From the NCBI GenBank assembly GCA_026390435.1, contig JAPLFY010000099.1, positions 1 to 35,644 on the forward strand: DNA of 35,644 nt, written 5' to 3'. Positions 1-35,644 of the stretch are shown piece after piece (positions within the stretch are counted from its first letter, which is position 1; each line of letters starts with the position of its first letter). This DNA is from Pseudomonadota bacterium (GTDB lineage Bacteria > Bdellovibrionota_B > Oligoflexia > Oligoflexales > CAIYRB01). The translations under genes were made by a program, and so were the position numbers. The notes beneath the pieces were generated by a model. That model did not search any database, was not told the origin of the DNA, and saw only the letters and a program-made list of their open reading frames with translations.

Positions 1-585
1 AAAGCTCATCGGATTCAGCACCCCGCCAACATTAAATGCAATTGCGCTTATGAGTACATGTTCAAGGGCACTGTTGATAGATTCACGATCATAAACAGGC
101 TTAAATCCAAGATCATAATCCCCCTTGACCTCGGCTCCACCAACAAAAGACTGAGCTTTAAATGTGCCATCTTGGTTCAGAGTGATAGACCGAAAACTGA
201 GCGGCCCTTCATCAGATATTTTTTCTTTGCGCTTAGTCACCAGGGTGCGACCAAAAATCTTGCTCAAATCTTCCGTGCGTCTGATCAAAATAGTTTCGGA
301 TGAACCAGTAGAATCCTGCGTTAATTTGACATGCTTAGCATCGACCTTAAGCCACTGACCATTGACAGAATCAAATTTTCTGTCGAGCGAATCAGGCTTT
401 AAAGAAAGCGCCGCATAGAGGTCATCTTCACCAAAGCTAATAAATTGATAACTCTCTGTGAACGGATGATCGCTAGTACTACGCAACGCCGAGGCTTGAT
501 CGTCACTCCGCACTTTAGCGCATGAGCCAGCATTAAGGGCTGTAATGACTAGAACTAACGCAGCATAACGCAAGCTTACTTTCAT
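1..585 (-). CDS. Exported lipoprotein-like protein, 3' part missing (window edge)
   Basis: The minus-strand frame is open from an ATG at 585 to the first base of the window (195 codons, no stop), so the C-terminus lies outside. A good Shine-Dalgarno sequence (GAGGA) sits just upstream of the ATG. The N-terminus MKVSLRYAALVLVITALNAGSC is a basic-hydrophobic signal ending in a Cys, so it is probably a lipoprotein, although the lipobox (AGSC) lacks the usual Leu. The rest is soluble and Ser/Asp-rich, with no domain I recognise. The neighbouring gene on the same strand is also a small lipoprotein with the same kind of degenerate lipobox. The reading frame and start are well supported; the function is unknown. 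Confidence 0.75.
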   Translation of the reverse strand, partial: MKVSLRYAALVLVITALNAGSCAKVRSDDQASALRSTSDHPFTESYQFISFGEDDLYAALSLKPDSLDRKFDSVNGQWLKVDAKHVKLTQDSTGSSETILIRRTEDLSKIFGRTLVTKRKEKISDEGPLSFRSITLNQDGTFKAQSFVGGAEVKGDYDLGFKPVYDRESINSALEHVLISAIAFNVGGVLNPMSF

Positions 586-661
586 AGATCTTCCTCAGAA
601 TTTGTCCTCAGATTTACCTGCTTACAAATAAAGTAAGCGGACAAAAAGACCTAAGCAAGCA

Positions 662-1204
662 TCACTTTGCTCTGAAGCTGATCGTGTCAGGCTTAGCCAC
701 AGTTCCCTTGCTGACACTAACCGCACGCACGGTCAACGAATAAACCGTGCCGCTCTTCAGATCACTAAACGTGTATTTGTATGGTTCTGGACAAGGGCTG
801 AAATTTGACTGATTCTCCCGCTTACATTGGAAGCGAAAATCGTTGATTGTAGCGGACACGGCGCCACCGGTTACCGCAAACGGTAATTCCAGCGTCTTTT
901 GGTCATACGGAGATATCACTGTGCCTTTGGACGGCAGCAGGGTCGTCAGCGGATAAGACTGAGCGCCAGTCTGCGCTTGTGCAGCTACAGTAGCGCCACC
1001 AGCGCCATTGGTTTTAGTGCTGCTTGGAACTTTAGGTTTGGTTGCATCTACGCTGCTAGGCGACGCCGGTGCCGGGTCAGCCTTCTTTCTATTAAAGCCA
1101 TCGTACTCATCGAACTGCGAGCAGGCACCTGAGCACAACGCCGCGAAGGTCAGGAGTAGAGCGGACACAAGGGACCCGGAGGCAAAAAGGGATTTAGACT
1201 TCAT
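662..1204 (-). CDS. Small lipoprotein with a C-terminal Ig/FN3-like domain
   Basis: The ATG at 1204 is preferred over one eight codons upstream because GAGGA lies directly before it. The product is 180 aa. It has a signal segment ending in CSGAC (lipoprotein-type Cys about residue 28), then a Pro/Ala/Thr-rich linker of about 50 residues. The C-terminal domain of about 85 residues carries two cysteines in the pattern FQCKRE...FSPCPEPYKY, followed by LKSGTVYSLTVRAV. That pattern is typical of Ig/FN3-like beta-sandwich repeats in secreted proteins, where the two Cys form a disulfide. It is likely displayed at the outer membrane, but the ligand is unknown. It is transcribed toward the other lipoprotein gene, 76 bp downstream, and may be cotranscribed with it. 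Confidence 0.8.
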   Translation of the reverse strand: MKSKSLFASGSLVSALLLTFAALCSGACSQFDEYDGFNRKKADPAPASPSSVDATKPKVPSSTKTNGAGGATVAAQAQTGAQSYPLTTLLPSKGTVISPYDQKTLELPFAVTGGAVSATINDFRFQCKRENQSNFSPCPEPYKYTFSDLKSGTVYSLTVRAVSVSKGTVAKPDTISFRAK

Positions 1205-1259
1205 TAAATCCTCGATTTCATAGGGCAAGTCATAATTCTTAATAAGATTATAGAATCAT

Positions 1260-1287
1260 ATTATAAAAATCAACTAATTATAAACAA
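1260..1287 (-). promoter_or_regulatory. Putative sigma70 promoter for the lipoprotein gene at 1204
   Basis: Read on the minus strand, TTGTTT (1287-1282) and TATAAT (1265-1260) are separated by 16 bp. They lie in a very AT-rich divergent spacer about 55 bp upstream of the start at 1204. An alternative -35 (TTGATT, 15-bp spacing) serves a second TATAAT a little downstream. This is motif matching only. Confidence 0.4.
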
Positions 1288-1381
1288 GTATATGATATCT
1301 ATAGATTATTTTTTAATCTCTGAAGGCCCATGCTAGGATGAAAACGCACAATGCATCATCCACCACTATAGAGCTAAATCG

Positions 1382-3535
1382 ATGCGCAACACGTTACTCC
1401 GAATCTTCGCAGCACTATCAATCGGCGCCGTCATTGCGAGCCTCTATACCTTCGACCTATTGCACTACCTCAGCCTGGACTACATCAAGGCCCAGCAGCA
1501 GGCGTTCGCTGACTATTACGCTCTACACAAGTTAGAGACACTAGCCGTTTATGCTGCCGTATACATCGTAGCAACAGCCCTGTCTTTGCCTGGCGCCACG
1601 GTGCTGACGCTGCTTGGCGGTGCATTATTCGGCCTGGGCACCGGAGTTGTGGTGATATCGTTCGCCTCAAGCATCGGAGCGACCCTTGCCTTTCTCACGG
1701 CCAGGTCCCTACTGCGTGACATCGTCACCACTAAATTTGGCGACCGCCTCAGCGCCATCAATGAAGGTATCCGCCGCGATGGCAGCTTTTACCTCTTCAC
1801 CCTGCGCTTAGTGCCTCTATTTCCATTTTTCATGATCAATCTAGCGATGGGATTAACACCGATCCGTACTCTGACTTTTTACTGGGTGAGTCAGTTAGGC
1901 ATGCTTCCGGGAACTCTCGTCTACGTCAACGCCGGCACTCAACTAGCGAAGATCGACCGCGTTAACGGTATCCTGTCGCCAACAATGCTGATCTCTTTTG
2001 CTCTGCTCGGACTCTTTCCTCTACTCGCCAAAAGAGTGATCACAAGTGTGAAAAAAAGGCACATACTGCAAAAGTGGCCTAAGCCGCGACGCTTCGATTT
2101 CAACATCATTGTGATCGGTGCTGGATCCGGCGGCTTGGTGTCGGCCTACATTGCTGCTGCCGTCAAAGCAAAGGTGGCACTCATCGAAAAGCGCGCTATG
2201 GGCGGCGACTGCCTCAACACTGGATGTGTACCCAGCAAGGCCCTCATCCGCACGGCAAAGGCAGCAGCCCTGTCTAGCCAGGCAAAAGACCTCGGATTCA
2301 AGTCTGTAAGCATTGATTTCGACTTTGCTGACGTCATGGACCGCGTCCAGAATGTGATAAAAAAAATCGCGCCCCATGACTCTATAGAGCGCTATCAATC
2401 ACTCGGAGTCGACTGTATCCAAGGCACGGCACGCGTCCTTAGCCCTTATGAGGTCGAAGTAGGCGGCCGCCGCATCACAGCCCGCAACTTGATTATAGCG
2501 ACCGGTGGCTCGCCACTGGTGCCAAACATACCTGGCCTCCAAGATCACCCCTATTACACTTCCGACACGATATGGAATCTTCGTAAGCTGCCCGGGCGCC
2601 TTCTGATCATAGGAGGCGGCCCCATAGGCTGTGAACTGGCGCAGGCCTTCCAACGCCTCGGCTCCTCAGTCACCATAGTCGAGATGGCTCCGTCGCTGCT
2701 CTCTCGCGAGGATGCGGACGTCTCCGCCCTCATTTCAGGAACCCTTCGCCGGGAAGGCGTGACCGTGCTGGCTGGACATAAAGCCAAAAAATTCACGCTG
2801 ACTCAGGGCGTCCGCTCCTTGATGGTCGAAGACTCACAGGGCGAACGCAGCGTGGAATTTTTGGAATTTGACGAAGTGCTTTTGGCACTGGGACGCCGCG
2901 CACACACCGAGGGATTTGGACTGGAAGACTTAGGCGTGCGCATAGAGCCCAGTGGCACCATTGAACACGACGAGTTCATGCGCACGAACTTCCCCAACAT
3001 ATACTGCGTGGGAGATGTTGCGGGTCCCTATCAATTTACTCATGTGGCCGCACATCAAGCATGGTATGCCGCAGTCAATGCGCTCTTCTCGCCGTTTAAA
3101 TCCTTCAAGGCTGATTACAGAGTCATCCCGCGGGTCACTTTCACCGATCCAGAAATCGCCACGGTCGGGCTGACGGAAAAAGAGGCCGCCGCAAAAAATA
3201 TTCCCTACGAGGTGACGACCTACGGCATTGATGACCTTGATCGCGCCATAGCCGACGGCGACGCCCACGGACTCGTCAAAGTATTAACCGTGCCCGGTAA
3301 CGATAAAATACTCGGAGCCACTGTGGTCGGGGCGCACGCAGGCGAGTATTTCGTCGAATTTGTCACCGCGATGAAACACGGCATCGGACTAAACAAAATC
3401 CTCGGCACCATTCACGCCTATCCGACCTTTGCCGAGGCCAATAAATACGCCGCCGGAGTCTGGAAAAAAGCTCACGCACCGCAGCAGCTCCTGCGCTGGG
3501 TAGCGCTCTTTCATAGCTGGAGGCGCGGCGCATGA
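1382..3535 (+). CDS. TVP38/TMEM64-type membrane domain fused to an FAD-dependent disulfide oxidoreductase
   Basis: This 717-aa fusion has two parts. Residues 1-220 are a hydrophobic SNARE-associated/DedA-like (TVP38/TMEM64) domain, with the family segments LSLPGATVLTLLGGALFG and LRLVPLFPFFMINLAMG. From about residue 238 it is a class I pyridine nucleotide-disulfide oxidoreductase. That part has the FAD-binding GAGSGG (246-251), the redox pair CLNTGC (C277/C282), a second nucleotide site GGGPIGCE, the FAD motif YCVGDVAG and the dimer-interface HAYPTFAE (678-685). It therefore resembles dihydrolipoamide dehydrogenase or MerA. It lacks the C-terminal vicinal Cys pair of true mercuric reductases, and the substrate is unknown. 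The fusion would tether a cytoplasmic thiol reductase to the inner membrane. It overlaps the next gene by 4 bp. The Shine-Dalgarno at this ATG is poor. Confidence 0.9.
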   Translation: MRNTLLRIFAALSIGAVIASLYTFDLLHYLSLDYIKAQQQAFADYYALHKLETLAVYAAVYIVATALSLPGATVLTLLGGALFGLGTGVVVISFASSIGATLAFLTARSLLRDIVTTKFGDRLSAINEGIRRDGSFYLFTLRLVPLFPFFMINLAMGLTPIRTLTFYWVSQLGMLPGTLVYVNAGTQLAKIDRVNGILSPTMLISFALLGLFPLLAKRVITSVKKRHILQKWPKPRRFDFNIIVIGAGSGGLVSAYIAAAVKAKVALIEKRAMGGDCLNTGCVPSKALIRTAKAAALSSQAKDLGFKSVSIDFDFADVMDRVQNVIKKIAPHDSIERYQSLGVDCIQGTARVLSPYEVEVGGRRITARNLIIATGGSPLVPNIPGLQDHPYYTSDTIWNLRKLPGRLLIIGGGPIGCELAQAFQRLGSSVTIVEMAPSLLSREDADVSALISGTLRREGVTVLAGHKAKKFTLTQGVRSLMVEDSQGERSVEFLEFDEVLLALGRRAHTEGFGLEDLGVRIEPSGTIEHDEFMRTNFPNIYCVGDVAGPYQFTHVAAHQAWYAAVNALFSPFKSFKADYRVIPRVTFTDPEIATVGLTEKEAAAKNIPYEVTTYGIDDLDRAIADGDAHGLVKVLTVPGNDKILGATVVGAHAGEYFVEFVTAMKHGIGLNKILGTIHAYPTFAEANKYAAGVWKKAHAPQQLLRWVALFHSWRRGA

Positions 3536-4161
3536 TCGATGGACCTTTCCGCCGCGTCTTACCCCATGCCACGGGCTGGCTCATCACGATCTATAAGACA
3601 CTCGGACTCACTCCTAACCAGCTCACCACTACCGGCAGCATGTTCGGCTTTGCAGCGGCCTACGCTGTCGCGACGGACCATGTTCTAGCCGCACTTTGCC
3701 TATGGTGGACCGGCAGGCTGCTTGACGGCACCGATGGGATCTACGCACGCGCCACCATGCAGGTGTCAGCTTTTGGTGGTTACCTAGACGTACTTTCAGA
3801 CATGGCAGTTTACAGTGTCATGATTTTGGGCTTTGCCTACCGCTTTCCCGAGCATGCTGCCGCATGGTCCGTGATCCTCTTCTTTTACGTGCTCTGCATC
3901 ACCAGCGCGCTGGCTCTTGGAGACATAGAGCGCCAAAAAGGCATCGGACCGACCGACAACCGCAGCCTGCGACTTGCAGCAGGTCTAGCTGAAGGCGGTG
4001 AAACCGGCCTAGCTTATACCGTGTTTCTGCTCTTTCCCGCAGCTTTGCCTATGCTCACCTGGATCTGGATCACCGTGCTAGCACTCACCATCGTCATGCG
4101 CACGATCCTGGCCTGGCGAGTCCTAAAAGCTCTACCTTCAAGCTCAACTGGTGAGAGGTAG
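3532..4161 (+). CDS. CDP-alcohol phosphatidyltransferase family protein
   Basis: The 209-aa integral membrane protein contains the complete CDP-alcohol phosphotransferase signature D-x2-DG-x2-AR-x8-G-x3-D-x3-D, seen as DGTDGIYAR...G...D...D at about residues 63-86. Enzymes of this family transfer a phospho-alcohol from a CDP-activated donor to an alcohol acceptor in phospholipid or polyol-phosphate synthesis. All metal-binding aspartates are present, so it should be active, but the sequence does not reveal its acceptor. Its ATG overlaps the stop of the oxidoreductase gene (ATGA), so the two are translationally coupled and probably work on the same membrane process. It ends 15 bp from the convergent DUF547 gene. 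Confidence 0.9.
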   Translation: MIDGPFRRVLPHATGWLITIYKTLGLTPNQLTTTGSMFGFAAAYAVATDHVLAALCLWWTGRLLDGTDGIYARATMQVSAFGGYLDVLSDMAVYSVMILGFAYRFPEHAAAWSVILFFYVLCITSALALGDIERQKGIGPTDNRSLRLAAGLAEGGETGLAYTVFLLFPAALPMLTWIWITVLALTIVMRTILAWRVLKALPSSSTGER

Positions 4162-4176
4162 CTCAAAAGCGAAAGC

Positions 4177-4947
4177 TCAAATCTGCGAGTTAAGCTGCCA
4201 ATTGTAGTCGAGGTAGCCAATAGTGCTGGCACGGGACAATGCCGCTTTGGCTTGCGGCGGTCCGTAGCGCGTCAAAACCTCGCGCACACCACCACCCCAC
4301 GCAACAAAATCCTGAACGTACCAATCGAAAATCTTCGATATCTTAACGTCACCACTCGCAGCTGCGAATTGATTGCGGCTGGAGTCAGCTAACCAAAGGC
4401 GCATCTGCGCTTCCAGCTGCTCATTTAAGCGCGCGCCCGAGTAGGCCTCACCACGCAACTGAGGACACGAAATTGAGGCGCAGTTGACTGCGGAGTGAAT
4501 GCGGACATCTTTATAAACGGGTCTTAAAAGTTGATGCTCGATGGTGTCGAGCGTTTTTGCCTTGCCGTCTAACAGGTTAAAAAATTCGATAGACCACGGC
4601 TTTTTCAGAAAACCGCCAATGTCGCGGATGCTAGCAACCGGATAGTTGTCCACGATCAGTTGGACGGTGAAGGCATTATAGGCGTTGATTAGGAATGCCT
4701 TTTGCTGGTCAGACGACCACGCTGCGAACTCTTCGGCGCGCACCATCTGCAGGCTGCCTAAATATTGACGAAGGGCACCACCAGCGGCGGTCGATTTACC
4801 CACCTTTAATTTCGCGTAAGCAACCCGTCCATCGACAGACACATGTTGCTTGAGTAGTGCTGTCCAGGCTGTATGGTCATGATCAAACGCAAAAGCCTGA
4901 CTAGACAGGCCCATTAGCGATGTAAAAAGCAAAGCAAAGAGTCTCAT
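4177..4947 (-). CDS. Exported DUF547 protein
   Basis: The start is placed at the ATG at 4947, one base after the stop of the upstream regulator gene (TAA-C-ATG), with AAAAGG as Shine-Dalgarno. This gives 256 aa. The N-terminus is a clean signal peptide (cleavage likely after SSQAFA). The body has the DUF547 hallmarks: QQKAFLINAYNAFTVQLI, FNLLDGKAKTLDTIEH, and the conserved HSAVNCASISCPQLRGEAY with its Cys pair. The family's biochemical role is not established. Its papain-like His/Cys conservation suggests a hydrolase or transferase in the periplasm. It is coupled to an XRE regulator and converges on the oxidoreductase/CDP-alcohol transferase pair, which suggests a shared envelope function (inference). 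Confidence 0.88.
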   Translation of the reverse strand: MRLFALLFTSLMGLSSQAFAFDHDHTAWTALLKQHVSVDGRVAYAKLKVGKSTAAGGALRQYLGSLQMVRAEEFAAWSSDQQKAFLINAYNAFTVQLIVDNYPVASIRDIGGFLKKPWSIEFFNLLDGKAKTLDTIEHQLLRPVYKDVRIHSAVNCASISCPQLRGEAYSGARLNEQLEAQMRLWLADSSRNQFAAASGDVKISKIFDWYVQDFVAWGGGVREVLTRYGPPQAKAALSRASTIGYLDYNWQLNSQI

Positions 4948-4948
4948 G

Positions 4949-5266
4949 TTAAGCCTTTTTAGCAAACGAAGCCGGCTGCATAGTAGCAGCATTTTTTACG
5001 ATAGCATCTACCTTAGCTCGGACAAGCCTAGACTGTTCGCGCACCACGGCCTCGACCAATTCTTCAATAGCAATACCGTAGAGCTGAGCAATCACCGGTA
5101 TCTTTTCAAATGGCAAGGCCACCCGATCGTTTTCAATTCGCGAGAGAAAATAGCGCTCGTTATAGCCCAAAGCTACAGCGGCAGCGTCTTGGCTCATACC
5201 TACTGCCAGTCTCTTCGCGCGCAGATAATCGCCAAACCGCTCAGAATTTTTTTTACGTTCCGCCAT
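4949..5266 (-). CDS. XRE-family HTH transcriptional regulator
   Basis: This 105-aa protein has a Cro/CI-type helix-turn-helix at residues 11-68: LRAKRLAVGMSQDAAAVALG, then YFLSRIENDRVALPFEKIPVIAQLYGI. The C-terminal 35 residues form a short basic helix. A strong Shine-Dalgarno (AGGGAG) precedes the ATG. The gene is immediately upstream of, and probably cotranscribed with, the DUF547 gene (1-bp gap), so it may autoregulate that unit. There is no ligand-binding domain. Confidence 0.88.
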   Translation of the reverse strand: MAERKKNSERFGDYLRAKRLAVGMSQDAAAVALGYNERYFLSRIENDRVALPFEKIPVIAQLYGIAIEELVEAVVREQSRLVRAKVDAIVKNAATMQPASFAKKA

Positions 5267-5625
5267 AACGACGCTCCCTGCACACTATGCCAATACCAAA
5301 ATTAAACGGCCGACCAATGCTCAGTTCCCGCCAAACGTTGACGAACTCATCGATTCCTATTATCGTCTACTTAGCTTCATTAGCGCAATGATTCATACAC
5401 CTAGGGGTTATGTCGGTGCAACTAAAGAATCCCCCAATATGCCACTCCCCCAACAGGAGCCCCCTGCAAACACCTTATACGCCTAAATTACCCCAAAACA
5501 TCGCGCATTGTGAAGATCGGCTAAAGAGAATGAAAAAGCTTCTCGGGGGGCAAAAACTTTGGCATAGTTCTCATGAGATTTTGATTTCTTAAGTTTTGCT
5601 AACGTACCCATGATGAGAGGGTGAG
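5267..5625. other. Divergent intergenic region without a convincing gene
   Basis: This 359-bp stretch separates the leftward XRE gene from the rightward receiver gene. I see no gene in it. A 60-codon frame at 5410-5592 has no usable ribosome site and a composition rich in Pro, Lys and His. Notable are several C- and G-runs around 5430-5560 and a perfect 10-bp palindrome TCTCATGAGA at 5569-5578, about 50 bp before the receiver gene, which could be an operator. No consensus promoter stands out. Confidence 0.5.
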
Positions 5626-6222
5626 ATGATGACCCCGTTTCAGGCAACCGTCATCATTGATGACGATCTTAAGCAGGTATTAGAGATCAGCCCCCTTCTT
5701 GAGAGTAACGGACATCGGGTACTTTGCTTCCATGAGATCCGAGATGTGTTGCCGGATCTTGCCTCACAAGTGTCGCCCTTAGTCCTAGTCGCCGACTTTA
5801 GCAGGGCGCAGACTACCGGCTGGCGTTTCGTTCAAGACGCCGAATTCGACCACCGCTTATTTGCCGTCGGCGTGATTGCGGTTACCGATCCGACGGACGA
5901 TTCGACTTTTATGACGGATATGACCGATGTGGCCGCTACCCTCAGCGACCCATGCTCCCAAGCTTCGCTGATGACCGCGATTCAAGAGGCCTCAGTATTT
6001 GCCACAGTCCGCCACAGCACACGGCTCAAGGCTCTAAAGGCCACTGCTACGGTAAGGGACAAGGCCAATGCGATCCGTGTGACCCAAGGCCTAGCACCCA
6101 TCTCGGCAGCAGTTTGGGACCGCGCCTGCAACACCCTGTGCCGCGCCGAATTTGACTACGGCGACGACTGGCAAACGGTGGCACTGGCGCAAATTATCGA
6201 TATCTTGTCAGAAGAGATCTGA
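5626..6222 (+). CDS. Atypical response-regulator-like protein
   Basis: The first about 120 of 198 residues fold onto the CheY-like receiver pattern: acidic triad D12-D13-D14, phospho-acceptor Asp at D57 in LVLVADFS, and the switch Thr T87 in GVIAVTD. The conserved Lys of the usual K-P pair is replaced by Asp (D108-P109), so classical phosphorylation switching is doubtful. The C-terminal about 80 residues match no output domain I recognise; they contain the segment RDKANAIRVTQGLAP and end in an acidic helix. Two ATGs overlap (5626 and 5629). AGAGG upstream fits the second slightly better, and the choice changes one residue. It stands between two XRE regulator genes. Confidence 0.75.
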   Translation: MMTPFQATVIIDDDLKQVLEISPLLESNGHRVLCFHEIRDVLPDLASQVSPLVLVADFSRAQTTGWRFVQDAEFDHRLFAVGVIAVTDPTDDSTFMTDMTDVAATLSDPCSQASLMTAIQEASVFATVRHSTRLKALKATATVRDKANAIRVTQGLAPISAAVWDRACNTLCRAEFDYGDDWQTVALAQIIDILSEEI

Positions 6223-6257
6223 GACTAAAGAGATGTGAGAATAATTAGTGCAAGCTA

Positions 6258-6557
6258 CTACTGCGCCTCTTTTTTAACGAATTGGCGCAGGAGCTCAATA
6301 CCCAGCTCGGCAGCAGACTTTTTCGCATCGTCGAGATATTTCTCGTCGCACACGAGTTCAGCAATATCGATATTTAAACAAGTTGCGATCTTTGCCAGCG
6401 ACTCAATACTCAAGTTGCGGGCGTTTTGCTCTAACATAGACACGTAGCGTAAAGACACATCGAGCTGCTTAGCCATAGCATCCTGCGTCAAGCCAGCTCG
6501 CTGACGGCAGCGTTTAATATTGGCTGCGACGCGACGTCTTACCGCTAAAGCGCTCAT
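6258..6557 (-). CDS. XRE-family HTH transcriptional regulator
   Basis: The 99-aa protein has a Cro/CI helix-turn-helix near residues 10-68, with the motifs CRQRAGLTQDAMAKQLDVS and YVSMLEQNARNLSIESLAKIATCLNI. A short acidic/basic C-terminal helix (KKSAAELGIELLRQFVKKE) is probably for dimerisation. A purine-rich Shine-Dalgarno (AGGGGGG) lies just upstream. It lies downstream of the CheB-CheR/219-aa gene pair on the same strand, but a 103-bp gap with a possible promoter suggests it can be expressed separately. It converges on the receiver-like gene. Confidence 0.88.
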   Translation of the reverse strand: MSALAVRRRVAANIKRCRQRAGLTQDAMAKQLDVSLRYVSMLEQNARNLSIESLAKIATCLNIDIAELVCDEKYLDDAKKSAAELGIELLRQFVKKEAQ

Positions 6558-6604
6558 AGTGCCCCCCTGTAGCTTGAGTCTATGTGGAGAGCGGGGGCTA
6601 TCAC

Positions 6605-6633
6605 AACATATATTTGTCTCATGTTATCAGCAA
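6605..6633 (-). promoter_or_regulatory. Possible sigma70 promoter for the XRE gene at 6557
   Basis: On the minus strand TTGCTG (6633-6628) and TATGTT (6610-6605) are 17 bp apart, about 50 bp upstream of the start at 6557. Each hexamer departs from consensus at two positions, so this is a weak motif call. Confidence 0.28.
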
Positions 6634-6660
6634 AGAATATCGCCACCAACGATAATTTCA

Positions 6661-7320
6661 CTAGACGTACAAGCGCTTGCGCTTACTCGTGCCAAAAACT
6701 GCCACCACTTTATGGTTTTGATCACGTAGCGGCACCAACCAACCTGGCCAAATATAAAACATGCGAGCCTCTTTAGACATCACCTCGCAAGTCTCATGAT
6801 CCTCAATCGTTAACTTGTAGGGAGTTTTGTCACCGGAAAAGCCCCGCTTAAAACACTGCTCGACAATTTGACTGTGACAATGTGCTGCTCGAGAATAAAG
6901 CTGATCCCACCGATAAACCGCAATCTCAGCGATGGTGTACGAGATTAGTTTGTAAAATTCTAGATTCCTAAAAATCTGCAAGCCGTCAGCATTGTAAATC
7001 TCGAAGTAGTCCCCATCGTCAATCAAGTCGAGAAAACCACTTGGCGGTACCAGCTTAAGCAATCTCATAGCGAACCAGGCTAGACGTTTTTCGCCAATCA
7101 GTGAAATCCCGTCCTTGCTCGCCGCTGAGAGTATCGCCGTGTAATGCCTTAGTTGCTCGATGATGGTACGCCTACGCTGCGGCGAGAGGCCCATAAAATC
7201 CCGCCAGACCGACTCTGGTACAGGTCTGGGAGCAATCTTTGCCTGCAACTCAAGCAGCGCATCGAATAAGCGGACGCACTCACGGAATGCCGCAACATCA
7301 GCAGCCGCATGCTCAGTCAA
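6661..7320 (-). CDS. Protein of unknown function downstream of the CheB-CheR fusion
   Basis: The 219-aa product is soluble, with no signal peptide or membrane segment. I do not recognise the family. The N-terminal about 90 residues look all-helical (ECVRLFDALLELQAKIAP, RRRTIIEQLRHYTAIL). The second half ends in what resembles the beta-rich core of a small-ligand sensor (FYIWPGWLVPLRDQNHKVVAVFG), but that is a guess. The start is a TTG 28 bp after the stop of the upstream CheB-CheR gene, without a clear Shine-Dalgarno. No in-frame ATG/GTG precedes it, so initiation may depend on coupling to the upstream gene. The spacing suggests cotranscription and possibly a partner or target of that sensor. 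Confidence 0.75.
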   Translation of the reverse strand: MTEHAAADVAAFRECVRLFDALLELQAKIAPRPVPESVWRDFMGLSPQRRRTIIEQLRHYTAILSAASKDGISLIGEKRLAWFAMRLLKLVPPSGFLDLIDDGDYFEIYNADGLQIFRNLEFYKLISYTIAEIAVYRWDQLYSRAAHCHSQIVEQCFKRGFSGDKTPYKLTIEDHETCEVMSKEARMFYIWPGWLVPLRDQNHKVVAVFGTSKRKRLYV

Positions 7321-7348
7321 ACTGGACTTTATGATCGCTTGACCGAAG

Positions 7349-10282
7349 TTAATAAACCGATCCTGCCTCTGTCATGTCGACAATCGCCAAAAGAATTGTC
7401 GCCGGATTATCATCGTGTTTTATTAAATAACGTGCATTTATCGTCAAAATCCGACGCCCCAGATTTGGGATGTGCCGTTCAATGACAACTTTCTCAACCA
7501 GACACTGCTGAGGCAATGTACTCTCAAGCAGCAGCTTTAGCTCAGGCACATTAAACATCCCGTCCACAAGGTCGTAAATGAGCGCATGTTTCACCTGCCC
7601 ACTGCTGATCTTAAACTTGTCTAAAAATTTCTGATTAGCCATGACGACGCGCAGATCAGCGTCAAGAATCAATAGCTTTACAGGCACTGAATTCAGTAAA
7701 TCCGCGGTGTATGCTTGCGAGTTCTCTAAACTTTTAATCGTCTTCTTTTGGGCTGTGATATCAACCAACACTAAAACCGCCCCGTTGACCATTTTAGTCC
7801 CGGTAAGATAGGGGCGTATGCGCAGGTCATAATAATGCTGATCTGAATCAGAAATTTCTACCTCACATGAATGAAGCGCTTCAATAACGTCGCGTACCAC
7901 ACCCTCCAATTCGGGACGCTTGAATTGGGACATGAGTTGGGACACAGGCAAACCAACGGCCGATGATTTCAGCTTAAGGATCTTTTCTGCGGCCGGCGTC
8001 AGCATCCGGCACTTTAGATCATTGGAAATCATGATCAACGCAACCTGCCCACTCGAGACGGTATTAGCCAAATCATCGTACACTTGGCTCAGTTCTAGGT
8101 GACGCCGACGCATTTCCTCATTCAGGGTGTGCAGTTCCTCGTTGGCGGCCTGCGCTTCCTCTTTCGCGGTCTGCAACTCTTGATTGGTACTGAGCATCTC
8201 CTCATTACTGGACAGCAGTTCTTCACTAGCTGATTTTAACTGCTCATGCGCCGCCTGTTCCTTTTCCAGCAGATTATTGAGGTAGGCTTTAGTCTCAGCT
8301 AGTTCATTTAGCAGATGGGATAATCGCGCATCAGTTGCGGCATCAATATGTCCCGCTGCATCTGCAGTCGCCCCCAAAGGTCCAGGCCTTTGGTCGCGAA
8401 AAAGCACCACAAAGCATGATTGGGCACTGGCTGAGGTTTCAAAGGGAATCACTTCAATATGAACACTTTTGGACGCTCCATCTGGCGCTTTAAAAATCAG
8501 ATCATCTCGCCGCGCCGCTAATCCAGTTGCTGCCGCCTCATGAATTGCCAACCTTAGGTCTATCAACCACTCTGTTGGGGCCAACTTCAATAAATTGCAC
8601 GACGCCAACTCGCCTGGTTTATGCGTCAAATAATCGGAGGTCTGACCGAGAAATTGGAGGATCTCCATGTCATGGCTTATGACCACACCGCTCAAATTCC
8701 ATTGACTAATAATCGCCCGTCCGGCATCGGCCTTTACGCCATCTTCGAATGATGGGAGCTGGATCTGACTCATCTGCACTTGGTGCAGATGCCTGGTGCT
8801 TAAATGCTCCGCCGAAAAGTCTGGCGCCGCACTACGCGTGGCGCGGCGAGCAAATATTTTGCCCGTTTTGCCGTAGGCATCGAATAGATCCGATGATAAC
8901 CCCACCGCCTCAGCACCACCCAAGAAGAGAAAACCTTGAGATTCAAGACTGAAGTGAAAGGTCCCCAACACGCGCCGCTGTAATTCCCGACCAAAATAGA
9001 TCACTAGATTGCGGCAGCTAATTAAGTCTAGGCGCGAAAACGGCGGATCTTTAGCTACGTCATGCTGGGCGTATACACACATCTCACGAACGGCTTTGCT
9101 TATCTGGTAACTACCGTTCAAACGGACAAAAAACCTTGCGAGCCGCTCAGGGGATACATTTTTCACAGCATCCACACTGTAGATGCCCGCTCGCGCAATT
9201 GCGATAGCTTGCACGCTAATATCGGTCGCAAAGATACGGACTGGCCGCTTAATGGCAAGTTCATCGAAGGCCTCAACCAAGCATATGGCGATGGAGTAGG
9301 CCTCTTCGCCAGTGGCACACCCAGGCACCCAGATCCTTATCGCAGACTCAAGACCCTTCTTTATTATGATACCCGGCAAAACTTCTTTGCGTAGAGCATC
9401 AAATGCCTCGATATCGCGAAAGAAGCTGGTGACCTTGATCAAAATGTCTTCGTACAAGCTCTCCACCTCCACAGGATGCTCTGAGAGGTACCGAACATAA
9501 TCTTCAGGCTTAGTAATCTTCAAAAACCCCATGCGCCGCCTGATGCGGCGTTCAATCGTGGGGCGCTTATAACGCGTAAAATCTGTGCCCTTGGCACTGC
9601 GCAGCCATGACACCACAGGATCTACCGAGCTAAGGACGGGCTCCTCTGCTGGCGCTGACCCCGATTGCGCGGCAGGTTTCCAGCCATCATCACTCTTAGC
9701 CAGCGCGACCAACTCCTTGGCCATCAGCTCTGGAGCTAGGATAAAATCAACACCCAACTCGATCACAGCCTCAGGCATGGCGGGAAAAGCAGCTGTACTC
9801 GGCAGCTGCGCAAAGGTCACACCCCCCTCAAATTTAATGTCTGCTAAACCCGCCTTTCCGTCTGCGCCGTTCCCTGACAGAACAATTCCGATCGCCAAAT
9901 CATGCTGATAGTTAGCTAGCGATTGGAAAAGAGTATCGATAGGCTTAAATTGCTTCAAATCAGTTGGGTTATGCGGCGTAAGGCGGAAATAGCCGTTTAT
10001 CACCTCTACGTAGACATGAGCTGGTGCCGTATATACGTGATTTGGCTTAAGTGCTACGCCGTCAAGGGCTGTCGTCACTACCATGGACGTGACCCGCGAC
10101 AATAGTGCGGCTAAATGACTGGGCCGCGTGGGATCTAAGTGTTGGATCACCACGAAGGCCATTCCACTGTCGGCAGGGAAATGCTGCAGGAGCTTATTCA
10201 GCGCATCGAGACCACCAGCAGATGCTCCGATACCAACCACGCGCACAGGTATGTCTACCTGAATATTTAAGTCTAATGCCAT
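7349..10282 (-). CDS. CheB-CheR-PAS fusion sensor protein
   Basis: This 977-aa cytoplasmic protein has four parts. Residues about 12-190 are a CheB methylesterase domain with the catalytic triad S21 (GASAGG), H48 (QHLDPT) and D141 (GNGADG). From about 225 to 480 is a CheR methyltransferase with RRRM, the SAM-binding WVPGCATGEEAYS and LISCRNLVIYF. A long Glu/Leu-rich coiled coil follows (EELLSSNEEMLSTNQELQ). Two PAS domains occupy roughly the last 240 residues. There is no receiver at the front and no histidine kinase at the end, unlike many relatives. It probably couples PAS sensing to methylation and demethylation of chemoreceptor-like proteins. GAGGG precedes the ATG. No chemoreceptor or CheA gene is in the window. 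Confidence 0.93.
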   Translation of the reverse strand: MALDLNIQVDIPVRVVGIGASAGGLDALNKLLQHFPADSGMAFVVIQHLDPTRPSHLAALLSRVTSMVVTTALDGVALKPNHVYTAPAHVYVEVINGYFRLTPHNPTDLKQFKPIDTLFQSLANYQHDLAIGIVLSGNGADGKAGLADIKFEGGVTFAQLPSTAAFPAMPEAVIELGVDFILAPELMAKELVALAKSDDGWKPAAQSGSAPAEEPVLSSVDPVVSWLRSAKGTDFTRYKRPTIERRIRRRMGFLKITKPEDYVRYLSEHPVEVESLYEDILIKVTSFFRDIEAFDALRKEVLPGIIIKKGLESAIRIWVPGCATGEEAYSIAICLVEAFDELAIKRPVRIFATDISVQAIAIARAGIYSVDAVKNVSPERLARFFVRLNGSYQISKAVREMCVYAQHDVAKDPPFSRLDLISCRNLVIYFGRELQRRVLGTFHFSLESQGFLFLGGAEAVGLSSDLFDAYGKTGKIFARRATRSAAPDFSAEHLSTRHLHQVQMSQIQLPSFEDGVKADAGRAIISQWNLSGVVISHDMEILQFLGQTSDYLTHKPGELASCNLLKLAPTEWLIDLRLAIHEAAATGLAARRDDLIFKAPDGASKSVHIEVIPFETSASAQSCFVVLFRDQRPGPLGATADAAGHIDAATDARLSHLLNELAETKAYLNNLLEKEQAAHEQLKSASEELLSSNEEMLSTNQELQTAKEEAQAANEELHTLNEEMRRRHLELSQVYDDLANTVSSGQVALIMISNDLKCRMLTPAAEKILKLKSSAVGLPVSQLMSQFKRPELEGVVRDVIEALHSCEVEISDSDQHYYDLRIRPYLTGTKMVNGAVLVLVDITAQKKTIKSLENSQAYTADLLNSVPVKLLILDADLRVVMANQKFLDKFKISSGQVKHALIYDLVDGMFNVPELKLLLESTLPQQCLVEKVVIERHIPNLGRRILTINARYLIKHDDNPATILLAIVDMTEAGSVY

Positions 10283-10398
10283 TTGTAGGCCCTCGTTGAA
10301 CCATAAGTACTTGCAGTATGCTCATAAATATCTTCTTGAATCCCAAATTCCCAGTTTCTTTCCAGACAAATTTCGTCCCGCTGGAAGTACGCACTCAT
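10273..10398 (-). CDS. Candidate 41-aa ORF overlapping the CheB-CheR start
   Basis: On the minus strand an ATG at 10398 with GGTGG six bases upstream opens a 41-codon frame. It ends in TAG at 10275-10273, overlapping the first 10 bases of the CheB-CheR gene. The peptide begins MSAYFQRDEICLERNWEFG and ends in YGSTRAYKWH, an ordinary soluble-protein composition. The same frame stays open upstream for 33 more codons, to a stop at 10500-10498, so a longer protein starting at GTG 10443 is possible. It could be a small protein translationally coupled to the fusion, or a leader. I recognise no family, and chance cannot be excluded at this size. Confidence 0.35.
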   Translation of the reverse strand: MSAYFQRDEICLERNWEFGIQEDIYEHTASTYGSTRAYKWH

Positions 10399-10525
10399 AT
10401 TTTGCCACCAATCCCGCGCCAGTCTTAAGCGAAACTCAACCACACTATCACTGAGCTCATGCTTACTGCTAAAATTACGTAACTCCAGATACTCAGGTTA
10501 GACTTTCACGGCATAGGCGGATCAC

Positions 10526-12733
10526 TTGCTAAAAAAACGCATAGTCTTAATCGGAGGCGGTCACACACACGCCCTAGTGTTGCGTATGTGGGCTATGGCA
10601 CCGCGGCCAGGTACCGAAATCGTCTTAGTCAGCCCCGTGAATATGGCGGCTTACTCCGGAATGCTGCCTGGTAATATTGCAGGACATTATTCAGAGGCAG
10701 AGATGCACATTGATCTCCGCCGCCTAGCCCACGCTGCTGGCGCGATGTTCGTCGAGGCATCTGCCGAGGGCATAAATCTCACTAGCCGGACTGTCACCCT
10801 GAAATCTCGCCCCCCACTAAGCTTTGACCTTGCCTCAATCAATTTGGGCGGCAGTCCTAAGCTTGGTCTGATCCCCGGAGCTGAGCAGTGGGCCATCCCG
10901 GTCAAGCCGGTGCCACGTTTTCTAGCACACTGGCAAGAGTTGCTAAAAAGCGCAACCCGCTTAGCTAAACACCAGCAACTGCGCATTATCTTAGTTGGCG
11001 GCGGTGCTGGTGGCGTGGAATTAGCGTTATCGATGCGCCGTCGCCTCGGACCCGCCGCTGATATTACCGTGGTTCACAGCGGCAACACGCTCATGAGTAG
11101 CCATAATAAACGGGTCCAAAAAATACTCACTGGCGAATTACACCGCAAAGCAATCAAAGTGATCACCGGTGACGCTGCGGCTTTGGTCCGTCAGAATTCG
11201 CTCACCCTATCATCAGGACTAGAGTTGCCGTTTGACGCCATTTACGTAACCACTCAGGCTCAAGCACCACAGTGGTTCCGTGCGACAGGCCTTCAGTTAA
11301 CCGCACAGGGCTACTTAGCCGTTGATGAAAGTCTTCAGTCTATTAACGCACCCGGTGTCTTCGCCGCTGGCGACTGTGCCACGGTGATTGGCCAAGAGCG
11401 GCCTAGATCCGGTGTGTTCGCGGTGCGCCAGGGAGCACCACTTTTTCAGAATCTGATGTTAGCTCTGGAAGGCAAAGCCTTAAAAAAGGTCCACCTTCAG
11501 CGCGCATTCTTATCTTTAATTGGTACCGGCGATCACCGCGCCGTCGCTGCTCGCGGCGATTGGGCCACCAGCGGGGCCTGGATATGGCGCTGGAAACACG
11601 CTATCGACCAGCGCTTCATGACCAAGTTTAGCGATGTACCAGGTGCGCCCACCATGACGCCCCAGCAACCATCGCCCGCAGAACCCGAGCAGATGCGTTG
11701 CTTTGGCTGTGGCTCTAAAGTTGGAGCACCCGTCTTAACGGCAGCACTGGAAGAGCTTGCCACAAACTTCCCCGATGTGGTGCAGAATCAAAGTCTGGCC
11801 TGGGGTTTAAACGAGCGCGAAGACGTCAGCCAATGGACGCCGCCGCCTGGACTCCCGGTCCTGCAGTCCCTCGACTACCTCCCCGCTTTAGTCACCGATC
11901 CATTTATCGCCGCTCAAATCACCTGCAATCATGCCGTAAACGACATTTTTGCTAAGGGCGGTGAGGTCCACAACATCTTACTGCTGGCGGTACTCCCAGT
12001 CTCTGCCGCTCACTTATCAGCAGACCACTTGCGGCAGCTACTGGCTGGAGTTGCAACGCAGCTCCGCGCTTTTGGCGCCATGTTAGCCGGAGGGCATACC
12101 GCCGAAGGCGAGCGCCTAGCCATAGGCATCACGGCGAACGGCATACAGCGCGGCATCTCTCTTAGCAAAACCGGCGGCAAACCAGGCGATGCACTCATCC
12201 TAACCAAAGCTATAGGCACTGCCCTAATATTCGCCGGAGCCCAGCGCGGGCTTGCTCCCGCACCTAGTGTAGCCAGCGCCATATCTAGCATGCTGCAGTC
12301 GCAACACGGATTGGTTCCGCTACTGCGTCACTCAGAGGTACACGCCTGTACTGACGTCACAGGATTTGGTCTACTCGGTCATCTGTTGGAGATGCTGCGC
12401 GGCGAAACATTAAAGGCCATCCTAAATAGCCGCTCCGTGCCTTACCTAGAGGGTGCTAGGGCGTTAGCCGATGTCGGCATCCGCAGTAGTTTATTTGACA
12501 GCAACTACCAAATCGCTTCCGAGGTGAGCAGCAACGGCCTGAGCCAGAGCGAATGGGGTCTACTTTGTGACCCTCAGACATCCGGTGGCTTCCTTATAAG
12601 TGTCGCCCCTGAAGCTGCCGATGATCTGCTCGCGCAACTGCACCAATGCGGCATGAACCAGGCAGCTATCATTGGGCACTTGGCTGAGCGTGGGCCAATT
12701 GATGCGGCGATTGAGTTCCAGCCTGCGAACTAA
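10526..12733 (+). CDS. selD: NADH-dehydrogenase-like FAD oxidoreductase fused to selenide, water dikinase
   Basis: Residues 1-370 of this 735-aa protein form an NDH-2-like flavoprotein: FAD site IGGGHTH (9-15), NADH site GGGAGG (158-163) and FAD motif AGDC (281-284). Residues about 390-735 are SelD, which makes selenophosphate from selenide and ATP. The active site CFGCGSK gives C395 and K398, equivalent to E. coli C17 and K20. Supporting motifs are SLDYLPALVTDP, LAGGHT, TDVTGFGLLGH and DPQTSGG. The second Cys of the GCGCK motif is Ser here, and no Sec codon is seen. This fusion is known in other bacteria; the flavoprotein may supply reduced selenium. TTG is the start, with AGGCGG six bases upstream. 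No selA, selB, tRNA-Sec or selU lies in the window. Confidence 0.93.
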   Translation: MLKKRIVLIGGGHTHALVLRMWAMAPRPGTEIVLVSPVNMAAYSGMLPGNIAGHYSEAEMHIDLRRLAHAAGAMFVEASAEGINLTSRTVTLKSRPPLSFDLASINLGGSPKLGLIPGAEQWAIPVKPVPRFLAHWQELLKSATRLAKHQQLRIILVGGGAGGVELALSMRRRLGPAADITVVHSGNTLMSSHNKRVQKILTGELHRKAIKVITGDAAALVRQNSLTLSSGLELPFDAIYVTTQAQAPQWFRATGLQLTAQGYLAVDESLQSINAPGVFAAGDCATVIGQERPRSGVFAVRQGAPLFQNLMLALEGKALKKVHLQRAFLSLIGTGDHRAVAARGDWATSGAWIWRWKHAIDQRFMTKFSDVPGAPTMTPQQPSPAEPEQMRCFGCGSKVGAPVLTAALEELATNFPDVVQNQSLAWGLNEREDVSQWTPPPGLPVLQSLDYLPALVTDPFIAAQITCNHAVNDIFAKGGEVHNILLLAVLPVSAAHLSADHLRQLLAGVATQLRAFGAMLAGGHTAEGERLAIGITANGIQRGISLSKTGGKPGDALILTKAIGTALIFAGAQRGLAPAPSVASAISSMLQSQHGLVPLLRHSEVHACTDVTGFGLLGHLLEMLRGETLKAILNSRSVPYLEGARALADVGIRSSLFDSNYQIASEVSSNGLSQSEWGLLCDPQTSGGFLISVAPEAADDLLAQLHQCGMNQAAIIGHLAERGPIDAAIEFQPAN

Positions 12734-12779
12734 AGCAACTAAAATTACTTTTCTTACTTAAAAAGCGAACGCGTCTTCA

Positions 12780-12796
12780 CTTCGTTTAAAACGAAG
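12780..12796. promoter_or_regulatory. Perfect 8-bp inverted repeat, possible operator or hairpin
   Basis: CTTCGTTT (12780-12787) and AAACGAAG (12789-12796) flank a single A, 47 bp after selD ends and about 115 bp before the small secreted-protein gene. There is no downstream T-run, so an operator is as likely as a terminator. Confidence 0.35.
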
Positions 12797-12910
12797 GGCT
12801 AATTCGAAACTATCAATTTCCCTGAAGAAAACAGACCGGGTAACTTTAATGATGTGATCAATTTGTCCGATACTAGTTATGTAACCGCAGAAAAATTGGA
12901 GGTTAGTTAT

Positions 12911-13231
12911 ATGCGTTCGTTCATCTTGGCTTCTGCTCTCGGCATCAGTCTTATGTCTACCACCAATGTCGCATTTGCCAATGCACAACATAGCCGCGAT
13001 TCTTGGGCCAATTGGCGCAGTGTATGGACTGGAGATTTTTGGACACCCGGAAATTTTGGTGACTCACAACACATGAGTTGCGTAGCAGTTGATGGCTCGG
13101 ATGGCGGTCCCGAGTTCTGGGCAAGCGGTAACGGCGATCACGCAGCCCGCCAGGCCTATCAAAACTGCCTCGATTACGTCAACGTAGCCGACCGGAATCC
13201 AGCCTATATCCATGTGGAATGCGGCTACTGA
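12911..13231 (+). CDS. Small secreted protein of unknown function
   Basis: The ATG at 12911 is chosen over an upstream in-frame ATG because a strong GGAGG lies 9 bases before it and a textbook signal peptide follows (MRSFILASALGISLMSTTNV, cleavage after AFA). The 106-aa precursor gives a mature protein of about 80 residues. It is rich in Trp, Gly, Asp and Asn (SWANWRSVWTGDFW, GSDGGPEFW) with three cysteines (MSCVAV, YQNCLDY, VECGY). It looks like a compact extracytoplasmic protein. I recognise no family. It converges on purE with only 3 bp between the two stop codons. Confidence 0.8.
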   Translation: MRSFILASALGISLMSTTNVAFANAQHSRDSWANWRSVWTGDFWTPGNFGDSQHMSCVAVDGSDGGPEFWASGNGDHAARQAYQNCLDYVNVADRNPAYIHVECGY

Positions 13232-13234
13232 CGC

Positions 13235-13753
13235 TCACACATCGAGCTGCTGCAGCAGCACGTCGCTGTGCATTTTTGCCTTATAGGCGTCAAGCTTGAG
13301 AGCCAACTGCTGAGCTGACTCCGAGTCACCCGACGCCAAAATCTGCACCGCTAAAATCCCTGCATTAACTGCCCCGCCGATCGCTACGGTAGCCACAGGC
13401 ACACCCTTAGGCATCTGCACGATCGAATAGAGGGCATCGAGACCATTTAACTGAGTGATTGGGACAGGCACGCCAATCACTGGCAGTGACGTGTGGGCTG
13501 CCACCATCCCTGGTAGATGAGCTGCGCCGCCGGCACCGGCGATAATTACGGAAAACCCGTTCGCACGCGCACTTCTGGCGAACTCGCTCATCTCGACGGG
13601 AGTTCTGTGAGCAGAGACTACCCGAGCGTCTACAGTCACGCCAAATTCACGGAGAATGTGCACCGCACCCTCCATGACCGGTAGATCAGACTTGCTGCCC
13701 ATAATGACAGCTACTTTTGCAGATTCTTTGGATCCGGTTTTATTTTTAGACAC
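13235..13753 (-). CDS. purE: N5-carboxyaminoimidazole ribonucleotide mutase (class I PurE)
   Basis: PurE converts N5-CAIR to CAIR in de novo purine synthesis. The class I signatures are present: [16 protein letters not shown] and [13 protein letters not shown], plus [20 protein letters not shown] place the start at GTG 13753 (172 aa), which has GAGG six bases upstream and matches the usual length of about 165-170 residues. An ATG at 13792 would add 13 residues but has no ribosome site. The GTG lies 8 bp inside the purK 3' end, so translation is coupled. The order purK-purE is the reverse of the E. coli order. Confidence 0.93.
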
Positions 13754-15053
13754 GGCTGACCTCGCCTGACAAAGATGATTGCCACGATGCAATAGCTGCT
13801 TTCACCGTATTCATTCTCTCGCTTAATTGAGCACTCGAAGTAGCAGTAATATTTACATGACCAAGTTTGCGCCCAGGGCGCGAGGCAGATTTTCCGTACC
13901 AGTAAGTGCGAATGCCGTCCGCCTCCATAGCAAACTCCTGTGACACCTGACCATCATACCCAATGGGACCTATGATGTTAATCATGGCAAAAAAATCGTC
14001 AGAGCGAGTGGATCCCAAGGGCAGATCTAAAATCGCCCGCCAGTGATTTTCAAATTGTGAAGTCTCGGCGGCATCGAGGGAAAAATGACCAGAATTATGC
14101 ACCCGCGGAGCAATCTCGTTGACACTTAAGCGCATATCCTGATCGACGAAAAACTCGACTGCGTAAGTCCCAGCGATACCAAGACTGTCGCCAATCGCTC
14201 TAGCATAGTTAAAAGCCGTAAGCTCCGTTTCAGCGGCGAGACCAAAGGTAGTCCCGGGCCCCTTCACTTCCGCGCAGACACCAGATTTCTGCAGCGTAAT
14301 GACTGCGGGATACTGCGCTATGTTGCCGCTTAGAGAGCGGGACGACACTACCGCAAGTTCAAAGGCGAACGGCACCAGAGTTTCCGCATAGACGTCGGAG
14401 CCAGATGCAAGTGCTCGCTCGACGAAAGGGATCGCCCTCGATAACTCGCTCCCGCTACCGCGATACACCAGAGTGCCGATCCCGTCGTAACCGCCACGTG
14501 CCCACTTAATCACACATCCTGCCGGAAATTTAGTTTTCAGCTGCGACAACCACTCTTCCACCGAAGCCTGCTGGACAGCCAGCGCGTCGAATGAAGCCGT
14601 GGGAATTCCAAGTTGTTGCAGGAGATGTTTCTGCTTCAGCTTATCACTGCACACCGCCATGACCTTAGCCGAAGGCTGAAGCTCAACATTCAAATGGTTG
14701 CGCTGCACAAAAGACTCAGCTGCTGCAATCGTCGCGGCAGGAGTCAATTCACTCTCAAATGTCAGCAATCCGACTTTGGCCAACAGACGCTCGATCGCCG
14801 CATGATCGGTAAGCGGAGCTATTTCTGCCTGGACGGCGGATTTTAAAACCGCCGGGTCCTGCCGACTCTGGGCCAACATATGCGGCTGATAACCGAGCTC
14901 GATCGCGGCGTCTGCCAGCAGCATCCCGAGCTGACCGCCACCGATGATGGCAACAGATTTATTATTAATTTTAGATGCTTGCATGTTTCCAGGAAGCTCA
15001 ATGGGAGCTGCAGTCGCACTACCAGATTCTGTCGCCACCTTTTTCACCGTCAC
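13746..15053 (-). CDS. purK: N5-carboxyaminoimidazole ribonucleotide synthase (PurK)
   Basis: PurK uses ATP and bicarbonate to carboxylate AIR to N5-CAIR, the substrate of the downstream PurE. This ATP-grasp enzyme shows [20 protein letters not shown] at the N-terminal Rossmann-like domain, [12 protein letters not shown] in the nucleotide-binding region, YAVEFFVD, and [27 protein letters not shown] near the catalytic end. Length is 435 aa from the GTG at 15053, which has GGAG seven bases upstream. An ATG 23 codons later (14984) begins closer to the conserved domain and would remove a Thr/Ala-rich extension, so the start is somewhat uncertain. It forms an overlapping operon with purE. Confidence 0.93.
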
Positions 15054-15314
15054 GCCTGACTCCGGATCTAGGTCCTAATTCAAATATCATGATAGCGCTG
15101 AATACTGGACCGAATCCGTGCCTGCAAGCAACTTCTGACTGGACCACTGTCTGCCGTTAGTGACCGGTATCGAATCTGGCGAATTTATGATAAGTAGACG
15201 ATATCAGGAACAGAAAGCATTGATCACGACTTGGCGGCGTCTTCGCATCACCGCCCTCATGGCCAGACATGAGACCGCATGATTCCCGAAGCACCGCGAT
15301 CGACATAAGGCTTT

Positions 15315-16628
15315 ATGTATCGTCTACCTTTGGCTCTGCTATGTATGCTCATCGGCTCAGGTGGCCGCATTTACGCCGGTGAGTCGAATAAAGAACTCAG
15401 TTACGGCGAAGTCCTAACGGCTGGGCTGACGCGGTCGCTTGAGGCTCAGCGCGCGACCCTAGCGATACAGCTGGCTGCTGACGATAAACGGATCCTCAGC
15501 CATGAAAACGCCCCCCGCCTGACCCTTAACGCCAATTGGACGACGCCGCGCCCAGTGAGCGGCCTCGCCGTGTCAAATGCCCAGACCGGAGTCGACAGAG
15601 AACAGGTTTACTCGGCCCAGTTAGTGGCAACACTCTATGACTTCGGGCGTCACAGCACGAGGATGGAGCAAGCCGACTTTCAGGAACAGGTCCGCAAACT
15701 GGGTCACGCCGAAGTACTCGAAGCCCTACGCTACCGGATCGCCCGAGCGTATGCTGGCGTACTGGCGGCAGAGCGCATTGTGCAAATCAGCACCGAACAG
15801 GTTGCTGTTGAAGAGGGCAAGCTTAAGGACCAACGCCTTAACTACCAGAGAGGTCTAAGACCAGAAAGCGACGTAGTTATGGCCGAGGTCACCCTGGGCC
15901 GAGCTAATTTGTCACTAAGCTCCGCACATGCGGCAGCCAGGTCGGCGCGTTTGAGCCTCGGTCTACTGATTAGTGAAGCCGAGCAGCCCCTTTTGACTGC
16001 CGCAGTGCCAACCAAAAGCTTAACTCTGAACAGTCCGGAAACATGGCAGCGCATACTGACAAACTGGCGTGAGTTCAAAAAAGGGGCCGGACAACTTCGG
16101 CGCGAAACAGAGACAAATGCGCTGAAAAGCGACGAGGACCTAGTATCAGCGGTGCGGCGCCCCACTCTCCAGGGCACCGTCGATGCAACCAGAACAGGTA
16201 GCTGGACTGGCGCCCACCGAGAATTCTATACCGGCCGCCTTGGGCTCCGTTGGGATATCCCGTGGAACGGTATGGGACGCGACGAGACCGCACGCATAGG
16301 TACCCGCCGCATGGACATCGAGCTGCAAGAGCAAATTAACCGCAAAACTCGCATGGATTTAGATACAGTTGCCCGTGAACAGTTTCAGACTGCGCATTTA
16401 CAGCTGCAGCAGTTAAACGAACAATTGAAACTGGTGGCCCGCGAACAGGAACTAGTACGCCGGCGCTACCTCGCGGGAAAAGCCTCCGCACTGGAAGTGT
16501 CGACTGCAGAAACTGATTTATTAACGCAAAAATTAGCCTCAGTAACGCTACTTAACGCGATGGCCTTACGCGTGATCGATGTTGCTGAGGCTCGCGCCGA
16601 AACTTCCATTGAAGGGGTATTTCCATGA
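15315..16628 (+). CDS. TolC-type outer membrane efflux channel protein
   Basis: This 437-aa protein has a signal peptide (cleavage near IYAGES) and the repeated long amphipathic helices of the outer membrane factor family. Family-typical stretches are LSYGEVLTAGLTRSLEAQ, LRYRIARAYAGVLAAERIV and a second-half repeat with RRRYLAGKASALEVSTAETDLL. It should form the trimeric exit channel of the efflux pump encoded by the next two genes. AAGG precedes the ATG. Its stop overlaps the adaptor gene start by 4 bp (ATGA). The 261-bp spacer upstream, shared divergently with purK, presumably holds the operon promoter; no local regulator gene adjoins it. Confidence 0.9.
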   Translation: MYRLPLALLCMLIGSGGRIYAGESNKELSYGEVLTAGLTRSLEAQRATLAIQLAADDKRILSHENAPRLTLNANWTTPRPVSGLAVSNAQTGVDREQVYSAQLVATLYDFGRHSTRMEQADFQEQVRKLGHAEVLEALRYRIARAYAGVLAAERIVQISTEQVAVEEGKLKDQRLNYQRGLRPESDVVMAEVTLGRANLSLSSAHAAARSARLSLGLLISEAEQPLLTAAVPTKSLTLNSPETWQRILTNWREFKKGAGQLRRETETNALKSDEDLVSAVRRPTLQGTVDATRTGSWTGAHREFYTGRLGLRWDIPWNGMGRDETARIGTRRMDIELQEQINRKTRMDLDTVAREQFQTAHLQLQQLNEQLKLVAREQELVRRRYLAGKASALEVSTAETDLLTQKLASVTLLNAMALRVIDVAEARAETSIEGVFP

Positions 16629-17557
16629 CGAATTCCCAAAGATTTGAATCCATTTCTTATGCAGCAACATTGCGTAGGCCGATGATCCTACTAGGCATCT
16701 GTCTACTCAGCTCTTTGAGCAACGCCTGCCACAACAAGGACGAGCGCAAATCTGAAGCCGCGAAACGGGGCAGCGAAGGCAAAGGCCCTGTGGCTGTCAA
16801 GGTCGCAGATATAGCCATGCAAATGGTGGCCCGCCCTGTGTCCATCGATGCGCCTCTGTTCGGCATCTATCAGGCCGATGTCTACACTAAAGCAACCGGA
16901 CGGATTAGTTACATGGGCCCACACGAGGGAGCCGCGGTAAAAGCCGGAGAGTTACTATTCCGCATCGACCGAAATGACCCCGGAGAGAGTTTTTTGACCA
17001 TGCCAACGACAAGCCCCCTCACGGGTTGGGTGGGGCGCTGGCGGGTGACCACGGTCGGTGAGCAAGTGACACCAGCAGACCCGGTCGTCACGATTGTCGA
17101 TGACCGCATTTTGCGCGCCGTTGCCTATTTGCCAGCCGAAGATTGGCTCGAAGTCACCACCGCCACGAAAGTCACGGCCGTCATGAACGGTCAATCAAGA
17201 GCGGCCAAGGTTCTTTCGGTCGCAAGGTCGGCCGACCTCAATTCAGGCCGCGGCAGCGTCACGGTAGAAATCCCGAATCCAAATCGCGACTGGCGTGCCG
17301 GTATGTATGCGAGGGTGCAGTTTGAATTGCAGCCGAAGCAGCGTCTCCTGCTCAGTGCAGCAGCCCTAATCATTACCGATCAAGGCGCTTTTGTGTATCA
17401 GACCGAAGGAGACCAAGCACGCCGCACGAGCGTTGAATTCCGCGTCGTTGATCCCGACACGGTCGAGATCACCGGAGGCCTGCCGCCACAAGCAAAAGTG
17501 GTCGTCGCCGGCGCCAATTTACTCAGTGATAAAAGCCGCGTTCAAATCATCGAATAA
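16625..17557 (+). CDS. RND efflux periplasmic adaptor (lipoprotein, apparently lacking the helical hairpin)
   Basis: The 310-aa product has a signal ending in LSSLSNAC, so it is probably lipid-anchored, and is followed by a charged linker. A split lipoyl/barrel-sandwich domain comes next: GRISYMGPHEGAAVKAGELLFRID, then SPLTGWVGRWRVTTVGEQVTPAD. Beta-barrel and membrane-proximal domains follow (AVAYLPAEDW, NRDWRAGMYARVQFEL, QGAFVYQTEG). In typical adaptors a coiled-coil hairpin of 60 or more residues separates the lipoyl halves. Here only about 15-20 residues do, so the hairpin seems absent, as known for Borrelia BesA. It overlaps the TolC-like gene by 4 bp and is 14 bp from the RND gene. It should link pump and channel. 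Confidence 0.9.
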   Translation: MTNSQRFESISYAATLRRPMILLGICLLSSLSNACHNKDERKSEAAKRGSEGKGPVAVKVADIAMQMVARPVSIDAPLFGIYQADVYTKATGRISYMGPHEGAAVKAGELLFRIDRNDPGESFLTMPTTSPLTGWVGRWRVTTVGEQVTPADPVVTIVDDRILRAVAYLPAEDWLEVTTATKVTAVMNGQSRAAKVLSVARSADLNSGRGSVTVEIPNPNRDWRAGMYARVQFELQPKQRLLLSAAALIITDQGAFVYQTEGDQARRTSVEFRVVDPDTVEITGGLPPQAKVVVAGANLLSDKSRVQIIE

Positions 17558-17571
17558 AAGCAGGTCTTGAC

Positions 17572-20500
17572 ATGAATCTGATCAAGCTCTCTATCGATCG
17601 GCCAAAGTTTATCACCATGGTGACGACCTTCTTTCTCGTCATCGGTGTACTGGCGCTAAAAAATCTCGCCGTCGACCTTTACCCTAACGTGTCCTACCCG
17701 GTACTAGTCGTGGTTTCCCGCTTAGACGGTGCCGCTCCTGAAGAGATGGAGCAGCTCATCACCAAAAAAATGGAAGACTCCCTGAGCACGATCGCAGGCA
17801 TCAACACTCTGCGTAGCGTTAGCCGCGAAGGTGTGTCGGTGGTGATTATGGAGTTTGATGCGGCCATCGACATCCGTTTCCAGGAGATTCAAGTTCGGGG
17901 GAAAATTGCTAATCTGCGCAGCAGCCTCCCAGACACATTAAAAGAGCCGGAAATTTTCCGTCAAGATCCTGACGACACACCAATCATTGAAGTCGCGGTT
18001 ACCGGCAATCGCTCAGCTGCAGAAATCACCAAGCTGTCTAACGACTTGATTCTGCCTCGCCTGCGGCAAATTGCGGGCGTCGGCTCAGTCGACCTAAATG
18101 GCGAGCGCCAACCAGAAATACAGGTAGCACTTAAAACCAGTGCTTTGGACCAATGGCGACTCAATCCCAGCGATATCGTGAGCGCAATTCGTGCCAGCAA
18201 TCGAAATGATCCCGTCGGACAACTCCGAGGTAACGAACGTACCTGGTTAGTGCGCTCAACATCTCGAGCCAAAACTGCGACCGACGTCGCTGCCATGCCG
18301 ATCGGCAAAACGGCGCAAGGTCAGCCGCTTTATTTGCGTGATGTGGCCGATGTCTCATCAGGCTTTCAAGATGTCACAAGGGTCAGCCGCTTCGGCGATA
18401 AAGATGGATTCAGACCCGCGGTGATCCTCAATATCCTTAAGCAGTCGGGAGAAAATACGGTCAAAGTATCTGACCGCGTGCAAAAATCTTTAAGTGAGAT
18501 TCAAAAGCTACTGCCGCAAGACGTCACCATGACGGTCACGCGTGATAATGCTGACTTGGTGCGAAGTAATGTCGCCGACGTGTACGAAAGCTTGATCTTA
18601 GGATCATTGCTCACTATCGCTGTGGTTTTACTCTTTCTGCGCAGTATTCGTGCCACGATCACAACGGGCTTGTCTCTCCCGAGTAGTGTGATCACCACAT
18701 TTGCTGTGATGTTTGCTGCGGGATTCACGATTAACGTGATGAGCCTTTTGGCACTTTCACTAGCCATTGGACTTCTAGTCGACGATGCCATCGTGGTCAG
18801 AGAGAATATTTACCGACATCTTGGAGAAGGCAACGCCAAGGAATCCGCCGAAAAGGGAGCTAAAGAAGTTCAGCTGGCTATTGTAGCCACTACCTTAACG
18901 ATCGTTGCCGTGTTCCTCCCAGTTGGCTTCATGGGCGGCGTCTCCGGTCAGTTTTTTAAGCAATTTGCCCTGACCGTGGTATTTGCCGTGTTAGTGTCAC
19001 TCTACGATGCCATGACCATGGCACCAATGCTTTCAGCATACTTCGCCAACATTCCATCGCCGTCCACCGAATGGGCCCCGCTTGGCGCAGTCGGCCGATG
19101 GATTGACCGGCAGCTGCTAAGCTTCGAACATTGGTTTGATCGCGTGGCTATGGGCTACGGCCGGCTTTTGGCGTGGATACTCCCACGCCCACTGCTGCCG
19201 CTAAGCGTGACGATTGCTGCGCTCGGACTCGCCGTCTGGGGCTTTGCCACCGTCAAAAAGAGCTTTATCCCGACACAATTCGGTCACGTCTTTTCTGTTA
19301 GCCTACAGGGACCACTGGCTATTCCAGTGGACCGCATCGTCGCCGTTGCCAATAGCGCGGAAGAGCGCGTCCGCACCGTCCCAAGCCTCAAGGGCTGGAC
19401 CGTCAATGCAGGAACGGGCCAGTCCGGCTATGCTTCCGTGGACATGACTCTGCGTGTTGATCCCAATGCTGCACGGAATCAAACTGAACTTGGCGGCGTG
19501 CGCACGCAAGTACGCGCACTACTAAACGGATTCCCAGGATATAACGTCCGTATTTCGGAACCAGCAGATCCGCTCGCTGGCAGCACTGGCCGCTTTCAGC
19601 CTTTAGCCGTCATTATTAGCGGTGAAGATATTGCCAAGCTAACGGAGATTAGTCGCGACGTTCGCTCGGTGCTGACTAAGATCCCAGGAGTCGCGGACGT
19701 AGGACAGGTGCAGGCTGAGGGTATACCCGAGATTCAAATCCGCACTGATCCATCGCGTGCCGGGCAGTTTGGCGTGAACGCCGCACAAATCAGCAACGCA
19801 CTCGCCACCTGGATCCAGGGCGATGCGAGCAACAGCATCATGGTTGCTGACGACGAAGTCCCGATTCGAGTTAGATTGAAAAATGCTCGCTATACTGCTC
19901 CAGATGATTTGCTTAGGCGTAATATCTACAACAAATCGACCACCAACAAAGCTGCCCAAGGTGTCGCTATTAGTGCTGTGACACACATGGAAGCCGGATC
20001 GGGTGCGGCCATAATCACGCGGGAAAATCGTCAGCGCATGGTAAGAATCGGTGCGAATCTTGCTCCCGGTGCGGCGCTCGGCGACATTGTCACTCAACTC
20101 CAGGAGAAGCTGGACGCCATGCCGCTGCCACAAAATTACGCGATGCGGATCTCCGGCCAGAATCAGCAAATGGATGAGCTTTATAGCAATGTAGTTTGGG
20201 CAATCGGACTTGGTATCTTGTTTGTTTACATGATCTTAGTCAGCCTTTTTGAATCGTTCACGCAACCGATCAGCGTTATGGCTGCAATTCCGCTCGCGGC
20301 AACCGGAGCCGTGCTGGCGCTACTCGCCTTCCAAATTCCACTGGACTTATATGGCGGCGTGGCGATGATCCTTCTAGCTGGGATTGTCGCCAAAAACAGT
20401 ATTCTACTGGTAGATTTTGCCGTCCAGAGAGTGCGCGATGCCGGCGAGAGCCCAAGGCAAGCAATTCTTGAGGCTGCGCCGCTACGCCTACGGCCCATCA

Positions 20501-20706
20501 TCATGACCTCGGTAGCTATGATTGCAGGGATGATACCGGTAGCAGCTGCGCTGGGAGCCGGGGGAGAAGCTAGACGCAGCCTCGGCATTGCCACGATCGG
20601 CGGAGTTATCAGTTCGACGATCTTGACACTGTTGGTTGTCCCAAGCCTCTACCTGGCTATAGAGGAAGGGATGGCCCGCTTAAAGTTGAGGCGGCTGCGG
20701 AAATAA
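17572..20706 (+). CDS. RND-family multidrug efflux transporter (AcrB-like)
   Basis: This 1044-aa inner membrane proton antiporter has the standard RND layout: one N-terminal transmembrane helix, a large periplasmic porter domain, helices 2-6, a second periplasmic loop and helices 8-12. The proton relay is intact: D404/D405 in LAIGLLVDDAIVVREN, and K941 in AGIVAKNSILLVDF. Also present are GFTINVMSLLALSLAIG and RLRPIIMTSVAMIAGMIPVA. The sequence fits the hydrophobe/amphiphile class rather than the heavy-metal class, but the substrate cannot be read from it. AGCAGG lies upstream of the ATG. The gene is third in the operon, and its stop shares one base with the next ATG (TAATG). Confidence 0.95.
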   Translation: MNLIKLSIDRPKFITMVTTFFLVIGVLALKNLAVDLYPNVSYPVLVVVSRLDGAAPEEMEQLITKKMEDSLSTIAGINTLRSVSREGVSVVIMEFDAAIDIRFQEIQVRGKIANLRSSLPDTLKEPEIFRQDPDDTPIIEVAVTGNRSAAEITKLSNDLILPRLRQIAGVGSVDLNGERQPEIQVALKTSALDQWRLNPSDIVSAIRASNRNDPVGQLRGNERTWLVRSTSRAKTATDVAAMPIGKTAQGQPLYLRDVADVSSGFQDVTRVSRFGDKDGFRPAVILNILKQSGENTVKVSDRVQKSLSEIQKLLPQDVTMTVTRDNADLVRSNVADVYESLILGSLLTIAVVLLFLRSIRATITTGLSLPSSVITTFAVMFAAGFTINVMSLLALSLAIGLLVDDAIVVRENIYRHLGEGNAKESAEKGAKEVQLAIVATTLTIVAVFLPVGFMGGVSGQFFKQFALTVVFAVLVSLYDAMTMAPMLSAYFANIPSPSTEWAPLGAVGRWIDRQLLSFEHWFDRVAMGYGRLLAWILPRPLLPLSVTIAALGLAVWGFATVKKSFIPTQFGHVFSVSLQGPLAIPVDRIVAVANSAEERVRTVPSLKGWTVNAGTGQSGYASVDMTLRVDPNAARNQTELGGVRTQVRALLNGFPGYNVRISEPADPLAGSTGRFQPLAVIISGEDIAKLTEISRDVRSVLTKIPGVADVGQVQAEGIPEIQIRTDPSRAGQFGVNAAQISNALATWIQGDASNSIMVADDEVPIRVRLKNARYTAPDDLLRRNIYNKSTTNKAAQGVAISAVTHMEAGSGAAIITRENRQRMVRIGANLAPGAALGDIVTQLQEKLDAMPLPQNYAMRISGQNQQMDELYSNVVWAIGLGILFVYMILVSLFESFTQPISVMAAIPLAATGAVLALLAFQIPLDLYGGVAMILLAGIVAKNSILLVDFAVQRVRDAGESPRQAILEAAPLRLRPIIMTSVAMIAGMIPVAAALGAGGEARRSLGIATIGGVISSTILTLLVVPSLYLAIEEGMARLKLRRLRK

Positions 20707-22817
20707 TGTTGATGCATAGACTTGCACTACTATCATCGCCCTTGATGTTGTTAGCTGGCTGCTTGGGCTTCAACATCAAAACGCTGCAATTCCAGCCACG
20801 TCATTTCGGCGTCATTAATCCCGCACAAATTAAAGTGCAGCCAGAGGTTGATGACTGCGGAGGCGCCATCCGTGACTACGACATCAGCGCAGGGTGGCGC
20901 ACTTGCCAAGCGGAAAAATTGGGCGTTAATGCAACGCGCCTTAGGGAAGCCATCAAAAAGGCCGCCGGAGCCGAAAACAGAACCAGCAGCGTCTTAGTGA
21001 TAAGACGCGGATATATCGTCGGCGAGGGATACTTTGGCTGTGATGATCGTGATGGAGCGGGCGGCTGCACCGATCAACACACGCTCCATCATAGCTGGTC
21101 GGTCGCTAAGGGAGTCACCGCCACCCTCGTGGGATTGGCCATTGCTGACGGAAAAATAAGTAGTGTCGACGACAAGGCCGGACAGTGGGTCGCCCAGTGG
21201 CGATACCCCGGCTGTTTGCCGTTTTGTGATGGACGACAAAACATCACCGTACGGCATCTGATGACATTGACGACCGGCCTCAATTGGCATGAGGATTGGA
21301 ACTCGGATGTTGGTGTTTGGAACTTTCCAGGAAACCTAGATGTAGCCTTTCTCGACGGACGCGGCAACTCTCGCGATCCCGTTGATTTTGTGAGTCGCCA
21401 CCGACTAAGAACCAATGATAGTGGCCTTGACTATCAGCCCGGAGAGTACGCATTTTATTCCACCGGGGATCCCGCTGTTCTATCCCAAGTACTTCAAGGC
21501 GCAGTCGGAATGAAGGCCGCTGATTATGCGGATGCACGTTTATTCGGACCTCTAGGAATGAAAGTTGACTGGTCTAGTGATAAAAGTGGTCGCACCCGAA
21601 CGTATGCAAAAATCCATACCACTACTAGAGACTTCGCAAAATTCGGCCAACTCTATCTCAATCGAGGCCGGTGGAATCAAACGCAACTCATACCGTATCA
21701 ATGGATCGATGAAGAATTAACGCCCTGCGGCGGACTCTGGAACAAATCCCTAAATTACGAGCAGCAACAATGCTACCCTTTTTACGGATACCTATGGCAC
21801 CTTGAATTGCCGATGCGCTTTGCCGTGGCCGCGCCGCCATCGCTCAAAAAAGCCGCATTCATTCCCGAGGACATCAAGAATCTGCCGCATGATGCATTTA
21901 TGGCCGAGGGCATCTTCGGCCAGATGATCACGGTGATTCCATCTCTAGATCTAGTGATCGTGCGCACTGCTGACGACACCCGGTTGCTTGAGGTGCAGGA
22001 CAGGGTCAACATTCAACTGGTTCAGGGCATCATTGATGCGCTGGAACACCGACAAGAATTGATCGGAGGGCCGCACCAAATTAAATCTGACACTGGCAGT
22101 TTATGCCTGTCTTCCTCGACGAATAGATCAACGATGGAGACTCCATTAACAGTAGCGCCCTGCACTACGCGCGACAGTGGACAGAATTGGTATATTAAAA
22201 CCACGTCCGGACGTGGCTATGTACGTCTATTACATATAGGCAGCGGACTATGCGCTGCAGGCGCCGCCTCGTCTTCCTCACGGGGCAGATTCGTCATGAG
22301 GGAATGTAAAGGCAACGATGCAGATCAGGATTGGATGATTGTTGACTTAGGCCACGGCCAGAAGAAAATCGTCGGCAGAAATCCCGCTGTGTCACTCGAC
22401 TGGACGCAGTTGATGTCCACCAATGGATCCAAGCCGCAGACACCAAACCTATCGGATGCCACAAAATTCCAGTTTATTCCTAGCGGACGGGTCTATACCG
22501 ACACCGCGATTTCGCAGCGAGACTTCAAACAGCTCACATCGGTGAATCAGCGCTTCACCGTAAAGTTACAATCAGATGGCAACCTGGTAGTTTTAGACCG
22601 CGGTAGGCAAGTTTGGTCGACCAATACGGGCGGTCGCCAAGCAGTCATCGCACGCGTGCAGAACGACGGTAACATTGTGCTGATGCGCGGCGACCAAAGC
22701 GTCGTATGGCAGACGCATACCACCGGAAAAGGGCTACTTCCATTCCGCTTCACCATTACTGATACTGGTGAGTTGCTACTTCGCGACAGCTTGGACCAGA
22801 TAACCTGGCGTAACTGA
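20706..22817 (+). CDS. Lipoprotein: beta-lactamase-like serine hydrolase with ricin-type and bulb-type lectin domains
   Basis: The 703-aa protein begins with a consensus lipobox, LLAGC (Cys19). Residues about 70-440 are a class C beta-lactamase/esterase-type domain with the nucleophile motif SVAK (S132, K135) and the YST motif (Y251). It resembles 6-aminohexanoate-dimer hydrolase or EstB-like enzymes, not a dedicated penicillinase. Residues about 455-590 form a ricin B/QxW lectin domain (GQNWYI, DQDWMIV, GSGLCAAG). The C-terminal about 105 residues are a bulb-type mannose-lectin domain with LQSDGNLVVLD and VQNDGNIVLM. It would be a lipid-anchored, glycan-binding hydrolase. Its ATG shares one base with the RND gene stop, so it belongs to the efflux operon. 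No good Shine-Dalgarno is present; coupling is likely. Confidence 0.9.
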   Translation: MLMHRLALLSSPLMLLAGCLGFNIKTLQFQPRHFGVINPAQIKVQPEVDDCGGAIRDYDISAGWRTCQAEKLGVNATRLREAIKKAAGAENRTSSVLVIRRGYIVGEGYFGCDDRDGAGGCTDQHTLHHSWSVAKGVTATLVGLAIADGKISSVDDKAGQWVAQWRYPGCLPFCDGRQNITVRHLMTLTTGLNWHEDWNSDVGVWNFPGNLDVAFLDGRGNSRDPVDFVSRHRLRTNDSGLDYQPGEYAFYSTGDPAVLSQVLQGAVGMKAADYADARLFGPLGMKVDWSSDKSGRTRTYAKIHTTTRDFAKFGQLYLNRGRWNQTQLIPYQWIDEELTPCGGLWNKSLNYEQQQCYPFYGYLWHLELPMRFAVAAPPSLKKAAFIPEDIKNLPHDAFMAEGIFGQMITVIPSLDLVIVRTADDTRLLEVQDRVNIQLVQGIIDALEHRQELIGGPHQIKSDTGSLCLSSSTNRSTMETPLTVAPCTTRDSGQNWYIKTTSGRGYVRLLHIGSGLCAAGAASSSSRGRFVMRECKGNDADQDWMIVDLGHGQKKIVGRNPAVSLDWTQLMSTNGSKPQTPNLSDATKFQFIPSGRVYTDTAISQRDFKQLTSVNQRFTVKLQSDGNLVVLDRGRQVWSTNTGGRQAVIARVQNDGNIVLMRGDQSVVWQTHTTGKGLLPFRFTITDTGELLLRDSLDQITWRN

Positions 22818-22884
22818 CCCACCACAAGACTGAATCACCTCAATCTGAAACCGTTAACTGAGGACCGAGTAATTGATGCCGTTT

Positions 22885-22903
22885 CCTATCAGGGCGAGAT
22901 AGG
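22885..22903. terminator. Weak hairpin between convergent genes
   Basis: CCTATC and GATAGG pair around a 7-nt loop in the 92-bp gap between the lectin-hydrolase gene and the convergent GDPD gene. On the plus strand it is followed by CGTTGTTT, a poor T-tract. It is a possible weak terminator of the efflux operon. Confidence 0.25.
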
Positions 22904-22909
22904 CGTTGT

Positions 22910-23677
22910 TTAGGACGACGTCCTATCTGACAACTCAGCAGTAATCGGGCCATCACAGAGAATTTCATCAACTCCGGCAGCCAGCGCCGCCTGGATCTCA
23001 CGAGCGTCCTTCGGCAGATAAGCTAGAGTCTTGGCCCCCCGGGAATGGTAGCGTGCGACTACCGAAGGTCGCATGGTGACGACGCCACCGAAGCTGTGCG
23101 TCACCGCGTAGGTCTGTCCTGGTCGCACCGCGCGGGGCAAAGGTAGTCTGAAGGCCATTGCCAGGCCAGCCCAGATGCATTCGGCCTCGGTTGCTAAACA
23201 CTTGGCAGCAGGAAACTCCGTCTGCCACCAGGACTGTTGCTCACGTCGCCAGAATAAAAAACGGTAGCGTTGCAGCAGTTCATCAGGCGACTGTTGTGCA
23301 CGCAGCCAGCCAGCCAGTATGGCCAGCGTCCTCTCGCCATCTTCGGGCTTGATATCAAAGGTCAGTCCGTACCGGCCAAAGCGGTTCATGAACTCGTCAA
23401 AGAACAGTAGCCCCTGTCCGTCACTCACGCGCAACTCACGTAGTTCTGACGCCGTGCTGGTAGCCACGAGCATCGGTCGCCCGACCAGACGCGCTAAATC
23501 GGGGTCATGCAGCAGCACGATTTGGCCATCGGCAGTGGAGCGCAGGTCGGTCTCTAGGTGCTGATAGCCGCCGGCAATCGCGTCTTCAAATGCTGCCAGC
23601 GTATTTTCGACGTGATGGGTCTTTAGCCCCCGATGACTGATCCAGACCGTCGTCCTCTTTTGTTTGACCATGGGCAT
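22910..23677 (-). CDS. Glycerophosphodiester phosphodiesterase family protein
   Basis: The 255-aa protein has the GDPD catalytic set: SHRG (H15, R16), EN (24-25), E42/D44 in HLETDLRSTADGQIVLLHD, and H57. It also has FDIKPE in the next strand and a C-terminal DEILCDGP. The family hydrolyses glycerophosphodiesters to glycerol-3-phosphate and an alcohol with a divalent metal. No signal peptide is seen, so it is probably cytoplasmic. The ATG follows a G-rich ribosome site. It lies 30 bp after the exported 511-aa gene on the same strand, and the two are probably cotranscribed. Confidence 0.9.
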   Translation of the reverse strand: MPMVKQKRTTVWISHRGLKTHHVENTLAAFEDAIAGGYQHLETDLRSTADGQIVLLHDPDLARLVGRPMLVATSTASELRELRVSDGQGLLFFDEFMNRFGRYGLTFDIKPEDGERTLAILAGWLRAQQSPDELLQRYRFLFWRREQQSWWQTEFPAAKCLATEAECIWAGLAMAFRLPLPRAVRPGQTYAVTHSFGGVVTMRPSVVARYHSRGAKTLAYLPKDAREIQAALAAGVDEILCDGPITAELSDRTSS

Positions 23678-23707
23678 TCAGGCCCCCCCAGCATGGTAAA
23701 CATTAAA

Positions 23708-25243
23708 TTAATGTGCCAGGCTACCATTTAAAGTAGGCAGACTACTCATCTTCTGGAAATCCTCTGCGAGGTTTCCAGCGATTCGCTCAGAAAGCTTACG
23801 CACATCAGCTAAAACATCCGGAGCAGGCCAAAGGTAGCTCTGAGCGACACGCATACCAAAATTGATAAAAAAGTTGTCTACAAGTTCAGTACCAATCTTA
23901 GTATCAACTTGAGTCGCATTTGCCTGACTAGTATCAATCACGGTTTCTACGTAGGATCCCCGGCCTCTCGATCCATACAGTAGACCTTGGGTGAATAATC
24001 GATTGTACTCCTCTAAACTACGTGGAATCGTCAAATCGATCGCCCAAGTCGGAAATATACCCAAAGCCCTACCCTCAATAGTGGGTACAGGCAATGTCGT
24101 AATTTTTGCCGAAGCCTTCGCGATGACGCCGTCATCAAACTCATTGCTAGCGACAATCCCGCCAGCCTTAAAGGTCAACCCTAGTACATGACCAGTAACG
24201 TTAGTAACCAGCTGGCCTCGGTGGTGCTTTACTAATTCTGGGTTTAAAGCCTCCTCAGGGTGAGGAATGCCCTTGGCATCGGTCGGAACCACAGCACCAT
24301 CGCTCGTCAAAAACTTAACAACGAAGGAACGACTAGCAGAGTCTAATTCGACGTGAGCGAGACGCTTACCATCCGGCAATTCGTAGTTTGTGCTTATCTG
24401 CAACTCAAAACTATCCATGAGCGACTCAACATAGTCCCCTAACTCCGGATAATCCGCCTTAAACTCATCAATTTTTAGGACAAATCGACTTGCGATTTCC
24501 GTATACGACTTTCCACCTATGCCGCGCCGCGTGATACTTGCGAATGGGATAGCTGACACGTAGCGCTCAAAGGTTGCGGACATGATTGGAAACGCATCAT
24601 GAAACTCAGTCATCAATTTTTGATCAAGCGGAGTTAACGCCTGATTTGGTGAATTTGTCGGCAGTTTGGTTATGTTTTCTGGAGCCAAAACACGCAAAAC
24701 ACCCGACACCGAGCGGGCTAAAGTCACATGCGATAGAGAAGCAGAGTTCACTTTGATGTCAGCATCGATTCCAAAACCCCGTTTTACTTCCGGAATTGGG
24801 TCTTTATCTTCCCGCATCCTAATTTCAGCACCGAATGCAAGAAACTGATGCGGCGCGAATCCGTCAATCTGCGCACGTTCATAGTCAACCACATAGTGAC
24901 CATCGGCCCGCGCCCCTTTGAGCACGAGGGCTCTGGACCCATCAGGCAAAGGTAATGCTAGCGGATTATCTAGAAACCGTTCGAAGTTTACCGACTGAAT
25001 CACGTCATCGAAGAAGTCGTATGCCTTATGCGCACCTTTCGTCATCACCAAAGTGCGCATATTATCGTGAATTTGATGAAAGGCATGCGCCAATACGGTC
25101 ACACCCTGCCCATCAGCGCGGGAATCTCTAGCGGCGTCAGAATACCGATACACATACTCAGCAGCGTTAGACCCGGCCGTGACCAGAAATATCCCGCAAG
25201 CGCCCAACCAAATAAATATCAAACGGGTCTTCCGCATAATCAC
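23708..25243 (-). CDS. Exported protein of unknown function (511 aa)
   Basis: The product has a signal peptide of about 28 residues (LGACGIFLVTAGSNAA) and no other obvious membrane segment, so it is probably periplasmic or attached to the outer membrane. I recognise no family. It looks mixed alpha/beta, with segments such as AFHQIHDNMRTLVMTKGAHKAYDFFDDV near the front and FFINFGMRVAQSYLWPAPDVLADVRKLSERIAGNLAEDF at the end. There are essentially no cysteines after the signal. The start is GTG 25243, with AGGG about 9 bases upstream; an ATG two codons later is equally possible. Tandem 16-bp repeats lie just upstream. It is followed 30 bp later by the GDPD gene. Confidence 0.8.
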   Translation of the reverse strand: MIMRKTRLIFIWLGACGIFLVTAGSNAAEYVYRYSDAARDSRADGQGVTVLAHAFHQIHDNMRTLVMTKGAHKAYDFFDDVIQSVNFERFLDNPLALPLPDGSRALVLKGARADGHYVVDYERAQIDGFAPHQFLAFGAEIRMREDKDPIPEVKRGFGIDADIKVNSASLSHVTLARSVSGVLRVLAPENITKLPTNSPNQALTPLDQKLMTEFHDAFPIMSATFERYVSAIPFASITRRGIGGKSYTEIASRFVLKIDEFKADYPELGDYVESLMDSFELQISTNYELPDGKRLAHVELDSASRSFVVKFLTSDGAVVPTDAKGIPHPEEALNPELVKHHRGQLVTNVTGHVLGLTFKAGGIVASNEFDDGVIAKASAKITTLPVPTIEGRALGIFPTWAIDLTIPRSLEEYNRLFTQGLLYGSRGRGSYVETVIDTSQANATQVDTKIGTELVDNFFINFGMRVAQSYLWPAPDVLADVRKLSERIAGNLAEDFQKMSSLPTLNGSLAH

Positions 25244-25262
25244 AAACTTTCGCCCTATGATT

Positions 25263-25294
25263 TTCGACTAGTATGATGTTCGATTAGTATCGAT
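25263..25294. repeat. Tandem 16-bp repeats in the promoter region of the exported 511-aa gene
   Basis: Units TTCGACTAGTATGATG (25263-25278) and TTCGATTAGTATCGAT (25279-25294) match at 13 of 16 positions. A weaker third copy may extend toward the gene start around 25247-25262. One helical-turn-and-a-half spacing directly upstream of a gene suggests cooperative regulator binding, but no regulator is known. Confidence 0.5.
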
Positions 25295-25334
25295 TTGCTG
25301 TAGAGGATCACAGTGGAATATCGGAAGAAAGTCG

Positions 25335-25360
25335 AAAAACTTTAGTAAAAAAGACTAAGG
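25335..25360 (-). terminator. Probable rho-independent terminator after the DUF455/ATP-grasp gene
   Basis: On the minus strand, immediately after the TAG at 25362, CCTTAGT pairs with ACTAAAG (one mismatch) around a T-rich loop and is followed by TTTTT. The stem is AT-rich and weak, but its placement directly after the stop and the T-run support termination of the prc-DCC-DUF455 operon here. Confidence 0.42.
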
Positions 25361-25361
25361 C

Positions 25362-27431
25362 CTAACAGCTGATCTGGCCAGCCCCAACCATCAACAGCGT
25401 CAACACCGCTTTTGCCTTTTGTGGATCATTGGTCGGTATGATGCCCCGCTCTACCCAACCATGGCGCTGCACCAGAGGGTAGCGCTCTGACAAGCTTGTC
25501 ACAAAACTGCCAAAATCTGCGAAGCCTAAATCTAACACCTGTTGCAGCGACCAATGCCGCCAGACAGCTTCTGACCTGCTATAAATTTTCTGATCTAAAG
25601 CCAGTGCAATACGTCCCATCGTATACCTAGGATTGATCTCAACCAAAGGTTGCAGACGAATGCCAGAATCGGACTCATAGAGGAAAGCGTCAATACCGGC
25701 CGGGCCGAGGTATCCGGCAGATGCCAAGGCATCCCCAACCCTGCTAGCCACGTCTTTCAGCTTCGCGGATACGCCAATTTCGTGGTACGCGCGCACTTCC
25801 TCTGGCGCTAGCCCCGCGTGTTTAAATCCCAATACGTGGCCAATGTATTGGCCTCGCTGATCGGTCAAAAAACGCGTCACACCGAGCACGGTAGAGCCTT
25901 GCGCTGTGACCTCTATCTGGACACTATAATCTGCAATGCGCTTGCACCATGGTTCGACTACAACCGCCCCCTGCTGCCGCAGGATGCGTTCCAGCCAACG
26001 CTTTTGATTGTCCGTAAGCCCAGCCTCAGGCAGCACGCGCAGCATATTCCGACCAGCACAACCTAACGGCGCCTTGATCACGACGGGACCCCGAGCTAGC
26101 CACTGATTGACTGCATCTTGAGACTGCTCAAAATCTCGGCAAACACGCCCCGGAAAGGGATCATCAACAACGCTCGGCGCTAACTCCTTGGCCCACGCCT
26201 TAGAAAATACCTCGGCCGGAGGAGAAAAAAGACTCTGCTGCCAACGCACTCCAAGCGCATTTGCCAATCTCAGCGCGGTCGCACTTTGACCCCACGGTGA
26301 CCACTTTTCAAACAATCTATTATTTAGATCTGCGCGCTCATCCGGAGTGACAAACTGCGGGATCCTGTAACCAACGCGTTCAAGCATCAGCAAGAACTCA
26401 GGGCTTGGACGATACTCTGTCAATACGACGTCATCGTCGTTGGCTAAAAACTGCAGCAAGCTCCCAAGGTCATGCGTCCAGGCTTGAAGACCCTTGGGCG
26501 TCGAGTAATTCACACCTTGCGCGATCTCTTCTTCAACAGTTGGGTTGAACCAAAAAAGTCGCGGCGGCCGACCCTTAGAATGGCGGTAAAGTCCTAACTC
26601 GCGCACAAATTCCTCCGACAGTCCCGCCGCGTAGCGGGCCTCGACCTGTAGCCCTGGCCCCTTTGCCCGGGCCGGAGTCAGCGGCAACGGCAACAGCCGC
26701 TTATACGCGTTCCAGTCACTCTCTTTAGCCTCACGCTCGTCACGACCCTCACGCTCGTCACGCCAACGGTTAAACCATAAGACGCCGTGTCCGACATGGC
26801 CGATCTCTTCGCGGTAAACCGTATCCATCAACTGCGCCGTAGGCTGATCACCGATCAGGGTAAAAGCATCGAGATAATGCCGAGCAAAATCTAAATTTGC
26901 CTGCTCAAAGGTCATAGACATCTGAGTTACAAATACTAGCGGTGACAGAGTCGGAGACATGACGTCCCAAAAATAGCCATTGACCGGAACCGCCCCAAAG
27001 TCGACTCCGAGCTCTTTCATACGCACCAGGTAGCGACTTAAATGGGACTGCTCTTCCTGCATGATCCCAGCAAGTCCGCGACGAAATGCGGCAGGTGCTT
27101 CCGGAAAACGCAGCAATGCTAATGCCATCAATTCCAGTGCAAGGAGCTCATGATTGGCAAAGAAGTGCAGCACGACCCCACGCTGATCATCCCGCTCTAA
27201 CTGGTGGATCGTCGGAAACGCAACTCGCGCGGCTGCATGCCCGGTGCCCCAAGCTAGTCCATGTGGCCGTGCTGGTGCACCTGGCACCTTCACTGCCTGA
27301 GCCGCCCGACCTGGCTGAGTATCCGAGATGATATCTGGACGGCTTAGCTTGACCGCTAAATCCGCTGAGTAAAGTATAGACTCAGCCCACTCTCTGAGCT
27401 CCATGACCGTGATATCCCGTGCTATCCGCAA
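25362..27431 (-). CDS. Ferritin-like diiron (DUF455) domain fused to an ATP-grasp ligase domain
   Basis: Residues about 85-220 of this 689-aa protein are a DUF455-type ferritin-like helical bundle with a full diiron ligand set: E95, E127-x-x-H130, E176 and E209-x-x-H212. Residues about 285-440 look like a pre-ATP-grasp domain. From about 445 is an ATP-grasp core with K453 (VVIKAPLGCAGRNM), VVEPWCKR and the metal-binding VEINPRYTMGR (E598, N600). It may activate a carboxylate and join it to an amine or thiol, with an oxidative or hydroxylating step by the diiron half. The substrate is unknown. The start is TTG 27431, three bases after the DCC stop and without a clear ribosome site; ATG 27404 is the alternative. 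Confidence 0.88.
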   Translation of the reverse strand: MRIARDITVMELREWAESILYSADLAVKLSRPDIISDTQPGRAAQAVKVPGAPARPHGLAWGTGHAAARVAFPTIHQLERDDQRGVVLHFFANHELLALELMALALLRFPEAPAAFRRGLAGIMQEEQSHLSRYLVRMKELGVDFGAVPVNGYFWDVMSPTLSPLVFVTQMSMTFEQANLDFARHYLDAFTLIGDQPTAQLMDTVYREEIGHVGHGVLWFNRWRDEREGRDEREAKESDWNAYKRLLPLPLTPARAKGPGLQVEARYAAGLSEEFVRELGLYRHSKGRPPRLFWFNPTVEEEIAQGVNYSTPKGLQAWTHDLGSLLQFLANDDDVVLTEYRPSPEFLLMLERVGYRIPQFVTPDERADLNNRLFEKWSPWGQSATALRLANALGVRWQQSLFSPPAEVFSKAWAKELAPSVVDDPFPGRVCRDFEQSQDAVNQWLARGPVVIKAPLGCAGRNMLRVLPEAGLTDNQKRWLERILRQQGAVVVEPWCKRIADYSVQIEVTAQGSTVLGVTRFLTDQRGQYIGHVLGFKHAGLAPEEVRAYHEIGVSAKLKDVASRVGDALASAGYLGPAGIDAFLYESDSGIRLQPLVEINPRYTMGRIALALDQKIYSRSEAVWRHWSLQQVLDLGFADFGSFVTSLSERYPLVQRHGWVERGIIPTNDPQKAKAVLTLLMVGAGQISC

Positions 27432-27434
27432 TTT

Positions 27435-27839
27435 TTATTTCGGCTTAGCGTCCACGCGGCAACGGCCATTTTCATCGCATTCGGGTTGAAACCCAGAAAA
27501 GCGCGGCCGATACCTGGCAAACACTCGGTACCCTATATCAGCCAATGGCCGGAAAGGCCACACTGCGGTCCACCCCATCACCCAGCCCAGTCCAACGGCC
27601 TTGTACATATCGCGTATGGTGTCCATACCATGGATAATTTCACCGTCAGCCCGGACCGCATGGAGTGACCCAATGCACTGATCCAGAGTCAAACCAAAGC
27701 TCTCCGGTTTGAAATCTGAATCAGCAATATCGACGATGCCCAAATGGCCTCTGCGATCAATCTTCTTTAACAGATTCACCTCCCGCCTACAGACGGGACA
27801 GAGGCTATCGTAAAGGACAGTGACCGCGGGCATAGTCAT
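27435..27839 (-). CDS. DCC-family thiol-disulfide oxidoreductase-like protein (DUF393)
   Basis: The 134-aa protein opens with the family signature YDSLCPVCRREVNLLKK, giving a CPVC pair at C14 and C17, and ends the core with the typical FRPLADIGYRVFARYR. Three further cysteines lie in the protein, two of them in a short C-terminal ECDENGRCR. The family is thioredoxin-like and assumed to act in thiol redox chemistry, but substrates are not defined. Its ATG overlaps the prc stop (ATGA), and the DUF455/ATP-grasp gene follows within a few bases. The three are therefore probably made from one transcript. Confidence 0.9.
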   Translation of the reverse strand: MTMPAVTVLYDSLCPVCRREVNLLKKIDRRGHLGIVDIADSDFKPESFGLTLDQCIGSLHAVRADGEIIHGMDTIRDMYKAVGLGWVMGWTAVWPFRPLADIGYRVFARYRPRFSGFQPECDENGRCRVDAKPK

Positions 27840-30001
27840 TGGGGATGTACCTTAGAGGGTGCTGGTTTTGTGTCCTCAGCAACATTTACTTTATCAAGGC
27901 TAGGTAGAGATACCTTGGCCAGTGGCTTCTTGTTCAAGAGTTGCACGTAGTCGGCGGCGACCCGGAGTGTCTCTTGCAACATGAAGTCATCTACCAATGG
28001 AACTTTTTCTGCATCTTCGTCTTCATCCGGGTTTGGCTTCTTCGCAGCCTTTTTATCACCTTTTTTGTCTTTATCCGCATCGGCTATTTTTTTATCTTTA
28101 GAGCTGCCTTTGGCGCTATCTTTATTCTTCGCTTCGGCGGCAGCCTTAGCTTCTGGAGTTTCCTCTTTCAGACTCACCCGTGAGCGAGCCTCTTCGCTCG
28201 ACTTGTACTCTTTAATCGCAGCGAACACTTTTTCGAAGCCCTTATCTTTTTGCACACGCTCTTTACTAGCTTCACGAATATTTTTCACAACATCAGGTGC
28301 CACTAGACTAAAGGCGCGGAAATCCGATGGATTAATTTTTTCCCATGGCAGTGCGTAGTCGTAATGTTTTTCGCCGATCTCGTACTCATCCATCAGGTCC
28401 GGCAGCACAATGTCAGACTCTACGCCCTTTAACTGGGTACTCGAGCCCGATGGCCTATAGAACTTACTGATAGTCACTTTGATCGCGCCAAGCTTCTCGT
28501 CGATGTCATTAAGATTTTGCACAGTGCCTTTACCGAAAGTATGGGCGTCGCCCACGATCAGACCGCGACCGTAGTCTTGGATCGCACCAGCAAAAATCTC
28601 GCTCGCACTTGCCGACTGACGATTGATCATGACGACCAACGGACCGCTAAACACTTTACCATTTTCATCGCGCTGAACGAACACAGATCCACGCGTATCT
28701 TTGATTTGAACGACTGGACCCTTATCAACGAAGAAGCCGGCAATGTCGATTGATTCATCAAGACTACCACCACCGTTGGAGCGCAAGTCGACCACGATCG
28801 CATCGACATTTGCTTTCTTCAGCTTGTTGATCTCGGCCAACATGTCTACTGATGAGCTCTTGTAGCCCTTCTCGTGATTTTGGCGGCCTTCAAAGTCCAT
28901 GTAAAAGCTGGGCAAATCGATGACACCGATTTTAATATTTTTCTCGGCACCAGCAGCATCTTTCATCGATACGGGGAAGACGGTCGATTTAGCCGCGCGG
29001 TCTTTTAGTTGAATCTGCGCCCGAATAATCGGCACCACGATTTGGCTGGTTTTACCGGCCTCCTCGCGAACCAAGGTAAGGCGCACTTCGGTGGCACGGG
29101 CGCCACGAATGAGCTTCACCACCTCCCGAAGATCCATATCAATAACGTCGACTGGTGGCTCTTCACCCTGTGCTACAGCAATAATCTTATCGTCGACCTT
29201 GACCTTACCTGTGTTTGCGGCTGCTCCACCCGGCACCAAGCTCTGGATGGTGGTGAATCCATCTTCACTACGCAACACAGCGCCGATACCTTCAAGAGAC
29301 AAGCGCGTTGAAATACGGAAGTCTTCTAGGGACTCAGTCGACATATATTCCGAGTGGGGATCTAGCGCTAAAGAAAATGAGTTTAGGAAGATATTGAAGG
29401 TGTCATCCATCGACATTTCGTTTTGGCGCTTCTCTGCCAAAGCGTAGCGTTTGTTCAGTTTCTCTTTAGCTTTCTCAACATCTTTGAGGGTGCCTTTGAG
29501 CTGCAACAACTGAAACTTCACCCGCTCACGCCAACGGCCTGAGATCTCCTCCGCAGTGGTGGCGTACTCGAGTTTTTTACGGTCTATCATCATGTATTCA
29601 TCGACTTTAAAGTCGTGCTTCGCGCTGATCCACTCTTTGATGACTTTTTGACGCTCAGCAAAGCGTTTGCCGTACACCTTGGCGATATCTTCAGCCGCGC
29701 GACAATCTGAATCCATGATCATATCGTCTAACTTCGTCGCGTACTTGTCCTCGAACTGCTTCACATCGGACTTGAGGAAGTAGACTTTGCCCGGATCCCA
29801 CGCTTTGACGTAATTATCCAGGGTGCGTCGGCTTAGTTCATCGTCAAACTCGTGATAGGAATAATGCATCTTGAAGTAGACACCGACGAGCTGACGCACT
29901 TGCTGGCAATTAAGTGCAAAACTATCTGCAGCGAATCCGGTTAAGGCAAGCGCAACACCCACGCACCACAGCCCGACAATCTGTCTTCTGTAATAGGCCA
30001 T
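27836..30001 (-). CDS. prc: Tail-specific (C-terminal processing) S41 protease
   Basis: I place the start at ATG 30001, with GGGAG eight bases upstream, followed by a clear signal peptide (VGVALALTGFAADSFA). This gives 721 aa and drops a 13-residue upstream extension. The layout is that of Prc/Tsp: an N-terminal helical domain, a PDZ domain (LEGIGAVLRSEDGFTTIQSL, PGGAAANTGKVKVDDKIIAV), and the S41 core with DLRSNGGGSLDE, nucleophile NRQSASASE and Lys in FGKGTVQ. A C-terminal extension contains a very Lys/Asp/Ala-rich segment (KGSSKDKKIADADKDKKGDK). Prc trims or degrades periplasmic proteins. It heads the apparent operon with the DCC and DUF455/ATP-grasp genes, an unusual pairing. Confidence 0.93.
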   Translation of the reverse strand: MAYYRRQIVGLWCVGVALALTGFAADSFALNCQQVRQLVGVYFKMHYSYHEFDDELSRRTLDNYVKAWDPGKVYFLKSDVKQFEDKYATKLDDMIMDSDCRAAEDIAKVYGKRFAERQKVIKEWISAKHDFKVDEYMMIDRKKLEYATTAEEISGRWRERVKFQLLQLKGTLKDVEKAKEKLNKRYALAEKRQNEMSMDDTFNIFLNSFSLALDPHSEYMSTESLEDFRISTRLSLEGIGAVLRSEDGFTTIQSLVPGGAAANTGKVKVDDKIIAVAQGEEPPVDVIDMDLREVVKLIRGARATEVRLTLVREEAGKTSQIVVPIIRAQIQLKDRAAKSTVFPVSMKDAAGAEKNIKIGVIDLPSFYMDFEGRQNHEKGYKSSSVDMLAEINKLKKANVDAIVVDLRSNGGGSLDESIDIAGFFVDKGPVVQIKDTRGSVFVQRDENGKVFSGPLVVMINRQSASASEIFAGAIQDYGRGLIVGDAHTFGKGTVQNLNDIDEKLGAIKVTISKFYRPSGSSTQLKGVESDIVLPDLMDEYEIGEKHYDYALPWEKINPSDFRAFSLVAPDVVKNIREASKERVQKDKGFEKVFAAIKEYKSSEEARSRVSLKEETPEAKAAAEAKNKDSAKGSSKDKKIADADKDKKGDKKAAKKPNPDEDEDAEKVPLVDDFMLQETLRVAADYVQLLNKKPLAKVSLPSLDKVNVAEDTKPAPSKVHPQ

Positions 30002-30262
30002 TACCCATCTCCCAAAGAAATAAATCACCAGCTTGCTCAACGACGTATCACCGACTCCTCGACACCCCGCGCCGCTAACTTGAGCCGGCTATTGCATAAT
30101 TATTTCATAATCTTGACACTTTAACGAGTCACATCGAGGACCTAGAGCAGCAAAGAAGTCGCAGTCGCCGCTGCAGACTTATTCCACTGGGATGCCAATC
30201 CCGTGGGGCAAGCTAACATCTGGTCCGTAAGTGCCGAATAAGAACGGAGGGGGGACGATGCC

Positions 30263-32197
30263 GTGACCGCTAAGGTAAAAAAACAGCGCACCTATTGGCT
30301 AGCAGCACAGATTACTTCGGTGCAGCAAGACCGCGCCACCCTATTATTAGAGAGGGGCTACGAGGTTAGTTTTTATAACTCACTGAGTGACCTGACCTCA
30401 TTCCTAAATAGACGCCGCGCCGGCATCATCATCGTCAGTGACGACTTTGGGGATCAGGAAACGGAGACTATCGTAAAATCTCTGATGGCCATGCCTGAGG
30501 TCGAAGGGGCCCGGATGGTTATGGTCAGATATGGGCGCAGTGCAGCTCTGAATGTGTTGGCAGGCTGCGCCAATTTCCGGGACTTGATACCCGCCGAGCT
30601 CGACGCCAAACAATGGATCAACCGCTTCATCTACGCGACAGGCGGCTCTCCCGCGCCCTACGTCCAGCCAGCAGGTCAGGTGACCCTCAACAACATCAGT
30701 GCCATGCATCTGCCGGCGCGAATCTCCAGACTCAGCAGCAGCACCATCAGTGTCGAATGCCGCGCCAGGCCGGCGGTTGGCACCACTTTGAGTCTGCATG
30801 GCCCACTGGCGGATGCCGCAGGTGTCAACAGCATCAGCCTGACTGTGTTGGAAACACAACGTCGTAACCTCCTTTACCGCTTCTCGGACGGCATCGTTGC
30901 CACCTGGCAAGTGCCCTCTGCCGCAAGGCCGAAAGTCCTGGAAATCCTGACGCAACTCCATAGCCAGGACACGGGACCGCGCTGCCGGGTTTTATTAGCC
31001 GCTCAGACCGCCACCGTGCGAAATAAAGCCATGGCCCTGTTCACGGGATCACGCTTTGAGTTATCGACTGCGATGCGCAAACAAGGGATCGTCGACTCAG
31101 CCAGCTTTTTTACCCCGGACCTACTGATCATCGAGAGCGACCTCTGCATCGAAGAAGACGGTAAGCGCTTTCATCAACTTATGGATTGCCTAAGCCTCGA
31201 GGCTACCGTCCTGATCATTGGACCGATGGCCGATTTTGCAGCGCTCAGCGCCGCCTGGCCCATGCGGCACATCATGATCGCGGCCGACGTTCCTCCAGAT
31301 CTTCCGGCGCTCATGGAGGAACGCTACCTGGTGGCGTCGGAGATCCCAATATTACCTGGGGCGGACCGCACCGCTAATCTGACGAAAAAGCATCCATTCT
31401 CGCGCGGTGAGGTTAGTTTTCCCGTACGACTGCACCGGATTCATTCCCAAGCCGTGCAGATTGCCATGCCTTACGTCATCGGCAACTTTGCCCTTGCCCG
31501 CTTAGAAACACCGCTGCTCAATAAAACAATAGGCCGTAGTCCATTTATCAAGGTCACCGCCACTTATGAAGACACGCACCCTGGCGCGGAGCCGTTCACA
31601 CATTTGGCGGAAGGTTATTTTACTGATCTAAGTATAAATGAGCAGCGGACCTTAGCCGGCGCCTTGGTGCAACTGGTGACGGCAAGCCTGAATCGCTTTG
31701 ATCAAAAAAGTGGACTTTCCGGCGCATCCCGTACGCCTGAATTAGGTAGCGTCCGGTTAGTAGCGGCCTTGCCAAATGCACAGGCCCAGCAAGCAAGTAA
31801 TGCTCCAACAACCATCGGCAACCTGGCAACCGCTGCGGCTACAGATCAAAGAGTCTTAGCGCAAGCTGTTGCCGAACATCAGCAAGCCTTACGCGAAGCT
31901 CCCCAGTCCGAGGTAGCGTCAGCCCGCGAGGCGGAGCCCGACGCAGCGCCGGTAACAGTCGAAGCTGAGGCTGTCGTAGAGGCACCAGAAAGACGCGTCG
32001 TTGCTCCCGCGAAGCCGCGAATGCAGGCAGCTCCTATCGACTTTAGTGCCGCGCTCAAGGGAGCTGTGGTCGCCGTGCTGACTGGTATTCTGCTTTTCAC
32101 CCTGATTCGCCTTGCGGCTAACCATGTCGACAAGTCAGGCTCAAACTACTCAAATCAATTAGAGAAGTTCTCGCAGCCCAAGGAAAGTGAGCCCTGA
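30263..32197 (+). CDS. Tail-anchored protein with two degenerate receiver-like domains
   Basis: GTG 30263 has a very strong GGAGGGGGG eight bases upstream; the ATG at 30258 meets a stop after two codons. The 644-aa protein starts with a receiver-like alpha/beta domain (ERGYEVSFYNSLSDLTSFL, AGIIIVSDDFGD), then a possible PilZ-like beta domain (ARISRLSSSTISVECRARPA). A second receiver-like domain follows (RCRVLLAAQTATVRNKAMAL, PDLLIIESDL), then an alpha/beta region. An Ala/Glu/Pro-rich linker and one transmembrane helix (about 600-619) end the protein. The receiver halves lack a convincing full set of acidic pocket, Asp and Lys, so they may be non-phosphorylated. It is possibly an envelope-anchored signalling or scaffolding protein. 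It is divergent from prc and convergent with fur. Confidence 0.78.
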   Translation: MTAKVKKQRTYWLAAQITSVQQDRATLLLERGYEVSFYNSLSDLTSFLNRRRAGIIIVSDDFGDQETETIVKSLMAMPEVEGARMVMVRYGRSAALNVLAGCANFRDLIPAELDAKQWINRFIYATGGSPAPYVQPAGQVTLNNISAMHLPARISRLSSSTISVECRARPAVGTTLSLHGPLADAAGVNSISLTVLETQRRNLLYRFSDGIVATWQVPSAARPKVLEILTQLHSQDTGPRCRVLLAAQTATVRNKAMALFTGSRFELSTAMRKQGIVDSASFFTPDLLIIESDLCIEEDGKRFHQLMDCLSLEATVLIIGPMADFAALSAAWPMRHIMIAADVPPDLPALMEERYLVASEIPILPGADRTANLTKKHPFSRGEVSFPVRLHRIHSQAVQIAMPYVIGNFALARLETPLLNKTIGRSPFIKVTATYEDTHPGAEPFTHLAEGYFTDLSINEQRTLAGALVQLVTASLNRFDQKSGLSGASRTPELGSVRLVAALPNAQAQQASNAPTTIGNLATAAATDQRVLAQAVAEHQQALREAPQSEVASAREAEPDAAPVTVEAEAVVEAPERRVVAPAKPRMQAAPIDFSAALKGAVVAVLTGILLFTLIRLAANHVDKSGSNYSNQLEKFSQPKESEP

Positions 32198-32200
32198 GCC

Positions 32201-32223
32201 TTAATTGCGCCGGTCGCAATTAA
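32201..32223. terminator. Perfect 9-bp palindrome shared by convergent gene ends
   Basis: TTAATTGCG (32201-32209), loop CCGGT, and CGCAATTAA (32215-32223) form a perfect stem. It covers the last codons and the stop of fur and begins 4 bp after the stop of the convergent gene. On the plus strand CTTTCT follows. Such placement fits a bidirectional terminator, though T-tracts are short. Confidence 0.5.
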
Positions 32224-32680
32224 CTTTCTGGCAGTGACCAAACAGATCTAGTCGGTGACTAGTTAATTTAAACTGATGTTTGGCGGCCACCTTCTCCTGC
32301 AATCTTTCGATCTCGTCGTTGGCGAATTCAATGACGGCACCGCAGTCTAGGCAGATCAAATGGTCATGATGACCACCTGGCTCAACAATCTCGTAAACGA
32401 AGCGCCCTTCACTGAACTGCTTTTGCTCGACTAAACCAGCGTCGGACAATAGGTTCAAAGTCCGGTAAACCGTCGCCAATCCGACATCGAGTCCAGCCGC
32501 ACGAGCGGCAATATGTAGCTCCTCGGCAGAGACGTGCGTCGCCAACTTGATGAACAAATCGATCAGGGCTTGCCGCTGTTTAGTCTGCTTTAAATTCTTA
32601 CGCGCTAGATGCTTGCTCAGCTCCTCAGTAAACCAGCTATGGCTGTCAGTCTTGGACGAGGCTGTTTTAGTCGTTTTCAT
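32201..32680 (-). CDS. fur: Fur-family metal-responsive regulator
   Basis: The 159-aa protein has the Fur winged helix (LKQTKQRQALIDLFIK, HVSAEEL, recognition helix VGLATVYRTLNLLSDAGLV) and the dimerisation/metal domain (GGHHDHLICLDCGAVIEF, GHCQKVNC). The HHDH cluster and both Cys pairs are present, as in iron-sensing Fur. Zur or PerR cannot be fully excluded from sequence alone. The N-terminus is about 15-20 residues longer than E. coli Fur and Lys/Thr/Ser-rich. The ribosome site is weak (GGA about 6 bases upstream). Upstream, at 32748-32838, lies a cluster of GC-rich hairpins. The gene ends inside the convergent palindrome at 32201-32223. Confidence 0.92.
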   Translation of the reverse strand: MKTTKTASSKTDSHSWFTEELSKHLARKNLKQTKQRQALIDLFIKLATHVSAEELHIAARAAGLDVGLATVYRTLNLLSDAGLVEQKQFSEGRFVYEIVEPGGHHDHLICLDCGAVIEFANDEIERLQEKVAAKHQFKLTSHRLDLFGHCQKVNCDRRN

Positions 32681-32747
32681 AGCAATTCCAATTCTTGAGA
32701 GAAGCTAAGCGAATTCAGCACGGTTTAGCTACCGAGGTCAAGACGAT

Positions 32748-32838
32748 TCCCGGCGGCCGCTCTCGCCGCAGTGTGCTTTGAGATGGGCCGCCGGGATAGC
32801 GCCTGCAGGTTGCAGGGACCCGGGAAGTGACTCCCGGG
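32748..32838. repeat. Cluster of three GC-rich hairpins
   Basis: Three perfect inverted repeats stand in a row between fur and the 3' end of the next gene. The first has 11-bp arms TCCCGGCGGCC (32748-32758) and GGCCGCCGGGA (32786-32796) around a 27-nt loop that itself holds a TCTC/GAGA stem. The second is CCTGCA-GGT-TGCAGG (32802-32816). The third is CCCGGGA-AGTGAC-TCCCGGG (32819-32838). GC content is clearly above the surroundings. None has a T-tract. They could be a structured 3' UTR/attenuator, a small RNA or a REP-type element. Confidence 0.55.
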
Positions 32839-32853
32839 GTGATCTAGAGACGA

Positions 32854-34317
32854 TCAGAAGTTGGAGATAAAGGATTCGAGGTGGGAGGAGTCCTTCTCCT
32901 TTTTGCCCTTAGCCGGCTTCCTTGTCGCCACGTGCGACTTGGCGTATGCCGAGTCGGAGAAGCTAGAGAAGTCGGACACGGCCGAGATGGCCGATACACT
33001 CGAGATGGCCGCGAAATCCGAGAAGGCCGCGAAATCCGAGACTGCAGAGACCGCTGAGCCTTTCGCCTTAGCGACGCGGGTCGCTCCGGTGACTCCCATG
33101 GTCAGGCTGCCTTCGCTGTCGATCAGCTCGTCAGCAGCCCCTTTGTAGTCCACCTTGCTGGCCCGGCGGCGAAGGAACCAACCAAGCAGCAGGAGCCCGA
33201 AAGCACTCGCACCAGTGACCGCGTACGGTTTGTACTGATCAATGCGTGAGGGAGCTTGGCCATTCACCTGAATAGACACCATGCTGTCCCAAGCCGCGGC
33301 GAAGGAAGGGTCCTTCTCGGTACCGAATTGGTTGGCCAAATCGGTGTAGGTCATCATGAACTGCTTATCTTGGCCGGATACGAGCACATGCATCTGCATC
33401 ATGGAGAATTCGCGGATGTTGAGGCTCGAGTAGACAAGAAGACCGTCGTTGTTACCATGGTAGTTAAAGAACTTGTGTTCCATAATCTTGAAATCGCTAA
33501 CCGAAGGATCAGAGCCAAAACTGCGGATCAGTTCTGCCTTGAATTGCTCGGCTCGCTTTTCATCGATCGGCGATGCCTTATGAATCGCGGCGACCGTAAT
33601 GTTGCGCTGGTATTTAATTTGACCAGGCGCAACATTAGTAACTGCCGGCTCACGCATCACTAGCGACAAGGAACCGGTCTGGGTCGATACCTGCCACCCT
33701 TTAGGCGGGTTAATGACCACACCAAGCTCGCTCAAAGTGAACGGCGCACCATCGCTGGTGAAGTTGCCCGAAGCAGTTGCAGCGTCCGCTGGGGTGCTGG
33801 TTGCTTCTGGCGCCTTCACCGTAGTCGTCTCGACAGCGCTAGTTTTAGCGATCTCGGTAGTTTTAGCGATCTCGGTGGTTTTAGCCGGGCTCTTTTCAGC
33901 AGTAGCTGGTTTAGCTTCTTGGCTGACGGGAGCGGCTGATTCGGATTCCGCTGCTACAGATTTGCTAACTTTGTGGCGCTTTTTCGCCGTGTGAGTGCGA
34001 GCACGTTTGCTCTTAGATTTTTTTACCGGCTTAGCGTCGGCTGCTGCACCTTGATCACCGTCGGACATAGCGGCCATGGTAGCGCCACTATCTGCCGAAG
34101 GTGCTGATGCAGTCGCTTCACTGCCAAGCAGGTCAGACGGTTCACCGGCAGATTCTGCTGGTGCTGATGCAGTTTCGGTTTCGTCGCTCGGCATTGCGCT
34201 GGATTCGAAGCTGGAGGCAGCATCGTCTTGGGCAAGGGCCATCTGCGAACTAAACCAGATCATTGCCCCTATGAGGGCGGACGGGACGGTGTGTCGAAAT
34301 ACTGGACTGGAAAACAT
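32854..34317 (-). CDS. Membrane protein with signal peptide, periplasmic domain, one TM helix and a low-complexity tail
   Basis: I use ATG 34317 (487 aa). The longest frame begins at GTG 34413, but the predicted promoter places the transcript start only a few bases upstream of that codon. A TTG at 34323 with GGAG at good spacing is also possible. After the signal peptide (cleavage near QMALA) comes an Ala/Ser/Glu- then Lys-rich disordered region with an EIAKTT tandem repeat. A domain of about 150 residues follows (FTLSELGVVINPPKGWQVST...HKFFNYHGNNDGLLVYSSLN). Then come a transmembrane helix at about 365-382 (FGLLLLGWFLRRR) and a cytoplasmic tail with SAVSDF/FSDFAAISS repeats. I recognise no family. 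The PPKGW region resembles periplasmic lipoprotein folds, but the function is unknown. Confidence 0.82.
   Translation of the reverse strand: MFSSPVFRHTVPSALIGAMIWFSSQMALAQDDAASSFESSAMPSDETETASAPAESAGEPSDLLGSEATASAPSADSGATMAAMSDGDQGAAADAKPVKKSKSKRARTHTAKKRHKVSKSVAAESESAAPVSQEAKPATAEKSPAKTTEIAKTTEIAKTSAVETTTVKAPEATSTPADAATASGNFTSDGAPFTLSELGVVINPPKGWQVSTQTGSLSLVMREPAVTNVAPGQIKYQRNITVAAIHKASPIDEKRAEQFKAELIRSFGSDPSVSDFKIMEHKFFNYHGNNDGLLVYSSLNIREFSMMQMHVLVSGQDKQFMMTYTDLANQFGTEKDPSFAAAWDSMVSIQVNGQAPSRIDQYKPYAVTGASAFGLLLLGWFLRRRASKVDYKGAADELIDSEGSLTMGVTGATRVAKAKGSAVSAVSDFAAFSDFAAISSVSAISAVSDFSSFSDSAYAKSHVATRKPAKGKKEKDSSHLESFISNF
33007..33041. repeat. 18-bp tandem repeat inside the Ser/Ala/Phe-rich tail
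   Basis: GGCCGCGAAATCCGAGA occurs at 33007-33023 and 33025-33041 (18-bp period, multiple of three). It lies within a longer degenerate array from about 32960 to 33060 that encodes SDFAAFSDFAAISS-type repeats. Length changes here would keep the reading frame. Confidence 0.65.
33843..33885. repeat. 18-bp tandem repeat encoding KTTEIA
   Basis: TTTTAGCGATCTCGGTAG (33843-33860) is followed by the same unit with one change (33861-33878) and a 7-bp partial third copy. On the minus strand it encodes the repeated hexapeptide KTTEIA in the disordered region of the membrane protein. Confidence 0.75.
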
Positions 34318-34401
34318 CAACAATGGGCAACTCCATAACAATGAGGAAAGGGAAGAGGACCAAAACAACGGGGAGAAAGGAAAAGGGAGACTCTCTAGAC
34401 C

Positions 34402-34417
34402 GTCGGTGAGCACCGAC
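34402..34417. promoter_or_regulatory. Palindrome at the predicted transcript start
   Basis: GTCGGTG (34402-34408) and CACCGAC (34411-34417) form a perfect 7-bp inverted repeat with a 2-bp centre. It lies just downstream of the -10 at 34430-34425. It would sit at +1 of the minus-strand transcript, either as a repressor operator or as a protective 5' stem-loop in the mRNA. Confidence 0.45.
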
Positions 34418-34424
34418 TAAAAGG

Positions 34425-34453
34425 ACTATATTAAAAGTTTAACATTAAGTCAA
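34425..34453 (-). promoter_or_regulatory. Near-consensus sigma70 promoter
   Basis: On the minus strand TTGACT (34453-34448) and TATAGT (34430-34425) are separated by exactly 17 bp in an AT-rich stretch. Transcription would begin near 34418 and give a leader of about 100 nt before ATG 34317. This is the best promoter match I found in the window. Confidence 0.7.
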
Positions 34454-34592
34454 ATTTTATTTAACATTCTTAAAAACTCATAGAATAACCATAGAATAAG
34501 GCTCGCATGTCTCTCTCCTTCCCTGTCTCTGTGGTCTAAACCAATAAAATCAGTCACTTATACAAGGATTAGATAATGTGATCGAGTTCGAC

Positions 34593-34628
34593 ATCGTCGA
34601 CATCGTCGGCATCGTCGGCATCGTCGGT
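34593..34628. repeat. Four tandem 9-bp units
   Basis: ATCGTCGAC, ATCGTCGGC, ATCGTCGGC and ATCGTCGGT run end to end with a degenerate half unit before them. The period is a multiple of three, but no supported gene covers it. Confidence 0.75.
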
Positions 34629-34734
34629 TGGCTAAAAAGGCCAAGATACTGCGCGCCGTCGCACCGGTTTAATCAGGGGCAGGCCCAAGGTACGCCTTGT
34701 GGGAAATAGCTGCCAAATATCTCTCCCGTGCTCA

Positions 34735-34810
34735 AGATTCCGCTGCGTATCCAGTCTTATATGCAGCCAAATCATGAGATGGTATGGTAGATTCCGCTGC
34801 ATATACCCAG
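34735..34810. repeat. Imperfect direct repeat, 54-bp spacing
   Basis: AGATTCCGCTGCGTATCCAG (34735-34754) recurs as AGATTCCGCTGC-ATATACCCAG (34789-34810), with the first 12 bases identical. It lies just beyond the truncated 3' end of the HNH gene and may reflect a local duplication. Confidence 0.55.
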
Positions 34811-34834
34811 ATGGCGGATGCACGAATGCCAAAG

Positions 34835-35644
34835 TTAAATAATAAGATCGATACGATCTAACTCGATCATCATCTTCTCCTGGCACCGAGACCCATCCGG
34901 ATGCATGTGCCTACACTGCCCTTGATCTCTCAGCCAAACCTGATGCCGCACGGCAGCGGGTATATATCTACCTGCAGTGTTTTGTTGCTGCCGCGTCGCA
35001 GCGATATTGGGGCCATCTTTTGGTGGTGCCACTGCGGCATCATTGTTCTCGACAGGGTTCTCGACATTGTTGTTCTGGCACTCCAGGTCATCATCACGAT
35101 GGCCATGCTTCGCGGCAGCGCGCTCGGCCTTGCGCATAGGATCTCGTTTGGTGAGCAAGTCGCCCACGGCTTTCATAAAAATCTCTGCATCAGTTGGCAC
35201 GGAGCCACCAGCAGCTAAAACTTCGCGAGCCCTCTCCAGCATGGCCACTTGTGACTTAGTAAGTATAAGCTTTAACTCGCAGATCTCTTCCTCAGGCAAC
35301 AGCTCACCATCTGGGGTGACGCGAGACATAAAAAGCTTAGCCTCCCTGAGGCTCTTACCTCTGATATTTTCCAGTACGACCTTGCGATTAGCCCGCGTGA
35401 TCTTGGCCGAGATCAGTGCCAAATGAGACAGCGAGATTTCGCCTGCTTCGAGCAAAAGCTTTGCTTCTGGTATGAATCTAAGGGTCCGAGCTGCGGCCGA
35501 TCTCTTTAGGTACTGATCTTTGGTTAAGGCTATATGCCGCGCAAATTTTTCTACCGACATGCCGCAGCTAGGAGCAGCTCGGCGAAGCTCAAGCTCGCCA
35601 ATGACCCTCAGCGACCGCATCGTCAGGGATTTTTCTTCCCGGTG
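34835..35644 (-). pseudogene. HNH endonuclease-family gene, C-terminally truncated and cut by the window edge
   Basis: The frame is open to the last base of the window, so the 5' end may lie outside. An internal ATG at 35620 would give 261 aa. The N-terminal half is the helical DUF222-like region typical of multicopy HNH proteins (LRFIPEAKLLLEAGEISLSHLALISAK, GKSLREAKLFMSRV). A polar Asn-rich linker follows, then the start of the HNH domain: RYIPAAVRHQVWLRDQGQC...DGSRCQEKMMIELDRIDLII-stop. In intact relatives this point reads (I/L)DHI and continues with GG...N...C..HN. Here the first catalytic His is Arg and the rest is missing, so nuclease activity should be lost. It is most likely a decaying gene copy. 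Confidence 0.72.

Follow-up and report, generated by a model that had tools for sequence, protein, structure and literature searches.

A gene in which a ferritin-like DUF455 module and an ATP-grasp domain are joined in one frame was analysed in a window of 35,644 nucleotides, the window being the whole stretch of DNA under study. The fusion is real, purifying selection acts on it, and the same pairing of modules, fused or split, is present in three distantly related bacterial groups. We incline towards the reading that the gene encodes a bifunctional enzyme of the cytosol: its ligase would form a conjugate of amide or peptide-like type, and its diiron domain would oxidise that same compound. 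The open literature was searched for DUF455, DUF3182, COG2833 and ferritin-like or diiron proteins with ATP-grasp, and this fusion is not described there; within the searchable open papers the earlier note was thus right to call it unreported. The features of the locus are given in Table 1.

Table 1. Positions of the genes, modules and predicted active-site residues in the window
Feature	Position	Strand	Basis or remark
DUF455/ATP-grasp fusion gene	25362..27404	-	ATG at 27404; open frame, Pfam matches, homologue starts align
Longer TTG-start frame of the fusion gene	reaches 27431	-	
DUF455 ferritin-like diiron module, residues 50-276 of the 689-aa frame	26604..27284	-	Pfam E 3e-43; helical-bundle model
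E95, predicted iron ligand	27147..27149	-	invariant
E127-x-x-H130, predicted iron ligands	27042..27053	-	invariant
E176, predicted iron ligand	26904..26906	-	invariant
E209-x-x-H212, predicted iron ligands	26796..26807	-	invariant
Pre-ATP-grasp + ATP-grasp module, residues 286-689	25365..26576	-	Foldseek
K453, predicted ATP-binding lysine	26073..26075	-	invariant
E598-x-N600, predicted Mg-ATP ligands	25632..25640	-	invariant
DCC1-like thiol-disulphide oxidoreductase, 134 aa	27435..27839	-	local neighbour, no conserved partner
Prc/Tsp tail-specific protease	27836..30001 (from ATG)	-	local neighbour; near-universal in the order

Integrity and conservation of the fusion

The frame of the fusion gene is open, and in two phyla its homologues, of about 650-850 aa, likewise run in one unbroken frame. 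Against the closest relative, dN/dS is 0.07 for the DUF455 half and 0.12 for the ATP-grasp half, and the respective dN values are 0.013 and 0.038, which makes DUF455 the more conserved half. The open frame, the low dN/dS and the unsplit homologues rule out a chimeric assembly and also a hidden frameshift, which had been raised as a concern in the earlier note. Both halves were matched by Pfam, one as DUF455 and the other as a DUF3182-like ATP-grasp domain. The nine residues named earlier as an intact diiron site and an intact-looking ATP-grasp core (E95, E127, H130, E176, E209, H212, K453, E598 and N600) do not vary across an alignment of 25 homologues going down to 25% identity, which bears that description out. 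Among 64 fusion sequences drawn from two phyla, every one has K453, E598 and N600, and 63 also have all six diiron ligands, the last sequence being cut off at a contig end. The predicted structure of the whole fusion has a pLDDT of 91. The fusion found no match in NCBIfam and no direct match in a whole-protein sequence search of the PDB, and profile searches of the PDB gave only marginal matches.

The two halves and their proposed chemistry

In the ATP-grasp half the Pfam match to DUF3182 covers residues 406-529 (E 1.3e-7); the window protein passes the cut-off on a partial stretch, DUF3182 matches only 6 of the 25 family members, and the PreAtp-grasp model matches just 2/25. The predicted model of this half is structurally closest to amino-acid and peptide ligases, with Foldseek E-values of 8e-15 to the peptide ligase 8ynd and 1.4e-13 to 3wvq, and the fusion-family profile matches 7r8p at E 4.6e-4; identity to the characterised ligases is only about 14-17%. 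The ATP-grasp fold is accompanied by its catalytic residues, as D581 is invariant in the 25 homologues together with K453, E598 and N600. An enzyme of this type would use Mg-ATP to activate a carboxylate as acyl phosphate and then join it with an amine; its product would be a small conjugate, an amide or something peptide-like.

The match of the other half to DUF455 (PF04305) scores 148.6 bits against a gathering cut-off of 34.3, and 25/25 aligned homologues match the same family. The predicted model (pLDDT 93) is a helical bundle, and the invariant ligands make up two E...ExxH half-sites, the pattern of a ferritin-like diiron protein. The closest solved folds are aldehyde-deformylating oxygenase and bacterioferritin, found with a Foldseek probability of 1.00 and a best E-value of only 0.038, and such weak E-values leave the predicted function broad, from an oxygenase to a ferroxidase or other diiron chemistry. 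As an oxygenase or oxidase, this N-terminal domain would use O2, with electrons from some cellular donor, to oxidise, by hydroxylation or in another way, the very molecule that the ligase handles, most likely the ligated product.

The DUF455 half might instead be a ferroxidase, an iron sensor or a scaffold through which iron or oxygen gates the ligase, and only the ligase would then make the product. Bacterioferritins do stand among the nearest folds besides the aldehyde-deformylating oxygenase, and the ligase persists without DUF455 in one clade described below. We hold this gating role to be quite improbable, however, as the six ligands and the residues around them (FANHELLA, TFEQANLDF) are strongly conserved, which is expected of an active-site pocket, and the lower dN is that of the DUF455 half.

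Distribution of the modules

A profile search of 58 genomes from the window's phylum found the fusion, as a single copy, in 41, one marginal match being counted, and nearly every DUF455 copy of that phylum sits within the fusion; one clear stand-alone was seen (G046:C440, 341 aa). The fusion profile is also matched in 129 of 293 Limisphaerales genomes, mostly at full length, and the fusion is single-copy in most of the 129. In one Limisphaerales clade the DUF455 module has been cleanly lost while the ATP-grasp residues remain, and no other DUF455 is present in its genomes; four apparent stand-alone halves (L132, L134, L141 and L142) were left out as contig-edge cuts. Because this clade keeps the ligase only, ligation would be the core step and oxidation a dispensable elaboration.

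The two modules are separate genes on distant loci in Chlamydiota, where both occur in 64 genomes, DUF455 only in 15, ATP-grasp only in 6 and neither in 149 (raw counts, in which shared ancestry is not factored). As the loci are distant, this co-occurrence is not a hitch-hiking of neighbours. The fused and chlamydial DUF455 forms share 41% identity and are much closer to each other than either is to the proteobacterial stand-alones. Since the pairing recurs in three distantly related groups, the two chemistries probably serve one pathway. With fusion in two phyla, split co-occurrence in a third and both active sites intact, the earlier proposal of ligation and oxidation in one polypeptide stands as an architecture and as a functional pair.

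Local arrangement and neighbouring genes

The prc, DCC and fusion genes are consecutive on the minus strand, and prc and DCC overlap by 4 bp. This much of the packed three-gene arrangement described earlier was seen again; its 3-bp gap and its terminator-like hairpin were not. The gap depended on the TTG start, which is unlikely. Homologues begin at the position that corresponds to the ATG at 27404 (MELREWAE), and the structure model is of low confidence for the residues preceding it, so the gap between DCC and the fusion is likely 30 bp. A terminator-like hairpin was looked for 3' of the fusion gene and none was found; the seven terminator-like sites of the region all lie elsewhere and their number is near chance. 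The promoter and terminator scan was set aside, its counts being near chance.

The DCC product is DCC1-like (Pfam E 1.7e-21) and Prc carries TSP_NTD, S41, PDZ and DUF3340 domains (Pfam). A wider pathway, in which DCC would be the thiol redox partner and Prc would act jointly with the fusion, draws on the three genes being tightly packed and co-directional both in the window and in three close relatives. These four genomes of one genus are the only ones with the adjacency, however, and DCC and the fusion lie on different contigs in 11 further genomes having both. No DCC homologue could be detected in most fusion-bearing genomes, and prc is found in 42 of 43 genomes of the order, placed elsewhere in the genome outside the four cases. 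Prc also begins with a signal-peptide-like stretch, and its family acts outside the cytoplasm. This distribution rules out the three genes as an operon of one function and makes the wider pathway extremely improbable; the thiol-modifying and protease parts of the earlier proposal find no support. The protease gene and the redox gene neighbour the fusion by chance.

In other genomes the neighbours are family-specific and do not converge convincingly, and they were rejected as a guide to function. They include a trpS-like gene (family f10), fliL-fliM-fliN (f13) and ABC-F (part of f11), and in parts of Limisphaerales a DEAD helicase, ABC-F, RF3 and miaA; the chlamydial ATP-grasp gene is surrounded by ispF-like and murA-like genes. 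No biosynthetic gene cluster was found around the fusion, its varying neighbours being mostly unrelated genes. The single copy and the lack of such a cluster suggest a housekeeping-like role.

A core gene of this kind would also fit an enzyme that adds an amino acid to, and hydroxylates, a macromolecule of translation (tRNA, ribosomal protein or translation factor) and not a free metabolite, by analogy with MiaE, RimK and EF-P modification. Three Limisphaerales genomes (L131, L135 and L138) have a stand-alone ATP-grasp half directly upstream of miaA, genes for ABC-F and DEAD-box helicases are repeatedly met close to the fusion in two phyla, the trpS-like gene of f10 is upstream of it, and in Chlamydiota an epmB-like gene (named by sequence motifs and not by a database match) lies two genes away from the ATP-grasp gene. 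These neighbours are mostly not co-directional, however, and they were chosen post hoc among genes which are common; the miaA adjacency is limited to one clade and no RNA-binding domain was found in the protein. We therefore regard a translation target as unlikely.

Significance

Three lines of genomic evidence, namely fusion, unlinked co-occurrence and the clean loss of one module, link two domains of unknown function in one reaction sequence. For DUF455, which is also present as proteobacterial stand-alones, this supplies a concrete hypothesis about its biochemistry, and a self-contained ligase-oxidase would be a potentially useful biocatalyst. Tentatively, a large undescribed family may ligate and then oxidise one substrate in a single polypeptide, giving a hydroxylated peptide-like core metabolite or a modification of the translation machinery common to the window's phylum, Verrucomicrobiota and environmental Chlamydiota. 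The genomic evidence points to a metabolite or modification made by many uncultured Verrucomicrobiota and by environmental Chlamydiota.

Comparison with known systems

The best structural matches of the ligase half are PGM1 (3wvq/3wvr), the Streptomyces ligase 8ynd/8ynq, SAOUHSC_02373 (7r8p/q) and BesA (8yi6), which resemble it in overall fold, pre-ATP-grasp domain included, and carry the same ATP-grasp K and ExN motif; they differ in sequence, as noted above, and no fusion to a diiron domain is described for any of them. DUF3182 has itself been predicted as ATP-grasp (PMC4431377), in a paper that does not mention a ferritin-like fusion, and DUF3182 and related families are weak sequence matches to the present protein. 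Stand-alone DUF455 proteins, for example of alphaproteobacteria, show that DUF455 generally needs no such ligase; the proteobacterial ones have at most about 28% identity over part of the domain, and no such ligase adjoins in the one neighbourhood examined.

A comparable logic is that of mangotoxin, where the ATP-grasp ligases MboC and MboD build a short peptide and the diiron oxidase MboA oxidises it, all as separate polypeptides (PMC13185094). Operons pairing a diiron oxygenase with an ATP-grasp ligase have also been predicted (PMC2922099). The oxidase of Mbo-like clusters has the haem-oxygenase fold (HDO) and is a separate protein of a biosynthetic cluster, whereas the best structural and sequence matches of the present diiron half are ferritin-like, and it is fused to its ligase in a widespread single-copy gene that stands outside any cluster.

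Conservation of the fusion gene

The fusion of a ferritin-like DUF455 half to an ATP-grasp half is genuine. It occurs once in the genome of the window, in all 7 genomes of its family, in 27 of the 43 of its order by single-sequence search and in 41/58 of its phylum by profile search, the last count including one genome (G024) in which just part of the ATP-grasp region matches, and marginally so. Contig-end fragments aside, almost every copy is read in one open frame, and in comparison with the closest relative the DUF455 half has a dN/dS of 0.07 and the ATP-grasp half one of 0.12; the hidden frameshift considered in the earlier note was therefore not seen. The intact active sites which that note had read from one sequence were confirmed, as the diiron ligands (E95, E127, H130, E176, E209, H212) and the ATP-grasp residues (K453, E598, N600) are all invariant across 25 homologues with identity down to 25%. 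When the comparison is extended to 64 fusion sequences, K453, E598 and N600 remain invariant, and so do the six ligands, bar one sequence cut by a contig end. Every DUF455 match above the Pfam cut-off in the phylum lies within the fusion or its fragments, except the sole clear stand-alone gene (Table), whose genome also carries the fusion.

Pfam bore out the proposed two-domain content of the third gene, with DUF455 at residues 50-276 (E 3e-43) and a partial DUF3182 match at residues 406-529 (E 1.3e-7); no NCBIfam model matched it.

Table. Coordinates and domain content of the genes discussed
Feature	Position	Strand	Domains or remarks
prc	27836-30001	minus	TSP_NTD, PDZ, S41, DUF3340 (Pfam)
DCC	27435-27839	minus	DCC1-like (Pfam)
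Third frame (fusion)	25362-27431	minus	689 codons; DUF455 and part of DUF3182 (Pfam)
Oxidoreductase fusion	10526-12733	plus	pyridine nucleotide-disulphide oxidoreductase fused to AIR-synthase/SelD-like domain
Membrane protein fusion	1382-3535	plus	VTT (DedA-like) membrane domain fused to pyridine nucleotide-disulphide oxidoreductase
Serine hydrolase	20706-22817	plus	beta-lactamase-like, with ricin-type and B-type lectin domains
Stand-alone DUF455	G046:C440:2486-3166		341-aa frame
ATP-grasp and miaA	L131:5471-7970		Limisphaerales
ATP-grasp and miaA	L135:3778-6227		Limisphaerales
ATP-grasp and miaA	L138:5322-7795		Limisphaerales

The serine hydrolase gene overlaps the end of an AcrB-type efflux pump gene by one base.

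Gene neighbourhood

Of the tight minus-strand trio described earlier, the three genes and the 4-bp prc/DCC overlap stand. The 3-bp gap probably does not, since fusion homologues have their start at the position corresponding to ATG 27404 (MELREWAE), which would make the true DCC-fusion gap 30 bp; a terminator hairpin was looked for 3' of the fusion gene and none was found. The prc-DCC-fusion operon is a local arrangement, because this order was found in four genomes (G000, G001, G003, G004), DCC and fusion lie apart elsewhere, and prc is present in 42/43 genomes of the order, so that the earlier caution about a merely positional Prc link was right. In G002 and G005, which belong to the genus of those four, fusion and prc are on separate contigs and DCC has no match, G006 has the three genes on three different contigs, and 11 further genomes of the phylum with both DCC and fusion carry them on different contigs in every case. 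The majority of fusion genomes in the phylum have no DCC match, and in the seven further genomes whose DCC surroundings were read its neighbours are other genes.

Distribution beyond the phylum

Scanning for related loci turned up the fusion in Limisphaerales (Verrucomicrobiota) and, in one chlamydial genome, DUF455 by itself. Profile matches, mostly full length, are present in 129 of 293 Limisphaerales genomes. Chlamydiota encode the modules in two genes, one for a DUF455 protein of some 260 aa (E around 1e-90) and the other for an ATP-grasp protein of some 310-440 aa. Among the matches listed for 234 genomes, 64 have both, 15 DUF455 only (6 of these with one further match besides those listed), 6 ATP-grasp only and 149 neither (Fisher P = 2e-35, shared ancestry not corrected for). 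Physical linkage does not explain this co-occurrence, as the two genes lie hundreds of kilobases apart in long contigs (e.g. G452, G571, G580, G582).

A Limisphaerales clade of six sequences (support 100/99), nested among fusions in the tree, has lost the DUF455 module and is left with a stand-alone ATP-grasp gene; G260, placed with less certainty, has one as well. The ATP-grasp residues are retained in the stand-alone Limisphaerales copies. Direct search of six genomes (G189, G168, G128, G072, G260, G157) gave no DUF455 match, and G269 has one below cut-off only. Judged from these sequences, the predicted ligase is useful even where the oxidase is missing, and ligation would accordingly be the core step.

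Parabacteroides (L186), Prevotella (L187, L189) and Streptomyces (L188) carry relatives of just the ATP-grasp half, which have either a hypothetical-protein annotation or none; the Streptomyces gene is inside a biosynthetic cluster.

Predicted structure and function

The AlphaFold2 model of the fusion, built on the 25-sequence alignment, has mean pLDDT 91 and pTM 0.85. ATP-grasp peptide or amino-acid ligases rank first in Foldseek against the PDB: 8ynd (8e-15), 3wvq/3wvr (1.4e-13; 3wvq is PGM1), SAOUHSC_02373 (7r8p/q, 2e-12) and the amino-acid ligase BesA (8yi6, 2.4e-11). The sequence profile of the family matches 7r8p (4.6e-4) and 8ynd (0.046). The DUF455 half modelled alone is a helical bundle (pLDDT 93). 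Among solved structures it comes closest to aldehyde-deformylating oxygenase and bacterioferritin, at a probability of 1.00 but E-values no better than 0.04; its profile matches, which are marginal, agree with these ferritin-like folds.

Members of this structural group of ATP-grasp enzymes link amino acids or peptides via an acyl phosphate. Our preferred reading is a bifunctional enzyme, both ligase and oxidase, acting on a core small molecule, since a ligase-type ATP-grasp is fused to a predicted ferritin-like oxidase in a widespread single-copy gene without biosynthetic cluster; the ATP-grasp half would ligate this molecule and the DUF455 half would act as the oxidase of the same protein. 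The main rival is modification of the translation machinery, to which the neighbouring miaA, ABC-F, DEAD helicase, trpS-like and epmB-like genes point, though these hints are post hoc and weak.

In three Limisphaerales genomes, all from one clade, miaA (tRNA isopentenyl transferase) is immediately preceded by the stand-alone ATP-grasp gene, and this adjacency may hint at tRNA modification. Seven chlamydial loci (L192, L194, L196, L198, L200, L204, L210) keep the order ispF-like, ATP-grasp, murA-like, epmB-like, these three names resting on sequence motifs only, with the epmB-like gene two genes from the ATP-grasp gene. Within the window's phylum, one family (L041, L042, L046) has an ABC-F ATPase adjoining the fusion; in Limisphaerales (L149, L152, L154, L156) an ABC-F ATPase lies beside it and is transcribed convergently; DEAD-box helicases recur near the fusion in two phyla.

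Comparison with known systems

DUF3182 was predicted to be an ATP-grasp in 2015 (PMC4431377) and DUF455 is mentioned as one of the folds that designed sequences helped to assign (PMC4520260); both appear in the open literature searched mostly as list entries. No description of a ferritin-like or diiron fusion to ATP-grasp was found in that open literature, so an earlier mention elsewhere is possible. The bifunctional ligase-oxidase that we favour resembles the mangotoxin system in pairing an ATP-grasp ligase with a diiron oxidase; there the oxidase is established to act on a short peptide from ATP-grasp ligases (PMC13185094), and other operons with this pairing have been predicted (PMC2922099). 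In those systems the oxidase is a separate protein of haem-oxygenase fold, whereas here the predicted oxidase is ferritin-like and fused to the ligase.
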